Source of the DNA: Sedimentibacter sp. zth1
GTDB taxonomy: Bacteria; Bacillota; Clostridia; Tissierellales; Sedimentibacteraceae
Assembly: GCF_017352195.1 (NCBI RefSeq)
Contig: NZ_CP071445.1
Coordinates: 2,418,001-2,482,000 of the forward strand
DNA: 64,000 nucleotides
Direction: 5' to 3'
Position numbers and translations under genes: made by a program. This document shows positions 1-64,000 of this stretch, one piece after another. Each line of letters opens with the position of its first letter. Position 1 is the first letter of the stretch. The notes below the pieces were generated by a model. The model saw nothing but the letters and a program-made list of their open reading frames with translations, did not search any database and was not told the DNA's origin.

Positions 1-3000
1 ATTGTAAAGTCATTAGCTTTTTCTTTGACAAAATCAACTGAGCTGCTGATGAATTCTTCTATGTTAATATTACTTTTTTGACTGAAATCGTCAGATGAAT
101 TAAAATTCAAGTCACTATTTACAGTTATGCCTAAATCAACAACTTTTGATTTCAGAATTTTTTGATTCAATATATTTGATAAAGATTTATATAAATAATC
201 GGTTTTTGTTTGCAAATATATTGGTAATTTTTTTACAATAGCTTTTTCTACTGTGGTATCTATTATGCTAGGACCACCAACCATTGCATAAACACCTTTT
301 GTTAAAAAATTTAAATTTTTTGTAATCATATTCTGTATTGCTATCGATATTGGTGTCTTTGCTTTAACAAACAATTTGGCAGAGCTTTTTTCAATGTTGG
401 TGCATATATCTAGAAGATATGAGTTAGCTATTTTAGACGCGTTACCTTCAAATAAGCTACCAATATTATTGTCACTTTGCAATGCTGTATTAATTTTATT
501 TATTAATATTTTTCTTGTTTTATCTTTAATTTCGTTGTCTGATGATAAATTTTTTGCTTTGTCTTTTAGCAATAAACTAATAGACTCAGCATCAAAATTT
601 GTTAATATATCAGTTAAATTTTTATCTAACATGTTTTTGTATTCAACATTTTTCTGACAAAATAAGTTGTGTATTTTTTCATAATCTATGACATCAAGTA
701 TTTTATCATAATTACTGTTTAAATAATCTGAGAACAAATTTTCTACATAATTTAAAGCTTTTGTGTTTATTACAGTAGATATTTTATCATTTTTGTATAT
801 ATATTCTGATGCTTTGTTATCTATATAGTTTTTAAATTTGGTTTTATAATTTATAACAGCTTTAGTTACAGCTGTTTTATTTCTATATAATGCTTCTGAA
901 ACACTAATTTTATTAACACGATTAACAAATATATTTGTCATGTTGCTAGAGTTTGAAATTAAATAGTCATAACTTTTTTTGCTAAGATAATTAACTATAT
1001 TATCACTATTATTTGAAATAATGTTGTTTATTTTTTCATAATTGTTTTCTGAAACATTAGCTTTTATATTATCTTTGATAGAGGTTTCATATATGTCAAA
1101 TAACTCGTTTATACTGTCTTTTGATAATAGATATTTGTTTATACCATATGACATGCTATCAGCTAATATAGCTTTGTTTTTAGCAATATAGCCTAATGAA
1201 AAATGTCTAAAGAACGGTACTTTTTTTAGAAATTTAATTTCATTATAAGGCTTGAACAACATGTTTATTGCAATTGCATTTGTTGAAAATCCAACTAAAG
1301 AATATGTTAAAGCGTTAACTAATGATAAAGGTTCAACAATAGTTGCATTGGGATTAACAATGGCTATTATAATACCAGCTACAATACCAAGCATTCCACC
1401 AAAATACATTATTGGTTTTAGATTGTTTCCTATAAAGCTTTTTGCCATTTCACATAATTCTTCATCACTTAGTTTGTTTAAATTTGTTTCAGACAAACTT
1501 CGTATAAATTTTTGAAGAATAGGACTAAGATTTAATGTTATTTGATTTCTTAATTCTAAGGCAACATTGTCATGCAATTTATTGAATGAGTTTAGCTTTG
1601 TAAATAATTCATGCATAGTTAAATTTGAAGAATTTTTAATATAACTATTTAAAGCATTTTTTGTAGAATTAGATATTTCAGTGTTTATAAATTCAATATT
1701 ATTAACATCAATAACTTGGCTTATGTTTTTATTGCAAATATAATTTGCAATGTTTGAGTTAAGTGTATTCAAGATGAATTCTTTTTTGTTTGTCAAAATT
1801 TCAATAAGTTTATCATTTATATTAACATTCGACGTATAAAAATTAGCAATTAATTCTTCTAGACTTTTATTTAAAGTTTCAGAAATTATATTGCTGAATT
1901 TATCCTTACAATTGCTTAGCATTTTGTTTGATAATAGTATTTTTTCTCTTATAAGTGTAGAAATTTTTTTAGTGATTATACTGTTTACAGTTTCATTGTT
2001 GATTAATGACTTAAAGCTGAATGAAGCTGTATTAGATAAATTTAATATAATACTTTTTATATATTTGGTTATGAATTCGCTGAATTTACTCTCATTCAAT
2101 ACATCGTGTTCAATTAATGCATTTATTAATTGTGAAACAGAGGTGCTCTTTAAACGCTCTGCTATTTTACTTATCAAAGTATCAAGCAAGGAGTCTAATT
2201 TAGCGTCATCACTTAAGATGTTCGATAAAAATTCCTTTAAGTTAAATTGGTTTATTTTATTTTGAATTGTACCTTTTGCCATACTAAGCATTGCTTTTTT
2301 ACTTGTATCTTGCTCGTTTATTGTCTCGCTTATAGATTCGTTTATTATATTTAGTAAATCCTTGTCATTTTTATCAACAAATTCTAATATAAATGTTATT
2401 ATCTCAGAAGAGTTATTTTTAATATAACTTTTAATGTTGTTTAATGTTTCAACATCGATTAATTCGTATAAGCATATATTTAAATTTTTACCATAATTAA
2501 TTATACAATTGGCTAAATTATACAATAATTCATTGGATTTGTCTGATGTTAAAAAATTATTTATCAAATTATTAATTTGTAAATTTATATTATCTTTGTT
2601 CTTAATTAATATTCTGTTTATTAGTTCATTAATAGATTTATAGGAGTTTGTTTTTACTAATACATTGTTAATAAAGCTATCAATTTTATTATTAATAGTA
2701 TTTGACAAATTTGTTTTATCAAATATAATGCTTTCTATATTGTTTGATATTACATTGCTTGATGTAGTACCAATTAAGTCGCAAATTGAAGTTTCTTTAG
2801 AATTATCATTGTAATTTGCGAACAAATTATCAACCAATAAAGAATTTTTCATAATAAAAAGCAAATTGTCATATAGATTTGAAGTAATGGTTGAAATTTG
2901 TTTAGCAGTAATTATATCTTCAATTTTTGTGTTTAAAGATATATACGAAATTGTTTTATCAACTAAAGGCGGTATTTCAGTTTTGATTAAACTTTGCAAT

Positions 3001-3341
3001 GATTTATTAAATTCATCAAAACCAGGTATGTTACAAACTTGTATATTATCTGTAACGTCAAATATACCTTTATTAAAAAAATCTTCGACCAGTGTATTAA
3101 AATTATCAATAAAAGAACTGTCTCCAATGATTGATTGTATTTTATCTTTGTTGACTATATCTTCTTCTACTAATTTTGTTATATTTGCTATAAATTCATC
3201 TCTAGTTTTAGGTATAACACCGCCTATGTGCAAGGGTGTATATGATTTAAAAAGCATATTTATAGCATATTCATTTGTTATGTAGCCTGCAGCACCACCT
3301 AAGATAGGTTGTATAAGTAAATTTAATATTTGTTTGTACAT
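1..3341 (-). CDS. Very long DUF445-family membrane protein (C-terminus cut by window edge)
   Basis: The minus strand is open from an ATG at 3341 to the left edge, giving at least 1113 residues. A GGAG ribosome site lies just upstream (about 3347-3351). The N-terminus has the DUF445 (PF04286-like) hallmark: a glycine-rich membrane segment, then TNEYAINMLFKSY and GGVIPKTRDE. A second copy lies near residues 640-720: a hydrophobic segment, then STNAIAINMLFKPY. Between and after these are long polar, Asn/Lys/Ser-rich, probably helical stretches. Usual DUF445 proteins are about 400 residues, so this looks like an expanded or duplicated form. The function of the family is unknown; it is thought to be membrane anchored. 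The gene diverges from murB. Confidence 0.8.
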   Translation of the reverse strand, partial: MYKQILNLLIQPILGGAAGYITNEYAINMLFKSYTPLHIGGVIPKTRDEFIANITKLVEEDIVNKDKIQSIIGDSSFIDNFNTLVEDFFNKGIFDVTDNIQVCNIPGFDEFNKSLQSLIKTEIPPLVDKTISYISLNTKIEDIITAKQISTITSNLYDNLLFIMKNSLLVDNLFANYNDNSKETSICDLIGTTSSNVISNNIESIIFDKTNLSNTINNKIDSFINNVLVKTNSYKSINELINRILIKNKDNINLQINNLINNFLTSDKSNELLYNLANCIINYGKNLNICLYELIDVETLNNIKSYIKNNSSEIITFILEFVDKNDKDLLNIINESISETINEQDTSKKAMLSMAKGTIQNKINQFNLKEFLSNILSDDAKLDSLLDTLISKIAERLKSTSVSQLINALIEHDVLNESKFSEFITKYIKSIILNLSNTASFSFKSLINNETVNSIITKKISTLIREKILLSNKMLSNCKDKFSNIISETLNKSLEELIANFYTSNVNINDKLIEILTNKKEFILNTLNSNIANYICNKNISQVIDVNNIEFINTEISNSTKNALNSYIKNSSNLTMHELFTKLNSFNKLHDNVALELRNQITLNLSPILQKFIRSLSETNLNKLSDEELCEMAKSFIGNNLKPIMYFGGMLGIVAGIIIAIVNPNATIVEPLSLVNALTYSLVGFSTNAIAINMLFKPYNEIKFLKKVPFFRHFSLGYIAKNKAILADSMSYGINKYLLSKDSINELFDIYETSIKDNIKANVSENNYEKINNIISNNSDNIVNYLSKKSYDYLISNSSNMTNIFVNRVNKISVSEALYRNKTAVTKAVINYKTKFKNYIDNKASEYIYKNDKISTVINTKALNYVENLFSDYLNSNYDKILDVIDYEKIHNLFCQKNVEYKNMLDKNLTDILTNFDAESISLLLKDKAKNLSSDNEIKDKTRKILINKINTALQSDNNIGSLFEGNASKIANSYLLDICTNIEKSSAKLFVKAKTPISIAIQNMITKNLNFLTKGVYAMVGGPSIIDTTVEKAIVKKLPIYLQTKTDYLYKSLSNILNQKILKSKVVDLGITVNSDLNFNSSDDFSQKSNINIEEFISSSVDFVKEKANDFT

Positions 3342-3478
3342 TTCTTTCTCCAAATTTTACTTTATAATAATACTATTATAGCATATTTAACTAAAAATTA
3401 AACAAATGTTTAATACTGTTAAATTATTTGCAAAAACAGAAATCTTTATTTGCTTATTAGGCAATTATTTCTTTTATA

Positions 3479-3506
3479 TTTACTAAAAAAATGTTATTAT
3501 TATAAT
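3479..3506 (+). promoter_or_regulatory. Candidate sigma-A promoter for the murB operon
   Basis: TTTACT (3479-3484) and TATAAT (3501-3506) are separated by 16 bases and lie about 65 bases before murB in the divergent 3342-3571 gap. The spacing and the perfect -10 hexamer support a promoter; the -35 is imperfect. Confidence 0.5.
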
Positions 3507-3571
3507 AAGAATGAAATGTTTTAATTTTAATATGATTATAATAAGAAATAAAGTTAAGGAAGGGTTTTTTT

Positions 3572-4495
3572 ATGGGTTTATATGAAAATTATGAAGACTT
3601 TTATAAAGAGTTATCATTAATCATAGATAGTAAAATAATAAAAAATGAAGAATTAAAGAAGCATATTTTCTTTAAAGTCGGAGGTAATGCTGATTTTTTC
3701 ATAGAACCTAAAAGTTATGAGGATTTAAGTAAGGTTTTAAAACTGGTTAAAAAATACGATGTAAATTATTATATAATTGGGAATGGTACTAATTTACTCG
3801 TTTCTGACAAAGGGTTTAGAGGTAGTATAATAAAAATAGGTGGTAGTTTTTGTGATTTTTCTATAGAGGATAATGTTGTTAAAGTTCAATCTGGTGCTTT
3901 GTTGTCAATGGTTGCTAAGAATACCGCTGCAGTTGGTTTAAAAGGATTGGAATTTGCATGTGGGATACCAGGATTTATAGGTGGCGGAGTAGCGATGAAT
4001 GCAGGAGCCTATAATGGTGAAATAAAAGATGTTGTAACAAGTGTAGTTTGCATGGATACATATGGAGATATAAAAAGATTAAGCAAAGAGGAAATGAAAT
4101 TTGGTTACAGAAATAGTGTTGCTTTGACAGATAATATGATAGTGCTGGAAGTTGAATTTACTTTAGAAAAAGGAAATAAAACAGAAATTTTGAATAGAAT
4201 CAAGTTGCTTAATGAAAAAAGAACTAAGAGCCAGCCATTAAATTATCCAAGCGCTGGTAGTACGTTTAAAAGACCTGAAGGAGATTTTGCAGCTAGACTT
4301 ATAGAAAAGGCAGGAATGAAAGGATTTTCTCATGGTGGAGCAATGGTATCTGATAAACACAGCGGTTTCGTTATAAATTATAATAATGCAAGTTGTGTAG
4401 AGATATTGGAGCTAATGGATATTATTGTTGAAAAGGTATACGAGGATTCGTCTATAAAATTAGAACCAGAAGTTAGGATAATAGGGGAGTTTTAA
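3572..4495 (+). CDS. murB: UDP-N-acetylenolpyruvoylglucosamine reductase MurB
   Basis: The product (307 residues) should reduce UDP-GlcNAc-enolpyruvate to UDP-MurNAc with NADPH and FAD in the cytoplasm, an early step of peptidoglycan synthesis. The FAD-binding motif IGNGTNLLV is at about residues 69-77, followed by the glycine-rich GIPGFIGGGVAMNAGAY segment. The catalytic-region motif SAGSTFKRP is near residue 228. The length fits the short type II MurB of Gram-positives. An AAGGAAGGG ribosome site precedes the ATG. It heads a run with a PHP gene, rapZ and yvcK, spaced by 1 to about 20 bases, an arrangement common in Clostridia. Confidence 0.97.
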   Translation: MGLYENYEDFYKELSLIIDSKIIKNEELKKHIFFKVGGNADFFIEPKSYEDLSKVLKLVKKYDVNYYIIGNGTNLLVSDKGFRGSIIKIGGSFCDFSIEDNVVKVQSGALLSMVAKNTAAVGLKGLEFACGIPGFIGGGVAMNAGAYNGEIKDVVTSVVCMDTYGDIKRLSKEEMKFGYRNSVALTDNMIVLEVEFTLEKGNKTEILNRIKLLNEKRTKSQPLNYPSAGSTFKRPEGDFAARLIEKAGMKGFSHGGAMVSDKHSGFVINYNNASCVEILELMDIIVEKVYEDSSIKLEPEVRIIGEF

Positions 4496-4496
4496 T

Positions 4497-5237
4497 ATGA
4501 GAGTTACTAAAGATTATCATGTCCACTCTAAATTTTCTCATGTGAGACATGCTAAAAATACAGTTGAGGAAATTGTTAATAAAGCTATAGAAGTAGGTTT
4601 AAAAGAAATAGCTATAACAAATCATGGACTTTCACATATTACTTACGGAATTAGAAAGAGACATTTGCTTAGCCTAAGAAAAGAAATCAATGAGTTGCAA
4701 ATGAAATATCCAAATATTAAAATATTGTTAGGTGTGGAAGCAAATATACTGAGCTTAAATGGTGATATAGATGTTACCCAAGATATCATAGATAATTGTG
4801 ATATTGTGCTTTGTGGATACCATACTTTTGTTGGATATAAAACATTTAAGGACTTTTGGAGCTTTATGGTTCTAAATAAATTAGCAAAAAAATTTGGATG
4901 GTTTGTGGAAAAGCAAAGAAAAAGTAATACACAAGCAATCGTAAAGGCGATGGAAAGCAAGAAAATAAATATTTTAACACATCCTGGTGAAAAGTTAATA
5001 GTAGATATTGAAAAAATAGCCAAAAGTGCCGAAAAAAATAGTATAATATTAGAAATAAACTCAAGTCATAAGCATTTAAGTACTGAAGAATTAAAAGTTT
5101 GTAAACTTTATGATATAAAGTATATTATAAATAGTGATTCTCACAGTATAGATACTATTGGAGACTATAAATCAGGTATTGATAGAGCAGTTGAATCTAA
5201 TATTAACTTGAAGGAAGTAATCAATTTAGAAATTTAA
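4497..5237 (+). CDS. PHP-domain phosphoesterase
   Basis: The product (246 residues) is a polymerase-and-histidinol-phosphatase (PHP) metal-dependent phosphoesterase. The metal-binding signature HVHSKFSH begins at His8/His10. Further metal-site motifs in order are TNHGLSH, GVEANI, the HTF segment, THPGE and NSDSHS. It starts one base after the murB stop, so it is almost certainly cotranscribed. The substrate cannot be told from sequence. Relatives include histidinol phosphatase-like and YcdX-like enzymes, and its constant place beside murB and rapZ in Clostridia suggests a housekeeping phosphatase and not histidine synthesis. Confidence 0.9.
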   Translation: MRVTKDYHVHSKFSHVRHAKNTVEEIVNKAIEVGLKEIAITNHGLSHITYGIRKRHLLSLRKEINELQMKYPNIKILLGVEANILSLNGDIDVTQDIIDNCDIVLCGYHTFVGYKTFKDFWSFMVLNKLAKKFGWFVEKQRKSNTQAIVKAMESKKINILTHPGEKLIVDIEKIAKSAEKNSIILEINSSHKHLSTEELKVCKLYDIKYIINSDSHSIDTIGDYKSGIDRAVESNINLKEVINLEI

Positions 5238-5253
5238 TTTGTGGGGTGAAAAT

Positions 5254-6114
5254 ATGGAGTTTGTTATAATAACAGGAATGTCTGGTGCTGGAAAAAGTCA
5301 GGCTATAAATGTATTAGAGGATATAAATTTTTATTGTATGGATAACTTGCCCCCGATGCTTCTGCCTAATTTTTTCGAATTATGCAAGGCATCAACAAAA
5401 AAAGTTGATAAAGTTGCAGTAGTTGTTGACATAAGGGGAGGAGTCTTCTTCAATGATTTATTTACTAGTTTGAATGTATTAAGTCAAAATGGTATAAAGT
5501 ACAGTATATTATATTTAGAAGCTTCTGATGAAGAGCTTGTTAAAAGATATAAAGAACTAAGAAGACCGCATCCGTTGAGTCCTACTAGAAGAATTATTGA
5601 TGGTATCAAAGAGGAAAGAAATTTTCTTAAAGAGGTAAAGCAGAAATCTAATTATATAATTGACACAACAGGTTTGAAACTAGCTAAATTAAAGGAAGAA
5701 ATACAAGGTATATTTGTTAAGGGAAAAACTACACATAATATGACTATTACAGTAATGTCGTTTGGATATAAGTATGGCATACCTTATGATTCTGATTTAG
5801 TATTTGATGTAAGGTTTTTACCTAACCCATACTATATAGAAGAATTAAAACAACTTACTGGTAATGATAAAGAAGTACAAGATTATGTAATGAAGTATGA
5901 AATAAGTAAAAATTTTTTAGAAAAGCTAATAGACATGCTAGAATTTTTATTGCCTAATTATATTAGAGAAGGTAAATCAAATATTGTTATTGCTATTGGT
6001 TGTACTGGAGGAAGACATAGATCTATAACAATAGCCAATAGAATTGCTAAACACTTTGGAAACGAAAATTACAGAATATCATTAACACATAGGGATGAGA
6101 AAAATAACGTTTAA
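5254..6114 (+). CDS. rapZ: RapZ/YvcJ nucleotide-binding protein
   Basis: The product (286 residues) is a RapZ-family P-loop protein. Walker A GMSGAGKS is at residues 8-15 and the conserved C-terminal block GCTGGRHRS is near residue 248. In E. coli RapZ controls glucosamine-6-phosphate synthase through small-RNA decay; in Bacillus the homologue YvcJ binds and hydrolyses nucleotides and affects competence. The frame could open at a TTG (5239). I chose the ATG at 5254 because a GGGGTG ribosome site sits just before it and the resulting length is typical. It lies between the PHP gene and yvcK. Confidence 0.95.
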   Translation: MEFVIITGMSGAGKSQAINVLEDINFYCMDNLPPMLLPNFFELCKASTKKVDKVAVVVDIRGGVFFNDLFTSLNVLSQNGIKYSILYLEASDEELVKRYKELRRPHPLSPTRRIIDGIKEERNFLKEVKQKSNYIIDTTGLKLAKLKEEIQGIFVKGKTTHNMTITVMSFGYKYGIPYDSDLVFDVRFLPNPYYIEELKQLTGNDKEVQDYVMKYEISKNFLEKLIDMLEFLLPNYIREGKSNIVIAIGCTGGRHRSITIANRIAKHFGNENYRISLTHRDEKNNV

Positions 6115-6125
6115 ATGAGGTATAT

Positions 6126-7103
6126 ATGAAAATAATGGTGTTTGGCGGTGGAACAGGGTTATCTGTACTTTTGAGAGGTTTAAAAAAATATACCAAGGAT
6201 ATAACTGCAGTAGTTACAGTTGCTGATAATGGCGGAGGTTCAGGTATATTAAGGGAAGATTTAGGAATGCTGCCTCCTGGTGATATGAGAAACTGTATTA
6301 CTGCTCTTGCAGATGTAGAACCGTCTATGCTAAAATTATTACAACATAGATTTAAAGATGGGTATTTACAGGGGCAAAGCTTTGGGAATCTATTGATTGC
6401 AGCTATGTACGAGATATTTGGCGACTACGAGCATGCTTTAAAAGAAATAGGAAGTATATTTAGACTTTCAGGTAAAGTTTTACCTATGACATTGACAGAT
6501 ACTCATTTAAAGGGTCAACTTGAAAATGGGGTTGTCATTTTTGGAGAAAAGGAAATACCTATATATTCAAAAAACTTGCAAAGCCAAATAGATAGAATTT
6601 ATCTAGTTCCAAGCCATTGCGAACCGTTGGAAGAAACGATTAGTGATATAGAAAAAGCAGATATTGTAATACTTGGACCTGGTAGTCTTTACACAAGTGT
6701 TATACCAAACTTAATGATAAATAACATTTCTCAAAAAATATATAACTCTAAGTGTAAAACTTTTTATATTTGCAATTTGATGACTCAGCCAGGAGAGACG
6801 GATTCTTTTAATGTTGTTGACCATGTTAAGGCTATACAAAAACATACAGGAATAAATATCATAGATTTTGTAATTGCAAATGACCAAGTGCTATGTGAGA
6901 GTATTATGAAAAAGTATAATCAACAGGGTTCTGCACAAGTTTTAATAGACGGTAACCAAATAAAGAAACTAGAGGATAAAAATATAAAGGTTATTTCAAG
7001 TGATTTTGTTGATATAAAAAAGGACTATGTAAGACATAATTCATATAAAATTGGAGGATTAATTGAAAAGTATGTTTTAAAAAAAGGACATTTTAAGCTT
7101 TAA
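6126..7103 (+). CDS. yvcK: YvcK/CofD-like gluconeogenesis factor
   Basis: The product (325 residues) belongs to the YvcK branch of the CofD-like family. The N-terminal GGGTGLSVLLRGLK motif and VTVADNGGGSG form the nucleotide-sugar binding site, followed by LPPGDMRNC and GPGSLYTS. YvcK in Bacillus and relatives binds UDP-sugars and is needed for normal growth and cell-wall synthesis on gluconeogenic carbon. It follows rapZ after 11 bases. In most Firmicutes the next gene is whiA; here it is a PAS-PP2C protein instead. Confidence 0.95.
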   Translation: MKIMVFGGGTGLSVLLRGLKKYTKDITAVVTVADNGGGSGILREDLGMLPPGDMRNCITALADVEPSMLKLLQHRFKDGYLQGQSFGNLLIAAMYEIFGDYEHALKEIGSIFRLSGKVLPMTLTDTHLKGQLENGVVIFGEKEIPIYSKNLQSQIDRIYLVPSHCEPLEETISDIEKADIVILGPGSLYTSVIPNLMINNISQKIYNSKCKTFYICNLMTQPGETDSFNVVDHVKAIQKHTGINIIDFVIANDQVLCESIMKKYNQQGSAQVLIDGNQIKKLEDKNIKVISSDFVDIKKDYVRHNSYKIGGLIEKYVLKKGHFKL

Positions 7104-7124
7104 GATTAACTATGGAGGTGTAGC

Positions 7125-8219
7125 ATGAAACAGTATTTAGATGATATAATTAATAATCATATATACATGCTTGATGAAATGATGGACTGGGTGCGAATAG
7201 TAGATAAGAGCGGAGACGTATTGTATGCTAACAAAAAGATGTGCAGTGATTTTAATCGAGATCTTAGGGGAGAAAAGTGCTATAATCTTTTAGATAGGAA
7301 GGCTAAGTGTGGTGAGTGTATTTCTAACTATACCATTAGAACTGGGGAGGCCAATGAAAAAGAAATAAAGTTAAGTGATAAAACTTATAATGTTACATCA
7401 TCACCATTTACTGGTGATAATGGTGAAGTTTTAGCTGCTGTTGAAGTGTTTAGGGATATAACATATGCTAAGCGATTAACAGAGGAGTTAAATTATAAAA
7501 ACAAAGTTATGACAAATGATATTAATTTTGCAAAGAATATGCAAAAGAGAATGTTGCCACCAAAGGAAATATATAATGGACTTAAGATAGACCATCTATA
7601 CGAACCCTCAGATATGTTAAGTGGAGATATGTTTGATGCATTTAAAATCAACGATGAAAAAACTGGATTGTATATTTGTGATGTTGTTGGACATGGTGTT
7701 TCTGCCTCACTACTGACTATGTTTGTTAGACAGTCGGTTAGAACATTAATTAGAAATCAACATGATATTGTTAAAATGATGAAAGAACTTCATAAAATGT
7801 TCCTTTCTCTAAACTTAGATTCTGATAAGTACTTTTCTATATTTTTTGGGATATATGATAAAAATAAAAGAGAATTCAGCTATATCAATGCTGGACATAA
7901 TACAAAACCAATATTATATTCAAATAGAGGCATTACTTTTTTAGAATCAAAGGGTTATCCTATTTGCAATTTATTTGAAGATGTTGAGTATGATGTATCA
8001 ACTATAAAATTACAAATTAATGACAAATTACTATTCTATACTGATGGTATAATTGAAGCAAAAAATAATAACTCAGAAGAATTTGGAGAAGATAGAATAA
8101 TAGATATAATTAAGGATAGTAAAAATATTCTAATAGATATATATTATTCTGTTAAAAAATTTAGTGTAGGAAGCCTAAAAGACGATTGTGCCTTGATGAT
8201 AGTTGAGGTTGTAGATTAA
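7125..8219 (+). CDS. PAS-domain PP2C/SpoIIE-type serine phosphatase
   Basis: The product (364 residues) has an N-terminal PAS sensor domain (about residues 12-115), a short helical linker (about 118-140), and a C-terminal PPM/SpoIIE phosphatase domain. Metal-site motifs are SGDMFDAF, YICDVVGHGVSASL, YINAGHN and the late DDCALMIVE aspartates. Such RsbU/RsbP-like proteins dephosphorylate anti-anti-sigma factors in partner-switching cascades. No transmembrane helix is evident, so it is probably a cytoplasmic sensor. The PAS domain has several cysteines (KCGECIS) that might bind metal or sense redox; this is inference. No partner anti-sigma gene is present in the window. Confidence 0.88.
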   Translation: MKQYLDDIINNHIYMLDEMMDWVRIVDKSGDVLYANKKMCSDFNRDLRGEKCYNLLDRKAKCGECISNYTIRTGEANEKEIKLSDKTYNVTSSPFTGDNGEVLAAVEVFRDITYAKRLTEELNYKNKVMTNDINFAKNMQKRMLPPKEIYNGLKIDHLYEPSDMLSGDMFDAFKINDEKTGLYICDVVGHGVSASLLTMFVRQSVRTLIRNQHDIVKMMKELHKMFLSLNLDSDKYFSIFFGIYDKNKREFSYINAGHNTKPILYSNRGITFLESKGYPICNLFEDVEYDVSTIKLQINDKLLFYTDGIIEAKNNNSEEFGEDRIIDIIKDSKNILIDIYYSVKKFSVGSLKDDCALMIVEVVD

Positions 8220-8272
8220 TAAGATTATTAGGTTAATATAAATAAGATAAACATTTAAAAGCGAGGAAAATA

Positions 8273-9322
8273 ATGATTAAACTTGGAGAGATGCAAACAC
8301 TTGTGGTTGCAAAAGAAGTAGACTTTGGAGTGTACTTAAGAGAAAATGCGGATGATAGAAAAGAAGATGATGTGTTATTGCCTATAAAGCAAGTCCCAGA
8401 AGGTACAAAGCAAGGCGATAAAATAGAAGTATTTGTTTACAGAGATTCAAATGATAGAATTATTGCAACTACAAGAAGGCCTAAACTTGTTATAGGAGAA
8501 ATTGGATATTTGAAAGTAGTTGAAATATCTAAAATAGGAGCATTTTTAAACTGGGGATTGGAAAAAGATTTGTTCTTGCCATATAAGGAACAAATTAGCG
8601 AGTTAAGAACAAATGGAGAATATATGGTTGGCATTTACATAGATAAATCCAACAGATTATGTGCAACTATGAATTTATACAATGTTTTAAAAACAGATTC
8701 ACCATACAAAGTAAATGATAAAGTAACTGGAACTGTTTTTAGTCTAAGAAGAGGTCTGGGAGCAATGATAGCCGTTGATGGCAAATACTTAGGTATGATA
8801 CACGAAAAAGAATTGTTAAAACCATTGCATGCTGGCGAAGAAGTTGAAGTTAGAGTCAACCAAGTAAAAGAAGATGGTAAACTTGGCTTGAGTTTAAGAG
8901 ATGCACCAAGACTTCAAATTGACAAAGATGGAGAAAAAATATATAGCAAGTTAATTAAAAACAAGGGTTCATTGGCATTTAATGACAATAGCAATCCGGA
9001 AGAAATTAGAAATACATTTAATATGAGTAAAAGTTCATTTAAAAAAGCTATTGGTAATTTGATGAAAAGAAAACTTATAGTTATAACTAGAAATGGTATT
9101 GAACTTGCTAATGAAAAAAATACTAAAAGTAATAATGATTTTAAAAAATCATCAGGAAGATATAATAAATCAAACAACAATTATAAGAAGTCAAACAACA
9201 GATATGATAAGCCAAAAGATGGTTATAAAAAAACAAATGATAGATACGATAAATCAAAAGATGGTTATAATGATTTTGGAAAAAATAAGAAGACTTATAG
9301 GAATCGAAAAAGCGGTAAATAA
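8273..9322 (+). CDS. cvfB: CvfB/YitL-like S1 RNA-binding protein with repetitive basic tail
   Basis: The product (349 residues) has tandem S1-like OB folds in the first two thirds; the segments around GEIGYLKVVEISKIGAFLNW and VTGTVFSLRRGLGAMIAV are typical. A winged-helix segment follows near residues 230-275. This matches the CvfB family, RNA-binding regulators of virulence and stress factors in Gram-positives. Residues from about 285 to the end are an unusual low-complexity tail rich in Asn, Lys, Tyr and Asp with imperfect repeats such as NRYDKPKDGYKK and DRYDKSKDGYN. Such tails often bind RNA or drive condensation. A hairpin terminator follows. Confidence 0.88.
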   Translation: MIKLGEMQTLVVAKEVDFGVYLRENADDRKEDDVLLPIKQVPEGTKQGDKIEVFVYRDSNDRIIATTRRPKLVIGEIGYLKVVEISKIGAFLNWGLEKDLFLPYKEQISELRTNGEYMVGIYIDKSNRLCATMNLYNVLKTDSPYKVNDKVTGTVFSLRRGLGAMIAVDGKYLGMIHEKELLKPLHAGEEVEVRVNQVKEDGKLGLSLRDAPRLQIDKDGEKIYSKLIKNKGSLAFNDNSNPEEIRNTFNMSKSSFKKAIGNLMKRKLIVITRNGIELANEKNTKSNNDFKKSSGRYNKSNNNYKKSNNRYDKPKDGYKKTNDRYDKSKDGYNDFGKNKKTYRNRKSGK

Positions 9323-9334
9323 ATAAGGCAAAAC

Positions 9335-9370
9335 AAAAAGGAGTGTATAAAATATACCTCCTTTTATTGT
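9335..9370 (+). terminator. Intrinsic terminator after the S1-protein gene
   Basis: AAAAGGAG and CCTCCTTTT form a stem around an AT-rich loop, followed by TATTGTTCTTT. It sits between the converging cvfB-like and csp genes and may serve the first of them. Confidence 0.65.
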
Positions 9371-9433
9371 TCTTTGAAATACCTTAATTAATATAGATTA
9401 TTATATATTAAATTGGTAAAAAATTATTCAAAA

Positions 9434-9634
9434 CTAAGCAAGAGTTACATTGCTAGCTTGAGGTCCTTTTTGACCATCAATGATATCAAAGTTTACTTTT
9501 TGTCCTTCTTCTAATGTTTTGAATCCGTCAGAAGTGATAGCTGAAAAATGTACGAATACGTCATTTCCATCATCACAAGAGATAAAACCAAAACCTTTTT
9601 TAGAATCAAACCATTTAACTGTACCTGTTTTCAT
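9434..9634 (-). CDS. Cold-shock protein (CspA family)
   Basis: The product (66 residues) is a single cold-shock domain. The RNA-binding motifs are RNP1 KGFGFI and RNP2 VFVHF, and the start [14 protein letters not shown] is canonical. It is a cytoplasmic nucleic-acid chaperone that melts RNA secondary structure. It is read from the minus strand, with a GGAGG-type ribosome site before the ATG at 9634. It converges with the preceding gene and diverges from the LCP genes. Length and motifs are fully typical. Confidence 0.97.
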
Positions 9635-9838
9635 TAAAAATCCTCCAAATATAAAAATATAAGTATATTATAATCCTAAGTTTCTAAAATAGCAATATGT
9701 TTTCTTAAAAAAAGGAAATGATTACGTTTTTATATTAAATATTTGGATAATATATATAGTAAAAATATTAAAAAACTATTCTAAAAATAAAAGAAAAATG
9801 TTATAATATAATTGTAACTTAATTACAAAGGTGATAAT

Positions 9839-10864
9839 ATGAGACGATTTTTTAAGGTTTATTTTTCGACTATGGTATTATACGTATGTATAGCTGTAAT
9901 CTTTATAGTTGGATTTTTAATTGTTAATAGAGATATAATTGTATTTCCAACATTTAAGCAAGTAGTAGATAATTTTACAGAAGAGGATAATAACAATTTA
10001 TCTGCTTTGGAAAAAGCTATGAAGAAAAGCTCTATAATGAATATTTTAGTAGTGGGAAAAGAAAATGTGCGTACAGATACTATAATGGTTGTTAGCTATG
10101 ATAAGAAATTAAAAAAAGCTAATGTACTTTCTGTTCCTAGAGATACTTATTATGTGAGAGAAGGGTATGATAATAGGCAACAGAAAAAAATAAATGCTAT
10201 ATATCAAGATGAAGGAATAGTTGGGTTGAAAAGTGCAGTAGAAAGTATAACAAAATTGCCAATACAAAAATATGTTTCTGTAGATTATAATGCGGTTATA
10301 AAGGTAGTAGATATACTTGAAGGGATAGAAGTTGATGTTCCGTTTAATATGGTATATACTGATCCAATGGATACACCACCATTAGAAATTAATATTTCTC
10401 AAGGACTACAGGTTCTAGATGGTGAAAATGCTTTAAAATTTTTAAGATTCAGACAGAATACAGATGGCACAGGTTATCCTAATGGAGATATTGGAAGAAT
10501 AAAAACTCAGCAGGAGTTTATAAAAACAGCGATTCGAAAAACGTTAAGTTTTAAATTGCCAGCAGTAATAAACGAATCATTTAAATACATAGACACAGAT
10601 TTTACATTGACAGAAATTTTAACATTAGCTACGGGACTAGGCGGATTTAAAACGGATAGTTTACAAACAAATATTATAGATTATTATACTAAAACAATGG
10701 ATGGTTTATCATATGTAGTTCCAAATGAAGATGGTATAAATAATTATCTTTATACATTGTATGGAGTTCAAGAAGAAGATAATACCGGTTTTATTCAAAT
10801 AATTAATGATACAGATAGCAATAGTGATATTGAAGTAAATAATGGAAATGGTCAAAATAATTAA
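9839..10864 (+). CDS. LytR-CpsA-Psr (LCP) family protein 1
   Basis: The product (341 residues) has a short cytoplasmic start, one N-terminal membrane helix (about residues 10-30) and an extracellular LCP domain. LCP motifs include NILVVGKENVRTDTIMV, SVPRDTYY, KKINAIY and GDIGRIKTQQ. LCP enzymes transfer undecaprenyl-linked anionic glycopolymers such as teichoic acids onto peptidoglycan. The acidic Asn-rich C-tail is not conserved. It is the first of three tandem paralogues. The region before it has a TATAAT at 9802-9807 followed by a small inverted repeat (TTGTAA/TTACAA, 9812-9828) that could be an operator. Confidence 0.93.
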   Translation: MRRFFKVYFSTMVLYVCIAVIFIVGFLIVNRDIIVFPTFKQVVDNFTEEDNNNLSALEKAMKKSSIMNILVVGKENVRTDTIMVVSYDKKLKKANVLSVPRDTYYVREGYDNRQQKKINAIYQDEGIVGLKSAVESITKLPIQKYVSVDYNAVIKVVDILEGIEVDVPFNMVYTDPMDTPPLEINISQGLQVLDGENALKFLRFRQNTDGTGYPNGDIGRIKTQQEFIKTAIRKTLSFKLPAVINESFKYIDTDFTLTEILTLATGLGGFKTDSLQTNIIDYYTKTMDGLSYVVPNEDGINNYLYTLYGVQEEDNTGFIQIINDTDSNSDIEVNNGNGQNN

Positions 10865-10940
10865 TAAAATGTTTGAAAATGCTACTCGTTAATGATATAA
10901 TCTAACGTGTTTTAAAAATGAAAGGTGGATATAATGAATA

Positions 10941-11909
10941 ATGCGTTTTTTAAAAGTTTTTTTAACAACATTTCTTATATCGTGTGTAGTATTAGGAATA
11001 GGTTTATTTTCATATTTTAAATTTTTCAATCCTTTGGATAATATAATAGATAATGGACAAAATTCGAATATTAGTGATAAAGAGATTGACAACGATCCAA
11101 ATCTTACACCTCTAGAAAAAGCAATACTTAAGAGTAAAAGGATAAATGTCTTGATAGTTGGCTTAGAGCATGTAAGGACAGACACTATAATGGTAGCTAG
11201 TTATGATAGAGAAAATAAGAAGGCAGATATTATTTCTGTACCTAGAGATACATTTTATGAAAGAGAAGGATATACAAATCCAGCAAGTAAAAAGATAAAT
11301 GCAGTTTATCAAAGTGAAAATATTGATGGTTTAATTGATGCAGTTGAAAATTTATTGGGAATTCCAATACACAAATATGTTACAGTTGATTATCAAGCCG
11401 TAGTAAAAGGTGTAGATTCCTTAGGGGGAGTTGAAGTAAATGTACCATTCAAGATGGTTTATAGCGATCCTTATGATACACCTCCATTATATATTAATAT
11501 ACCGGCAGGTTTGCAATTGTTAGACGGAGAGAACTCTTTAAAGTTTCTTAGATATAGGCATGGTTATAAACAAGGTGATATAGGAAGAATAAAAGCTCAA
11601 CAAGAATTTGTAAAACAAACAGTAAAAAAATTAATAAGTTTTAAATTGCCAACATTTATACGAGAAGTTTATCCTTATGTAAAAACTAATTTCTCAATTT
11701 CTGAATTAATTGCATTAGGTGGAGATGCTATTGGATTTACAATGGATGGATTAAATACTAATTTATTGCCAGGTGTAGGAAAGTATATAGGGAATGTTTC
11801 TTATTATATACCTAACTATGAAGAAGCATTAAATCTAACGTATAAATTGTATGGTTTGATTGATGATGAACCTGAAGTGGAAAATTTAAATAATGAAGAT
11901 GACAATTAA
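10941..11909 (+). CDS. LytR-CpsA-Psr (LCP) family protein 2
   Basis: The product (322 residues) has one N-terminal membrane helix (about residues 5-27) and an extracellular LCP domain with NVLIVGLEHVRTDTIMV, SVPRDTFYER, KKINAVYQSE and GDIGRIKAQQ. The predicted role is ligation of lipid-linked cell-wall polymers to peptidoglycan. It is clearly a paralogue of the genes on both sides. A closer ATG at 10934 is out of frame; the ATG at 10941 opens the long frame and is preceded by AAAGGTGG. An intrinsic terminator follows it, so the third copy may be expressed separately. Confidence 0.93.
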   Translation: MRFLKVFLTTFLISCVVLGIGLFSYFKFFNPLDNIIDNGQNSNISDKEIDNDPNLTPLEKAILKSKRINVLIVGLEHVRTDTIMVASYDRENKKADIISVPRDTFYEREGYTNPASKKINAVYQSENIDGLIDAVENLLGIPIHKYVTVDYQAVVKGVDSLGGVEVNVPFKMVYSDPYDTPPLYINIPAGLQLLDGENSLKFLRYRHGYKQGDIGRIKAQQEFVKQTVKKLISFKLPTFIREVYPYVKTNFSISELIALGGDAIGFTMDGLNTNLLPGVGKYIGNVSYYIPNYEEALNLTYKLYGLIDDEPEVENLNNEDDN

Positions 11910-11915
11910 TGAAAG

Positions 11916-11946
11916 TACGGTTATAGTTATATAACCGTTTTTATTT
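11916..11946 (+). terminator. Intrinsic terminator between LCP genes 2 and 3
   Basis: ACGGTTATA and TATAACCGT form a tight stem followed by TTTTTATTTA. It separates the second and third LCP paralogues. Confidence 0.8.
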
Positions 11947-11980
11947 ATCTAATCAAAGAAAAAGAAAGGTGAAAAAACAT

Positions 11981-12937
11981 ATGATAGGGCATTTTTTTAA
12001 AGTTTTTTTTATTACATTTTTTATTGCATTGTTAACTCTTGGCGGCATTATTTATGGATATATTAAAATCTCTAATCCCATTGACGATGTAATTTCAAAC
12101 ACTAAAAATCCAATTAATTTGACGACAGATAGTAATGCTAAAATAGACGAAGAAAAGTTGACGCCGTTTAAAGAAGCTATAAAAAATAGTAAAAGGTTAA
12201 ATGTTTTAGTAGTAGGTTTTGAACATAATCGAACAGATGCAATAATGGTTGTAAGCTTTGATAGGAAGACTGAGAAAGCTAATATTATAGCAGTTCCTAG
12301 AGATACATATTATAAAAGAGATGGATACAAAGATATAGGTTCGCAAAAAATTAATGCAATATACCAGTCAGAAAGTATAGATGGATTAATTGATGCAGTA
12401 GAAGAAATTATGTCAATACCAATACATAGATATGTTACAGTAGATTATGACGCTGTAAAAAAATGTGTGGATATTTTGGGCGGAGTAGAAGTAAATATAC
12501 CATTTGAAATGAGTTACCATGATGAATATGACACATCTCCTTTATCAATAGAATTTCAACCGGGTAAACAGTTATTAAATGGACAAAAAGCATTAGAGTT
12601 CTTAAGATTCAGAAAAAATGATGATGGTAGCAGGTCTATAGGAGACATTGGGAGAATAAAATTACAACAAGAGTTTATCAAAAATGCTATTAAGAAAACT
12701 ATTAGCTATAAGTTAGGTTCAATTTTAGAGGAGATGTATAAGCATATAGATACTAATTTTTCTTTTACAGAGTTAATAGATTTAACGGGTGACTTGGTAC
12801 AGTTTTCAACAGATGATTTAAAGTGTGAATTATTGCCAGGTGAAGTTACATCAATTCAAAATCTATCGTTTGTTAAGCCAAATTATGAAAAAATTCTAAA
12901 AATGGTGTACGAGTTGTATGGCTTAACAGATAATTAA
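11981..12937 (+). CDS. LytR-CpsA-Psr (LCP) family protein 3
   Basis: The product (318 residues from this start) has an N-terminal membrane helix and an LCP domain with NVLVVGFEHNRTDAIMV, AVPRDTYYKR, QKINAIYQSE and GDIGRIKLQQ. The predicted role is attachment of anionic polymers to peptidoglycan outside the membrane. The frame also opens at a GTG (11969), but that codon overlaps the AAAGGTG ribosome site. The ATG at 11981 is correctly spaced from it, so I use it. The Asp/Arg catalytic residues of the family appear conserved in all three copies. Confidence 0.92.
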   Translation: MIGHFFKVFFITFFIALLTLGGIIYGYIKISNPIDDVISNTKNPINLTTDSNAKIDEEKLTPFKEAIKNSKRLNVLVVGFEHNRTDAIMVVSFDRKTEKANIIAVPRDTYYKRDGYKDIGSQKINAIYQSESIDGLIDAVEEIMSIPIHRYVTVDYDAVKKCVDILGGVEVNIPFEMSYHDEYDTSPLSIEFQPGKQLLNGQKALEFLRFRKNDDGSRSIGDIGRIKLQQEFIKNAIKKTISYKLGSILEEMYKHIDTNFSFTELIDLTGDLVQFSTDDLKCELLPGEVTSIQNLSFVKPNYEKILKMVYELYGLTDN

Positions 12938-13103
12938 TAAGTGATTTATTCAAAAAAATCAATTATTACAATGAGGTAATAACTTTATAAATATTCAAAA
13001 CATTTGCATACAAAATATTTTAGAGAGAAAGTGAATTTAAAAGATATTTTCGTTGTGATAATAATTGTAAAACAAACGAATTTGAGGTGTAAAAGCGCAG
13101 GAA

Positions 13104-13139
13104 AATGTTTTCATAAAGTAGATAATTAATGAAAACATT
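13104..13139 (+). promoter_or_regulatory. Inverted repeat upstream of arcA, possible paired cre-like sites
   Basis: AATGTTTTCAT (13104-13114) and ATGAAAACATT (13129-13139) are perfect 11-base inverted arms 14 bases apart. Each arm resembles one catabolite-responsive element (TGAAANCGNTTNCA-like) but lacks its central CG. It lies in the 317-base gap before arcA, about 55 bases before the -35. The gap otherwise holds AT-rich sequence and the arcA promoter. Confidence 0.35.
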
Positions 13140-13193
13140 CTGTATATTTATTAATGCATAATTATAATACATAAGTATAAATATTAATTACTA

Positions 13194-13222
13194 TTGACTT
13201 AGCATTAATGAAATGTTAAACT
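13194..13222 (+). promoter_or_regulatory. Candidate promoter of the arcABC operon
   Basis: TTGACT (13194-13199) and TAAACT (13217-13222) are 17 bases apart and lie about 33 bases before the arcA start. The hexamers are near consensus. Confidence 0.5.
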
Positions 13223-13254
13223 TAAATAAATTATAAAAGGATATGGTGGTAATT

Positions 13255-14478
13255 ATGAATAATGATGCTATTCAGATTTATTCTGAAATTGGAAAATTAA
13301 AAAAGGTTTTACTACATAGGCCTGGTTACGAACTGGAAAATTTAATGCCAGATTATCTAGAAAGATTATTGTTTGATGACATACCATACTTGAAGGTTGC
13401 ACAGGAAGAGCATGATGCTTTTGCTGATATTCTTAGGAAGAATGGCTCGGAAGTAGTCTATTTGGAAGATTTAGTAACTGAAGCAATCACAGATAATGAT
13501 GTAAAAAATAATTTTATAAGTGAATATATCATTGAAGCGGGCATAAAAGAAACTAGAAAAACAGAAGTATTGACAGATTTTTTCAAATCATATGAAAATA
13601 AGGATATGGTTATGAAAATGATAGCTGGAGTTAGAAAAAGTGAAATAAAAGGTTATGAAAAAAGAAATTTAGTAGATTTTTTAGATGACGATTATCCATT
13701 TCTAATTGATCCAATGCCAAACTTATATTTTACAAGAGATAATTTCTCTACTGTAGGTCGTGGCGTTTCTTTACATAAGATGCATACAGTGACTCGTGGA
13801 AGAGAGACATTGTTTGGAAAATATGTTTTCAAATATCATAAAGAGTACAATAAAACACCTCTATGGTATGATAGAACTGAAGATTTTTCAGTTGAAGGTG
13901 GAGATGTTCTTATTTTAAATGAAGATACTGTAGCAATAGGTATTTCTCAAAGAACTCAACCAAGTGCAATAGAAAAATATGCAAAGAATTTATTAGGAAA
14001 TGACAGCTTTAATAAAATATTAGCAATAGATATACCAAAACATAGAGCTTTTATGCATTTAGACACAGTATTTACAATGGTTGATTATGATAAATTTACT
14101 ATACATCCAAATATCAAAAAAAATATGAACTTATTTGCTATAACAAAGAAAGATAATGGCGAATTATCAATAGAAGAAGAGCATGGTTCAGTAGATGAAA
14201 TACTAAAAAGACATTTGAATTTGGACAAGGTGTCACTTATAACTTGTGGTGGTGGAAATGTTATAGATGCAGCTAGAGAACAATGGAATGATGGTTCAAA
14301 TACTCTTGCAATATCACCTGGAAATGTGGTAGTATATGCAAGAAATTATGTTTCAAATAAAGTATTAGAAGAAAGTGGAATAAAAGTACATGTTATGCCA
14401 AGCGCCGAATTATCAAGAGGACGTGGAGGTCCAAGATGTATGAGTATGCCACTAGTAAGAGAACCATTAAAAAAATAA
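13255..14478 (+). CDS. arcA: Arginine deiminase
   Basis: The product (407 residues) should hydrolyse arginine to citrulline and ammonia, the first step of the arginine deiminase pathway. Guanidino-modifying-enzyme motifs are present in order: [34 protein letters not shown] with the catalytic His/Asp, TCGGGN, and the C-terminal [13 protein letters not shown] with the nucleophilic Cys. The frame also opens at an ATG at 13243. The GGTGG ribosome site (13245-13249) lies after that codon and fits the ATG at 13255. arcB and arcC follow. Confidence 0.97.
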
Positions 14479-14511
14479 CAATATTATTAAAATTTTAGGA
14501 GGATATTTATA

Positions 14512-15498
14512 ATGGCAGTTAATTTAAAAGGAAGAAGTTTTTTAACATTGATGGATTTTTCTCCATTAGAAATTAGATACATGTTAGATTTAGCACATGA
14601 TTTAAAAGCTAAAAAAAGAGCAGGTATTAAAGGTAACGTGCTTGAAGGTAAAAATATTGTTTTATTATTTGAAAAAACTTCAACTAGAACAAGATGTGCT
14701 TTTGAGGTTGGAGCTATGGAAGAAGGAGCAAATGTTACTTTCTTAGATTCAGGAAGCTCACAAGTTGGTAAAAAAGAATCAATAGAAGATACAGCAAAAG
14801 TATTAGGAAGATTTTATGATGGTATTGAGTATAGAGGATACAGTCAAAAAGTTGTTGAAGATTTATCTAAATATTCAGGAGTACCAGTATTCAACGGTTT
14901 AACTGATGTTGATCACCCAACTCAAATTCTTGCTGATATGTTAACAATAGAAGAACACGTAGCAAAACCTTTAAATAAAGTTAAAGTTGTATTTGCAGGC
15001 GATATAAGAAACAACATGTCATATGCTTGGATGTATGGATGTGCAAAAATGGGAATGCACTTTGTAGCATTTGGACCGAAAGAATTGGAAGTTGATAAAG
15101 AAGTATTAAGAAGAGCTAATGAAGTAGCAAAAGAAACAGGTGCTATCATAGAAGTAGCACATGATATTGAAGCTGTTAAAGGCGCTGATGTTATTTACAC
15201 AGACGTTTGGGCATCAATGGGAGAAGAAGCACAAATACCAGAAAGAGTAAAATTATTAACTCCTTATAAAGTAACTATGGATTTATTAAAAGCTACTGGT
15301 AACCCAGATATTAAATTTTTACACTGCTTACCATCATTCTACAATTTTGAAACTAAAATGGCAAAAGAATGGCATGAAAAAGGAATAGACATAAGAGAAG
15401 TAACTGACGAAGTATTTAGAAGCAGATATTCAGTAGTATTTGATGAAGCAGAAAATAGAATGCATACTATAAAAGCAGTAATGGTTGCAACTATATAA
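14512..15498 (+). CDS. arcB: Ornithine carbamoyltransferase (catabolic)
   Basis: The product (328 residues) should phosphorolyse citrulline to ornithine and carbamoyl phosphate in the arginine deiminase pathway. The carbamoyl-phosphate site [14 protein letters not shown] lies near residues 55-70. [10 protein letters not shown] and the ornithine-loop motif HCLPSF are present. Its place between arcA and arcC supports the catabolic role and not arginine synthesis. A good AGGAGG site precedes the ATG. A strong terminator-like hairpin follows it, before arcC. Confidence 0.97.
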
Positions 15499-15526
15499 CA
15501 AGTAAAATAAAAAAACAAAAAACTTG

Positions 15527-15557
15527 GGAATAGCTTGTAAAAGCTATTCCTTTTTTA
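15527..15557 (+). terminator. Terminator-like hairpin between arcB and arcC
   Basis: GGAATAGCTT and AAGCTATTCC form a 10-base stem followed by TTTTTT. It is positioned inside the arc operon and could attenuate arcC or stabilise the upstream mRNA. Confidence 0.8.
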
Positions 15558-15573
15558 AAGGAGAAAATATAAT

Positions 15574-16512
15574 ATGGCACAAAAAGTAGTAGTGGCTCTA
15601 GGCGGAAATGCGTTAGAAGATAAAAGTTTACCATCAACAGCAGAATCTCAATTAATTGTTGTTAAAAGAACTAGCGAAAAATTAGCTGAGATTAGCTTAA
15701 AAGGATATGAAATTGCAATTGTTCACGGAAATGGACCTCAAGTGGGAAGAATTTTGTTGTCGTCTGAAACAGCAAAAGATGTAACACCTTCAATGCCTTT
15801 TGATGTATGTGGTGCAATGAGCCAAGGATATATAGGATATCATATACAACAAGCTTTAAAGCAAACATTGAGACAGCAAGGTAGAGAAGTACCAGTTGTT
15901 TCAGTTGTTACTCAAGTAGTAGTAGATGAAAATGATAGGGCTTTCAAAAATCCTACAAAACCAATAGGACCATTTTATTCAGAACAAGAAGCAAAAATAT
16001 TGCAAGGTGAAAAAGGATATACAGTTAAAGAAGATGCTGGAAGAGGTTGGAGAAGAGTAGTTCCATCACCAATGCCTATTAAAATAGTTGAACTTGATAC
16101 AGTTAAAAAACTATGGGATTCTACAATCGTTGTAACTTGTGGTGGTGGTGGAATACCAGTAGTTGAAAGAGCAGACGGTTCGCTAGAAGGTGTTGCAGCA
16201 GTTATAGATAAAGACTTAGCATCTGAAAGATTAGCTGAAGATATGAATGCTGATGTATTGTTAATATTAACTGAAGTTGAACAAGTAGCTATAAACTTTA
16301 ATAAGCCAAATCAGCAAAATTTATCATCACTTTCTATAGAAGAATCAAAAAAATATATTGAAGAAGGACATTTTGCGCCTGGAAGTATGTTACCAAAAAT
16401 CCAAGCAGCTTTAAAATTTGCTGAATCAAAACCAGGAAGAAAAGCAATCATTACTTCATTGTATAAAGCAGTTGATGCACTAGAAGGAAAAAGCGGTACA
16501 GTAATTCAATAA
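15574..16512 (+). CDS. arcC: Carbamate kinase
   Basis: The product (312 residues) should transfer phosphate from carbamoyl phosphate to ADP, giving ATP, CO2 and ammonia, the energy-yielding end of the arginine deiminase pathway. Family motifs are VVALGGNALE at the start, VHGNGPQVG near residue 48, and TCGGGGIPV in the middle. The length is exactly typical. No arginine/ornithine antiporter (arcD) lies in the operon, so exchange must depend on a transporter elsewhere. A short hairpin terminator follows. Confidence 0.97.
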   Translation: MAQKVVVALGGNALEDKSLPSTAESQLIVVKRTSEKLAEISLKGYEIAIVHGNGPQVGRILLSSETAKDVTPSMPFDVCGAMSQGYIGYHIQQALKQTLRQQGREVPVVSVVTQVVVDENDRAFKNPTKPIGPFYSEQEAKILQGEKGYTVKEDAGRGWRRVVPSPMPIKIVELDTVKKLWDSTIVVTCGGGGIPVVERADGSLEGVAAVIDKDLASERLAEDMNADVLLILTEVEQVAINFNKPNQQNLSSLSIEESKKYIEEGHFAPGSMLPKIQAALKFAESKPGRKAIITSLYKAVDALEGKSGTVIQ

Positions 16513-16523
16513 GTAAATATAAA

Positions 16524-16553
16524 GGCCTCAAATGTAAATTTGAGGTTTTATTA
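16524..16553 (+). terminator. Terminator of the arc operon
   Basis: CCTCAAAT and ATTTGAGG form a stem followed by TTTTATT, directly after arcC. Confidence 0.75.
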
Positions 16554-16604
16554 TAAATTGTTATAAAATATTTCTAAAAAAGTAAAATCATGAAACCGAT
16601 AAAA

Positions 16605-16634
16605 TTGACACAAAATGGTTAAACGTGATATAAT
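16605..16634 (+). promoter_or_regulatory. Consensus sigma-A promoter of the HTH-TPR regulator
   Basis: Perfect TTGACA (16605-16610) and perfect TATAAT (16629-16634) are 18 bases apart, 29 bases before the regulator ATG. Confidence 0.8.
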
Positions 16635-16663
16635 TTCAATAAATATATTACTGGAGGTAGGAT

Positions 16664-17602
16664 ATGTCTGTTTTTTCAATTGGTGAAGTATTAAGGAAAC
16701 ATAGAGTTGAATTAGGGATAAGTCAAGAAGATTTATGTACTGGAATATGTTCTGTTCCTACGCTTTCTAGAATAGAAAATGGAGTTCGTGTTCCAAGTAA
16801 ATCACACTTTGATGCATTGATGCAACGTATGGGACAAAGTGGTGAAATGTATGATGCTTATATTGGTACGCAGGATTTTGAAATACATGAAACAAAATTT
16901 AAAATAAGATCGGCAATAATTGCTTGTAATTATGAATTAGCCAGTGAATTGCTTATAAAGCTTAAAAAATTGAATAATGAAAATGATAATAATGATAATA
17001 TATCAAAACAGTTTATCATGTATATAGAAGTAATATTGAAAGCAAAAGGTGTATATGATAAATATTCACTCAAAGTGTTGGAAGATGCAATTAGATTAAC
17101 TATGCCGTCATATGGTAAAACCAAAATCTATGAACGTTTATTAACTTTTGATGAAATAACTATTTTAAATAATATAGGAAATGCATATGGATTAATTGGA
17201 AAAACAAAAAAAAGCATTAAAACTTTATATGAATTAAAAAAGTTTATGGATAAAAAATATATAAATTCAGAAGAAAAGGTAAGAACATATCCTATGGTTT
17301 TATATAACTTATCAAAATGGCTAGGGTTGGACAATAGATTCGAAGAATGTATAGAAATTTGTGATATTGGTATTGTAATAGCTGCAGAGAGTAGTAAAAT
17401 GCAATTATTAAGCAAACTTCTCTATAACAAAGCATGGTGTATGATGAAAATGCAGGATTTAACCTTGCAGGAAGACTGTCGCAAATTGCTGTTGCAAGCT
17501 TATTATATTGCAACAGCAACTGGACAAAATAGTACTGCCTTAACAATTAAAAAATTTGGACTTGAAAATTGTTTATTTTTAAAAGAGGAGTACTTTTATT
17601 GA
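16664..17602 (+). CDS. HTH-TPR transcriptional regulator (RRNPP/PlcR-like)
   Basis: The product (312 residues) has an N-terminal XRE helix-turn-helix (about residues 7-61; GISQEDLCTGICSVPTLSRIENG). A helical region of tetratricopeptide-like repeats runs to the end. This architecture and length match the RRNPP class (PlcR, Rgg, ComR), which bind short re-imported peptides. A consensus promoter and GGAGG site precede it. Its 3' end overlaps by 7 bases the 3' end of a converging gene for a small exported peptide (17596-17766), the likely cognate signal. It lies directly after arcABC. The receptor-ligand pairing is inference; the architecture is visible. Confidence 0.85.
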   Translation: MSVFSIGEVLRKHRVELGISQEDLCTGICSVPTLSRIENGVRVPSKSHFDALMQRMGQSGEMYDAYIGTQDFEIHETKFKIRSAIIACNYELASELLIKLKKLNNENDNNDNISKQFIMYIEVILKAKGVYDKYSLKVLEDAIRLTMPSYGKTKIYERLLTFDEITILNNIGNAYGLIGKTKKSIKTLYELKKFMDKKYINSEEKVRTYPMVLYNLSKWLGLDNRFEECIEICDIGIVIAAESSKMQLLSKLLYNKAWCMMKMQDLTLQEDCRKLLLQAYYIATATGQNSTALTIKKFGLENCLFLKEEYFY

Positions 17603-17766
17603 TCAACTTCTTGAGGAGGTAAATTACAGTCTGGGCTGATAACAGGACTGCCAATAGATGCTATGCTCTGATCAACTTCTTGAGGAGGTAAATTACAAGC
17701 TTCCGCACAAACGAATGACAACATCAATAGTGTGAAAGTAATTAATAATACTTTGAATTTTTTCAT
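17596..17766 (-). CDS. Small exported peptide with two identical decapeptides, candidate pheromone precursor
   Basis: This 56-residue product has a lysine start (MKKFKV), a hydrophobic signal sequence to about residue 20, then a short secreted part. The decapeptide CNLPPQEVDQ occurs at residues 24-33 and again as the last ten residues (47-56). They are separated by the 13 residues SIASIGSPVISPD. At DNA level the repeat is an exact 29-base direct repeat (17600-17628 and 17669-17697). The start at 17766 is preceded by an AGAAGGA ribosome site; the frame continues upstream to 17823 without one. It converges on the HTH-TPR regulator with a 7-base overlap, typical of RRNPP signal-receptor pairs. 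Confidence 0.75.
   Translation of the reverse strand: MKKFKVLLITFTLLMLSFVCAEACNLPPQEVDQSIASIGSPVISPDCNLPPQEVDQ
17600..17697. repeat. Two exact 29-base direct repeats, 69-base period
   Basis: The copies are 17600-17628 and 17669-17697. The 69-base period is 23 codons, so both copies are read in the same frame of the small peptide gene and encode the same decapeptide. Confidence 0.95.
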
Positions 17767-17840
17767 TACATATCCTTCTTTCTTTTTTTTTTTGCGTTCT
17801 TTATTGTACATAAACAATAACACATTTTTAGTTATATGAA

Positions 17841-17893
17841 CATGACGTTTTTGGAAAATTTTTTTTAAAATAATTTTTCCAAAAACGTCATGG
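17841..17893. repeat. Large inverted repeat between the peptide gene and the next gene
   Basis: CATGACGTTTTTGGAAAA and TTTTCCAAAAACGTCATG are 18-base arms around an AT-rich loop. It lies upstream of the peptide gene (minus) and upstream of the hypothetical gene at 17956 (plus). It could be an operator, or a hairpin in either leader; no clear uridine tract follows it in either direction. Confidence 0.85.
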
Positions 17894-17955
17894 CTTTTTT
17901 AGTAATTTTAAGTTATTTTATAATTATACGGGTTAGAAAAAAGGAGGTGTAAATT

Positions 17956-18483
17956 ATGTTTTATAAAATATGTGACAATTATAATTTAATTGAAAAATTG
18001 AAAACTTTTTTTATAAACTCCAATAGTAAAAATAATATATTTCTTATTAGAGCAAATTTGTTGCAAAACAACATAATAAAACTGTTAGAAACTACTTGTC
18101 TGAATAATTATGTCTCTTTTTTAAATAATCAAGATATTAAAATAAATCAAGAAGTTATAAAATTAAATCTAAAAGATTTTTCAGAAAACAATAATATTTT
18201 TACTTTAGTTCATGTATATAAAAACATGGTAAATAGCAAAACATATAACATTCCCTTAGTGGATTTCGCCTTTATGTATAAGATTATGAAAATTGGGAAA
18301 ACTGTGGGATACAAAATGCCATTTATAATAATTGTAATAGATTCCAATACTATTAAAGTAGAGGTTTATTATAAAAAAAGTATATATAAAGATATAGAAA
18401 TAATAAAAAATACAGAAGTTGCAGAAAATATGGTTGCTGAAAACAATGAAAATACTTATATACTGAAGGATATAGATTTTTGA
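17956..18483 (+). CDS. Hypothetical protein
   Basis: I do not recognise this 175-residue protein. It has no signal peptide and no clear membrane helix. It is rich in Asn, Ile and Lys, has a hydrophobic strand-like segment (MPFIIIVID) near residue 122, and ends with a variable acidic tail. A good AAGGAGGTG ribosome site supports it being a real gene. It is transcribed away from the peptide gene, with the 18-base inverted repeat in between, so it may be controlled by the HTH-TPR/peptide system; that is inference. Codon use is as AT-rich as its neighbours. Confidence 0.65.
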   Translation: MFYKICDNYNLIEKLKTFFINSNSKNNIFLIRANLLQNNIIKLLETTCLNNYVSFLNNQDIKINQEVIKLNLKDFSENNNIFTLVHVYKNMVNSKTYNIPLVDFAFMYKIMKIGKTVGYKMPFIIIVIDSNTIKVEVYYKKSIYKDIEIIKNTEVAENMVAENNENTYILKDIDF

Positions 18484-18587
18484 TATAAAATGGAGTATAT
18501 CCTATATTTTGTTTTTATAATCACTATTGACTTATATACTCATAATATATAATATATGTATTATATTAAAATAAGTGGGTAAATAAT

Positions 18588-19022
18588 ATGAGAATAATAA
18601 TTGATGGTGATGCATGTCCCCAAAGTGTAAAAAAAATATGTGAAAAAAATGCAAAAAAATATGATTTGAATTTAAAAATAGTTGTAGATATGGAGCATGC
18701 AATAGAAAGTGAATACGAGGTAATAATTGTTGAAAAGGGCAGAGATGCTGTAGATTTTAGAATAGTTCAATTATTTCTAAAAAACGACATATTAGTAACT
18801 CAAGATTATGGTTTGGCTAGTATTGTATTACCTAAGGCAAAAGGCATTGCCCATACTGCAGGATTTGAAATAGATTCAAGTAATATAGATACATTACTTC
18901 AATCAAGATATATAGGACAAAGAATAAGAAAGACTGGTGGAAGGACAAAAGGTCCATCAAAAAGAACTAAAATTCAGGATGCAAAATTTGAAAAAGTATT
19001 GGTAAAAATTATAACTTCATAA
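18588..19022 (+). CDS. YaiI/YqxD family protein (UPF0178, DUF188)
   Basis: The product (144 residues) belongs to the UPF0178/DUF188 family, small cytoplasmic proteins with a PIN-like fold and unknown role. Typical motifs are the start MRIIIDGDACP, the VDFRIVQL segment, LVTQDYGLA and the C-terminal TGGRTKGPSKRT. The conserved aspartates are compatible with metal binding. It stands alone between a hypothetical gene and a converging glycosyltransferase, with a bidirectional hairpin at its end. Confidence 0.93.
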   Translation: MRIIIDGDACPQSVKKICEKNAKKYDLNLKIVVDMEHAIESEYEVIIVEKGRDAVDFRIVQLFLKNDILVTQDYGLASIVLPKAKGIAHTAGFEIDSSNIDTLLQSRYIGQRIRKTGGRTKGPSKRTKIQDAKFEKVLVKIITS

Positions 19023-19030
19023 AAGTTTTA

Positions 19031-19062
19031 AATAAAATTCTCAGTAATAGAGAATTTTATTT
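19031..19062. terminator. Bidirectional terminator
   Basis: AATAAAATTCTC (19031-19042) and GAGAATTTTATT (19050-19061) form a 12-base stem with flanking A and T runs. It separates the converging YaiI-family gene and the glycosyltransferase, overlapping the stop of the latter. Confidence 0.8.
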
Positions 19063-20175
19063 ATTAGTTGCATTTGCATTTACACTGCACATCACGTCTT
19101 CAACAATTGTCTCAGATGATGCTTTATTGTAAATTTTTTTCATGTTATTTTGCATTGCTAATGCAACACTTTGATTTTCTACAATATATCTTGTATGTTC
19201 AAGCAATTCTTCTGTATTGTTAGCTATAAAAGCAGTACCCTTGCTTTCAAAGTATAATGCGTTTTCTTTTTCTTGACCTGGTACAGGCTTAAATAATATT
19301 AGAGGTAATTGAACTGCCAATGCTTCACTAAGTGTTATACCACCAGATTTTGTAATCATACATGTTGATATTTTATATAATTCGTGTATTTGTTCAGTAA
19401 AACCAAATACTTTTAAATTATCGTATTCCAGTATATCTAATTCATCCTTCAATTCTTTGTTATTACCACAAACAACAGCAATTTCTATATTTTTATTTGA
19501 ACATAATTGTGTGCAAATTTTCGATATGTCTTTCAAGACACCAAAAGCACCAGCACTTATAAGTACAATTTTTTTTGTATGATCAAAACCATATTTATCA
19601 TATATTAAGGTAGTATTTTCATACTCTTCAAATGATTCTCTAATTGGTATTCCTGTTACAACAGCTTTTTCAATAGGAATATTCATTTTTTCAAGCTCTT
19701 TTTTTACTTCCTCAGTTGCAATGTAAAATTTATCAATTTCTTCACTTATCCATAGTTTATGAACATAAAAATCTGTAACTATTGTAAATATGGGTATATC
19801 AATATTTAAGTTGCTTTTAATTTTATCTGTAGCTAAAATTGGGAAAGTATTAATTATTAAATTTGGCTTTATATTATTTACGATTTCCTTTAATTGTTTA
19901 TAACCAAAAGATTTATAAACATCCATTATTTTTTTCCCAACAAGTTTTTCTACTCCATAAAACATAAACGAATAAGCATAACCATAGTTGTAACTTTTTA
20001 AGTAGGCTTTTTTAATTTTTTTAGTTATAAAAGGATGTGCTTCTGTAAATAAATCTATAATAAAGACATTTTGGTACCCTTTATTCATAAAAGCATTTTT
20101 CAATGCTGTTGCGACCATTTTGTGTCCATTGCCAAAAGGAGCTGTTGTTATTAATATATTTATATTTTTATCCAA
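19057..20175 (-). CDS. Diacylglycerol glycosyltransferase / MGDG-synthase family protein
   Basis: The product (372 residues from this start) is a GT28/GT4-type glycosyltransferase like UgtP and plant MGDG synthase. The N-terminal ITTAPFGNGHKMVATAL motif matches the processive diacylglycerol glucosyltransferases, and the C-terminal nucleotide-sugar motif is ITKSGGITLSEALA with PGQEKENA. It should add hexose to diacylglycerol at the inner membrane face, making glycolipid or a lipoteichoic-acid anchor. The frame also opens at an ATG (20190). The GGAGGT site is inside that extension and fits a TTG at 20175, which I prefer. Confidence 0.85.
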   Translation of the reverse strand: MDKNINILITTAPFGNGHKMVATALKNAFMNKGYQNVFIIDLFTEAHPFITKKIKKAYLKSYNYGYAYSFMFYGVEKLVGKKIMDVYKSFGYKQLKEIVNNIKPNLIINTFPILATDKIKSNLNIDIPIFTIVTDFYVHKLWISEEIDKFYIATEEVKKELEKMNIPIEKAVVTGIPIRESFEEYENTTLIYDKYGFDHTKKIVLISAGAFGVLKDISKICTQLCSNKNIEIAVVCGNNKELKDELDILEYDNLKVFGFTEQIHELYKISTCMITKSGGITLSEALAVQLPLILFKPVPGQEKENALYFESKGTAFIANNTEELLEHTRYIVENQSVALAMQNNMKKIYNKASSETIVEDVMCSVNANATNK

Positions 20176-20292
20176 AATATATACCTCCATAAATCGAATT
20201 AATAATTTCTATAATATTGGGTATTATATTTCTACAGGTAAGAATAATGTAATATAAATTTCGGATTTAAAATTATTCTTATACCTATAAAA

Positions 20293-20304
20293 ATGAGCGC
20301 TCAT
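20293..20304. promoter_or_regulatory. Perfect palindrome in the gap before the GDT1-type gene
   Basis: ATGAGCGCTCAT is a perfect 12-base palindrome, GC-rich against an AT-rich background, in the 331-base divergent gap 20176-20506. It looks like a dimeric repressor operator. No repressor gene is adjacent. Confidence 0.45.
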
Positions 20305-20353
20305 AATATTAATTTAATTATAAAGTATATGTAACAAGCATATTATATTATTA

Positions 20354-20399
20354 TGTACAATGTTTTTTCGAAAATTCAAAACTATTGTACAGTTGTACA
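20354..20399. promoter_or_regulatory. Cluster of three TGTACA hexamers
   Basis: TGTACA occurs at 20354-20359, 20386-20391 and 20394-20399, the last two spaced by two bases. A TATAAT follows at 20439-20444. This is a possible operator cluster upstream of the GDT1-type transporter gene. Confidence 0.35.
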
Positions 20400-20506
20400 T
20401 ATACTTTTTTTATGTGTATATTTATAAGCACACTATATTATAATACATGAAAGTGAAATAAGAAAGTAAGAAAATATTAAAATATTATTAAAATTAAGGA
20501 GAAGTA

Positions 20507-21160
20507 ATGATACAAGATTTTATTAAAGCATTTATTCTAGTATTTATAGCTGAATTTGGTGATAAATCACAAATACTTGCAATGGCTTTTGCTACTAGGT
20601 ATAAAGCAAAACAGGTAATCTTGGGTATTTTTATAGGTGTTTTTACAAATCATTGTCTTGCAGTCCTAATAGGAATATACATAGCAACTATTTTTCCAGT
20701 TAAGTATTTACAGCTAATATCGGGTGCTTTATTTTTATGTTTTGGGTTTATTACATTGAGAAAAGGGAAAAGTGTAAGTGGTAAAAAAAAGATTATAAAT
20801 ATAGGTGTTATATTTACAATATCACTTGCTTTTTTTATTGGGGAGTTGGGTGATAAAACTCAATTAACTGCAATGACACTTGCCATAGAAAGTGAATATC
20901 CAATAATTATTTTGACAGGAACTGTCAGTGCGATGATATTTGTAGCTTGTATAGGAATATTTATCGTAAAGAAACTAAAACTTAATATTTCGAATACATT
21001 TGTAAAGATTATATCAGGTTTTGTTTTCATTAGTTTTGGATTAAGCAAATTTTACTTATATTTGCGTAAATTCAGCGTAAATAGTCTAATAATAGCAAGT
21101 TTCTTGGTTGTTATTCTATTTATCTCTATGTATTTTACGAGTAAACTGATTGAAGAATAA
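20507..21160 (+). CDS. GDT1/UPF0016 family cation transporter
   Basis: The product (217 residues) is an integral membrane protein with about six helices. It has two copies of the family signature: EFGDKSQ near residue 15 and ELGDKTQ near residue 112. UPF0016/GDT1 proteins (TMEM165, yeast Gdt1, Vibrio MneA) exchange Mn2+ or Ca2+ across membranes; bacterial members are mainly manganese exporters. The tandem signature within one protein is typical. An AAGGAG ribosome site precedes the ATG. The upstream gap has possible operators but I see no yybP-ykoY manganese riboswitch. Confidence 0.9.
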   Translation: MIQDFIKAFILVFIAEFGDKSQILAMAFATRYKAKQVILGIFIGVFTNHCLAVLIGIYIATIFPVKYLQLISGALFLCFGFITLRKGKSVSGKKKIINIGVIFTISLAFFIGELGDKTQLTAMTLAIESEYPIIILTGTVSAMIFVACIGIFIVKKLKLNISNTFVKIISGFVFISFGLSKFYLYLRKFSVNSLIIASFLVVILFISMYFTSKLIEE

Positions 21161-21204
21161 TAAGTTTATGATATAATGTATGTAAAAACGTGTGTGGAGT
21201 AAAT

Positions 21205-22107
21205 ATGAATAAAGCATTGATATTTAACATTCAAAAATTTTCATTACATGATGGTCAGGGTATTAGAACAACCATATTTTTTAAAGGATGTCCACTTAAT
21301 TGTAAATGGTGTCATAATCCTGAGGGAATAAATATTGCTAAGGAAATAATGCATGATAATGCGAAATGTACACTTTGCAGGGTATGTATTGACAATTGTC
21401 CATCAAATGCAATTAGTATACAAAATAATAATATTTTAACAGATAATTTACTATGTAAATATTGTGGTAAGTGTGTATTTAATTGTGTATACAATGTAAG
21501 AGAAATTGTTGGCAAAGAATATACGGTTGAAGAGGTTTTAAAAGAAGTACTAAAGGATAAGGTGTTTTATGAAGAGTCTGGTGGTGGGGTCACGCTATCA
21601 GGTGGTGAACCTGTTATGCAGATTGATTTTGTTGAAGAGTTATTGAAAAAATTGAAAGAAAATAATATTCATACAGCAGTAGATACCAGTGGAGCAATGA
21701 CATTTGATTGCTATGAACGAATATATAAATATACAGATGTTTTTCTGTATGATTTAAAGATTATGGATGATGAAAAGCATAAGATTTTTGTAGGAACTAC
21801 AAACAAGGTTATACTAGAAAATTTAAAAAAATTATCTAAAATACATAAACATATTATTATTAGAATGCCAATAATAAATAATATAAACGCGAACTTTGAG
21901 CATATATCAACTACTATAAAATATTTAAAAGATTTAAATATTGAAGAAGTTAACCTATTGCCTTATCATGATATTTCAAGACATAAATACAGACAGCTTA
22001 ACATTAACTATGATGAATGCAATATGTCGGTACCATCTGACAATACGATGGACAAGTTTAAAGAAATGTTTCAAAAGAGTGGATTGAACGTAAAAATAGG
22101 TGGATAA
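21205..22107 (+). CDS. Glycyl-radical enzyme activating enzyme (radical SAM), partner of HypD
   Basis: The product (300 residues) is a radical SAM activase with the CxxxCxxC motif in FFKGCPLNCKWCHNPEG. A ferredoxin-like insertion with two four-cysteine clusters follows (CTLCRVCIDNCPSNA and CKYCGKCVFNC). It should make the stable glycyl radical on the enzyme encoded next. The frame also opens at a GTG (21190); GGAG at 21194-21197 fits the ATG at 21205. The stop overlaps the start region of the dehydratase gene, so the two are translationally linked. Confidence 0.95.
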   Translation: MNKALIFNIQKFSLHDGQGIRTTIFFKGCPLNCKWCHNPEGINIAKEIMHDNAKCTLCRVCIDNCPSNAISIQNNNILTDNLLCKYCGKCVFNCVYNVREIVGKEYTVEEVLKEVLKDKVFYEESGGGVTLSGGEPVMQIDFVEELLKKLKENNIHTAVDTSGAMTFDCYERIYKYTDVFLYDLKIMDDEKHKIFVGTTNKVILENLKKLSKIHKHIIIRMPIINNINANFEHISTTIKYLKDLNIEEVNLLPYHDISRHKYRQLNINYDECNMSVPSDNTMDKFKEMFQKSGLNVKIGG

Positions 22108-22121
22108 TGAAAGGAGTACTT

Positions 22122-24491
22122 ATGAGAGGTAGCACACAAAGAACAAGAAATCTAAGAGAAATTAGTTTATCAACACCACATACTCTTAGTATGGAGAGAG
22201 CTTTATTAGAAACTAAAGTTTATGAAGATTACTTTGGTAAGGTTGAAATACCAGTATTAAGAGCTTTGAACTTCAAATATTTAATGGAAAACAGAAAACT
22301 TTACATAGGTGAAGGTGAATTAATAGTAGGAGAGAAAACAGAAAGACCGCAGGCAGCACCAACATTTCCCGAACTTTGCTGTCACACAATGGACGATTTG
22401 CGTGTGCTTGACGAAAGAAAATACATAAATTTTAAAGTTTCAAATGAAGATAAAAAGATACATCAAGAAAGTATTATACCATACTGGAAGGGTAAAGCAA
22501 CTAGAGATAAAATAATTGAGAGCATGTCACAGGAATGGAAAGATTGTTACAGTGCGGGTATGTTCACAGAATTTATGGAGCAAAGGGCACCTGGACACAC
22601 AGTTGCAGATGACAAATTTTATAAAAAAGGGTTTATAGATTTAAAAAAAGAAATAGAAGAAGAAATAGATAAACTAGACTTTCTACATGATAAAGATGCA
22701 TATAGTAAAAAAGCACAATTAGAAGGAATGGCAATTTCTTGCGATGCAATCATGATTTATGGAAAAAGATATGCAGAGTATGCAAGACAGCTTGCTAAAG
22801 AAGAAAAAAATTCAACAAGAAAAGAAGAGTTACTGTGGATTGCAGGTAACTGTGATGTAGTACCAGCGCACAAGCCTGAAACATTTGCGCAGGCAATACA
22901 AATGTATTGGTTTGTACATATTGGTGTAACAACCGAATTAAACACATGGGATGCTTTTTCTCCAGGTAGATTTGATCAATACTTATATCCATTCTATAAA
23001 AACGAAGTGGAAAAACGATTAATTACAAGAGAACAAGGTGTTGAGCTGTTAGAATGCTTATGGATTAAGTTTAACAATCAACCAGCTCCTCCTAAAGTTG
23101 GAATTACAATGAAGGAAAGTGCTACATATACTGATTTTTCAAATTTGAATACAGGTGGAATAAACCCTGAAACTGGAGAAAATGGTGTAAATGATGTATC
23201 ATATATGATTTTAGATGTAATGGATGAAATGAAGCTTGTACAACCAAGCTCAAATGTTCAAATAAGCGAGAAATCTCCTAATGAATTTTTGAAAAGAGCA
23301 TGTGCAATATCTCGTAAGGGTTGGGGGCAACCAGCTTTTTACAATACAGAGGAATTAATAAATGAGTTATTGAATGCAGGCAAAGATTTAGTAGATGCTA
23401 GATATGGTGGCTCAAGCGGATGTGTTGAAACAGGAGCGCATGGAAGAGAAGCATACATATTAACTGGATATTTTAATTTACCTAAAGTTTTGGAAATTAC
23501 ATTAAACAATGGTTTTGATAAATATACCAATAAACAAATAGGTTTAAAAACGGGTAATCCAAATGATTTTAAATCTTATAATGGTTTATGGAATGCTTTT
23601 ATAAAACAAATGCAGTATTTTATAGATGTTAAGATGAAGGGTAATAACATTATTGAAAAAATATTTGCTACACATATGCCTTCAACTTTTATGTCTGTTT
23701 TGACAACAGGATGCAAAGAAAGTGGTAAGGACTATAATTCTGGTGGTTCTAAGTATAATACTAGATATATTCAAATAGTGGGAATTGGAACTATAACTGA
23801 TAGTTTAGCTTCTATAAAGAAAAATATATATGATGATAAAATATTTAGCATGAAAGAGTTAATAAATGCTCTTAACAACAATTTTGAAACGCAAGAGTTT
23901 GTGAAAAATATTGTGATTAATAGAACACCTAAATATGGTAATGATGATGAATATGCTGATGAAATAATGGTACAGACATTTAATTCAGTCAATAAACATA
24001 TCACAGGTAAACCTACTATGTGTGGAGGAACATATCACATTGATATGCTTCCAACTACTTGTCATATATATTTTGGTTCAATGACTGGTGCTTTGCCAAA
24101 TGGTAGATTATCAGGCAAACCATTAACAGATGGTATTTCACCAGAAAAAGGTGCTGATATTAATGGTCCAACTGCAGTTATCAAATCTGCATCAAAAATG
24201 GATCATTCTAAAACTGGTGGAACATTGTTGAATCAAAAATTTACGCCTTCTTCTATTGTTGGAGAAATAGGATTAAATAATATGGCAGCACTTATAAGGT
24301 CATATTTTAAGTTGGGAGGACACCATATCCAATTTAATGTTATAGATAAAAAAACTCTTTTGGAAGCACAAAAAAATCCTGATGAATACAAGGATTTAAT
24401 AGTTAGAGTAGCTGGTTATAGTGACCATTTCAATAATCTTGAAAAAGCATTACAGGATGAAATAATTGAGAGAACAGAACAATCATTTTAA
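22122..24491 (+). CDS. hypD: Trans-4-hydroxy-L-proline dehydratase (glycyl radical enzyme)
   Basis: The product (789 residues) closely resembles the Clostridioides difficile HypD that I know, which dehydrates trans-4-hydroxyproline to pyrroline-5-carboxylate. The catalytic thiyl Cys434 and Glu436 fall in SSGCVETG. RAPGHTV and WDAFSPGR carry the substrate-binding His and Asp, and the C-terminal glycyl-radical motif RVAGYSDHF puts Gly765 at the radical. The frame also opens at an ATG at 22107, but AAAGGAG lies inside it and fits 22122, which gives the HypD length. One local difference is GAHGRE after the active site; as I recall C. difficile has GCFGKE. No proC lies nearby. Confidence 0.92.
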   Translation: MRGSTQRTRNLREISLSTPHTLSMERALLETKVYEDYFGKVEIPVLRALNFKYLMENRKLYIGEGELIVGEKTERPQAAPTFPELCCHTMDDLRVLDERKYINFKVSNEDKKIHQESIIPYWKGKATRDKIIESMSQEWKDCYSAGMFTEFMEQRAPGHTVADDKFYKKGFIDLKKEIEEEIDKLDFLHDKDAYSKKAQLEGMAISCDAIMIYGKRYAEYARQLAKEEKNSTRKEELLWIAGNCDVVPAHKPETFAQAIQMYWFVHIGVTTELNTWDAFSPGRFDQYLYPFYKNEVEKRLITREQGVELLECLWIKFNNQPAPPKVGITMKESATYTDFSNLNTGGINPETGENGVNDVSYMILDVMDEMKLVQPSSNVQISEKSPNEFLKRACAISRKGWGQPAFYNTEELINELLNAGKDLVDARYGGSSGCVETGAHGREAYILTGYFNLPKVLEITLNNGFDKYTNKQIGLKTGNPNDFKSYNGLWNAFIKQMQYFIDVKMKGNNIIEKIFATHMPSTFMSVLTTGCKESGKDYNSGGSKYNTRYIQIVGIGTITDSLASIKKNIYDDKIFSMKELINALNNNFETQEFVKNIVINRTPKYGNDDEYADEIMVQTFNSVNKHITGKPTMCGGTYHIDMLPTTCHIYFGSMTGALPNGRLSGKPLTDGISPEKGADINGPTAVIKSASKMDHSKTGGTLLNQKFTPSSIVGEIGLNNMAALIRSYFKLGGHHIQFNVIDKKTLLEAQKNPDEYKDLIVRVAGYSDHFNNLEKALQDEIIERTEQSF

Positions 24492-24530
24492 AATTGTAGT
24501 TAACTTTAAAAATATTTTTAACAAATATGT

Positions 24531-24565
24531 AAAATCCCATCGAAAATTATTTTGATGGGATTTTT
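24531..24565. terminator. Terminator between hypD and the converging regulator
   Basis: AAAATCCCATC and GATGGGATTTT form an 11-base stem with T and A runs on both sides. It probably works in both directions and overlaps the end of the minus-strand regulator gene. Confidence 0.85.
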
Positions 24566-25875
24566 GATATAATAAAAGTAGTTATATCATTAACGGCATT
24601 TACGTCTTTTATATTACTATAATGGTTAATAAAAATAAATAATAAATCACTATTGTAAGGTAGAATTTCTGTTGAAATTAACTCTAATAACTGATTTTTG
24701 AGTGAGTTGATTTCATTTTCATTATTTTCTAAAATATATATATTTAGAAGATTATGAAAGCAATTTTTTATAATATTTATTTTATTGCATCTAATACTCT
24801 GAAAAAGTGATTTGTTAAGATAAAACTTACTTTTATCATATTCTTTTAGAAAATAGAATGCTTCTCCAATATCATTGTAAAATTCACAAATATATTTATT
24901 GCTATCTGTTTTTAAATAATTCTCTAAATATAATATTGCTATTTCTAAATTCTTTATTAGGCCTTTTGTATCATTTAATTTTTTGTAAATATCTAAAATA
25001 TTTACAAGCGTAAGCAATTTGATTTCTATATTATCTTTTGCTAAAAATAAAGTTTGTTTATGAATTTGCAATGCCTTTTTATATGATTTGAGTTCACAAT
25101 AGCAGTTTGCTTTTAAAATCATTACATTAGTTTTTCTAGTTATATTTGAATTTAAAATATCTATGAATTTATTTTCAATGCAATAAATATTTTCTAAACA
25201 CTTATCGTAGTTTTTCAACTGCTTAAAAGCTATTACATCATTATAATAAATTTTGTAGTTTTGCTCTAATGGCATGGATGGCATGTATATTCTAGCTAGA
25301 TTGCTAAATTCTAAACTTTCTTTCATCTTATTAATTTTTGCACTGCAATAATTAATACTAATAATTAAGTTTACTAGATTAATATTGTTAAGCATTTCAG
25401 TAAAATTTTCAAAAGACATTAAATAATAAGAGTATGCCATATAATAATCATTGCTTTTCTTGTAGTAATCTCCAAGCTTTTTATATATGGTTGATTTAAA
25501 CTTTTTATAGTTGTATTTATTTAAAATACATATTACTTTAGATAAATAATTTTGAAAATTTTCTTCTGAAATTTTTTTTGGATTTGCATCTATTAAGGTT
25601 ATAAAATTATTTGCGATTCTTTCAACTTGTGTATTGACACTTTCAAGTAAATAATCTAATGATACATCACATTCAATAGATTTTTCTTTACATACTTTTC
25701 TAATGTTTTTAATTATTTTTTTTGCTGTGCTTTCTATAAGATTAGCTTTATTGGTTTCAATCATTGATATCATATTTCTAGATATATCATTTCTGCTAAT
25801 TTCATATTGTTTTATACCATATTTTTTTCTTATTTTTTTTAATTTGTCTCCAGAGGTCATTACTTCTATATTCAT
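24547..25875 (-). CDS. HTH-TPR transcriptional regulator of the RiPP locus (RRNPP-like)
   Basis: The product (442 residues) has an N-terminal XRE helix-turn-helix (about residues 8-60; YGIKQYEISRNDISRNMIS) and about ten helical pairs typical of tetratricopeptide repeats to the end. This is the architecture of peptide-sensing RRNPP regulators, longer than PlcR. It is divergent from a 51-residue exported peptide gene and the peptide-modification operon, as in Rgg- or ComR-controlled bacteriocin loci. A GGGAGA ribosome site supports the ATG at 25875. The ligand and regulatory sign are not visible from sequence. Confidence 0.82.
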   Translation of the reverse strand: MNIEVMTSGDKLKKIRKKYGIKQYEISRNDISRNMISMIETNKANLIESTAKKIIKNIRKVCKEKSIECDVSLDYLLESVNTQVERIANNFITLIDANPKKISEENFQNYLSKVICILNKYNYKKFKSTIYKKLGDYYKKSNDYYMAYSYYLMSFENFTEMLNNINLVNLIISINYCSAKINKMKESLEFSNLARIYMPSMPLEQNYKIYYNDVIAFKQLKNYDKCLENIYCIENKFIDILNSNITRKTNVMILKANCYCELKSYKKALQIHKQTLFLAKDNIEIKLLTLVNILDIYKKLNDTKGLIKNLEIAILYLENYLKTDSNKYICEFYNDIGEAFYFLKEYDKSKFYLNKSLFQSIRCNKINIIKNCFHNLLNIYILENNENEINSLKNQLLELISTEILPYNSDLLFIFINHYSNIKDVNAVNDITTFIISKIPSK

Positions 25876-25956
25876 AAATTATCTCCCTTGAAATTCTATA
25901 AAATGACAAAATTTTACTTACTAAATAAATATTCGAAAAAAGGTAAATGAAAAGTA

Positions 25957-25985
25957 TTGACATTTAATTTTATTTAATTTAACAT
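25957..25985 (+). promoter_or_regulatory. Candidate promoter of the small exported peptide gene
   Basis: A perfect TTGACA (25957-25962) is 17 bases from TAACAT (25980-25985); a better TATAAT starts at 25987 but is too far. The weak -10 with a perfect -35 suggests an activator-dependent promoter. Confidence 0.45.
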
Positions 25986-26042
25986 ATATAATATAACAAA
26001 CTTACATATAAATGTAAATAAAAATATAAGGAGATGTAGTTT

Positions 26043-26198
26043 ATGATAAAATTTAAAAAAGTTATTGTAATTTTAATGTGTATGGTAATATTGACTGCTA
26101 ATAGCAAAATAGCAAATATACTAGATAATAATTCAAATGATTTAATACAGACAGAGAGTACTGATCCTGATGGTGAAGATGAATATATAAATAATTAA
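26043..26198 (+). CDS. Small exported peptide, candidate signal for the divergent regulator
   Basis: This 51-residue product starts with a basic MIKFKK, then a hydrophobic signal-like stretch to about residue 19. It ends in a polar, acidic part (NDLIQTESTDPDGEDEYINN). An AAGGAG site lies correctly before the ATG. It is divergent from the HTH-TPR gene and upstream of the peptide-modification operon. A short peptide with an export signal beside an RRNPP-like regulator fits a pheromone precursor, with the mature signal from the C-terminal part. It has no cysteines and is less likely to be the modified product itself. Confidence 0.65.
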   Translation: MIKFKKVIVILMCMVILTANSKIANILDNNSNDLIQTESTDPDGEDEYINN

Positions 26199-26212
26199 GT
26201 AAGTACAATCAG

Positions 26213-26241
26213 TTGACACTTAGTGTAGATTAAGCTACTAT
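26213..26241 (+). promoter_or_regulatory. Promoter of the peptide-modification operon, with palindrome in the spacer
   Basis: TTGACA (26213-26218) and TACTAT (26236-26241) are 17 bases apart, 40 bases before the M16 peptidase gene. ACACTTAGTGT (26216-26226) is a palindrome overlapping the -35 and spacer and could be an operator. Confidence 0.6.
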
Positions 26242-26280
26242 TTAGCAAACTAATTCTTAAAAATACAAGTAGGTGAAAAT

Positions 26281-27549
26281 ATGTATGATATATTAAACGT
26301 TTACTTGGAAAATGGATTAAGAGTAGTAATGCATAAAATTCCCTATTCTAAAACAGTTGCTTGTGGCGTTTGGGTCAAACAGGGCAGCAAGCACGAAGAC
26401 GACCAGACAAATGGACTATCTCATCTAGTAGAACATTTGATAATAAATGTAAACAATCATAATAATCCAGAATTCCAAAAATTAATAAGAGAATTAAATG
26501 ATGAAGGAGTAGTACATAATGCGGGTACTACTAAAGAAAATACTAATTTTTATTTTACAGGTTTAAATAAAAACCTAGAAAAATGTATTGCTACATTAGC
26601 TGAGATGGTAATGCATAATAAAAATTTTTCAGAAGAATTATTAGAAAATGAAAAGAAAGTTGTTGCACAAGAAACTATATCGTTTTACTCTTCGTTTAAC
26701 CAGATAAGGGAAAGAACGAGTCAAGCACTTTATGGAAATATGGACGTAGGAAGAACTATAGTAGGAGTTATAGATAACATTAAACAGGCTAATAGTGATC
26801 AATTAAATTATATTATGAAAAATAGCTATACACCTGAAAATTCTACTATAGTTATAATTGGAGGAATTGAATATGATGCAGTCTTGCGTATAGTCGAAAA
26901 ATATTTTTCTTCATGGGATGATGAATACACTCGTGACTATAGTGAAGTTGTTGATAGTGAGCCTGGTATATTTTTTAATGAAATAGCAGGTGGTCAAAGT
27001 TCAGTAATTTCAGTAGGATTTAGAACAGGTGCTTTTAACAGTAAAGATAGAAAAAAAATTGATATAATATCTAAAATTATAGGTGAGCCAGGTTTTGAAT
27101 CTAGACTTGTAAAGGAAATTAGGACAAAAAGAGGTCTTGCATATAATTTGGGAGCATTTACAAACAGCTACGAACATAGAGGTGCATTAGGTTTTACAGT
27201 TGTATGTGCTCATGACTTAGTATATGAAGTTGTTTCAATAATATCTGATGAAATTATTAATATAAAGCAAAACGGTTTTAATGATGAAGAAATAGACAGA
27301 GCAAAAAAAATATTAGAGACTAGGACAATGCTGGATTTAGATAATATTCTTTCTCAATTAAAGTTTTTGGGTAGATGTACATCTTATAACCATTTATTTT
27401 CTTTAGAGCAAGAAGTTAGAAACATAAAAAAAATAAATAAAGAAGACCTAAATAATTTAGCAAATGAAATATTTCTAAATGAAAAAATGGGGTTTGCTGG
27501 TATAGGTAATTTTAGTATAGATAAATCAATTGAACTGTTAAAAATTTAG
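26281..27549 (+). CDS. M16-family zinc metallopeptidase (RiPP-associated)
   Basis: The product (422 residues) is an M16 peptidase with the inverted zinc motif HLVEH at residues 48-52 and a downstream glutamate region (ENEKKVVAQE). The second, non-catalytic half carries the conserved RTKRGLAYNLGAF block. M16 enzymes cut short peptides in a closed chamber, and in several RiPP pathways they remove leader peptides. There is no signal peptide, so it should act in the cytoplasm. It is the first gene of the operon that includes two tiny precursor-like genes and a radical SAM enzyme. Confidence 0.9.
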   Translation: MYDILNVYLENGLRVVMHKIPYSKTVACGVWVKQGSKHEDDQTNGLSHLVEHLIINVNNHNNPEFQKLIRELNDEGVVHNAGTTKENTNFYFTGLNKNLEKCIATLAEMVMHNKNFSEELLENEKKVVAQETISFYSSFNQIRERTSQALYGNMDVGRTIVGVIDNIKQANSDQLNYIMKNSYTPENSTIVIIGGIEYDAVLRIVEKYFSSWDDEYTRDYSEVVDSEPGIFFNEIAGGQSSVISVGFRTGAFNSKDRKKIDIISKIIGEPGFESRLVKEIRTKRGLAYNLGAFTNSYEHRGALGFTVVCAHDLVYEVVSIISDEIINIKQNGFNDEEIDRAKKILETRTMLDLDNILSQLKFLGRCTSYNHLFSLEQEVRNIKKINKEDLNNLANEIFLNEKMGFAGIGNFSIDKSIELLKI

Positions 27550-27566
27550 GTAAAGGAGGTTTAAAA

Positions 27567-28136
27567 ATGCCTGATATTCCTTGTATATATAAAATGGATT
27601 TAGTGGATGAAAAAGATGTTTTAAAAGAAGATTTGTTAAAAGGAAAAGCCTTTGATATACTACTTTCTTTACTAGCTGGTTCTAAATCTATAAAAGATAT
27701 TTCGAAAGAGCTTAATGTACCAAGTTTTTCTGTACAGTTATATATCAAAAGGTTAATTGATGCTAAATTAGTTAAAGTTAAGAATTCAAAAGTAGTTGAG
27801 GGGAAAATAGAAAAATGCTATGAACTTGTATCAACAGATATTCAAATAATAAATTATTTGAAAGAAAGCAATGCAATTATAGATGATAAAAAAGACATAG
27901 AACTTTTAGCTTTGCAATTCTCATCATTGACTAAAGATGTAATAAAGAATATAAATAAATTTCAAGATAAACCTCATAAGATAAAAGCTTACTTTATCAA
28001 GGCAGATGAGGAAAAAATAGCTGAATTTAAAAAAGAGTTGGATGCATTATTTGAAAAATATCAATCTTTAGAGGATTTGAGTGTTGATGACACATATGGA
28101 TTTATTAGTGTCTTGGCACCATATAAAATAGAATAA
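27567..28136 (+). CDS. Winged-helix (ArsR-like) protein of the RiPP operon
   Basis: The product (189 residues) has an N-terminal winged helix-turn-helix (about residues 25-95; SIKDISKELNVPSFSVQLYIKRLIDAKL is its core, seen in segments) and an unassigned helical C-terminal half. ArsR/HTH_20-like regulators have this layout. It begins 17 bases after the peptidase gene and precedes the first precursor-like gene by 22 bases, so it is part of the operon. It may be a local repressor, or a nucleic-acid or leader-binding accessory; the sequence does not decide. Confidence 0.7.
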   Translation: MPDIPCIYKMDLVDEKDVLKEDLLKGKAFDILLSLLAGSKSIKDISKELNVPSFSVQLYIKRLIDAKLVKVKNSKVVEGKIEKCYELVSTDIQIINYLKESNAIIDDKKDIELLALQFSSLTKDVIKNINKFQDKPHKIKAYFIKADEEKIAEFKKELDALFEKYQSLEDLSVDDTYGFISVLAPYKIE

Positions 28137-28158
28137 TATTAGGAAGGGGGGGATAATA

Positions 28159-28314
28159 TTGAACGATAAAAATAAGAAAAATGAAAAGAGACTTGAAGAA
28201 CAAGATAAAAGCCTAAAAATAGAGGTAACTGAAGAATCATTTAATGTAACTGATGAGGATGAGCGACCGGGAATAGGTTGGGAAATAACAGGTAATGGAA
28301 GTAGTGGTGGCTAA
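28159..28314 (+). CDS. Small peptide 1, candidate RiPP precursor with Gly-rich C-terminus
   Basis: This 51-residue product starts at TTG (28159), which has a very strong AGGAAGGGGGG site six bases upstream. The first 36 residues are charged and leader-like (EVTEESFNVTDEDERP). The end is GIGWEITGNGSSGG, with a single Trp and many Gly/Ser. It has no signal sequence and no cysteine. A charged leader with a short Gly-rich core next to a radical SAM/SPASM gene is the usual look of a radical-SAM RiPP precursor. A crosslink at Trp is possible, as in streptide-type peptides, but is only inference. Confidence 0.7.
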   Translation: MNDKNKKNEKRLEEQDKSLKIEVTEESFNVTDEDERPGIGWEITGNGSSGG

Positions 28315-28394
28315 TATATTTTCAAAATTATTTCTTATAAAATTCTACATATTTATTATGTGTGAATTATATTAATTTTTAGGAGGAGTTAGTT

Positions 28395-28607
28395 ATGGGA
28401 AACGAAAAGAAATTGGTTGCATTAGAGAAAAAAATGTATTGCGTTGAAGATGGAAAGCTTGTTATTACATCTGATGAATTGGCAAAAGCAATACAGGAAG
28501 AGAATTTGGATTTATTTGTGGATGAAGAATTTGCAGCAAGTAATGGATCAGCATTGCAATGCTGTACTTCACAATTAGAACCAATAGGAGACAGCAGAAC
28601 AAACTAA
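28395..28607 (+). CDS. Small peptide 2, candidate RiPP precursor with C-terminal Cys-Cys
   Basis: This 70-residue product begins at ATG after AGGAGGAG. Residues 1-45 are an amphipathic acidic leader (DELAKAIQEENLDLF). The C-terminal part is AASNGSALQCCTSQLEPIGD plus a short tail, with adjacent cysteines at 56-57; another cysteine is at 16. It lacks an export signal, so export would follow modification by the ABC or MFS transporters downstream. Cysteines beside a SPASM radical SAM gene suggest thioether (sactipeptide or ranthipeptide) chemistry, unproven. It shows little similarity to peptide 1 beyond the acidic leader. Confidence 0.72.
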   Translation: MGNEKKLVALEKKMYCVEDGKLVITSDELAKAIQEENLDLFVDEEFAASNGSALQCCTSQLEPIGDSRTN

Positions 28608-28615
28608 TATCCAAG

Positions 28616-28647
28616 CAAATATCAGGAATGCATATTCCTGATATTTG
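28616..28647 (+). terminator. Perfect 14-base hairpin after the precursor genes
   Basis: CAAATATCAGGAAT and ATTCCTGATATTTG pair perfectly around a GCAT loop. The usual uridine tract is lacking, so it is either a weak attenuator or a stabiliser that raises precursor over enzyme expression. Confidence 0.75.
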
Positions 28648-28719
28648 TATTAGTAATACAATACTAAATATAAAATTATAGCACTAGTAATTATTATAAA
28701 AATTAAGGAGAAATTTACT

Positions 28720-30003
28720 ATGAAAATATCTAATTATAATTTAAAAGTAAACTTTGATAATCATATTATAATTTTTAACAAGTTATCGAAAAAATATGTT
28801 ATATATTCAAGTGATAAGGAAGAGCTAGTAACTAATATTATAACTAATATTAGTAGCAGTAACTTTGAAATTGAAAATGCAAATATTTTATTAAAGTTAG
28901 GAAAAGCTGGAATAATTATTGGTGATAAGGAAGATGAAACTAATAAGTTATCATACTTAATTAATAAAACTAAATATCAGGATCGAAAGTTGTTATTAGT
29001 TATTTCTCCAACTATGGATTGTAATTTTAGATGTCCATATTGTATAGAAGAACATAAAAATACATATATGAGTGAAGAAACTGAAGATAACATAATTAAA
29101 TTCGTAGAAAAGATGAGTAAACTAATTGGTTGTGTACAAGTTTCATGGTTTGGTGGAGAGCCAACAATTGCTTTAAAAACAATTAATAAAATAAATAGAA
29201 AATTAAAAGAAATTTGTAATGCTAATGGCTGTGAATATACAATTACAATAACAACAAATGGATTTCTATTGTCCGATAATGTTTTAGATGAATTAAATAA
29301 ATATAACATAAAAAGATTGCAAATTACCGTTGATGGTGATGAAGAGCACCACGATAAAAAAAGAATATTAGCAAATGGTTCTGGTACATACAAAACTATT
29401 TTAAGCAATATAATAAATGCACTAGATAAAAATATCAATATTGTATTGCGAATAAATATTGATGAGGACAATAAGGATTCTGTTTATGCATTACTGGATG
29501 CTATTCCATATGAAAAAAGAAAAAAAGTTATGGTTCATATATCTAACTTGTTTCAAACAGTAGAACCAATAAAGCTATTTGAAATGTATAAAATGGCAAT
29601 AGATAAAGGTTACATATTTAAATATTTTCATAAACAATTACAATTTTGTGAAGCTGGTTTTATAAATTCGTTTACAATTCAGCCAAATGGTGAAATAGGA
29701 CCGTGTCAGATTGGATATGATTCAAATATAAAGTTCGGTGAAATTACAAAAAATGGAAACATTAATGTAACCAATAAAAGTGATTACTATAATTTTCGAC
29801 AATCAAGTCCTCTAGATGATGATGAATGTTTAGAATGTGATGATTTACCATTATGCTTGGGAGGATGTCCGGTATCCAGATTTAAGGGAAATAAGAAATG
29901 TGCTAAAAAAGATAAATTAGGTATAACAATTAGTGAGTTGCTTAAATTAGAAATATATTCAAATATGAAAAATAATTTAATTGATAAAGAGTGTATATTA
30001 TAA
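28720..30003 (+). CDS. Radical SAM/SPASM peptide maturase
   Basis: The product (427 residues) has an N-terminal segment (1-85) that may bind the leader, then the radical SAM motif CNFRCPYC at residues 101-108. SWFGGEPT and TITTNGFLL are SAM-binding signatures. The C-terminal SPASM region carries the auxiliary-cluster cysteines (GPCQIGY, DECLECDDLPLCLGGCP, KKC). Enzymes of this kind install thioether or carbon-carbon crosslinks in RiPP precursors. Its two likely substrates are the small genes just upstream. The reaction cannot be predicted from the sequence. Confidence 0.9.
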   Translation: MKISNYNLKVNFDNHIIIFNKLSKKYVIYSSDKEELVTNIITNISSSNFEIENANILLKLGKAGIIIGDKEDETNKLSYLINKTKYQDRKLLLVISPTMDCNFRCPYCIEEHKNTYMSEETEDNIIKFVEKMSKLIGCVQVSWFGGEPTIALKTINKINRKLKEICNANGCEYTITITTNGFLLSDNVLDELNKYNIKRLQITVDGDEEHHDKKRILANGSGTYKTILSNIINALDKNINIVLRINIDEDNKDSVYALLDAIPYEKRKKVMVHISNLFQTVEPIKLFEMYKMAIDKGYIFKYFHKQLQFCEAGFINSFTIQPNGEIGPCQIGYDSNIKFGEITKNGNINVTNKSDYYNFRQSSPLDDDECLECDDLPLCLGGCPVSRFKGNKKCAKKDKLGITISELLKLEIYSNMKNNLIDKECIL

Positions 30004-30039
30004 TTAAAAACCATATGATTTTTTACAGAGGAGTGCAAA

Positions 30040-31302
30040 ATGAAAATTGTTTTATTAAAGGATAAAGATTTTCTGCTTTTAATGTTAGGAAAATTAGTTT
30101 CATTAATAGGAAGTGATATGCAAAGTTTTGCTTTGTCTCTATATGTACTCAAAATCACAGGTTCGGCAACTAAATTTGCTTCCGTCCTATCAATTACAAT
30201 TATTCCTAAGCTAATATTAGGTCCAATAGCGGGAGTGTTTACAGATTGGCTAGATCGTAAGAAGATTATTGTATGCTTTGATTTTTTAAATGGAGTAATT
30301 ATAGGTATATATGCGATATTATTTAATTTCACTGGAGAATTAACTATGACTAGTATATATTTTTTAGTATTTATATTATCGTTAACATCTGTAGTATTTC
30401 AACCTGCGATATCAACTGTTATTCCTAGTATAGTTAAAAAGGATCACTTGATAGATGCAAATGGTATTAATTCTATTGTAATGAGTATTGGATCTTTAGT
30501 TGCTCCAATGATAGCGGGAATTCTAATGGGTATGAATGGCATGTTAATTATTTTTTGGGTAAATTCAATTAGTTTTATGTTATCAGCAACAAGTGAAGTA
30601 TTTATTCGCATTCCTAATTATAATAAAATGCCTAATAAAATAAGCTTTAAGGCTTTTAAAAGAGATTTTGTAGAGGGAATACGGTATATTAAAAATACTA
30701 AAATAATTGTGGTATTTATTTCAATTGTAATAATTGTTAATTTTGCATTTAATCCTTTGTTTAATATAGGAATAGTGTTTATATGCAAAGAGGTTCTAAA
30801 AATAAGTGACTTTCAATATGGAGTTATGCAGACAGTTCTTGTTGTTTCTATGTTTATAGCTCCAATATTGTGTGGCTATATTTCTAAGAAGATTTCTATT
30901 GGGAAAATAGTGTTCTATAATATATTTTTTATTTGCATTTTAAGTTTATTTATAGCCATTATTTCTACAGAAAGTTTTAGAAGTATGTTTTGTAGTAATA
31001 TGGTTCCTTTTATATTGATTTTGTCAATATGCTTTGTAGTAGGTGTTATTCTTGGAATCATAAATATATCAGTAGGAGTGGTAGTACAGAAAAATGTTTC
31101 TTTAGATAAGCTTGGAAGAGTTAATACTGTTATGACTACGGGTACTATGAGTATAATTCCTATGGGTATGATGTTTTTTGGTTTTTTATATGATACTATA
31201 CCGGTGTGGTTGTGTGTAACAATCTCAGCTATAATAATGTTTGCTGGTATAATAACGTTTAAAAATACATTATTTGAAACTGAAAAAGAGTATGTTAAAT
31301 AA
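30040..31302 (+). CDS. MFS transporter of the RiPP locus
   Basis: The product (420 residues) is a twelve-helix major facilitator protein of the MFS_3/enterobactin-exporter-like group. SLIGSDMQSFALSLYVLKITG near the start and GPIAGVFTDWLDRKKI after helix 2 are typical of this group. Such proteins are often self-resistance or export pumps in natural-product clusters. It follows the radical SAM gene after 36 bases and precedes the two ABC exporters, so it probably helps export or immunity; the direction and substrate are inference. Confidence 0.88.
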   Translation: MKIVLLKDKDFLLLMLGKLVSLIGSDMQSFALSLYVLKITGSATKFASVLSITIIPKLILGPIAGVFTDWLDRKKIIVCFDFLNGVIIGIYAILFNFTGELTMTSIYFLVFILSLTSVVFQPAISTVIPSIVKKDHLIDANGINSIVMSIGSLVAPMIAGILMGMNGMLIIFWVNSISFMLSATSEVFIRIPNYNKMPNKISFKAFKRDFVEGIRYIKNTKIIVVFISIVIIVNFAFNPLFNIGIVFICKEVLKISDFQYGVMQTVLVVSMFIAPILCGYISKKISIGKIVFYNIFFICILSLFIAIISTESFRSMFCSNMVPFILILSICFVVGVILGIINISVGVVVQKNVSLDKLGRVNTVMTTGTMSIIPMGMMFFGFLYDTIPVWLCVTISAIIMFAGIITFKNTLFETEKEYVK

Positions 31303-31353
31303 ACAGTATTCTAAGTAAAGTATAAAATATTATACTAGTTTAGGGGGTAACAA

Positions 31354-33171
31354 ATGAAATGTAAAAGTAAGAAAAATAATACTTCGAATTTTAAGTATTA
31401 TTTTATGGAAGTGTGGAACAGTGATAGAAAACTAATATTATGTTTTATTATCTATACTGTTATTACCTCAATTTTACCTTTCTTAGGTATATTTACACCT
31501 AAGCTTTTGGTAAAAGAGTATTTAGGATTAAAAAGAACAGAAACTTTTATGTATATTCTTGGGGCGTTTATATTATTGTCTGCAACAGGTTATTATGTTT
31601 CATCATATCTTAATGCTATTAAAATAAATAAATTATTAAAGATAAAGCAGGGATTATGCGTAAAAATACAAGAAAAGTGCATGAAAATGGATTTTAAATT
31701 TACTGAAGATAGAGATGTATTAACTGAATATCACAATGCAGATTATGCTGTTGGAAGTTCAGAGAGAGGATTTACAGCTGTATATACTAAGGTCTTTAAT
31801 TTGTTGGGACGTATTTTGGCATTTGGTGGATACATTGCTATAGTATTGACTTTAAGTCCTTGGGTATTATTATATTTATTGGCGAATGTACTTGTTGTGT
31901 ACAAGCTTACAGTTTTGGCTAGGAAGTATGAGTATAGCAGGCTTGATGAAAAAACAGATAATCGTAGAAAACAGGAATATATTTACAAAGCTATGTCTGA
32001 CTTTGCGTATGGAAAAGATATCAGAATATATAAAATTCAAAAATGGCTTGTAGAAAAATTTGTGCGTTTTACAAATAAAAATGTGATTATAAGTAAAGAA
32101 ATTGCTAATAAGCATTTGAAAGTATCATTGGTTGATGCATTTTTGTTACTTATTAGAGAGGGAATTATTTATGCATATCTGATTTATAGAGTTATAGTCG
32201 TTAAAGATATGTCAATTGATAATTTTATTATGTATTTTACTACTATAGCAGGATTTGCTGTTTGGATGCAAAGTATAATGAATGATATAGCATTTATAAA
32301 AGAGCATAATATGTATGTTAGCAATTATTTGCATTTTATGAGTTTAGGTGATGATAGCAATGGTAAATCTTATGAAGAAGTTCCAATGCAGGGATCGTAT
32401 GAAATTGAATTCAAAAATGTGGCTTTTAAATATCCTAATAGCGACAGGTATATATATAAGAATTTGTCCTTAAAAATAAGAGAAGGTCAAAGACTTGCAA
32501 TTGTAGGTGTTAATGGAGCAGGAAAGACAACCTTTGTTAAATTGCTATGCAGACTTTATGAGCCAACAGAGGGTGAAATATTACTTAACGGAATAAACAT
32601 ACAAAAATTTAATAAGGAAGAGTATTATAAGTTGTTTTCACCTGTGTTTCAAGACATTAAAATGTTTGCTTTTTCTATAAGCGAGAATGTAGCCTTAACA
32701 AGTAAAGAAAAAATTGACAGAAAAAAGGTTGTAGAATCTATTGATAGAGCGGATGTTTTAGAGAAAGTTAATTCTTTAGAAAAAGGTATAGATACAAGTC
32801 TATTAAAATTTTTGGACAGTGAAGGTATTGAACTATCAGGGGGAGAAAATCAAAAGCTTGCTCTTGCAAGAGCCCTATACAAGAATGGTGGAATTGTTGT
32901 ATTAGATGAACCAACTGCAGCATTAGATGCAATTTCTGAGTATAAGACTTATATGAGATTCAATGATTTTGTTGGAGATAAAACAGCTATATATGTATCT
33001 CATAGACTTGCAAGTACTAGATTTTGCGATGTAATTGCGTTCTTTGAAAATGGTGAGGTTAAAGAATATGGTACTCACGAGGAACTATTAGAAAAGAATG
33101 GACGTTATAGAGAAATGTTTGATATACAAGCACGATATTATAGAGAAGATGTTGCAAAGGAGGAAGCATAA
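31354..33171 (+). CDS. ABC exporter half-transporter A
   Basis: The product (605 residues) has an N-terminal six-helix permease domain (about 1-330) fused to an ATPase domain. Walker A is GVNGAGKTT near residue 388, the signature is LSGGENQKLALARA, and Walker B is GIVVLDEPTAALD. No C39 leader-peptidase domain is present, so leader removal would need the M16 enzyme or another protease. It overlaps the next ABC gene by one base. The two are related and probably form a heterodimer exporting the modified peptide. Confidence 0.92.
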   Translation: MKCKSKKNNTSNFKYYFMEVWNSDRKLILCFIIYTVITSILPFLGIFTPKLLVKEYLGLKRTETFMYILGAFILLSATGYYVSSYLNAIKINKLLKIKQGLCVKIQEKCMKMDFKFTEDRDVLTEYHNADYAVGSSERGFTAVYTKVFNLLGRILAFGGYIAIVLTLSPWVLLYLLANVLVVYKLTVLARKYEYSRLDEKTDNRRKQEYIYKAMSDFAYGKDIRIYKIQKWLVEKFVRFTNKNVIISKEIANKHLKVSLVDAFLLLIREGIIYAYLIYRVIVVKDMSIDNFIMYFTTIAGFAVWMQSIMNDIAFIKEHNMYVSNYLHFMSLGDDSNGKSYEEVPMQGSYEIEFKNVAFKYPNSDRYIYKNLSLKIREGQRLAIVGVNGAGKTTFVKLLCRLYEPTEGEILLNGINIQKFNKEEYYKLFSPVFQDIKMFAFSISENVALTSKEKIDRKKVVESIDRADVLEKVNSLEKGIDTSLLKFLDSEGIELSGGENQKLALARALYKNGGIVVLDEPTAALDAISEYKTYMRFNDFVGDKTAIYVSHRLASTRFCDVIAFFENGEVKEYGTHEELLEKNGRYREMFDIQARYYREDVAKEEA

Positions 33172-34961
33172 TGAAAAAAGATAGTTCAAAAAGCTTTAGA
33201 AAAGATCTCAAAATAATAATACATTTTTTAAAGCTAACACAAAAAATTAATAAGAGCTATGTTCCGACATTGATTACAGCAGCTTTATTTAAGGCACTTA
33301 CTCCTCTTGTCAATATAATAATGCCTAAGTTTATTATAGATGAGTTATTGATGGATATGAGAATAGATTTTCTTGTTATGCTTGTTGCTATTACGGTGGT
33401 TAGTAATCTTATTTTAAATATTATAAATAGATGTTTTGCAAAGTTTATTGCTGTAAAGGATTTAGAGATATCTAATGGATTTGATTTGTTGATTGGTAAA
33501 AAGGTAATGAACTTAGATTTTGAGCAGATTGAAGATCCGGAAGTTTTGAACCTAAAAGAATTAGCAGTATTTCCTGTAAGAGATCAGGGTACTATTCAAT
33601 TTATGGTTCAGGATATTATGAAACTTTTTACTCAGTGTATAAGTATTATTACGTTAGGTGCTGTTCTTATTACATTAAGTCCAATTTTAGTTATATTTAT
33701 AATAGTTATGGTTTTATTTAATACATATATTTTTAACAGAATTCAGAAGACTCAATACAAAATGAATCAGGATATTATAATATTTAATAGAGAATATGTG
33801 TACCTTTATAACATAGGAGATGATTTTGCTTTAGGAAAAGATGTCAGACTATATAATATGAGCCCTTTAATAGTCAATAAATTATTAAAATATAATGATA
33901 AACTACTTAATGTATTTAATAAAGGCAATATAAAAATAGGTAAGTACGAAGGAATGAATAAAGTGAATTTTCAGTTACAGACATTTGGAACATATGGCTA
34001 TTTGGTATACAGGCTATTAACAGGATTAGGAATAGGCAACTTTACAATGTATGCAAATACAACTTTAAATTTTAGTACAGCCATTGCTGATTGTTTAAGC
34101 TGTTATGTTGGTATATCTCAAAAGTGTAGATATCTGGAGCTATATTTAGAATTTGAAGGTTTGAAATCAAAAAAAAGCATAGGTGAAGAAGCAACAAAAA
34201 GTATAAGTGATTTTACTATAGAATTTAAAAATGTTGGTTTTAAATATCCAAGGAGTAAAAATTATACATTAAAAAACATCAATATTACAATAAAACCAGA
34301 AGAAAAACTTTCAGTTGTAGGTCTAAATGGAGCTGGTAAAACAACATTTATTAAGCTTCTATGCAGATTATATGAAGTAACTGAAGGAGAAATTTTACTA
34401 AATGGCGTAAATATACAAAAATATGATTACGATGAATACATGGACCTATTATCTGTTGTATTTCAAGATTTTAAGCTTTTTGCTTTTACATTGAAGGAAA
34501 ATGTAGGATTATTAGGTTGGGATAACATAGATGATAAAGAAATAAAAGGCGTTATAGAAAAAGCTGGTTTGGGCAATGACTTAAATAAATTGAGCAAAGG
34601 TATATACACTACTGTTTATAAGATATTTGATAAGTCTGGAATAGAGCTCTCAGGCGGACAGTCACAGAAGCTTGCTATAGCAAGAGCAATATATAAAAAT
34701 GCTCCAATTGTTGTACTGGATGAACCGACAGCAGCTTTAGATCCATTTGCAGAATTTGAGATATATAGCAAGTTTAATGAGCTAGTTGGTGGAAAGACAG
34801 CAATATATATTTCTCACAGATTATCTAGCTGTAAGTTTTGTGATAACATAGCAGTATTTAAGAACGGAGAAATAGTTGAATACGGCAATCATGATGAATT
34901 AGTTAATGAGCATGGACTTTATGAAGAAATGTATATGGCACAGGCACAGTATTATGTATAG
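33171..34961 (+). CDS. ABC exporter half-transporter B
   Basis: The product (596 residues) is the paralogue of the preceding gene: an N-terminal permease domain, then an ATPase with Walker A GLNGAGKTT, signature LSGGQSQKLAIARA and Walker B VVLDEPTAALD. It starts in a TAATGA overlap with the partner, which implies coupled translation and a 1:1 complex. It is the last gene of the peptide-modification operon, and a strong terminator follows. The shared motif INIQKYDYDEYMDLLSVVFQ-like region ties both halves to peptide or bacteriocin exporters. Confidence 0.92.
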   Translation: MKKDSSKSFRKDLKIIIHFLKLTQKINKSYVPTLITAALFKALTPLVNIIMPKFIIDELLMDMRIDFLVMLVAITVVSNLILNIINRCFAKFIAVKDLEISNGFDLLIGKKVMNLDFEQIEDPEVLNLKELAVFPVRDQGTIQFMVQDIMKLFTQCISIITLGAVLITLSPILVIFIIVMVLFNTYIFNRIQKTQYKMNQDIIIFNREYVYLYNIGDDFALGKDVRLYNMSPLIVNKLLKYNDKLLNVFNKGNIKIGKYEGMNKVNFQLQTFGTYGYLVYRLLTGLGIGNFTMYANTTLNFSTAIADCLSCYVGISQKCRYLELYLEFEGLKSKKSIGEEATKSISDFTIEFKNVGFKYPRSKNYTLKNINITIKPEEKLSVVGLNGAGKTTFIKLLCRLYEVTEGEILLNGVNIQKYDYDEYMDLLSVVFQDFKLFAFTLKENVGLLGWDNIDDKEIKGVIEKAGLGNDLNKLSKGIYTTVYKIFDKSGIELSGGQSQKLAIARAIYKNAPIVVLDEPTAALDPFAEFEIYSKFNELVGGKTAIYISHRLSSCKFCDNIAVFKNGEIVEYGNHDELVNEHGLYEEMYMAQAQYYV

Positions 34962-34986
34962 TAAATATTTTTGAAATAGATATTCT

Positions 34987-35026
34987 AAAAAGCAAACTAA
35001 CTTAACTACTTAGTTTGCTTTTTTGT
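34987..35026. terminator. Terminator of the RiPP operon
   Basis: AGCAAACTAA and TTAGTTTGCT form a 10-base stem followed by TTTTTT; upstream A runs let it also serve the converging antiporter gene. Confidence 0.85.
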
Positions 35027-35035
35027 ATTTATCTT

Positions 35036-36211
35036 TTACTTGGTAAGTAGTTTTTTATAGCTCTTATCAATAGCTATTGCACCAAGTGGCGCTGTTATTA
35101 GAATAGAAATTACAGCCATAGTTAATACAATTTGCCCACAATCTAGTCCCATAGCTAGTGGAACAGCACCAATTGCAGCTTGCACTGTAGCTTTAGGTGT
35201 ATATGCAATCATACAAAATACACGTTCTTTAAAAGTTAAATTAGTTTTAATTAGACATAAAGAAACTCCAACAATCCTAAATACAAGTGCAAATAATACG
35301 ATGATTATTCCATAAAAGCTTGCTGACATAGCATATTTTACATTTACACATGCGCCTACAAGGACAAATAGAAGTATTTGACCAGCTATCCATAGGTTAT
35401 TGTATTGTGAGCATAGTTTTTTTGAGAGTATTGGTTGCTTGTAATTAATTGTTATACCCATACTCATTATAGCTAATAGTCCTGAAACTGGAACAATACC
35501 ATTTAATCTGTTTTCTAACTCTACAAGTAGAAATGAAACGCTTAGTACAATAAGCACTTTCACTATTTCGTTCATATTTATTTTTTTGAACAATGAATAA
35601 AGAATAAATCCTGCTACTATTCCTAATACTATGCCAAGTGCTATTGAGATAGGTATTTGAAAAAGGACACTAGCACTAACAGCTTTGCCTCCTACTATTG
35701 AAGAAAGAGCAGTAAATAAAACAATAACAAACACATCATCCATTGAAGAACTAGCAATGATTAGTTGAGGTATACTTTTATTTGTTCCCCAACGGGTGTC
35801 AATAAATTTTATCATCCTTGGAACAACAACTGCTGGAGAAACTGCAGCAACAACAGTACCTATCAGGGCTGCCTCTTTTAACTCTACGCCCAAGAGTATA
35901 GGGGCAATTATAATTATACCTAAAATTTCAAAAGAAGCAGGTAAAAAAGACATTAGAATTGCTGGCCTACCTACCTTTTTTAAATCTGAGATATTTAAGG
36001 TTAAACCTGCACGAGTAAGAATAATTATCAAAGCAAATTTTCTAAGTTGTGCAGATATAGAAAGTATAGAATTATCCAACAAGTTAAAGCCATAAGGACC
36101 AATCAGTATACCTACCAAAATCATTCCAAGCAAACTAGGAAGATTAATTTTCTTAAATAAAGCTGAAAAAATTAAACCGAGTAAAAAAATCAAAGCTAAA
36201 CTGTAAAGCAT
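35036..36211 (-). CDS. Cation/proton antiporter (CPA family), fluoride-riboswitch controlled
   Basis: The product (391 residues) is a monovalent cation:proton antiporter-type membrane protein with about 12-13 helices. The unwound-helix motif AVSPAVVVPRM is near residue 130, and ASSSMDDVFVIVLF contains the ion-binding Asp pair. Its leader carries a fluoride (crcB) riboswitch, and antiporters of this family are known members of fluoride regulons. I infer a role in fluoride tolerance, perhaps through ion or pH balance and not direct fluoride export. The ribosome site AAGGAGA precedes the ATG at 36211. Confidence 0.87.
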   Translation of the reverse strand: MLYSLALIFLLGLIFSALFKKINLPSLLGMILVGILIGPYGFNLLDNSILSISAQLRKFALIIILTRAGLTLNISDLKKVGRPAILMSFLPASFEILGIIIIAPILLGVELKEAALIGTVVAAVSPAVVVPRMIKFIDTRWGTNKSIPQLIIASSSMDDVFVIVLFTALSSIVGGKAVSASVLFQIPISIALGIVLGIVAGFILYSLFKKINMNEIVKVLIVLSVSFLLVELENRLNGIVPVSGLLAIMSMGITINYKQPILSKKLCSQYNNLWIAGQILLFVLVGACVNVKYAMSASFYGIIIVLFALVFRIVGVSLCLIKTNLTFKERVFCMIAYTPKATVQAAIGAVPLAMGLDCGQIVLTMAVISILITAPLGAIAIDKSYKKLLTK

Positions 36212-36261
36212 TTAAATTCTCCTTTGTCTAATATAGTATATGTTTTATTGTGAAATTATAT

Positions 36262-36284
36262 AAAAAAGTTGCTACGCAACTCCT
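36262..36284 (-). terminator. Second short terminator-like hairpin in the antiporter leader
   Basis: On the minus strand AGTTGC and GCAACT form a six-base stem around GTA followed by TTTTTTA. It lies between the riboswitch terminator and the antiporter start. Confidence 0.55.
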
Positions 36285-36291
36285 AGTATAT

Positions 36292-36338
36292 AAAAAAAGC
36301 TGATAATTTCTACAATAATAATTGCAGAAGTCATCAGC
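36292..36338 (-). terminator. Riboswitch expression-platform terminator
   Basis: On the minus strand GCTGATGACTTCTGCAAT pairs imperfectly with ATTGTAGAAATTATCAGC and is followed by seven T. The 5' half of the stem includes the pseudoknot bases of the aptamer, so fluoride binding would block terminator formation. Confidence 0.85.
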
Positions 36339-36392
36339 GGTTAAGCAGTTTTGGATATTCCAAGGGAGAACTTCATTCCCATCAAACACTCA
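36322..36392 (-). ncRNA. Fluoride (crcB) riboswitch aptamer
   Basis: On the minus strand the leader reads GGGAATGAAGTTCTCCC, a short variable part, then AACTGCTTAACC and GCTGATGACTTCTGC, matching the order of conserved blocks in the crcB motif. The key pseudoknot GAAGT (36370-36374) with ACTTC (36327-36331) is kept with bases different from the well-studied Pseudomonas aptamer, which is compensatory support. It precedes a terminator and a cation/proton antiporter gene. The call is from pattern memory; a covariance-model search would settle it. Confidence 0.8.
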
Positions 36393-36395
36393 TTT

Positions 36396-36424
36396 AGAAT
36401 AGCAAAAGTAAACAAATTAGTCAA
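36396..36424 (-). promoter_or_regulatory. Promoter of the riboswitch-antiporter transcript
   Basis: On the minus strand TTGACT (36419-36424) and TATTCT (36396-36401) are 17 bases apart, just before the predicted aptamer. Confidence 0.65.
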
Positions 36425-36560
36425 GAGTAATTTAATATTAATATAAATTTAATAAAATTATAATATATTTATATTATTAATTATTGCATAATATAAATAT
36501 GAATAAAATAAGAACAAAAATGTAATACTAAAGATAAAATAACAATATTTAGGAGGGCGT

Positions 36561-37124
36561 ATGAAAAATTTTGCTTATTATTCAAAGTGGGCTTTAAGGA
36601 TAGGAATTGGAATTGCTTTTATCTATAGCTTGATTATTAGAAATTGGATTGGCATAGCGGGTGGTCTTGCAATATTTTTATCTACATATATCATAGATTA
36701 CATAAATAGAAATAGAAAAGTTATTAGTGATGACTTAGTTTCCCTATATAGCATTTTCTGTATATTTGCAGTGGTTATTGGAGTAATGTTTAATTTTTAT
36801 GATGTTATTTCATGGTGGGATTTATTGATGCATGTATTTTCAGGAATTATACTTGCTATTGTAGGTAATTCATTATTAAACAGTCTCTTAAAAGGTAAAA
36901 AAACAAATCCTACTATTAGATTTTTCTTTTTACTTGGATTCGCATGTATTGGAGGGGTAGTTTGGGAGATATATGAATTTGCAGTAGACAATATACTTTC
37001 TATTGATACTCAACGTGTTGCTACGACATTAGTTAATGATACTATGAGTGACTTAATAACAGATGTAATGGGTGGACTTTTAGCATCTATATATTTTGCA
37101 GCTTTTGACAAAAGAGGTATCTAG
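36561..37124 (+). CDS. DUF2238/YjdF-like membrane protein
   Basis: The product (187 residues) is an integral membrane protein with about five helices. The motifs VISWWDLLMHVFSGI, GGVVWEIYEFAVD and DTMSDLITDVMGG are typical of the DUF2238/YjdF membrane family, whose function is unknown. An AGGAGG site precedes the ATG. It stands alone between the divergent antiporter leader and a terminator. The conserved His, Asp and Glu inside the membrane part suggest metal or lipid chemistry, but this is only inference. Confidence 0.8.
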   Translation: MKNFAYYSKWALRIGIGIAFIYSLIIRNWIGIAGGLAIFLSTYIIDYINRNRKVISDDLVSLYSIFCIFAVVIGVMFNFYDVISWWDLLMHVFSGIILAIVGNSLLNSLLKGKKTNPTIRFFFLLGFACIGGVVWEIYEFAVDNILSIDTQRVATTLVNDTMSDLITDVMGGLLASIYFAAFDKRGI

Positions 37125-37182
37125 CTTTCCACTAATGTTGACTTTGTATAAACAATATGCTAATATTTACCGTAAATATACA

Positions 37183-37213
37183 AGCTATAACTTTTAGGTT
37201 ATAGCTTTTTTTA
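37183..37213 (+). terminator. Terminator before cobJ
   Basis: AGCTATAAC and GTTATAGCT form a nine-base stem followed by seven T, between the DUF2238-like gene and cobJ. Confidence 0.82.
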
Positions 37214-37237
37214 TTTTAATAAAATAGGAGATAAGCA

Positions 37238-37972
37238 ATGAAATTATATGTTGTAGGTTTTGGAGCGGGTGGTTATGAAAACATGACTATTCAGGCAAAA
37301 GATGCATTGGAAAATAGTGATATTATAGTTGGATATACTGTTTATACAGGTTTATTGAAACCATATTTTGGTCATAAACAATTTTATGAAACTCCAATGA
37401 TGAAGGAAATAGATAGATGTAGGTGGGCTATAGAAAAGGCTGAAGAAAACAACATAGTTTCCATGGTATGTAGTGGTGATAGTGGTGTTTATGGTATGGC
37501 AAGCTTGATATATGAGCTTGTAGGAGAAAAGGGTGATATTGATATAGAAGTTATATCAGGAGTAACAGCTGCGCTAAGTGGAGGAGCTGTTTTGGGAGCA
37601 CCTTTGACGCATGATTTTGCTGTAATTAGCCTGAGCGATTTACTTACTCCTAAACAACTAATATATAAAAGAATAGAATGTGCTTCAATTGCTGATTTTG
37701 TTATTTGTATTTATAATCCATCAAGCAAAAAAAGATCAAGCTACTTGCAAGAGGCATGTGATATTATGTTAAAATATAAATCGGAAGAAACAGTGTGTGG
37801 ATTTGTTAAAAATATTGGTAGAGATGGAGAGAAAAGCACAATTGTATCATTGAAAGAGCTAAGAAATGTTAATGTAGATATGTTTACAACTGTTTTTGTA
37901 GGAAATAGTCAAACTAAAGTAATTAATGGTAAAATGGTTACTCCAAGGGGGTATAACTCAAACAAAAGATAG
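37238..37972 (+). CDS. cbiH: Precorrin-3B/cobalt-factor III C17-methyltransferase
   Basis: The product (244 residues) is an SAM-dependent tetrapyrrole methylase. The N-terminal VVGFGAGGYENMT, the CSGDSGVYGMA loop and the C-terminal GNSQTKVINGKMVTPRGY are typical of CbiH/CobJ, which methylates C17 and contracts the ring. It is needed for the anaerobic cobalamin pathway encoded downstream. It is separated from those genes by a promoter and the B12 riboswitch and has its own terminator upstream, so it is not under the same riboswitch. Confidence 0.93.
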   Translation: MKLYVVGFGAGGYENMTIQAKDALENSDIIVGYTVYTGLLKPYFGHKQFYETPMMKEIDRCRWAIEKAEENNIVSMVCSGDSGVYGMASLIYELVGEKGDIDIEVISGVTAALSGGAVLGAPLTHDFAVISLSDLLTPKQLIYKRIECASIADFVICIYNPSSKKRSSYLQEACDIMLKYKSEETVCGFVKNIGRDGEKSTIVSLKELRNVNVDMFTTVFVGNSQTKVINGKMVTPRGYNSNKR

Positions 37973-37977
37973 ATATA

Positions 37978-38006
37978 TTGACATAAAAATGTTTTTGTGG
38001 TATATT
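37978..38006 (+). promoter_or_regulatory. Promoter of the B12-riboswitch operon
   Basis: TTGACA (37978-37983) and TATATT (38001-38006) are 17 bases apart. It begins 6 bases after the cbiH stop and sits about 60 bases before the riboswitch core. Confidence 0.75.
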
Positions 38007-38059
38007 CATTCAGTAAATAAATAAAAAATAAAATATGGTTTTTTAAAGAACGACATCTT

Positions 38060-38215
38060 TAATATTTAAGGGAATTCGGTTAGATTCCGAAGCAGCTTCC
38101 ACTACTGTAATTGACGAAAAAAGAGTAATAAGTCATTGGGTTAAAAACCTGAGAAGGCACTCTTTAGTGATACATTAGTATCTATATCATAAGTCAGGAG
38201 ACCTACCATGTTTTG
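38060..38215 (+). ncRNA. Cobalamin riboswitch
   Basis: Conserved blocks appear in order: GGGAA...GGTTAGATTCC, AAGCAGCTTCCACTACTGTAA, a CTGAGAAGGC block, and the B12-box-like ATAAGTCAGGAGACCTACC near 38189-38207. This is the cobalamin riboswitch layout. A terminator at 38309-38345 lies between it and the importer gene, so high B12 should stop transcription of the corrinoid uptake and synthesis operon. Confidence 0.93.
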
Positions 38216-38308
38216 TCGGTTTTAAGTATTCCGGGAAGAGGGAAGAAAGGTCCGTTATTGTAAATATTAATATTTTTTAGTATGTACAAAATATAACAGA
38301 TACATTTG

Positions 38309-38345
38309 AACTTCCATTTCTTTTGAAATAGAAGTTTTTTTATTT
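38309..38345 (+). terminator. Terminator in the B12-riboswitch leader
   Basis: AACTTCCATTTC and GAAATAGAAGTT pair with one mismatch around TTTT, followed by TTTTTATTTTTA. Confidence 0.8.
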
Positions 38346-38408
38346 TTATCCTTACTCAATGGGAATTTAAACTGATAATATTAAACTATAATACATAAGG
38401 AGATTAAA

Positions 38409-39620
38409 ATGAAGAAAAAAAGTTTAAAATTAGCAGTAGTATTTTTGTTAATAACACTACTATTGGTAGCATTTACAGGATGCACTAAAAATGAGGATGC
38501 AAATAACGATGCATCAAATAATGTAAGTAATGAAAACAATAATTCTAAAACTAATAATGATGGAAAAGAAGAAGATTATAATGGAAAATTAGTTTTTGAT
38601 CATTCGATGGAACTAGTTTATGCTAAAAACTTTTCAGTAGATTACTATAAGGGTGGTTACAAGCTTATAAAGGTTTGTGATGGAAGACAGTTTTTAACTA
38701 TACCAGAGGGTATGAATGTGCCAGCAGATATAGAAGAAGGTGTTGTAACATTACAAATGCCTTTAGATAATATGTTGATATCATCTACACCAACTATGTC
38801 ACTTATAAATGGTCTTGATAAATTAGACAAAGTATCTTTAGTTACTACAAAAAGATCGTCTTGGTACATAGATGAAATTGGAAAAGCAATTGATGATGGC
38901 AAAATTGAATACATTGGTTCGTATAAAGCACCAGACTATGAAATGATAACAGCTAAACAACCTCCATTTGCAGTATTTTCAACAATGCTTTTAAGAGTGC
39001 CAGAGGTTGCAGAAAAATTAGATGAATTAAAAATACCATATTTACTAGACCAAGCTACATATGAAGAGCATCCAATGGCAAGAGTAGAATGGGTAAAATT
39101 ATATGGTGCATTATTAGATTGCGAAGAAATAGCTGAAAAACATTTCAAAGAACAAGTTGCATATGTTGAAAATTTAGATTTAGAAACAGAAGATCCTGAA
39201 ACAACAGCAGTTTTCTATATAACTTCAAAGGGAACTCTTTATGCTCGTAGGGGTGGAGATTATATGGCAAAAATGGTTGAGTTAGCAGGAGGTAAATATA
39301 TATTTGCTGATATGGAACCAGATAAAACTGGAGCTCAAAAGATGGAATTTGAAGAATTTTATGCAACAGCAAAAGATGCAGACAATATTATATATATTTG
39401 GAGTTTAGGCGGAAAACCAGAAACAGTAGATGATTTTATAGCAAAAAATGAATTGTTTAGTGACTTTAAAGCTGTAAAAGAAGGAAACGTATGGTGTACA
39501 ACACCAAATTACTTCCAAATTTCAAATGTGTTAGGTTATATGATTAAAGATATAAATGAAATGCTATCAATAGATGATAATTCTGTAAATGAATTAACAT
39601 ATTTATTTAGATTGCAATAG
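38409..39620 (+). CDS. Corrinoid/iron-type ABC substrate-binding lipoprotein (BtuF-like)
   Basis: The product (403 residues) is a lipoprotein with lipobox LVAFTGCTK near residue 26, an Asn/Asp-rich linker (about 30-58), and a Fe/B12-type periplasmic-binding domain. It is the first gene after the B12 riboswitch and precedes permease and ATPase genes, so corrinoid is the likely ligand; cobalt-complex or haem uptake cannot be excluded from sequence alone. The fold is suggested by the SLINGLDKLDKVSLVT region and the late NIIYIWSLGG region. Confidence 0.88.
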   Translation: MKKKSLKLAVVFLLITLLLVAFTGCTKNEDANNDASNNVSNENNNSKTNNDGKEEDYNGKLVFDHSMELVYAKNFSVDYYKGGYKLIKVCDGRQFLTIPEGMNVPADIEEGVVTLQMPLDNMLISSTPTMSLINGLDKLDKVSLVTTKRSSWYIDEIGKAIDDGKIEYIGSYKAPDYEMITAKQPPFAVFSTMLLRVPEVAEKLDELKIPYLLDQATYEEHPMARVEWVKLYGALLDCEEIAEKHFKEQVAYVENLDLETEDPETTAVFYITSKGTLYARRGGDYMAKMVELAGGKYIFADMEPDKTGAQKMEFEEFYATAKDADNIIYIWSLGGKPETVDDFIAKNELFSDFKAVKEGNVWCTTPNYFQISNVLGYMIKDINEMLSIDDNSVNELTYLFRLQ

Positions 39621-39629
39621 GTTGACAAT

Positions 39630-40643
39630 ATGAAATCAGTTGTACGTTATCAGATAGTATTTATACTTTTAGCTATATTATTTTTTGTTGCAATAGTTAT
39701 GAATGTTAACACAGGAAGTGTAAATATATCACCATCAGAAATAGTTAAAATTATATTGTTTCGTGCTAATGAAGGTTCAATTGAAAGTAAAATAATATGG
39801 AGTATAAGACTCCCAAGACTGCTCGGAGCAGCAGTTCTTGGGGGTGCTTTATCTGTTTCAGGATTTATGCTACAAACATTTTTCAGAAATCCAATTGCAG
39901 GACCATTTGTGCTTGGAATTTCTTCGGGAGCAAAAATGTTTGTAGGTTTTGTTATGCTTATAATGCTTCAGTATGTAAATAGTATTTCTCTTACAATGAC
40001 AGTAGTAGCATCATTTGCTGGTTCTATGCTGTCAATGCTTTTTGTACTACTTTTTTCTAAAAAGGTTCGGAACATGTCAATGCTTTTAGTTGTTGGAATA
40101 ATGATTGGATATATTTGTTCTGCTGTAACTAATTTTTTTATAACGTTTGCAGTAGAATCAGATATAGCTAATTTAACTCATTGGGCTATGGGTAGCTTTT
40201 CGGGAATGAATTGGGACAATTTAAAAGTAGCATCTATAGTAGTAGCAATATCATTGATATTAGCAATGATATATTCAAAGCCAATTGGTGCGTTCCAATT
40301 AGGAGAGGGCTATGCTCAAAGCATAGGTATTAACATAAAAAGTTTAAGGGTTATACTAATTATATTATCAAGTATTATGTCAGCATGTGTTACAGCATTT
40401 GCCGGTCCTATATCATTTGTAGGAATAGCAGTTCCACATATAACCAAAATGATGTGTAAAACTACTAAGCCAATTGTTATCATACCAGCATCTTTTTTAT
40501 GCGGTGCAGTATTTTGTATGTTTTGTGATTTAATAGCAAGAAGTGCATTTGCACCGGTGGATTTAGCAATAGGTACAGTTACAGCAGTTTTTGGAGCACC
40601 AGTAGTTATATGGCTAATGCTTAGTAGACAAAGGAGAGTGTAA
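39630..40643 (+). CDS. FecCD/BtuC-type ABC permease
   Basis: The product (337 residues) is a ten-helix permease of the FecCD/BtuC family. Typical motifs are IRLPRLLGAAVLGGALSVSG near residue 53, QTFFRNPIAGPFVLGISSGA, and the cytoplasmic coupling region GPISFVGIAVPHITK. It starts 10 bases after the binding-protein gene and ends 4 bases before the ATPase gene. Under the B12 riboswitch, it should carry corrinoids through the membrane. Confidence 0.95.
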   Translation: MKSVVRYQIVFILLAILFFVAIVMNVNTGSVNISPSEIVKIILFRANEGSIESKIIWSIRLPRLLGAAVLGGALSVSGFMLQTFFRNPIAGPFVLGISSGAKMFVGFVMLIMLQYVNSISLTMTVVASFAGSMLSMLFVLLFSKKVRNMSMLLVVGIMIGYICSAVTNFFITFAVESDIANLTHWAMGSFSGMNWDNLKVASIVVAISLILAMIYSKPIGAFQLGEGYAQSIGINIKSLRVILIILSSIMSACVTAFAGPISFVGIAVPHITKMMCKTTKPIVIIPASFLCGAVFCMFCDLIARSAFAPVDLAIGTVTAVFGAPVVIWLMLSRQRRV

Positions 40644-40646
40644 TAT

Positions 40647-41786
40647 ATGACTGAAAATTATTTTTTTAGGACAGAAGATTTATGTGTTGGTTATAATAAT
40701 ATACCTTTAATTAATAATATTAATATAAAAATAAAAAAAGGCGAGATATTAACACTTATAGGACCTAATGGTTCTGGAAAATCTACTATTTTAAAAAGTA
40801 TAACAAAGCATTTGTCAACAATAAAAGGAATTGTATACATAGATAAAAATAGCTTAAATAATATGACTAATAAAGACTTAGCTACAAAAGTGGCTGTAGT
40901 TTTAACAGATAAAATAAGACCTGAAATGATGACATGTGAAGATATTGTTGCGTCAGGACGTTATCCGTATACGAATTATTTTGGTAAATTAACAAAACAA
41001 GATGATGAAATTGTATGTGATTCATTGAAAAAGGTGCATGCGCTTGATTTAAAAGATAGAGATTTTTTATCAATAAGTGATGGTCAGAGACAGCGTATTA
41101 TGCTTGCTAGAGCAATATGTCAAGAACCTGAAATTATAGTTCTTGATGAACCTACATCATATTTGGATATAAAGCATAAAATAGATTTGCTAGATATATT
41201 AAGAAATATGTCGCGCGAAAAAAATATTACCATTATAATGTCATTGCATGAAATAGATTTAGCACCGAAAATATCGGATAAAGTAGCGTGTGTAAAAGGT
41301 GATAAAATATCTAGATTTGGTACACCCAAAGATATATTTAAAGAAGAAATAATAAATGAATTGTATGGATTAGATAATAGTTCATATAATATGTTGTTTG
41401 GAAGTGTTGAATTACCTAAAATAACAAGTGATAAAAACGTTTTTATTGTAGGTGGAGAGGGTAAGGGTATATTATATTATAGAGAATTACAAAAAAAACG
41501 TATATCGTTTAATACAGGTATACTTTACGAAAACGATGTGGATTTTCAAGTAGCAAAATCTTTAGCTAAAAAAATATATTCTTCAAAGGCATTTGAACCA
41601 GTATCAAAAGAATTGATAAATGAGGCGAAACAAGCTGTTGTTAAGAGCACAGTATTAGTAGACGTTGGGGCACATATTGGTCTATATAATCAATTTAATC
41701 AAGAGCTTATTGAAATTGCTAAACAAAATAGAATCCCAATATTTTATGATGTTGAAAAGGTGGTAGAATATCTTAATGAAAAATAA
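40647..41786 (+). CDS. ABC ATPase for corrinoid uptake with C-terminal extension
   Basis: The product (379 residues) has an ATPase domain in the first 255 residues: Walker A GPNGSGKST, signature ISDGQRQRIMLARA, Walker B IIVLDEPTSYLD. A C-terminal domain of about 120 residues (VFIVGGEGKGILYYREL onward) is found in some BtuD/FepC-like ATPases of Clostridia and may sense a ligand. Note ISDGQ where LSGGQ is usual. It overlaps cbiA by 11 bases, so uptake and synthesis are one operon. Confidence 0.93.
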   Translation: MTENYFFRTEDLCVGYNNIPLINNINIKIKKGEILTLIGPNGSGKSTILKSITKHLSTIKGIVYIDKNSLNNMTNKDLATKVAVVLTDKIRPEMMTCEDIVASGRYPYTNYFGKLTKQDDEIVCDSLKKVHALDLKDRDFLSISDGQRQRIMLARAICQEPEIIVLDEPTSYLDIKHKIDLLDILRNMSREKNITIIMSLHEIDLAPKISDKVACVKGDKISRFGTPKDIFKEEIINELYGLDNSSYNMLFGSVELPKITSDKNVFIVGGEGKGILYYRELQKKRISFNTGILYENDVDFQVAKSLAKKIYSSKAFEPVSKELINEAKQAVVKSTVLVDVGAHIGLYNQFNQELIEIAKQNRIPIFYDVEKVVEYLNEK

Positions 41787-43137
41787 TAATATACCAAGAA
41801 TTATGATTGCCGGTACATCAAGTAATTGCGGTAAAACTACTGTAACTGTTGCATTATTGCAAGCACTTGTAAATCGAAAACTAAAGGTGTCATCTTTTAA
41901 ATGTGGGCCTGATTATATAGACCCTATGTTTCATGGAGAAATAATTGGAGCAAAAAGTTCAAATCTGGACTCGTTCTTTTGTGATGAAAACTCAATAAAA
42001 TATTTATTGGCAAAGAATAGCAATGATTCTGAAATAGCCGTGATAGAAGGGGTTATGGGTTTTTATGATGGAGCTGGGCTTAATACAACAAAATCATCTA
42101 CATATGAGGTTTCAAACATAACCAATACTCCAGTTATATTGATTATTAATTGTAAAGGAATGGCAACATCTATAGCAGCAACGCTGAAGGGATTTGTTGA
42201 ATACAAGAAAAATAACAATATTAAGGGAGTAATACTTAATAATATAACAAAAACAACATTTAGCGCCATAAAACAGCTTATAGAGGAAGAATTTGAAGGA
42301 AATATTACAGTGCTTGGTTATATTCCTAAGCTATCTAAAGATTTGATTTTTGGTAGCAGACATTTAGGATTAGTTACAAGTGAAGAAATTGAAGATATAA
42401 AAATTAAGTTAAATAAATTAGCTGAAGTAGTAGAAGATACAATTGATATTGATAATTTAATAAAGCTTGCTTCTTATGCAAAAGAAAATGTTTTTAAAAG
42501 CCCAGTTATTAAAAAATTTAATCATAGTATTAATATTGCAGTTGCAAAAGATAAAGCGTTTTGTTTTTATTATAGAGATAATTTAGAATTGTTACAAGAA
42601 ATGGGAGCAAATTTATTATATTTTAGTCCTCTAAATGATGTTGAGTTACCAAAAAATATAGATGGCTTGTATATAGGTGGAGGATATCCAGAACTATACG
42701 TAAAAGAGTTATCACAAAACTTAACTATGCTAAAATCTATAAGAGATGCTCTTTCTGATAATATTCCATGTATAGCTGAATGTGGTGGATTTATGTATCT
42801 AGCAAATAGTATAGATACATACAAAATGGTATCATATCTTGAAGGGCAATCAGAAAACACTGGGAAACTTATGAGATTTGGATATGTTACACTTACAGCT
42901 AATAAAAATAATATGTTATGCAAAAAAGGTGAAAAAATTAAAGCACATGAATTTCATTATTATGATTTGACAGAATGTGGAGATAGTTTCACTGCTAAAA
43001 AAACCAACAAAAAAACATGGAAATGTGTAGTATCAAATGATTTTTTATACGCTGGATATCCACATCTTAACTTTTATTCAAATTTACATTTTGCAGAAAA
43101 TTTTTATAAAAAATGCTTAGGAGAAAATTATGTATAG
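41776..43137 (+). CDS. cbiA: Cobyrinate a,c-diamide synthase
   Basis: The product (453 residues) should amidate cobyrinic acid at positions a and c using glutamine and ATP. The N-terminal dethiobiotin-synthetase-like P-loop is GTSSNCGKTTV. FKCGPDYIDPMFH and EGVMGFYDG follow, and a C-terminal class I glutamine amidotransferase domain has the catalytic Cys in CIAECGGFMYL. It overlaps both the upstream ATPase and the downstream cbiC. Confidence 0.96.
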   Translation: MKNNNIPRIMIAGTSSNCGKTTVTVALLQALVNRKLKVSSFKCGPDYIDPMFHGEIIGAKSSNLDSFFCDENSIKYLLAKNSNDSEIAVIEGVMGFYDGAGLNTTKSSTYEVSNITNTPVILIINCKGMATSIAATLKGFVEYKKNNNIKGVILNNITKTTFSAIKQLIEEEFEGNITVLGYIPKLSKDLIFGSRHLGLVTSEEIEDIKIKLNKLAEVVEDTIDIDNLIKLASYAKENVFKSPVIKKFNHSINIAVAKDKAFCFYYRDNLELLQEMGANLLYFSPLNDVELPKNIDGLYIGGGYPELYVKELSQNLTMLKSIRDALSDNIPCIAECGGFMYLANSIDTYKMVSYLEGQSENTGKLMRFGYVTLTANKNNMLCKKGEKIKAHEFHYYDLTECGDSFTAKKTNKKTWKCVVSNDFLYAGYPHLNFYSNLHFAENFYKKCLGENYV

Positions 43138-43750
43138 TATAAAACCAAATGAGATAGAAAAAAGAAGCTTTGAAATTATAACAGAAGAATTAGGAGATAT
43201 AAATTTACTTGCTGAAAATGAACTTGTCATTAAACGTGTTATACATACGAGTGCTGATTTTGATTATGTAGATAACCTAGTGTTCTCTGATAATGCATGT
43301 AAACAAGCTTTAGAAGCACTGAAAAATGGTTGTGATATTGTAACAGATACTCAGATGGCTAAAGCAGGTATAAATAAAACAATTCTCTCTTCATTAGGAG
43401 GGGAAGCACACTGCTTTATGAGTGATGAAGATGTTGCAAAAGAGGCAAAAAAACGTGAAATTACAAGAGCTTCAGTATCTATGGAAAAAGCATGTAATCT
43501 AAAGAAACCGTGTATTATAGCAGTTGGCAATGCACCAACAGCACTTATTAAATTAAAAAAACTTATAGATGAAAATAAAATAAATCCAGTATTGATTATT
43601 GGTGTACCAGTTGGATTTGTAAACGTAGTTGAATCTAAAGAATTAATTATGACTACAAATGTACCATATATAGTTGCCAAAGGTAGAAAGGGTGGAAGCA
43701 ATGTAGCTGCTGCTATATGCAATGCTTTAATTTATCAATTAAAAAGATAA
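43130..43750 (+). CDS. cbiC: Precorrin-8X/cobalt-precorrin-8 methylmutase
   Basis: The product (206 residues) should move the C11 methyl group to C12 to yield cobyrinic acid. Family motifs are KRVIHTSADFDY near residue 34, VTDTQMAKAGINK, VGNAPTAL and GVPVGFVNVVESKE. The His in VIHTSADFDY is the catalytic residue of the family. It overlaps cbiA by 8 bases and lies one base before cbiD. Confidence 0.96.
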   Translation: MYSIKPNEIEKRSFEIITEELGDINLLAENELVIKRVIHTSADFDYVDNLVFSDNACKQALEALKNGCDIVTDTQMAKAGINKTILSSLGGEAHCFMSDEDVAKEAKKREITRASVSMEKACNLKKPCIIAVGNAPTALIKLKKLIDENKINPVLIIGVPVGFVNVVESKELIMTTNVPYIVAKGRKGGSNVAAAICNALIYQLKR

Positions 43751-43751
43751 A

Positions 43752-44891
43752 ATGCTTAGAGAATATATAACCAAGGATGGAAAAAAGCTTAGGCTTGGTT
43801 ACACAACTGGTTCTTGTGCAACTGCAGCATCAAAGGCAGCAGCTATAATGCTACTAACAAATGAAAAAGTTGAAAGAGTAAAATTACATACACCAAAGGG
43901 TATAGATATAGATGTTGAGATACATGAAGTTGAAATTTATGATAAATATGTAAGCTGTGCAGTTCGTAAAGATAGTGGTGATGACATAGATGCTACAAGA
44001 GATATGCTCATTTATGCAAAAGTATCAACCATACCTAAAAAAGCAATAGTTATTGATGGTGGGATTGGTATAGGTAGAGTAACAATGAGTGGATTAAACC
44101 AACCGGTAGGGCAAGCAGCAATTAATTCAGTTCCAAGAAGAATGATAGAGCAAGAGTTAAATACTATATGTGATGAATACAATTATGAAGGTGGATTTTC
44201 AGTTATCATCTCAGCGCCAGAAGGCGAAAATATTGCAAAAAGAACCTTTAATTCAAGATTGGGAATTGTTGGTGGAATATCTATACTTGGAACAAGTGGT
44301 ATTGTTGAGCCGATGAGTGAAATTGCAATAATTGATACTATAAAAGCAGAATTGAATGTAAAAAAAGCACAAAATAGAAAATATGCAGTATTGACACCCG
44401 GAAATTATGGACAAGATTTTTTGAATGATAATTTTAGCCTTTTAAGTGATGAATCTGTAAAATGTAGCAACTATATAGGCGAAGCAATAGATTATGCGTA
44501 TTCCTTGGGGTACAACGGAGTTTTATTGGTTGGTCATATTGGTAAAATAGTTAAACTTGCTGGAGGAATATTTAATACACATTCAAAATATGGTGATTGC
44601 AGAGCGGAGTTGATTGGTGCACATAGTGTTTTGTGTGGAGCGAATACAGATACAGTAAAGCAAATTTTGAGTTCAGTAACTACTGATGATATGTTGCAGA
44701 TTTTAGATAGAGTAGGTTTAAAGAATAAAGTTATAGAAAGCTTGTTGGATAAAATATATTTTAATGTAAACAGACGTGTTTTTGAAGAATGTGATATTGC
44801 AGTTGTTACATTTTCTCAGAAACTCGGATATTTAGGTAGTACAAAAAATACAGATGAAATTATAAAACAAATTAAAGGAGAATTAGGCTAA
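43752..44891 (+). CDS. cbiD: Cobalt-precorrin-5B C1-methyltransferase
   Basis: The product (379 residues) should methylate C1 of cobalt-precorrin-5B, a step of the anaerobic pathway only. The motifs LRLGYTTGSCATAASKAA near the start, NPVGQAAINSVPRRMI-like NQPVGQAAINSVPR, and LLVGHIGKIVKLAGGIFNTH are typical of CbiD. It is one base from cbiC, and its stop overlaps the start of the next gene. CbiD marks the early-cobalt (anaerobic) route. Confidence 0.96.
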   Translation: MLREYITKDGKKLRLGYTTGSCATAASKAAAIMLLTNEKVERVKLHTPKGIDIDVEIHEVEIYDKYVSCAVRKDSGDDIDATRDMLIYAKVSTIPKKAIVIDGGIGIGRVTMSGLNQPVGQAAINSVPRRMIEQELNTICDEYNYEGGFSVIISAPEGENIAKRTFNSRLGIVGGISILGTSGIVEPMSEIAIIDTIKAELNVKKAQNRKYAVLTPGNYGQDFLNDNFSLLSDESVKCSNYIGEAIDYAYSLGYNGVLLVGHIGKIVKLAGGIFNTHSKYGDCRAELIGAHSVLCGANTDTVKQILSSVTTDDMLQILDRVGLKNKVIESLLDKIYFNVNRRVFEECDIAVVTFSQKLGYLGSTKNTDEIIKQIKGELG

Positions 44892-45646
44892 TGGTTCATT
44901 TTGTAGGAGCTGGTTCAGGAGCAGTAGATTTGATAACAGTTAGGGGTAAAAATTATCTCGAAAAAGCAGATGTAATAATTTATGCTGGTTCACTTGTTAA
45001 TAGAGAATTACTGAATTATGCAAAAAATAATTGTGAAATACATAATAGTGCTTTAATGACACTTGAAGAAGTTTCAGATGTTATTATGAGAGCAGATAAA
45101 GAAGGAAAAATGATTGTACGCCTTCATACTGGAGATTCAAGCATATATGGAGCTATAAAAGAGCAAATGATAGAGCTTGATAAACTAAACATTGAGTATG
45201 ATGTAGTACCGGGAGTTAGTGCATTTTGTGGAGCAGCATCTTCATTGAAAGCTGAATATACATTACCCGATGTATCACAGACAGTAATAATAACAAGAAT
45301 GGCTGGAAGAACTCCAGTTCCTGAGAAAGAAAGAATAGCATCATTAGCTAAACATCAAGCTACAATGATATTGTTTTTAAGCACTGGATTGCTTGAAGAA
45401 TTGCAGGCTGAATTGATAAAAGGTGGATATTCAGAAGAAACACCGGCGGCTATTGTATACAAAGCTACGTGGGATGACGAAAAAATATTTAGATGCACAG
45501 TAAGCACATTAGCGGAAACTGCAAGCAAAAATAACATAACTAAAACAGCTTTGATTACTGTAGGTGGATTTTTGGGAGATAATTTTGATCGTTCAAAACT
45601 TTATGATCCAACATTTACAACTGAATTTAGAGAGGCTAAAAAATAA
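44891..45646 (+). CDS. cbiF: Cobalt-precorrin-4 C11-methyltransferase
   Basis: The product (251 residues) is an SAM-dependent tetrapyrrole methylase. The start VHFVGAGSGAVDLITVRG, the LHTGDSSIYGAI loop, VPGVSAFCGAAS and the TRMAGRTPVPEKE block match CbiF/CobM. It should add a methyl at C11. It overlaps cbiD and cbiG by one base each, which implies tightly coupled translation. Confidence 0.95.
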   Translation: MVHFVGAGSGAVDLITVRGKNYLEKADVIIYAGSLVNRELLNYAKNNCEIHNSALMTLEEVSDVIMRADKEGKMIVRLHTGDSSIYGAIKEQMIELDKLNIEYDVVPGVSAFCGAASSLKAEYTLPDVSQTVIITRMAGRTPVPEKERIASLAKHQATMILFLSTGLLEELQAELIKGGYSEETPAAIVYKATWDDEKIFRCTVSTLAETASKNNITKTALITVGGFLGDNFDRSKLYDPTFTTEFREAKK

Positions 45647-46662
45647 TGAAAACGTGTATTTTTGCATATTCAAATAAAGGATGTCAATTGGCAAAAAAGA
45701 TTGCAAACTATTTTGATGATGTTGCATGTTATACTACAACTAAATTAGCGACTGATTATGAATTTATAGGTGAAAGATCAATTTGTACTAAGGTTGGAGA
45801 GGTGTTTGACGAGGCAGAAGCATTAATATTTATAGGCGCTTGTGGCATTGCAGTAAGGGCAATAGCTCCATTTTTAAAAAATAAATCTGTTGATCCAGCT
45901 GTTATTGTTATTGATGACTGTGGAATTAATGTTATATCGCTTTTATCGGGTCATATAGGCGGTGCAAATGACTTAACCTTGAAGATAGCAAAAGGAATAA
46001 ATGCTACACCAATTATAACTACAGCAACGGATATAAATAATAAATTTTCAGTGGATGCATGGGCTGTAAAAAATAATTTGCAAATTGGTAGTATGAGAAT
46101 AGCAAAGGACATTTCAGCTAGGATACTTGATGAAGATGTACCATTTAAAACAGATATAAAAATACAAGGAAATTTACCAAGTGGTTTAACTTATAAGGAT
46201 AACGGAGAACTTGGAATATACGTATCATATAAAACTGATAAACTTTTTGATAGCACTCTACATATTATACCAAAGTCTTTGTGTGTAGGAATAGGGTGTA
46301 GAAGAAATATATCAGTTGAAAAAATAAATAGCTTGTTCCATACTACATTGCAGCAATACAATATAAATTTAAGGGCTATAAAGTCAATATCATCAATTGA
46401 TTTAAAAAGTGATGAAAAAGGATTATTACAATTTGCAGATAAATATGATATTCCAATAAACTTTTACAATTCGGAAGAATTAAATTTATTAGATGGAGAA
46501 TTTACACCATCTGATTTTGTAAAAAGTATCACAGGTGTTGACAATGTGTGTGAAAGGGCTGCGTTCAAATCATCTGGTTGTGGAAAATTTATTGTCAAAA
46601 AGATAGCGCATGATGGCGTTACGATAGCAATATGTATAGAAAATCAGGAGGTGAATTTTTAG
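45646..46662 (+). CDS. cbiG: Cobalt-precorrin-5A hydrolase
   Basis: The product (338 residues) should open the ring lactone of cobalt-precorrin-5A, releasing acetaldehyde. The N-terminal domain has FIGACGIAVRAIAPFL near residue 63 and LLSGHIGGANDLT. The C-terminal CbiG domain starts near residue 208 (LCVGIGCRRNIS) and ends with the AAFKSSGCGKFIVKK block. Both halves of the family are present. It starts at the stop of cbiF and ends two bases before the fused gene. Confidence 0.95.
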   Translation: MKTCIFAYSNKGCQLAKKIANYFDDVACYTTTKLATDYEFIGERSICTKVGEVFDEAEALIFIGACGIAVRAIAPFLKNKSVDPAVIVIDDCGINVISLLSGHIGGANDLTLKIAKGINATPIITTATDINNKFSVDAWAVKNNLQIGSMRIAKDISARILDEDVPFKTDIKIQGNLPSGLTYKDNGELGIYVSYKTDKLFDSTLHIIPKSLCVGIGCRRNISVEKINSLFHTTLQQYNINLRAIKSISSIDLKSDEKGLLQFADKYDIPINFYNSEELNLLDGEFTPSDFVKSITGVDNVCERAAFKSSGCGKFIVKKIAHDGVTIAICIENQEVNF

Positions 46663-46663
46663 T

Positions 46664-48664
46664 ATGCTAAATATTTGTGTATTTGCAGGAACAACAGAGG
46701 GTAGAAAATTGGTAGAATACTTAAATACTAAAAATTTATCATTTATAGTATGTGTTGCAACGGAATATGGTGAGGAGTTAATGCTTCAAACTAAAAACAT
46801 TCATGTTGGAAGACTTGACTATGAGCAGATGATAGATTTTTTTGTATTCAACAAATTTAGTCTAGTCATTGATGCAACTCATCCATATGCAAGTGTAGTA
46901 ACTAACAATATAATTAATGCAGCTAAAACTACTAATTTACAGTATATTAGACTTAACAGAGAGTCGGATATAAATAAGGTTGATTCTAAATATATTAAGT
47001 GTTTTGATGCATTAGAAGAAATAGTTGAATATTTAAAATTAGTTGAAGGAAATATATTGTTAACTACGGGTAGTAAAGAACTCGATAAATTTACGGAAAT
47101 TCCAAACTATAAAGAAAGAATCTATCCAAGAGTATTGCCGTTAGATGCTTCACTTGAGCTATGCAGAAAAAATGGATACGATTCAAGCCATATTATTGCA
47201 ATGCAAGGTCCATTTACAAAAGATTTAAATAAAGCATTAATAAAATCATTTGATATAAAGATATTGGTGACTAAGGAATCTGGTAACAAAGGTGGCTTTT
47301 TAGAAAAAATTAATGCTTGTGATGATTTAGAAATTGAGTGCTTAATTGTAAAAAGACCTAAACAGCAAGAGGGTTACAATTATGAAGAGGTAATTAGTAT
47401 TATTAACAGTAAACAACTAAATTGTGAACAAATTAGTAAAAAAAGAGAAGAGCCTGTTGATAGATTAGTAAATATCAATATAGTTGGAATTGGTGTAGGA
47501 TGTAAAGAATTGATGACCAATGAAGCTTACAATGCAATAAAAAACGCTGATATTGTAATAGGTGCTAAAAGAATACTTGAAAGTTGTGTTGAACTAAATA
47601 AAAATATATATTGTGCGTTTTTGCCTAAAGATATACAAGAGTTTTTACAAGTAAATACGAAGTATAAAAATATTGTAATTGTAATGTCAGGTGATGTAGG
47701 ATTTTATAGTGGCGCAAAAAAATTGTTAAAAACACTTGAAAATTATAGTGTTAAATTAATATGTGGTATCAGTTCACCAATATATATGTGCAGTAAATTA
47801 AAAATATCTTGGCAGGACATAAAGTTATGTAGTTTACATGGAAGATATAATAATATAGTACAGGCTGTTAAAACAAATTACAGAGTGTTTACACTTGTTG
47901 GCGGAGATATTGATGTAAAAAAATTGTGTGAAGAATTAATAAAATACAATTTAAGTGATGTTAAGCTATATGTAGGTGAAAGATTATCATACATAGACGA
48001 AAAAATATCAGTTGGTACTCCGAGTGAGTTGTTAAACCAAAACTTCGAGGTATTATCATCAGTTATAATAGAAAATCGAAACTACTCTACAAAATTAAAT
48101 ATAGGTATAAGTGATGAGAAATTCATACGTGAAAAAAAAGTACCAATGACCAAAAGCGAGGTAAGAGCTGTTTCAATAGCTAAGCTTAATTTATCTTCAG
48201 ATTCGGTAGTTTATGATATAGGGGCAGGTTCAGGCTCAGTTTCTATAGAAGCGGCGCTTATATCAACAGAAGGTATGGTTTATGCCATTGAGAAAAAACA
48301 TGAAGCTGTTGAACTTATAGAGAAGAACAAAATTAAATTCGGAACGCCGAATATTAAAGTGGTTGAAGGCTTTGCACCAGAAGCATTGGAAGGTTTGCCA
48401 ACGCCAACGCATGCATTTATAGGTGGTTCTTCGGGAAACTTAGTAGAAATAATAAAGATACTTTTAGAGAAAAATAAGAATATAAGAATTGTTATAAACT
48501 CAATAACACTTGAAACCATAAGTGAAACTCTAAAATGTATAGAAAAGTTTGATTTTGAAACAAAGGAAATAATAAATCTAAGTATAGCAAAATCTAAAAA
48601 TGTAGGAAACTATAATATGATGATGGGACAAAATCCTATATATATTGTAACAATTCAAAATTAA
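46664..48664 (+). CDS. Fused CbiJ-CbiE-CbiT (precorrin-6A reductase / C5- and C15-methyltransferase-decarboxylase)
   Basis: The product (666 residues) joins three enzymes. Residues 1-250 are a CbiJ/CobK-type reductase (ICVFAGTTEGRKLVEYL; VIDATHPYA; TGSKELDKF). Residues about 268-475 are CbiE (NIVGIGVGCKELMTNEA; VMSGDVGFYSGAKKL). Residues about 482-666 are CbiT (MTKSEVRAVSIAKLNL; YDIGAGSGSVSIEAA; FIGGSSGN). Together they reduce precorrin-6A, methylate C5 and C15, and remove the ring-C acetate side chain. Fusion of E and T is common; with J as well it is less so. A terminator follows. Confidence 0.93.
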   Translation: MLNICVFAGTTEGRKLVEYLNTKNLSFIVCVATEYGEELMLQTKNIHVGRLDYEQMIDFFVFNKFSLVIDATHPYASVVTNNIINAAKTTNLQYIRLNRESDINKVDSKYIKCFDALEEIVEYLKLVEGNILLTTGSKELDKFTEIPNYKERIYPRVLPLDASLELCRKNGYDSSHIIAMQGPFTKDLNKALIKSFDIKILVTKESGNKGGFLEKINACDDLEIECLIVKRPKQQEGYNYEEVISIINSKQLNCEQISKKREEPVDRLVNINIVGIGVGCKELMTNEAYNAIKNADIVIGAKRILESCVELNKNIYCAFLPKDIQEFLQVNTKYKNIVIVMSGDVGFYSGAKKLLKTLENYSVKLICGISSPIYMCSKLKISWQDIKLCSLHGRYNNIVQAVKTNYRVFTLVGGDIDVKKLCEELIKYNLSDVKLYVGERLSYIDEKISVGTPSELLNQNFEVLSSVIIENRNYSTKLNIGISDEKFIREKKVPMTKSEVRAVSIAKLNLSSDSVVYDIGAGSGSVSIEAALISTEGMVYAIEKKHEAVELIEKNKIKFGTPNIKVVEGFAPEALEGLPTPTHAFIGGSSGNLVEIIKILLEKNKNIRIVINSITLETISETLKCIEKFDFETKEIINLSIAKSKNVGNYNMMMGQNPIYIVTIQN

Positions 48665-48705
48665 TTTACAAATATAGTTAGGTGAGTTGAATATGTAGTA
48701 AATTT

Positions 48706-48750
48706 AGAAACCTATACAAAGTAACAAGCGTTTTGTATAGGTTCTTTTTA
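48706..48750. terminator. Terminator of the cobalamin operon
   Basis: AACCTATACAAA (48709-48720) and TTTGTATAGGTT (48732-48743) form a 12-base stem, followed by CTTTTTAATT. It also faces the converging MFS gene. Confidence 0.85.
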
Positions 48751-48766
48751 ATTAAATATATAATAG

Positions 48767-49993
48767 CTATAAATTTTCAGCTTTTTTATTGTTTCTACAT
48801 GCTAACAAAAATATTATTGAGCCTAAAAATCTAATTCCGCCACTTATATAAAGTGCTGCTTGAATTGATATGGCTTCCTTTACATATATTCCAACAAAAG
48901 GCATAAATGAGCTTGTTATTTGAGTTAGACATGTAAATAGTGATATGTACAATGTTCTGTTTTCATCTGGACAAACATATATAAGTTCATTAAATAATAA
49001 AGTTAGAACGGCAGACATACCACATCCTACTATCAATTGCATTGCAAGCAACATTGGCAAAGTTTTGCTAATTGCATAAACACAAGGTGATAAAGCCATT
49101 AAGAACATTCCTATTCCAAGAACAGGCTTACTACCGATTTTTTGACTTAGCTTAATCCATAGCCCGATTGTTATAATTTGTGATAGAGTAGAAGTAATTC
49201 CAAAATATCCTACCCAAGCTGCATTAGCATTTAAAACATTTAATTGATATAAGTTATATAGTGGCCAAGCCATTTGCCAACCAAGATAAAATATCATAAC
49301 TGTTGCACAATATTTTATGTATTTTGGATGTTGAGGTAGTGTTTTGATTACGTGAAATAGTCTTTTAACATAGCTACCATTTTTTTCTACTGGTTTCGAT
49401 TCAAAATCAAATTTTTTATACTGTAAAATTTCAATTATACCTATAAAGAAGGTAAAAACAAATAATATTTGAAAAAGCAATAAATTATCTATAGGAAATG
49501 TTTCATCAAGCGATAAAAATGTTCCAAGTAAAAATGTTGAACCTATGGTTAATATATTGTTGTATTTGTTCCTCTTACCAATAATTTCATTTAGTTTATC
49601 TATAGGAAAAACATCTGCCATAAGCGATTGATAACCAATGTTCCAAACTGCTTCGGGAGCATTTCTAAGTCCTAAAAGTATAACTAAAGAAATTGCTTGA
49701 AATTCTTTTGGTAGGAAAGGAACCAAAGCATATAATAAGAAAAATGATCTCGATAAAAAACATATCAATAATGTAATCTTCAATTTATGCTTTGTACTAT
49801 CAATAATTATTGCACCTGGAATAAGAGTAAGTACCGCAAACATTGAAGGAAGTGCATTTAACATAGCAAAATGAAAATCTGTACCACCAACATCTCTAAG
49901 ATATGCAGCTAAATAGCCACCACTTGACAAAACAAATGCTCCCAATAAACTGCCTATAATATTGTTTTTATAATTTTTCCTTAGATTATTCAT
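48767..49993 (-). CDS. MFS transporter, substrate unknown
   Basis: The product (408 residues) is a twelve-helix major facilitator protein. Recognisable parts are SSGGYLAAYLRDVGGTDFHFAML in segments near the start and TLIPGAIIIDSTKHKLK after helix 2. The sequence GLRNAPEAVWNIGYQSLMADVFP is typical of one clostridial MFS group often annotated only as MFS. It is transcribed alone on the minus strand between the cobalamin operon and the valS leader. A link to corrinoids is possible by position only. Confidence 0.8.
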   Translation of the reverse strand: MNNLRKNYKNNIIGSLLGAFVLSSGGYLAAYLRDVGGTDFHFAMLNALPSMFAVLTLIPGAIIIDSTKHKLKITLLICFLSRSFFLLYALVPFLPKEFQAISLVILLGLRNAPEAVWNIGYQSLMADVFPIDKLNEIIGKRNKYNNILTIGSTFLLGTFLSLDETFPIDNLLLFQILFVFTFFIGIIEILQYKKFDFESKPVEKNGSYVKRLFHVIKTLPQHPKYIKYCATVMIFYLGWQMAWPLYNLYQLNVLNANAAWVGYFGITSTLSQIITIGLWIKLSQKIGSKPVLGIGMFLMALSPCVYAISKTLPMLLAMQLIVGCGMSAVLTLLFNELIYVCPDENRTLYISLFTCLTQITSSFMPFVGIYVKEAISIQAALYISGGIRFLGSIIFLLACRNNKKAENL

Positions 49994-50186
49994 TGAATAT
50001 CCCCTTAGTTATATAATATTTCTAAAGTAAATAATAACAGTAATTATAGTATCAAAAACACAATAAAAAGTCACTATATTTGTTGAAAAAAATAATAATT
50101 TAGCAAATTGTATGTTATTTTGGTTTTATATTAGTGTTTAGTAAAAAATGACTGATTATATTTGATAAAAACTAACTAAAAAACTA

Positions 50187-50215
50187 TTGACAATATTTTA
50201 GAAGTTGTATATCAT
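50187..50215 (+). promoter_or_regulatory. Promoter of the T-box/valS transcript
   Basis: TTGACA (50187-50192) and TATCAT (50210-50215) are 17 bases apart, just before the T-box leader. Confidence 0.65.
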
Positions 50216-50221
50216 ATAAAG

Positions 50222-50470
50222 ATAATAGATAAATAATTTATGTGATGAAAAAGAGGAGTAAATATTAAAACCTTTTAGAGAGCAAAATTTATAAGCTGAA
50301 AGATTTTGTAGGAAATTAATGTTGAATGTAGCTTTGGAGCATTTAATCTGAAATAGTAGTAGGATTAAACGGATAAAAACCGATAAAAAATTAAGAGCCG
50401 TAATTGGAATTTAGGTGGTACCGCGGGTTTTCTCGTCCTATACAGGAGAGAAAGCGCGCGTTTTTTTATG
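50222..50470 (+). ncRNA. Valine-specific T-box leader
   Basis: The invariant T-box AATTTAGGTGGTACCGCGG is at 50408-50426. A stem-I structure upstream contains the AGATTTTGTAGG region and the specifier context GAATGTAGCTTTGGAGC; I read the specifier as GTA (valine, 50328-50330). UGGU in the T-box would pair with an ACCA tRNA end, fitting tRNA-Val. A terminator with a T run follows at 50421-50467, so uncharged tRNA-Val should turn on the downstream small membrane-protein gene and valS. Confidence 0.93.
50421..50467 (+). terminator. T-box terminator
   Basis: CGCGGGTTTTCTCGTCCT and AGGAGAGAAAGCGCGCG pair imperfectly around ATAC, followed by seven T. Its 5' side overlaps the T-box so that the antiterminator competes with it. 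Confidence 0.85.
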
Positions 50471-50503
50471 CTGGAGTCGCAATTTTTAAGGAGGTTATTT
50501 AGG

Positions 50504-50674
50504 TTGGAAATTGGATTAATAATAGTAATTGCTGGTGCAGTGGTTAATTTCAGCTCAGACAGATTTTTTAAAAAAGGAAAAATTAAAAATATAAAGGACC
50601 TCGTCAAGATTAAGTCATTAAGCTTGCTAGTTTCAGCAGTCGGGCTTGTTATAGCTATATATATGAATAATTAG
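50504..50674 (+). CDS. Small membrane protein under the valS T-box
   Basis: This 56-residue product starts at TTG (50504), nine bases after AAGGAGG (50488-50494). The frame continues upstream to an ATG at 50468, which lies in the terminator T run and lacks a ribosome site. It has a hydrophobic segment (EIGLIIVIAGAVVNFSS), a basic middle (KKGKIKNIKDLVKIK) and a second hydrophobic segment (LLVSAVGLVIAIYM). Two membrane helices in a hairpin are likely. It shares the T-box transcript with valS. I do not recognise a family; similar short proteins precede valS in some Clostridia, but I cannot verify this. Confidence 0.65.
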   Translation: MEIGLIIVIAGAVVNFSSDRFFKKGKIKNIKDLVKIKSLSLLVSAVGLVIAIYMNN

Positions 50675-50718
50675 AAATTAAAATATTTTTAGATAGATTA
50701 AAAAGTAGGAGATAAATT

Positions 50719-53361
50719 ATGAATACAAAATATAATCCAAAAGATTTTGAAGAAAAAATTTATAACACATGGCTTGAAGAAGGTTGCTTCAAGGCGGATG
50801 TAAATGAAGAAAAAGAGCCATTTACAATAGTGCTTCCACCACCAAATATTACAGGTCAGCTTCACATGGGTCATGCTCTTGACCATACATTACAAGATGT
50901 TTTAATTAGATGGAAAAGAATGCAAGGTTTTGAAACTTTATGGTTACCAGGAACAGATCACGCAAGTATAGCAACAGAAGTAAAGGTAGTAGAAAAAATT
51001 AGAAAAGAAGAAGGCAAGTCAAAAGAAGATTTAGGAAGAGAAGAATTTTTAAAAAGAGCTTGGGATTGGAAAGAAGAGTTTGGCGGAAGAATTATTGAGC
51101 AGATGGAAAAACTTGGTGATTCATGCGATTGGTCAAAATTAAGATTTACAATGGACGAAGGTTGCAATAAAGCAGTAACAGAAGTATTTTGTAAATTATA
51201 TGAAAAAGGACTTATATATAAAGGAAACAGAATGATAAATTGGTGTCCTGATTGTATGACTACATTGTCGGATGCAGAGGTTGAACATGAAGACAAACCA
51301 GGTAAATACTATTATGTTAAATATCCGTATGTAGACAATAAAGATGAATACTTTGTAGTTGCTACAACAAGACCTGAAACTATATTCGGAGATACTGCTA
51401 TAGCATGTCATTATGATGATGAAAGATATAAACACCTAATTGGAAGAAAAGTTATAGTTCCGTTAGTAGGTAGAGAAATAGAAATTATAGGTGATGAGTA
51501 TCCTGATATATCTAAAGGAACTGGAGCACTTAAAATTACACCATGTCATGACCCTAATGACTTTGAAATCGGTCAAAGACACAACCTTGAATCAATCTCT
51601 TGCATGAACGAAAACGGTACTATGAATAAAGTATCAGGCAAATACGAGAGTATGGATAGATATGAATGTAGAAAAGCATTTGTAAAGGAACTAGAAGAAA
51701 AAGGATTTATAGAAAAAATAGAAGATACATCACACAATGTAGGAACATGTTATAGATGTCACAATATAGTTGAACCAAGAGTTTCAGACCAATGGTTTGT
51801 TAAAATGGAAGAGCTTGCAAAACCAGCTTTAGAAGCAGCAGCAAAAAAAGAGGTAGAATTTATACCTGAGAGATTCACAAAAATCTATAATAACTGGTTA
51901 GAAGGAATTAGAGACTGGTGTATTTCAAGACAATTATGGTGGGGACACAGAATTCCTGCATATTACTGTCAGGATTGTGGAGAAATAATGGTTTCAAAAC
52001 ATCACCCTGATAAATGTACAAAATGTGGTAGTACAAATATTAAACAAGATGAAGATGTACTAGATACTTGGTTTAGTTCAGCTTTATGGCCTTTTTCAAC
52101 TTTAGGATGGCCGAATAAAACTAAAGAATTGGATTATTTCTTCCCAACAGATGTTTTGATAACAGGCTATGACATAATATTCTTCTGGGTAGCTAGAATG
52201 ATATTTTCAAGCATAGAGCAAATGGGAGAGGTTCCATTTAAATACGTATTTATGCATGGTTTAGTTAGAGATGCAGAAGGAAGAAAAATGTCTAAATCGT
52301 TAGGCAATGGGGTAGATCCAATTGAAGTGATAGATCAATATGGTGCTGATGCACTTAGATTTATGCTAATGACAGGTATTTCACCGGGAAATGATACAAG
52401 ATACAAGGTAGAAAAACTTGAAGCATGCAGAAACTTTGCAAATAAGCTATGGAATGCATCAAGATTTGTACTAATGAATTTAGATGGTGAATTGGCAGAT
52501 GAAAAAGCTGCTCAGGAAAATTTCAGACTTGAAGATAAATGGATTATTTCAAGAATTAACACAGTGGTAAAAGAAGTTACTCAAAACTTAGATAAATTTG
52601 AGTTGGGAGTTGCAGCTCAAAGCGTATATGATTTTATATGGAATGAGTACTGTGACTGGTATATTGAAATAGTTAAACCTAGACTTTATGGAGAAGATAA
52701 ATTAACTAAAAATGTTGCTAAATATACACTTATAAAGGTATTGAAGGAGTGTTTAAAATTATTACATCCATTTATGCCATTTATAACAGAAGAAATTTGG
52801 ACTAATTTACCTGAAACTTCATCAAGACTTATAAAAGCAGAGTGGCCTAAATATAACGAAGCTGAAAACTTTGAAATTGCTGAAAAACAAATGCAGTTTA
52901 TAATGGAAGCAGTAACAAAAATCAGAAACATTAGAGCTGAAATGAATGTTGCTCCATCAAGAAAAGCAAGAGCTATATTTATTCCAACTAATGATACTGT
53001 AAAAGAATATTTAGTTGGTTCAGAAGTATACTTTGCAACATTGGCAAACATAACTGAAACATCTGTAGCTCATGACAAAGCTGATATAACAGAAGAAACA
53101 GCAACAGGAGTTATAGAAGGAACTCAGATAGCGTTACCTTTAGCAGATTTAATAGATTTTGAAAAAGAAATAGAAAGACTTGAAAAAGAAAAGGTAAAAT
53201 TGCAATCAGAGCTTGATAGAGTTAATGGAAAGCTTTCAAATGAGAAATTTATGAGTAAAGCACCAGAAAATGTAGTAGCTCAGGAAAGAGCAAAGTTAAC
53301 AAAATACCAAGAAATGATGAATGCTGTAACAGAAAGATTAGGGCATATGAAAAATAAATAG
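50719..53361 (+). CDS. valS: Valyl-tRNA synthetase
   Basis: The product (880 residues) charges tRNA-Val. Class I motifs are the HIGH-like GHALDH within [16 protein letters not shown] (near residue 48) and KMSKSLGNG (near residue 525). The editing domain has [14 protein letters not shown], and [15 protein letters not shown] is characteristic of ValRS. A zinc-type cysteine set is seen in [21 protein letters not shown]. The C-terminal coiled coil ([18 protein letters not shown]) is typical. Expression is under the valine T-box. Confidence 0.98.
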
Positions 53362-53367
53362 TTAAAA

Positions 53368-53400
53368 TAAAATCCGATTGAAAAATCGGATTTTATTTTT
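53368..53400 (+). terminator. Terminator after valS
   Basis: AAAATCCGATT and AATCGGATTTT form an 11-base stem around GAAA, then ATTTTT. Confidence 0.88.
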
Positions 53401-53410
53401 AAAAAAAATA

Positions 53411-53438
53411 TTGTAATTTTCTGTATATGTGCTATAAT
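53411..53438 (+). promoter_or_regulatory. Promoter of the oligopeptide importer operon
   Basis: TTGTAA (53411-53416) and TATAAT (53433-53438) are 16 bases apart. This leaves a leader of about 215 bases before the first gene, in which I see no known regulatory RNA. Confidence 0.6.
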
Positions 53439-53656
53439 AACCTTGAATTTGTCTTGTATCTAATAATATGGAACGAGAACAGTAAATATGTCTGTAACAC
53501 TTCTAATGTAAAATCAAGTTTACCAATATGGAAGCTATGAATATCATTTTGAATTTCTCGTACAATATGTACATAATCTTTTCTTAAATATTCGAAAGAT
53601 TTCAGGATAAAATACAAGAGCAAATTAAAAATTTAACAAATGAAGAGGATAGTATA

Positions 53657-55192
53657 ATGAAACTAGGAAGACTTAAGAAGTTACTATGCTGTTTAACAGC
53701 ATGTGCATTTTTGTTTACTGGATGTTCAGCATCTGATGCAAACAAGCCAAATGATAATAATGCACAACAAGAAAAACAAGATAAGATTGTAGTTGGAATA
53801 CCACAAGATTTTGACTCTCTTGATCCACATCTTTCTAACGCAACAGGTACACAAGAGGTTATGTTTAATGTATTTACTGGGCTTGTTTCACCTTCATCAA
53901 ATGGCGAGATAATTTCGGAAATAGCAGAAAGCTATACAACAAATCAAGATATGACTACCTATACATTTAAATTAAGAAAAAATGTTAAATTTCATGATGG
54001 TAGTGATTTAACTGCTTCTGATGTAAAATATTCATTAGACAGAGTATGTGGAAAGACAGAGGATCAAAAGGAACCACTATCAAGCGCATATGCTAATGTT
54101 ATTGACAATGTTATAGCAGAAGACGATTACACAGTAAAAATCAATTTAACTAGTACAGATGCATCGTTTTTATCTAAGATGACGCTTGCTATCATACCTG
54201 AAAACAGCGGAGCAACACAGGCTGAAAAACCTATCGGAGCAGGTCCGTATAAATTTATAAGCTATACACCAGGTATGAGTTTGACATTAGAAAAAAACGA
54301 TGATTATTATATAGAAGGACAGCCAAAAATACAAAACGCAGAATTTAAGATTTATAGCGATATGAATGCAGCTGTTTTTGCACTTAGTAATGGAGAAATT
54401 AACTATATGAATATGACTGAAGATTATATTTCACAGATATCGACGGACAAATTCATAATAGAAACATATCCAATGAATACAGTTCAATTATTAGGATTAA
54501 ACAATGATTTTGAACCATTTAAAGATATTAGAGTTAGACAGGCGCTAAACTATGCGATTGACAAAGACACTATAATTAATATGCTTTCAAAGGGAGCTAA
54601 AAAGCTTGGAACAAACTTTTCTCCAGTTATGCCATATTATTATCAAGATGGATTAGAGGATTATTACAAGTATGATATTGAAAAAGCTAGACAGCTTTTA
54701 AACGAAGCAGGATATTCTGATTTAAAATTTACTTGTAAAGTAGCAAGTGAATACAAATTAAACACAGAAGCTGCACAAATTATTCAACAACAATTATTAG
54801 AAGTTGGAGTTGATATGCAGATAGAAACAATTGATTGGGGTACATGGCTAGAGGATGTTTATACAAACAGAAATCACGAGGCTACAGTTATTGGCTTCAC
54901 AGGCAAACTAGATCCGGATGGAATCTTGAAAAGATATGTTTCAGATTACAGGAAAAATTTTATAAACTTTAAAAATAATGATTATGATAATTTAATAAAT
55001 AAAGCTGCAGTAGAGGTTAATAACGACAAAAGAGCTGAATACTATAAACAGGCGGAGACAATTTTAGCAGAAGAAGCATCATCAGTTTACATCATGGACC
55101 CATCATATCAGTTCGTTATAGACAACAGATTAGAAGGATATGTATTTTATCCGATAAACTTTATAGATTTAAGAACATTGCAATTCAAGTAA
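53657..55192 (+). CDS. Oligopeptide/dipeptide ABC substrate-binding lipoprotein
   Basis: The product (511 residues) is an extracellular solute-binding lipoprotein of family 5 (SBP_bac_5) with lipobox LFTGCSA near residue 23. Family motifs are FDSLDPHLSNATGTQEV, YTFKLRKNVKFHDGSDLTASDVKYS and DIRVRQALNYAIDKDTI. It should deliver peptides (or nickel or another SBP_bac_5 ligand) to the permeases encoded downstream. A GAAGAGGA site precedes the ATG. A hairpin separates it from the permease genes. Confidence 0.93.
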   Translation: MKLGRLKKLLCCLTACAFLFTGCSASDANKPNDNNAQQEKQDKIVVGIPQDFDSLDPHLSNATGTQEVMFNVFTGLVSPSSNGEIISEIAESYTTNQDMTTYTFKLRKNVKFHDGSDLTASDVKYSLDRVCGKTEDQKEPLSSAYANVIDNVIAEDDYTVKINLTSTDASFLSKMTLAIIPENSGATQAEKPIGAGPYKFISYTPGMSLTLEKNDDYYIEGQPKIQNAEFKIYSDMNAAVFALSNGEINYMNMTEDYISQISTDKFIIETYPMNTVQLLGLNNDFEPFKDIRVRQALNYAIDKDTIINMLSKGAKKLGTNFSPVMPYYYQDGLEDYYKYDIEKARQLLNEAGYSDLKFTCKVASEYKLNTEAAQIIQQQLLEVGVDMQIETIDWGTWLEDVYTNRNHEATVIGFTGKLDPDGILKRYVSDYRKNFINFKNNDYDNLINKAAVEVNNDKRAEYYKQAETILAEEASSVYIMDPSYQFVIDNRLEGYVFYPINFIDLRTLQFK

Positions 55193-55241
55193 ATAGGCAG
55201 GAAAATTTTAGCTGAAATTACTAATAAAATACCTAAAATAA

Positions 55242-55290
55242 CTAAGGGGATGTTGTTATACACCACCCCCTTAGAATTTTAGTTTTTAAA
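55242..55290 (+). terminator. Hairpin between binding-protein and permease genes
   Basis: CTAAGGGG and CCCCTTAG form a stem with a long loop, followed by a broken T tract (AATTTTAGTTTTT). A partial terminator here would raise binding protein over permease, as is common in such operons. Confidence 0.6.
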
Positions 55291-55300
55291 GGAAAATATT

Positions 55301-56242
55301 ATGTTAAAACGTATACTTTATTCATTGTTAACTTTACTTTTAGTATCATTAATAATATTTACAATTTTTCAATGTATACCTGGTGATCCAATACTTTCAA
55401 AGTTAGGTGAGGAGTATGATCCTACCTTGGAAGCTGTATTAAGAGAAGAATTTGGACTAGATAAGCCAGTTGTTGAAAGATATTTTTCTTGGATTAATGG
55501 CTTGTTGCACTTTGATATGGGTAAATCAATCAAATACAATTTGCCGGTAAACAAACTTATATTAGATAGACTACCAAATACACTTGGACTAACAATTATG
55601 TCGTTTGTATTTGTGATATTAATTGGTATACCTCTTGGAATATTCATAGCAAAGTATAATAAATCTAATAGCAATAGAGGAGTAGTATTTAACATATTAA
55701 CTCAGTTAGGCATTGCAATACCATCATTTTTCTTTGCTATGATACTGATTATTATATTTTGTATAAAATTAAAAATATTTGAAGTATCAGCATTTAGACC
55801 TATATCACAGGGCTTTGGAGTCTTTATAAAAGGTTTAGTACTTCCGTCAATTGCAATTAGTGTATCTGCTATTTCAATAACTATTAGATATGTAAGAAAC
55901 TCAGTTGTTGAACAATTAAGTTCTGATTATGTTTTATCAGCTAAAAATAAAGGGGTAAAAGAAAATCGCATATTATTTAAACATGTTTTGAGAAATTCTA
56001 TGATACCTATAGTTACAATTCTTGGAATGCTTTTTGTGAATATTATTACTGGTAGTATAGTTGTAGAAGCTGTTTTTTCAATTCCTGGAATAGGTTCTCT
56101 TTTAACTGCGGCAATTAAATCTAAGGATTTACCATTGACACAGGGTATATGTGTTTATATATCATTTGTCGTAGTATTTGTGTTTTTGATATTGGACATA
56201 CTATACCGAATCATTGACCCAAGAATTAGGGTGAAGGAGTAA
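55301..56242 (+). CDS. Peptide ABC permease (DppB/OppB-type)
   Basis: The product (313 residues) has six membrane helices. The start LYSLLTLLLVSLIIFTIFQC, the PGDPILSKLGEEYDPTLEA periplasmic segment and GLDKPVVERYFSWINGLL match DppB/OppB permeases. The EAA coupling loop is near YVLSAKNKGVKENRILFKH, and the end VVVEAVFSIPGIGSLL-like EAVFSIPGIG is canonical. It lies four bases before the partner permease gene. Confidence 0.95.
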   Translation: MLKRILYSLLTLLLVSLIIFTIFQCIPGDPILSKLGEEYDPTLEAVLREEFGLDKPVVERYFSWINGLLHFDMGKSIKYNLPVNKLILDRLPNTLGLTIMSFVFVILIGIPLGIFIAKYNKSNSNRGVVFNILTQLGIAIPSFFFAMILIIIFCIKLKIFEVSAFRPISQGFGVFIKGLVLPSIAISVSAISITIRYVRNSVVEQLSSDYVLSAKNKGVKENRILFKHVLRNSMIPIVTILGMLFVNIITGSIVVEAVFSIPGIGSLLTAAIKSKDLPLTQGICVYISFVVVFVFLILDILYRIIDPRIRVKE

Positions 56243-56245
56243 AGA

Positions 56246-57079
56246 ATGAAAAAGCTTAAACTTTTTAAAAATAAAAACTTTACAATTGGTTTCATATTGG
56301 TTATGCTACTTATTTTACTTACAGCTGTAAGCTTAATATATACTCCGTATTCACCTACCAAAATAGATGCAAATGCACAGACTGTCGCGCCATCCTTACA
56401 ACATTTGTGCGGTACTGATAGACTTGGGAGAGATGTACTTTCAAGAACAATGGTGGCAGGGAAAACTGCTTTTAAGATAAGTTTGATTTCTGTAACGGCT
56501 TCATTGATTCTAGGAGTTGTTTTAGGTCTAGTAGCTGGATTTTATCAAGGAGTATTAGGCAATATAATAATGAGACTTACGGATGCATTTAAAGCTATAC
56601 CAGGTCTCTTATTTGCCATGATGATAGCAGCTGTTTTTGGAAAAAGTTTTGTAGCTACTACTATTGCAATATCAATTATACTTATACCAACATTTGTTAG
56701 AATAACTCGTGCAAGCGTGTTGAAAATAAAGTCAAATGAGTATATTCAATGGACATCACTGATAGGACTTAAATCATTTAGAGTTATGATAGTACATATA
56801 TTACCAAATATCATATCACCAATTATAATTACAGCTTCCATGGGATTTGCTGATGCAGTATTGATAGAAGCATCACTTAGTTATTTAGGCTTAGGCATAC
56901 AGCCTCCAAATCCAAGCTGGGGACAAATGCTTAGCGAAGGTCAGGGATATTTTATGACTGCACCGTGGCTTGTAATATTTCCTGGCTTAATGATAACAAT
57001 GCTTGTTTTGGGTTTTAATCTTTTAGGTGATGGTTTAAGTGACTTATTAGATGCTAGGTCTAATAACAGGGAGGTTTAA
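56246..57079 (+). CDS. Peptide ABC permease (DppC/OppC-type)
   Basis: The product (277 residues) is the second permease of the peptide importer. The motifs HLCGTDRLGRDVLSRTM near residue 52, DAFKAIPGLLFAMM, and SYLGLGIQPPNPSWGQML are hallmarks of DppC/OppC. It has an N-terminal helix plus five more. It follows DppB-type gene by three bases and is one base from the ATPase start. Confidence 0.95.
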   Translation: MKKLKLFKNKNFTIGFILVMLLILLTAVSLIYTPYSPTKIDANAQTVAPSLQHLCGTDRLGRDVLSRTMVAGKTAFKISLISVTASLILGVVLGLVAGFYQGVLGNIIMRLTDAFKAIPGLLFAMMIAAVFGKSFVATTIAISIILIPTFVRITRASVLKIKSNEYIQWTSLIGLKSFRVMIVHILPNIISPIIITASMGFADAVLIEASLSYLGLGIQPPNPSWGQMLSEGQGYFMTAPWLVIFPGLMITMLVLGFNLLGDGLSDLLDARSNNREV

Positions 57080-57080
57080 A

Positions 57081-58034
57081 ATGCTAAATGTTAATAATTT
57101 AAATGTATGTATAGACATAAATGGCAACTCTTATGATGTATTAAACGATATATCATTTAGTGTAGATAAAAGGCATATTCTTGGACTTGTAGGTGAGTCG
57201 GGTTGTGGCAAGAGCATGACTGCAAATGCTATTATGGGATATTTGAGAAATAATATTAAAATTACGTCAGGCTCAATTATGCTTAATGATATTGACTTAG
57301 CTAAATATACAGAAAAAGACTATGAAAACATTCGTGGAACAAAAATATCGATGATATTTCAAGATTCTATTGCTTCACTTAATCCACTTATGAAGATAGG
57401 AAAGCAAATTGGGGAAGCATATAAAATACACTACAAGTTATCTAAACACGAATTAAAAGAAAAAGTAATTATGGCTTTAGAAAATGTAGGTTTTACAAAT
57501 CCATTAGATACTATAAACAAGTACCCTCATAATTTAAGTGGAGGGCAAAGGCAAAGAGTAATGATTGCTATGGCAATAGCATGCGATCCGACATTTCTAA
57601 TAGCTGATGAACCTACAACAGCTTTGGATGTTACGACACAAAACAAAATATTATCACTTATAAAAAATATTCAGAATAAAAATGATATGGGTGTAATTTT
57701 GATATCACATGACATAACTGTTATAAACCAAATGTGTACGCATGTTTGTGTTATGTATTCTGGTAAAATTGTTGAATATGGTTATGCAAATGAAATTGTT
57801 GAAAATCCAAAGCATCCATATACAAAAGCATTGATTGCATCTATACCCAACACTAAAAACAAGAATAAAGAATTAAATGTTATTAAAGGGTATGTGCCGG
57901 CACTTGATCAAAGAAATAACCAAGGTTGTATATTTTATGATAGGTGTAAATTTAGAAATGATAAATGTAAAGAGGATATCAAGACTATAGATTTAGAAAA
58001 TAACCGAAAAGTAGCTTGTACGCTATATTATTGA
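57081..58034 (+). CDS. Peptide ABC ATPase (DppD/OppD-type)
   Basis: The product (317 residues) powers the peptide importer. Walker A is GESGCGKSMT, the signature LSGGQRQRVMIAMA, Walker B FLIADEPTTALD. The C-terminal oligopeptide/dipeptide extension carries cysteines near CIFYDRCKFRNDKC that may hold an iron-sulphur cluster, as in this subfamily. The frame opens earlier at 57051 inside the permease gene; GGGAGG at 57069-57074 fits the ATG at 57081. Confidence 0.94.
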   Translation: MLNVNNLNVCIDINGNSYDVLNDISFSVDKRHILGLVGESGCGKSMTANAIMGYLRNNIKITSGSIMLNDIDLAKYTEKDYENIRGTKISMIFQDSIASLNPLMKIGKQIGEAYKIHYKLSKHELKEKVIMALENVGFTNPLDTINKYPHNLSGGQRQRVMIAMAIACDPTFLIADEPTTALDVTTQNKILSLIKNIQNKNDMGVILISHDITVINQMCTHVCVMYSGKIVEYGYANEIVENPKHPYTKALIASIPNTKNKNKELNVIKGYVPALDQRNNQGCIFYDRCKFRNDKCKEDIKTIDLENNRKVACTLYY

Positions 58035-58041
58035 GGATAAC

Positions 58042-59016
58042 ATGGAAGATTATATATTAGAAGTAGAAAACCTTATAAAAACATATACTAAAGATACAAT
58101 AAATTTTAGCTTTAAAAGAGATAATAAGTTTATAGCTGTTAACGATGTTTCTTTTGGAGTTAAAAAGGGAGAAATAGTTGGACTTATAGGTGAATCAGGT
58201 TGCGGGAAAACAACAATAGGCAGAATTATAGCTAAATTATTAAATGCTGATAGTGGAAAGATATTATTTGACGGTAAAGACATAACTAATATGAAGCATA
58301 AGGAATTTAAGCAATATAGAAGTAAAATTCAAATGATATTTCAGGATCCAAGCACAGCACTTAACCCTCAACTTAAAATAGATAAAATACTTAGAGAAGC
58401 TTTATATAGTATTAACATAAAGGATAAGAGAGAACAAACTAATATTATAGAGTCATATATAGGCAAGGTTGGATTAACCGATGCATATTTAGATAGATAT
58501 CCACATGAGCTAAGCGGTGGTCAAAAGCAAAGAATATGTATATTATTGGCCTTATTAACTAATCCTAATTTTGTAGTAGCAGATGAGGTTGTATCAGCAC
58601 TTGATTTATCAGTTCAAGCGCAGATACTTAATTTATTGAAATCATTACAAAAAGAATTAAAATTATCTATGCTTTTTATATCTCATGATTTAAGCATAAT
58701 ACACTATATTTCTGATAGAATTATAGTTATGTATATGGGAGAAATAGTGGAAAGCGGTGATTGTGAAGAAGTATATGAAAATCCATCACATCCATATACA
58801 AAGCTATTACTTTCTTCAGTTTTAGAGCTTAATAAAAATATAGATAGTTTAGATACAAAGGAAATAACAAAAATAATAAATGAAAACAGCAATAGCTGTG
58901 TATTTGCTGATAGATGTCCCTATGTTCAGCCAATATGCAGAGATAAAAAACCTGAAAGCAGAAATATAAATGATTCGCATATGTCAAAATGCCATTTTAA
59001 TATAAAGCAAAAATAG
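58042..59016 (+). CDS. Peptide ABC ATPase (DppF/OppF-type)
   Basis: The product (324 residues) is the second ATPase of the importer: Walker A GESGCGKTTI, FQDPSTALNPQ, signature LSGGQKQRICILLA, Walker B FVVADEVVSALD and the C-terminal CVFADRCPYVQPIC cysteines. Note DEVVSALD where DEPVSALD is usual, and the two form a heterodimer with the preceding ATPase. It is the last gene of the core transporter set; no clear terminator separates it from the esterase gene 27 bases downstream. Confidence 0.94.
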   Translation: MEDYILEVENLIKTYTKDTINFSFKRDNKFIAVNDVSFGVKKGEIVGLIGESGCGKTTIGRIIAKLLNADSGKILFDGKDITNMKHKEFKQYRSKIQMIFQDPSTALNPQLKIDKILREALYSINIKDKREQTNIIESYIGKVGLTDAYLDRYPHELSGGQKQRICILLALLTNPNFVVADEVVSALDLSVQAQILNLLKSLQKELKLSMLFISHDLSIIHYISDRIIVMYMGEIVESGDCEEVYENPSHPYTKLLLSSVLELNKNIDSLDTKEITKIINENSNSCVFADRCPYVQPICRDKKPESRNINDSHMSKCHFNIKQK

Positions 59017-59043
59017 AAGTTTTAAATAAAGGTGGAATAGTTT

Positions 59044-59970
59044 ATGCCAATAAGTAAAGCGATGCTAGCAGCACTAAAAACTTTATCTTATCCGGATATA
59101 GATATTAAAAAAACATATAAGATAAAAAGACAAATCGAGAATTTAAAAATTCGAAGTGTTTTAGATGGTGATAAATATCAAATATGGGATAGAACTGTTA
59201 AAAATAATGATTACGATGTACCTGTAAGAATTTTTTATCCAAAGGACAGTGAACAAGATAAACTTATAATATATTTTCATGGTGGAGGCTGGGTTATAGG
59301 TAATATAGACAGCTATACTAGAGTGTGTGCAAATTTAGCAAAAGAAACAAATCATATTGTTGTTTCTGTTGATTATAGATTAGCACCAGAGTATAAATTC
59401 CCAATTGGATTAGAGGATTGTTATGCTGTTGCAAAAGAAATTTATGTTAAGGGTATATTTGACGGAATAAAAGCTGAAAATATAACAATTATGGGTGATA
59501 GTGCTGGTGGGAATTTTACTGCGGCAATTTCATTGATGGCAAGAGATAGAAAAGAATTTAAAGTGTTTAATCAGATAATGATATATCCTGCGACAGGCAA
59601 TAACTACACAGAAAGCTCTATATTTGATTCAGTTAGAACAAATGGTAAAGATTATTTGCTAACATCTAACAGAGTTTTGGGATATATGAATTTGTATATG
59701 AATAATGAGGATGATAGAAAAAATCCATATTTTTCACCTTTAATGGAAACCGATTTGTCAGACCAGCCAAGAACATTAATAATAACAGCAGAATTTTGTC
59801 CTCTTAGAGATGAGGGAGAATTTTATGGTCAGTTATTAAAGGAAAATGGAAATAATGTTGAAATACATCGTATGCCTGATGCATTGCATGGATATTTTTC
59901 ATTATCACCTAAATTTAAAGCTGTAAAAAATACATACGTGCTTGTTAATGAGTTTTTAAGGAGGCGATAA
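59044..59970 (+). CDS. Alpha/beta-hydrolase, acetyl-esterase (HSL) family
   Basis: The product (308 residues) is a carboxylic-ester hydrolase of the hormone-sensitive-lipase group. The oxyanion motif YFHGGGWVIGN is near residue 80, the nucleophile Ser in GDSAGGN near residue 155, and the catalytic His in ALHGYFS near the end. It should deacylate short-chain esters in the cytoplasm. The next gene is an acyltransferase-like protein and the third is a DUF6320-type protein; the three form a compact cluster that suggests an acyl-exchange role. Confidence 0.93.
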   Translation: MPISKAMLAALKTLSYPDIDIKKTYKIKRQIENLKIRSVLDGDKYQIWDRTVKNNDYDVPVRIFYPKDSEQDKLIIYFHGGGWVIGNIDSYTRVCANLAKETNHIVVSVDYRLAPEYKFPIGLEDCYAVAKEIYVKGIFDGIKAENITIMGDSAGGNFTAAISLMARDRKEFKVFNQIMIYPATGNNYTESSIFDSVRTNGKDYLLTSNRVLGYMNLYMNNEDDRKNPYFSPLMETDLSDQPRTLIITAEFCPLRDEGEFYGQLLKENGNNVEIHRMPDALHGYFSLSPKFKAVKNTYVLVNEFLRRR

Positions 59971-59971
59971 G

Positions 59972-61246
59972 TTGGCAAATAGGATGAAACAAACTAGATG
60001 GAGAAAGCTTGACAATGCAGCTAAGATATTTCCACCAACAGCTACTAATAGAGATACTAAGGTGTTTAGATGTAGTTGTGAATTATATGAAGACATAGAT
60101 GAAGAAACTTTACAGTGTTCTGTTAACCAAACAATTGAAAAGTTTCCTTTATATAAATCAGTTATGAAAAAAGGTTTGTTCTGGTACTATTTAGAAGAAA
60201 CGTTGATAAATCCAGTAGTTAAACAAGAATATAAAATGGTATGTGCTCCTCTCTATAATAGTATAAAAAAAAATTTATTGTTTGAAGTAACATATTATAA
60301 TAAAAGAATAAATCTTGAGGTATATCACGCATTGTCAGACGGGGCAGGAGCAATTCAGTTCTTTCAGACACTTATTTATTATTATTTAACAAATATACAT
60401 GGCGATGAGTTGAAAAGCAAAAACATATTAATGAATTATGATGCCTCTGAGTTTCAAAAGATGGATGATAGTTTTTTTAAGTATTATAAAAAAACAAAGG
60501 TTCCTTCAAAACAAAAGAAAGAAAAAGCATTTCATCTTAAGGAGGAAAAACTTGAGGTAGGTACGCTTAGTGTTATAGAGGGAAAAGCTTCCGTAAAACA
60601 CCTGTTATCATTAGCACATCAATATAATGTCACGATTACAACGTTTTTGACAGCAAATTTGATAGAAGCATTCGCAAAAAAGATGCCTAAAAGAGAATAC
60701 AACAAGCCCATTGTAGTATCGGTGCCTGTAAATTTAAGAACTTTTTTTGAATCAAACTCGGCAAGAAACTTTTTCTGTGTTACAAGCATTTCATATAATG
60801 TTGAAGAATGGGGACTAGAGTTTAATACTATAATAAAAAAAGTTGAGGAACAGATAAAGAGTGAAATAACAGTTGAAAAGCTAAATCAGCGGATGATTAG
60901 GCTTGGTGCTTTGGAAAACAAAATAGCTACAAAAATAATACCGCTTGTTTTAAAAAATCCAATAATGAAAATAGCATATAAAGTAACAGAAAAGTATGTA
61001 ACTACATCACTTTCAAATGTTGGTAAAATTAAAATGCCAGATGAATTTAAACCCTATATCAATATGTTTGATGTTTTCACATCTGCAAATAAAACTCAAA
61101 TTGTAATGTGTTCTTATAACGATAATTGCGTTATAAGTTTTACTTCACCATATATTAATACAGATGTGCAAAGAAGTTTCTTCAGAAAATTAACATCACT
61201 TGGGGTAGATGTGGAAGTAACTTCAAACTTAGGAACGGAGGATTAA
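59972..61246 (+). CDS. Alcohol-acetyltransferase/condensation-domain-like protein
   Basis: The product (424 residues) resembles alcohol O-acetyltransferase (AATase) and condensation-like acyltransferases. The catalytic-type motif YHALSDGAG near residue 114 corresponds to the HxxxDG active site of this superfamily, and VVSVPVNLRTFF near residue 250 is a second conserved block. It begins at a TTG eight bases after GGAGG. It is one base downstream of the esterase gene, so the two are coupled. The acyl donor and acceptor are unknown. Confidence 0.85.
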   Translation: MANRMKQTRWRKLDNAAKIFPPTATNRDTKVFRCSCELYEDIDEETLQCSVNQTIEKFPLYKSVMKKGLFWYYLEETLINPVVKQEYKMVCAPLYNSIKKNLLFEVTYYNKRINLEVYHALSDGAGAIQFFQTLIYYYLTNIHGDELKSKNILMNYDASEFQKMDDSFFKYYKKTKVPSKQKKEKAFHLKEEKLEVGTLSVIEGKASVKHLLSLAHQYNVTITTFLTANLIEAFAKKMPKREYNKPIVVSVPVNLRTFFESNSARNFFCVTSISYNVEEWGLEFNTIIKKVEEQIKSEITVEKLNQRMIRLGALENKIATKIIPLVLKNPIMKIAYKVTEKYVTTSLSNVGKIKMPDEFKPYINMFDVFTSANKTQIVMCSYNDNCVISFTSPYINTDVQRSFFRKLTSLGVDVEVTSNLGTED

Positions 61247-61249
61247 TAA

Positions 61250-61909
61250 ATGCTGTTTTGTAAAAAATGCAAAGTAAGCGTAAACTGTGAAACTAATGTG
61301 TGCCCACTGTGTCAAGGCGATTTGGTAGGTGAAAAAAGTCAAAATAGTGTATTTCCTATTGTATCAAAGCAAAAGCATTTAGTAAATTTGATATTAAAAA
61401 TTGCTGCTCTAGTTACAATATCATTGACTGCAATATGTGTTTTGTTTAACTTGAAATTTGGCGGAGGTTCCTGGTCCTTGTATGTCGTAGCAGGTCTTAT
61501 AACTGCTTGGAGTATAATAATAATTACAATGAAAATGCATGGTAATATTGCTAAAAATACCATATGGCTGACAGCTATAATTTCGATTGCATCTGTGTTA
61601 TGGGATTTATGGACTGATTTTCACGGATGGTCAATAGATTATATAATTCCAATAATTTGTTGTTTTGCTATGATATTTATGGCAATAGTGGCAATTGTAA
61701 AAAATTTGAGAATTCAAGAGTATTTAGTATATTTAATTATAGATATTATTTTTGGTTTAATCCCGTTTATTTTATTGATAATTGATGCAGTAAAGGTTGT
61801 TTATCCATCAATGGTATGCGTAGCGGGCAGTATAATCTCATTGACATTTTTATCTTTGTTCGAAGGGAAAACTTTAAAAGAAGAAATAAAAAGAAGAATT
61901 CATATATAG
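61250..61909 (+). CDS. DUF6320-type membrane protein with N-terminal zinc ribbon
   Basis: The product (219 residues) starts with a zinc ribbon, FCKKCKVSV and NVCPLCQGDL (two CxxC pairs), then about six membrane helices to the end. This matches the DUF6320-type proteins that often follow an esterase and an AATase-like gene, as here. Function is unknown; a role in lipid or acyl metabolism at the membrane is inference from the neighbours. It is four bases downstream of the acyltransferase-like gene and closes the cluster. Confidence 0.82.
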   Translation: MLFCKKCKVSVNCETNVCPLCQGDLVGEKSQNSVFPIVSKQKHLVNLILKIAALVTISLTAICVLFNLKFGGGSWSLYVVAGLITAWSIIIITMKMHGNIAKNTIWLTAIISIASVLWDLWTDFHGWSIDYIIPIICCFAMIFMAIVAIVKNLRIQEYLVYLIIDIIFGLIPFILLIIDAVKVVYPSMVCVAGSIISLTFLSLFEGKTLKEEIKRRIHI

Positions 61910-61942
61910 TAAGCATTTTTGTCTTGCATTATTAGTTTAATT

Positions 61943-62001
61943 AAAAAAAGTAGATGTTGCGCAATTATTTATTTTGCTTTTGCAACGTCTACTTTTTTTT
62001 T
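61943..62001. terminator. Bidirectional terminator
   Basis: AAAGTAGATGTTGC and GCAACGTCTACTTT pair with one mismatch around a 20-base loop, with A and T runs outside. It separates the plus-strand cluster from the minus-strand kinase gene. Confidence 0.85.
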
Positions 62002-62051
62002 ATATGCTATTTTAAATCATAGTTTTGCTTGATAATAATAGTGGTATATAC

Positions 62052-62594
62052 TTATAATTTGGTTTTTACTATATTCACAATTTGATTAACAATTTTATCC
62101 AAATCCATATTACCATTAATAACATAATCTGAATTTGGTAAAATAGTATTAAGCATTTCTTCATATGCAATTCTTGCATATTTTAAATAAACACTCATTT
62201 CTTCTCTGATTTCGTGTCCAGTAGCATTGCTCATATCACGTAACACACGTCTCGCCATTGCTATATCTAAAGGAGTATCAATAAAAATAGCACAGTCTAT
62301 AAGTGGTTTAATCAAATCATTCTTATATGCAAATGGGTAATCCAATAAAATATATTGAACTTCATTATCTTCCTTAAGTTTCAAAATGTCCTTTTTTAGT
62401 GGTTCTAATTTCCACACATTATAATTTGCTCCATCTATTACCCATTGATGAAAATTATCAACTTCACCTTCAAAATCATAATCGTCAAAATGAAGTGATT
62501 TAGCATTTTTGAATTTTAGTTTAAGCTCATTTATTGTGGTTGTTTTACCACCTGCAGTAACGCCTGACACAGCGATTACCACTGCTTTCTTCAT
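62052..62594 (-). CDS. P-loop kinase, uridine-kinase-like
   Basis: The product (180 residues from this start) is a small nucleotide-kinase-fold protein. Walker A is SGVTAGGKTTT near residue 9, with an Asp-rich DDYDF lid segment and a conserved ARRVLRDMSNATG. The fold is like uridine kinase and phosphoribulokinase. The frame opens at a GTG (62603); I prefer the ATG at 62594, correctly spaced after GAAGGTG. The substrate is not certain: a nucleoside or a small sugar or vitamin kinase. Confidence 0.8.
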   Translation of the reverse strand: MKKAVVIAVSGVTAGGKTTTINELKLKFKNAKSLHFDDYDFEGEVDNFHQWVIDGANYNVWKLEPLKKDILKLKEDNEVQYILLDYPFAYKNDLIKPLIDCAIFIDTPLDIAMARRVLRDMSNATGHEIREEMSVYLKYARIAYEEMLNTILPNSDYVINGNMDLDKIVNQIVNIVKTKL

Positions 62595-62666
62595 CACAAT
62601 CACCTTCTCAAATATAAATAATTCTTAGTTCAATATTTCATAAGATAGTGAAGCAACTTAGTTATT

Positions 62667-63920
62667 TTATCTAACAGAGCCTAAATCATCTATAACTTTT
62701 TTAATTATTGCAGGTGCTTTTCTACATTTTTCTGATGAAACTGCACATATTGCAAATCTAATACCTTTTTTAAGTGATACTAAGAATAAATTGTACTTAG
62801 TTAACTCATTCATAACTTTTTTTGGTTCTGGATGAGCTATTGTTATAAAGAAACCATCCCTATATGGTAAAGTTTTAAGCCCAATTTTTTTGGCTTCTTC
62901 AACAAATATTTTAGCTCTTTCTTGAAGCATTTTTTTATTTGTTACTACTTCATTTTGGTAAGCAGTTAATTTTTCTGGATCTGCATAAATAGTTGACATA
63001 GTTTCCATAGCACCTCTAGTACCATTTGACCAGTTAGCACGTCCAGAGTGCATACAAGAATATTGGAATTCAATAACTAAATCTTCATTAGAAGAAATTC
63101 CTATAGCAGCTCCTGAACGCATTCCGTACATTGTATATCCTTTTGACATACTGTAACCTATAATTACAAACAAGTTTTCAGGTAAATTAGAGAATTTTTT
63201 AAAGAATTTTCTTCTTTCTTGTCCTTGACCTGCATAATCTATATATGCTGTATCTACTAATAATATTACTCTGTTATCAGTATTCTTAGCTGCATTTTTT
63301 AAAATATTTAATATTTCATCCCATTCTTCATCAGAAACACTATATCCTGTTGGGTTGTGAGCGGGAGTGTTTAATATTGTTACAACTCTTCCTTGTTTTG
63401 CCATTAAAGCTTCAAAGTGTTCTTTGAATGAAACAATGTTAAAGTTTCCTTCTTCATTGAACATAGTGAAACATTCAACTTTTCTACCTATTTCTTCAGA
63501 AATAGTGTTGTATGGTGACCAAAACCAATCTGCTATCAATATTGTGTCACCTTCGTTTGTGTAATTGCAAATACCATGTTTAATACTGCCTGTACCACCT
63601 GGAGTTGCAATTGCTCTTATGTATGCATTAGGCTTGTAATCTCCAAAACAAGCTTTTTCAACGGATTTTAAATAGTCAGGTGTTCCGGCTAAAGGAGCAT
63701 AAGCTGCTATTTTTTCATTTGGAAGTCCTTTTAATGTAGAGTATACAGAATTCATACAAAGTAGATTTCCGTTATCATCATACAAAGCTCCAAGTGTTGC
63801 GTCTATAACATTTTCTTTTCCATGTTCAGCAATAGCTTTTTTAGCTTTTCCTGATATTTCAAATATAGGGTCATTAGCTATTGGCCATCTAGCATGGTCA
63901 GCTACCATATTAATACTCAT
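62667..63920 (-). CDS. Aminotransferase class I/II, aromatic-type
   Basis: The product (417 residues) is a PLP-dependent aminotransferase. The conserved block NTPAHNPTGYSVSDEEWDEI, the PLP-binding DTAYIDYAGQG segment, the lysine in YSMSKGYTMYGMRSG and the C-terminal DGFFIT and RFAICAVSSEK regions fit the aspartate/aromatic aminotransferase superfamily (fold type I). It should transaminate an amino acid, probably aromatic. A GAGGTGATA ribosome site precedes the ATG at 63920. No synthesis operon surrounds it; it may serve amino-acid fermentation. Confidence 0.9.
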   Translation of the reverse strand: MSINMVADHARWPIANDPIFEISGKAKKAIAEHGKENVIDATLGALYDDNGNLLCMNSVYSTLKGLPNEKIAAYAPLAGTPDYLKSVEKACFGDYKPNAYIRAIATPGGTGSIKHGICNYTNEGDTILIADWFWSPYNTISEEIGRKVECFTMFNEEGNFNIVSFKEHFEALMAKQGRVVTILNTPAHNPTGYSVSDEEWDEILNILKNAAKNTDNRVILLVDTAYIDYAGQGQERRKFFKKFSNLPENLFVIIGYSMSKGYTMYGMRSGAAIGISSNEDLVIEFQYSCMHSGRANWSNGTRGAMETMSTIYADPEKLTAYQNEVVTNKKMLQERAKIFVEEAKKIGLKTLPYRDGFFITIAHPEPKKVMNELTKYNLFLVSLKKGIRFAICAVSSEKCRKAPAIIKKVIDDLGSVR

Positions 63921-64000
63921 ATTATCACCTCATAGTGTTATTTTTTAAATATCAATTAGATATTAACATACAGGTATTGAAATGTCAATCAATGTAAGAT

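Follow-up and report, generated by a model that had tools for sequence, protein, structure and literature searches.

In streptococci, radical SAM peptides are known to be under peptide control, which is exerted by Rgg/SHP systems (as described in the available part of PMC13361665), and the principle is therefore not new. The main text of that review contains neither 'M16' nor 'clostridi' (0 occurrences each). Leader removal by M16 proteins has likewise been described, for PttP1/PttP2 and for IndP, in the accessible portions of PMC10885120 and PMC12150305, respectively. In the locus considered here a radical SAM peptide may be linked to a small signal peptide, this time in a bacterium that its base composition suggests to be clostridium-like.

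The locus lies within a 64,000-nucleotide stretch of Sedimentibacter sp. zth1 DNA (the window; 28.9% G+C) and is very probably a radical-SAM RiPP cluster, having a small precursor gene, a leader kept at three loci (the window and the genomes G032 and G041), and modifying enzymes adjoining it. All ten genes named in an initial annotation of this DNA are present (Table 1), and the absence of C39 domains from the ABC exporters that it had reported agrees with their Pfam hits, which include none. The plus-strand run from the 51-aa peptide gene to exporter 2 has gaps of no more than 112 nt, and the ribosome-binding sites of most of its genes are, by eye, good. Rfam models at gathering thresholds found nothing in 24500-35000, PADLOC returned generic matches only, and in plasmid searches the best places were all below 60% identity, one further plasmid search giving no match. 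Directly upstream of the locus, at 21190-24491, is a gene for a glycyl radical enzyme (PFL-like and Gly_radical domains), which on reading is preceded by an activating-enzyme-like gene. Genes at 37238-37972 and 38409-39620 encode a tetrapyrrole methylase and an uptake protein of the periplasmic-binding type, and an ORF that follows reads as permease-like; perhaps these are cobalamin or metal genes.

Table 1. Features of the locus and of a second candidate locus in the same genome; positions are those of the window unless a contig is given.
Feature	Position	Strand	Remarks
HTH regulator with weak TPR matches, 442 aa	24547..25875	-	Divergent from the rest of the locus
51-aa peptide with export-like start, candidate signalling propeptide	26043..26198	+	Basic start, hydrophobic stretch, Shine-Dalgarno-like site
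M16 peptidase, candidate leader peptidase	26281..27549	+	PF00675, PF05193; distinct clade
Winged-helix protein, putative ArsR-like repressor or leader-binding protein	27567..28136	+	Weak matches; relatives beside clade M16
Small peptide 1, 51 aa, putative role	28159..28314	+	TTG start; ends GWEITGNGSSGG
Small peptide 2, 70 aa, best-supported candidate RiPP precursor	28395..28607	+	Cys-Cys near C-terminus
15-bp stem-loop between precursor and maturase genes	28615..28648	+	Possible attenuator or RNA-processing site
Radical SAM/SPASM putative peptide maturase, 427 aa	28720..30003	+	Pfam/NCBIfam, Cys motifs
MFS transporter, putative export or self-protection	30040..31302	+	MFS_1 above Pfam cut-off
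ABC exporter 1, membrane and ATPase parts fused	31354..33171	+	No C39 domain
ABC exporter 2	33171..34961	+	Start overlaps end of exporter 1 by one base
Second own locus, candidate RiPP	G000:C1:2517474-2528360 (L037, L038)		About 35 kb beyond window end

The M16 protein scores above the Pfam cut-off in both its N and C domains, and has the HxxEH motif (HLVEH at 48, by regular expression) with downstream Glu residues, one of which we take to be zinc-binding. At E 1e-40 it finds matches in 71 of 248 genomes of the order, mostly at 25-32% identity, and four loci stand apart from these (G032, G041, G179 and a second locus in its own genome) at 37-41% identity and 284-361 bits, the next best match scoring 179 bits. 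Together with the window these make up a clade of five loci in four of the 248 genomes, and invariant residues of all five proteins are H48, E51, H52, E124, E131, R281 and Y288. When 26 further M16 proteins from the order and class were placed in a tree with them (a usable ORF was obtained from 26 of the 27 non-cluster loci tried), the five fell into a single clade with 100/100 support, some branches being long. A profile of the five proteins at 1e-70 found matches in 57 of the 382 class genomes searched; the two own loci, both in the profile, scored 693 and 656 bits, and as the best match beyond them reached 280 bits we count no further clade member in the class.

The loci that share this M16 clade differ in what surrounds it. 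Those of G032 (L069) and G041 (L070) consist of the M16 and winged-helix genes, a gene for a 56-aa peptide just after these two, which are of the kinds seen in the window, a 600-aa radical SAM protein and two ABC exporters. The radical SAM protein of G041 has a B12-binding domain above the Pfam cut-off and NF050148 (ApyD) as its best match; that of G032 is, on reading, of the cobalamin type. A second, identical copy of the peptide gene follows a partial winged-helix copy in G032 (L069:7141-8684, minus strand), a tandem duplication. Upstream of M16 in both genomes are transposase genes with an rve or Mu-type C-terminal domain (L069:12220-14527, L070:10839-13188), with a partner ATPase on reading. 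The two genomes are placed in different families, yet are close in M16; given this closeness and the transposase genes there are hints that the locus was transferred between families, and the pair may therefore stand for one transfer event and not for two independent witnesses.

The second own locus contains two peptide genes, three radical SAM genes, an ABC exporter, M16, winged-helix and MFS genes, and, after the first peptide, the first of these radical SAM genes again in truncated form. Its peptides (61 aa from an assumed internal ATG) end in Cys/Gly-rich stretches, with NDGCGIMGC and CGGCGITGC as their last residues; their likeness to small peptide 2 is not significant (81 and 40 of 2000 shuffles). 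G179 (L071) has a divergent HTH gene, a 53-aa peptide with a hydrophobic start, and an 809-aa ORF (L071:7939-10368, minus strand) in which M16 domains are joined to a Radical_SAM domain with no B12-binding match, followed by two ABC exporters. The fusion looks like the result of an in-frame deletion that removed the end of M16, the cobalamin-binding part and, with them, the genes for precursor and winged helix, and may be an assembly fault; a precursor search in G179, for which there was no positive control, came back empty.

Matches of the window's winged-helix protein to winged-helix families are weak, falling below the Pfam cut-off. A search at E 1e-8 gave matches in 3 of 249 genomes of the order, namely G032, G041 and its own, where there is a second copy, and its relatives adjoin clade M16 genes at three other loci. 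From the winged-helix sequences compared, an ArsR-like gene of G179 was left out. Viral scans with profiles of this protein and of the precursor gave no match. Single-sequence AlphaFold models were too poor to use (pLDDT 44 for the regulator, 45 for the winged-helix protein). An apparent likeness between small peptide 2 and the winged-helix protein of G032 (5 of 2000 shuffles) was discarded, the comparison with the window's own protein giving 1380 of 2000.

Small peptide 2 is the best-supported candidate for the precursor on comparison of sequences. Its leader aligns with the G032 and G041 precursors at scores of 75 and 63, against shuffled means of 25-26 (z 10.5 and 7.1; 0 of 2000 shuffles each), and the genes that adjoin a gene of this type across the loci are M16 and the winged helix. 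With tblastn, small peptide 2 recovered the G032 copies from five fetched loci (E 3e-4), the G041 copy not being reported, and a profile of the three leader peptides, run against 229 genomes of the order, recovered the three genomes on which it was built and none besides. Two weak matches of small peptide 2 alone among 391 genomes of the class (E 0.005 and 0.008) lie in long open frames and were put down to chance. In the whole 64 kb, five ORFs of 45-99 aa outside longer ORFs are preceded by a Shine-Dalgarno-like site (regular expression), and three of them are the 51-aa peptide and small peptides 1 and 2; the other two lie at 9434-9634 (minus strand) and 50504-50674 (plus strand). The stem-loop that follows the precursor gene has a folding energy of -19.6 kcal/mol (z -5.8), which none of 200 shuffles equalled; nothing like it was found after the peptide genes at three sister loci (z -0.3 to 0.05).

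In the radical SAM protein, the Radical_SAM and SPASM domains both score above the Pfam cut-off, and CxxxCxxC occurs at 101 and CX2CX5CX3C at 370 (regular expressions), the latter of which we take to be the SPASM cysteine pattern. Among NCBIfam models the nearest to it are TIGR04463, whose name refers to Cys-rich targets (208 of 525 bits), CefB, Cys-every-fifth (201 of 600), and Clo7bot (200 of 600), with none of the curated cut-offs reached. As these scores are far below the cut-offs of even the best families, the reaction of the enzyme is not readable from a family name. The nearest solved protein is 5wgg (E 1.3e-15, residues 93-402). Relatives at E 1e-40 occur in 10 of 100 genomes of the order including its own, the others at 31-38% identity, and tblastn found no M16, winged-helix or small peptide 2 gene in 11 fetched neighbourhoods of 16-18 kb around such relatives. 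Among 391 genomes of the class its own genome alone passes 1e-58. Scans of genome contigs and of viral sequences used short peptide patterns from the one protein, by which only close relatives are detectable: the viral scan gave no match, and four loci from the contig scan (23-27% identity; Rhodospirillaceae and Planctomycetota MAGs) were set aside as generic radical SAM proteins. Among the genomes searched there is no close relative of the enzyme and no orthologous cluster, and co-evolution of maturase and precursor is for that reason without support.

Most likely, this is a radical SAM RiPP cluster in which one precursor has support, the M16 protein removes the leader and ABC proteins export the product. 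The chemistry, the order of the steps, the peptide sensing and all functions given in what follows are predictions from sequence. The leader (DGKLVITSDELAKAI...) of the 70-aa peptide encoded at 28395 would be recognised by the cluster, and the SPASM enzyme encoded at 28720 would modify the C-terminal part of this precursor. Most likely one or both of the adjacent Cys residues would be linked to another residue, in a thioether of the ranthipeptide or sactipeptide kind; such a linkage is proposed because the names of the families nearest to the enzyme refer to Cys-containing targets. The leader family as a whole is not marked by the Cys-Cys pair, since the precursors paired with cobalamin-type enzymes are without Cys. 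The M16 peptidase would then remove the leader in the cytoplasm, a separate peptidase being expected where ABC exporters lack a C39 domain, and the paired exporters, themselves without a peptidase domain, would secrete the product. The MFS pump may contribute to export or to self-protection, and the winged-helix protein may be the repressor of the operon or a binder of the leader. Last, the HTH protein probably would switch the operon in response to a short fragment of the 51-aa peptide, whose gene is divergent from its own. That the locus serves to make, trim and export a radical-SAM-modified peptide, with the 70-aa peptide as precursor and the steps as laid out here, is in our judgement the best explanation and a reasonably probable one; its observed basis is the gene content, the leader homology, the M16 clade and the conserved active-site residues.

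The place of small peptide 1 in this scheme has been viewed in other ways. The initial annotation proposed two precursors, of which small peptide 2 is retained by its leader homology (0 of 2000 shuffles), but small peptide 1 as a second core is so far unsupported: the conserved leader is absent from it, its best match, to the G032 peptide, was equalled in 52 of 2000 shuffles (72 for G041), and it has no significant relative in its own and the three sister genomes, the best other match (E 0.9) lying in a 584-aa open frame. Even so, both peptides, the one Trp/Gly-rich and the other with Cys-Cys, could be substrates of one enzyme and leave the cell through the two ABC proteins as a two-component bacteriocin, and it is the case that both genes, each with a strong ribosome-binding site, are placed after the chassis genes and before the maturase, and that the GWEIT at the end of small peptide 1 resembles the GWKIT of the G032 precursor, if in a weak alignment. 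The want of a leader and of relatives speaks against such a system, as do the nearest families of the enzyme, named for Cys targets, and we hold it to be rather unlikely. We are more doubtful that small peptide 1 is not a substrate but a partner, such as an immunity peptide, or the remnant precursor of a cobalamin-type maturase gone from this genome. It would be in keeping with this that the peptide has neither Cys nor the conserved leader, that its weak likeness is to the precursors of the cobalamin-type loci, and that a cobalamin-type maturase has no match in this genome at E 1e-10; the likeness, however, is not significant, and the empty maturase search had no positive control in this genome.

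A larger doubt attaches to control. The published RRNPP scheme (PMC10075063, in the part available) calls for a receptor of 250-500 aa with TPRs (HMM E <1e-5, coverage >65%) and an adjacent propeptide of 10-100 aa that is secreted according to SignalP. At 442 aa, and directly adjacent to the 51-aa gene, the regulator agrees in length and adjacency, and the 51-aa peptide in its own length; the regulator's best Pfam TPR match (TPR_12, 2.3e-4) falls short of 1e-5, with only the Pfam part of that paper's library, as available, being used; this match and that of its HTH (residues 9-54; HTH_19, 3.4e-4) are both below the Pfam gathering score, and the regulator has no other match in its own genome at E 0.001. 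The 51-aa peptide matches no family in Pfam or NCBIfam, and by reading of its sequence has, after the basic start, a hydrophobic N-terminal stretch, VIVILMCMVILTANS, of mean hydropathy 2.45. Its gene lies 167 nt from the divergent regulator gene and 82 nt before M16 on the same strand. It may be that the HTH gene and this peptide are an unrelated neighbour, and that control of the cluster lies with the winged-helix protein alone or elsewhere, which we regard as a serious if lesser possibility. The position of the 51-aa gene just ahead of M16 argues against this, as does the similar layout of G179, where the divergent HTH gene and the 53-aa peptide also come just before M16; but the HTH gene is on the other strand, no such pair is seen at three of the five loci (by reading, G032, G041 and the second own locus have no ORF of 250-500 aa resembling such a regulator before M16), and the HTH protein of G179, clear in its HTH, has no TPR match at E 0.01 and no significant BLASTP match to the regulator of the window. 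The similarity of the 51-aa and 53-aa peptides (21 of 2000 shuffles) was not counted as kinship, because shuffling breaks up the hydrophobic stretch common to both, and a perfect 6-4-6 palindrome at 26002-26017 was given no weight as an operator, being one of 17 inverted repeats in the stretch and picked after the fact. The modification and export pathway of the initial annotation is thus supported, with one precursor. The signalling that it added would be a candidate function, the layout being found at two of five loci; the divergent HTH gene and the 51-residue peptide are there as described, and peptide-sensing control of the operon by them is, from their sequences, plausible.

Taken across the loci, the leader, the M16 peptidase and the winged-helix protein look like a conserved chassis in which the maturase is the changing part, being a SPASM enzyme in the window, a cobalamin-binding enzyme in two other genomes, and at the second own locus a set of three radical SAM proteins. 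This claim has a small base of four genomes, and its leader part one of three. Should unrelated radical SAM maturases have been swapped while leader, M16 clade and winged helix were kept, the winged-helix protein could be a leader-binding adaptor that hands the precursor to the maturase and not a DNA-binding repressor; in this reading of swapped maturases with an adaptor we put little faith. Among the matches listed in the open-licence PubMed Central literature we found no description of such a leader, M16 clade and winged helix with a changing maturase. If the module truly serves different maturases, it would show new modified peptides arising by enzyme exchange, and would offer an engineering toolkit of one leader, one peptidase and several enzymes.

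For the streptococcal RaS-RiPPs streptide, tryglysin and streptosactin (PMC13361665, in the part available), a regulator encoded next to a small exported peptide controls the operon in which precursor, radical SAM enzyme and transporter are encoded, a layout that the locus shares, with such control plausible here too; the locus differs in that its conserved core is M16 and winged helix, and no Rgg family occurs among the Pfam/NCBIfam hits of its regulator. The Clo7bot, TIGR04463 and CefB maturases are the best-scoring over nearly the full length of the window's enzyme, the N-terminal part included, but at 200-208 bits against cut-offs of 525-600; a near-member of Clo7bot in the same order (L028) reaches 588 of 600 bits. 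ApyD of aminopyruvatide is likened to the G041 protein by the B12-binding domain and the best match to NF050148, and is set apart by a score below the cut-off (251 of 750 bits); further enzymes of the apy cluster are a P450, an MNIO and a methyltransferase (PMC10635010, in the part available), for which G032 and G041 were covered by reading of their ORF lists. Finally, the streptococcal ind cluster and the class III lanthipeptide PttP1/PttP2 (PMC12150305 and PMC10885120, in the accessible portions) share with the window an M16 protein as RiPP leader peptidase, here a candidate, while their modifying enzymes are others, namely a ThiF-like enzyme and the class III lanthipeptide pathway.
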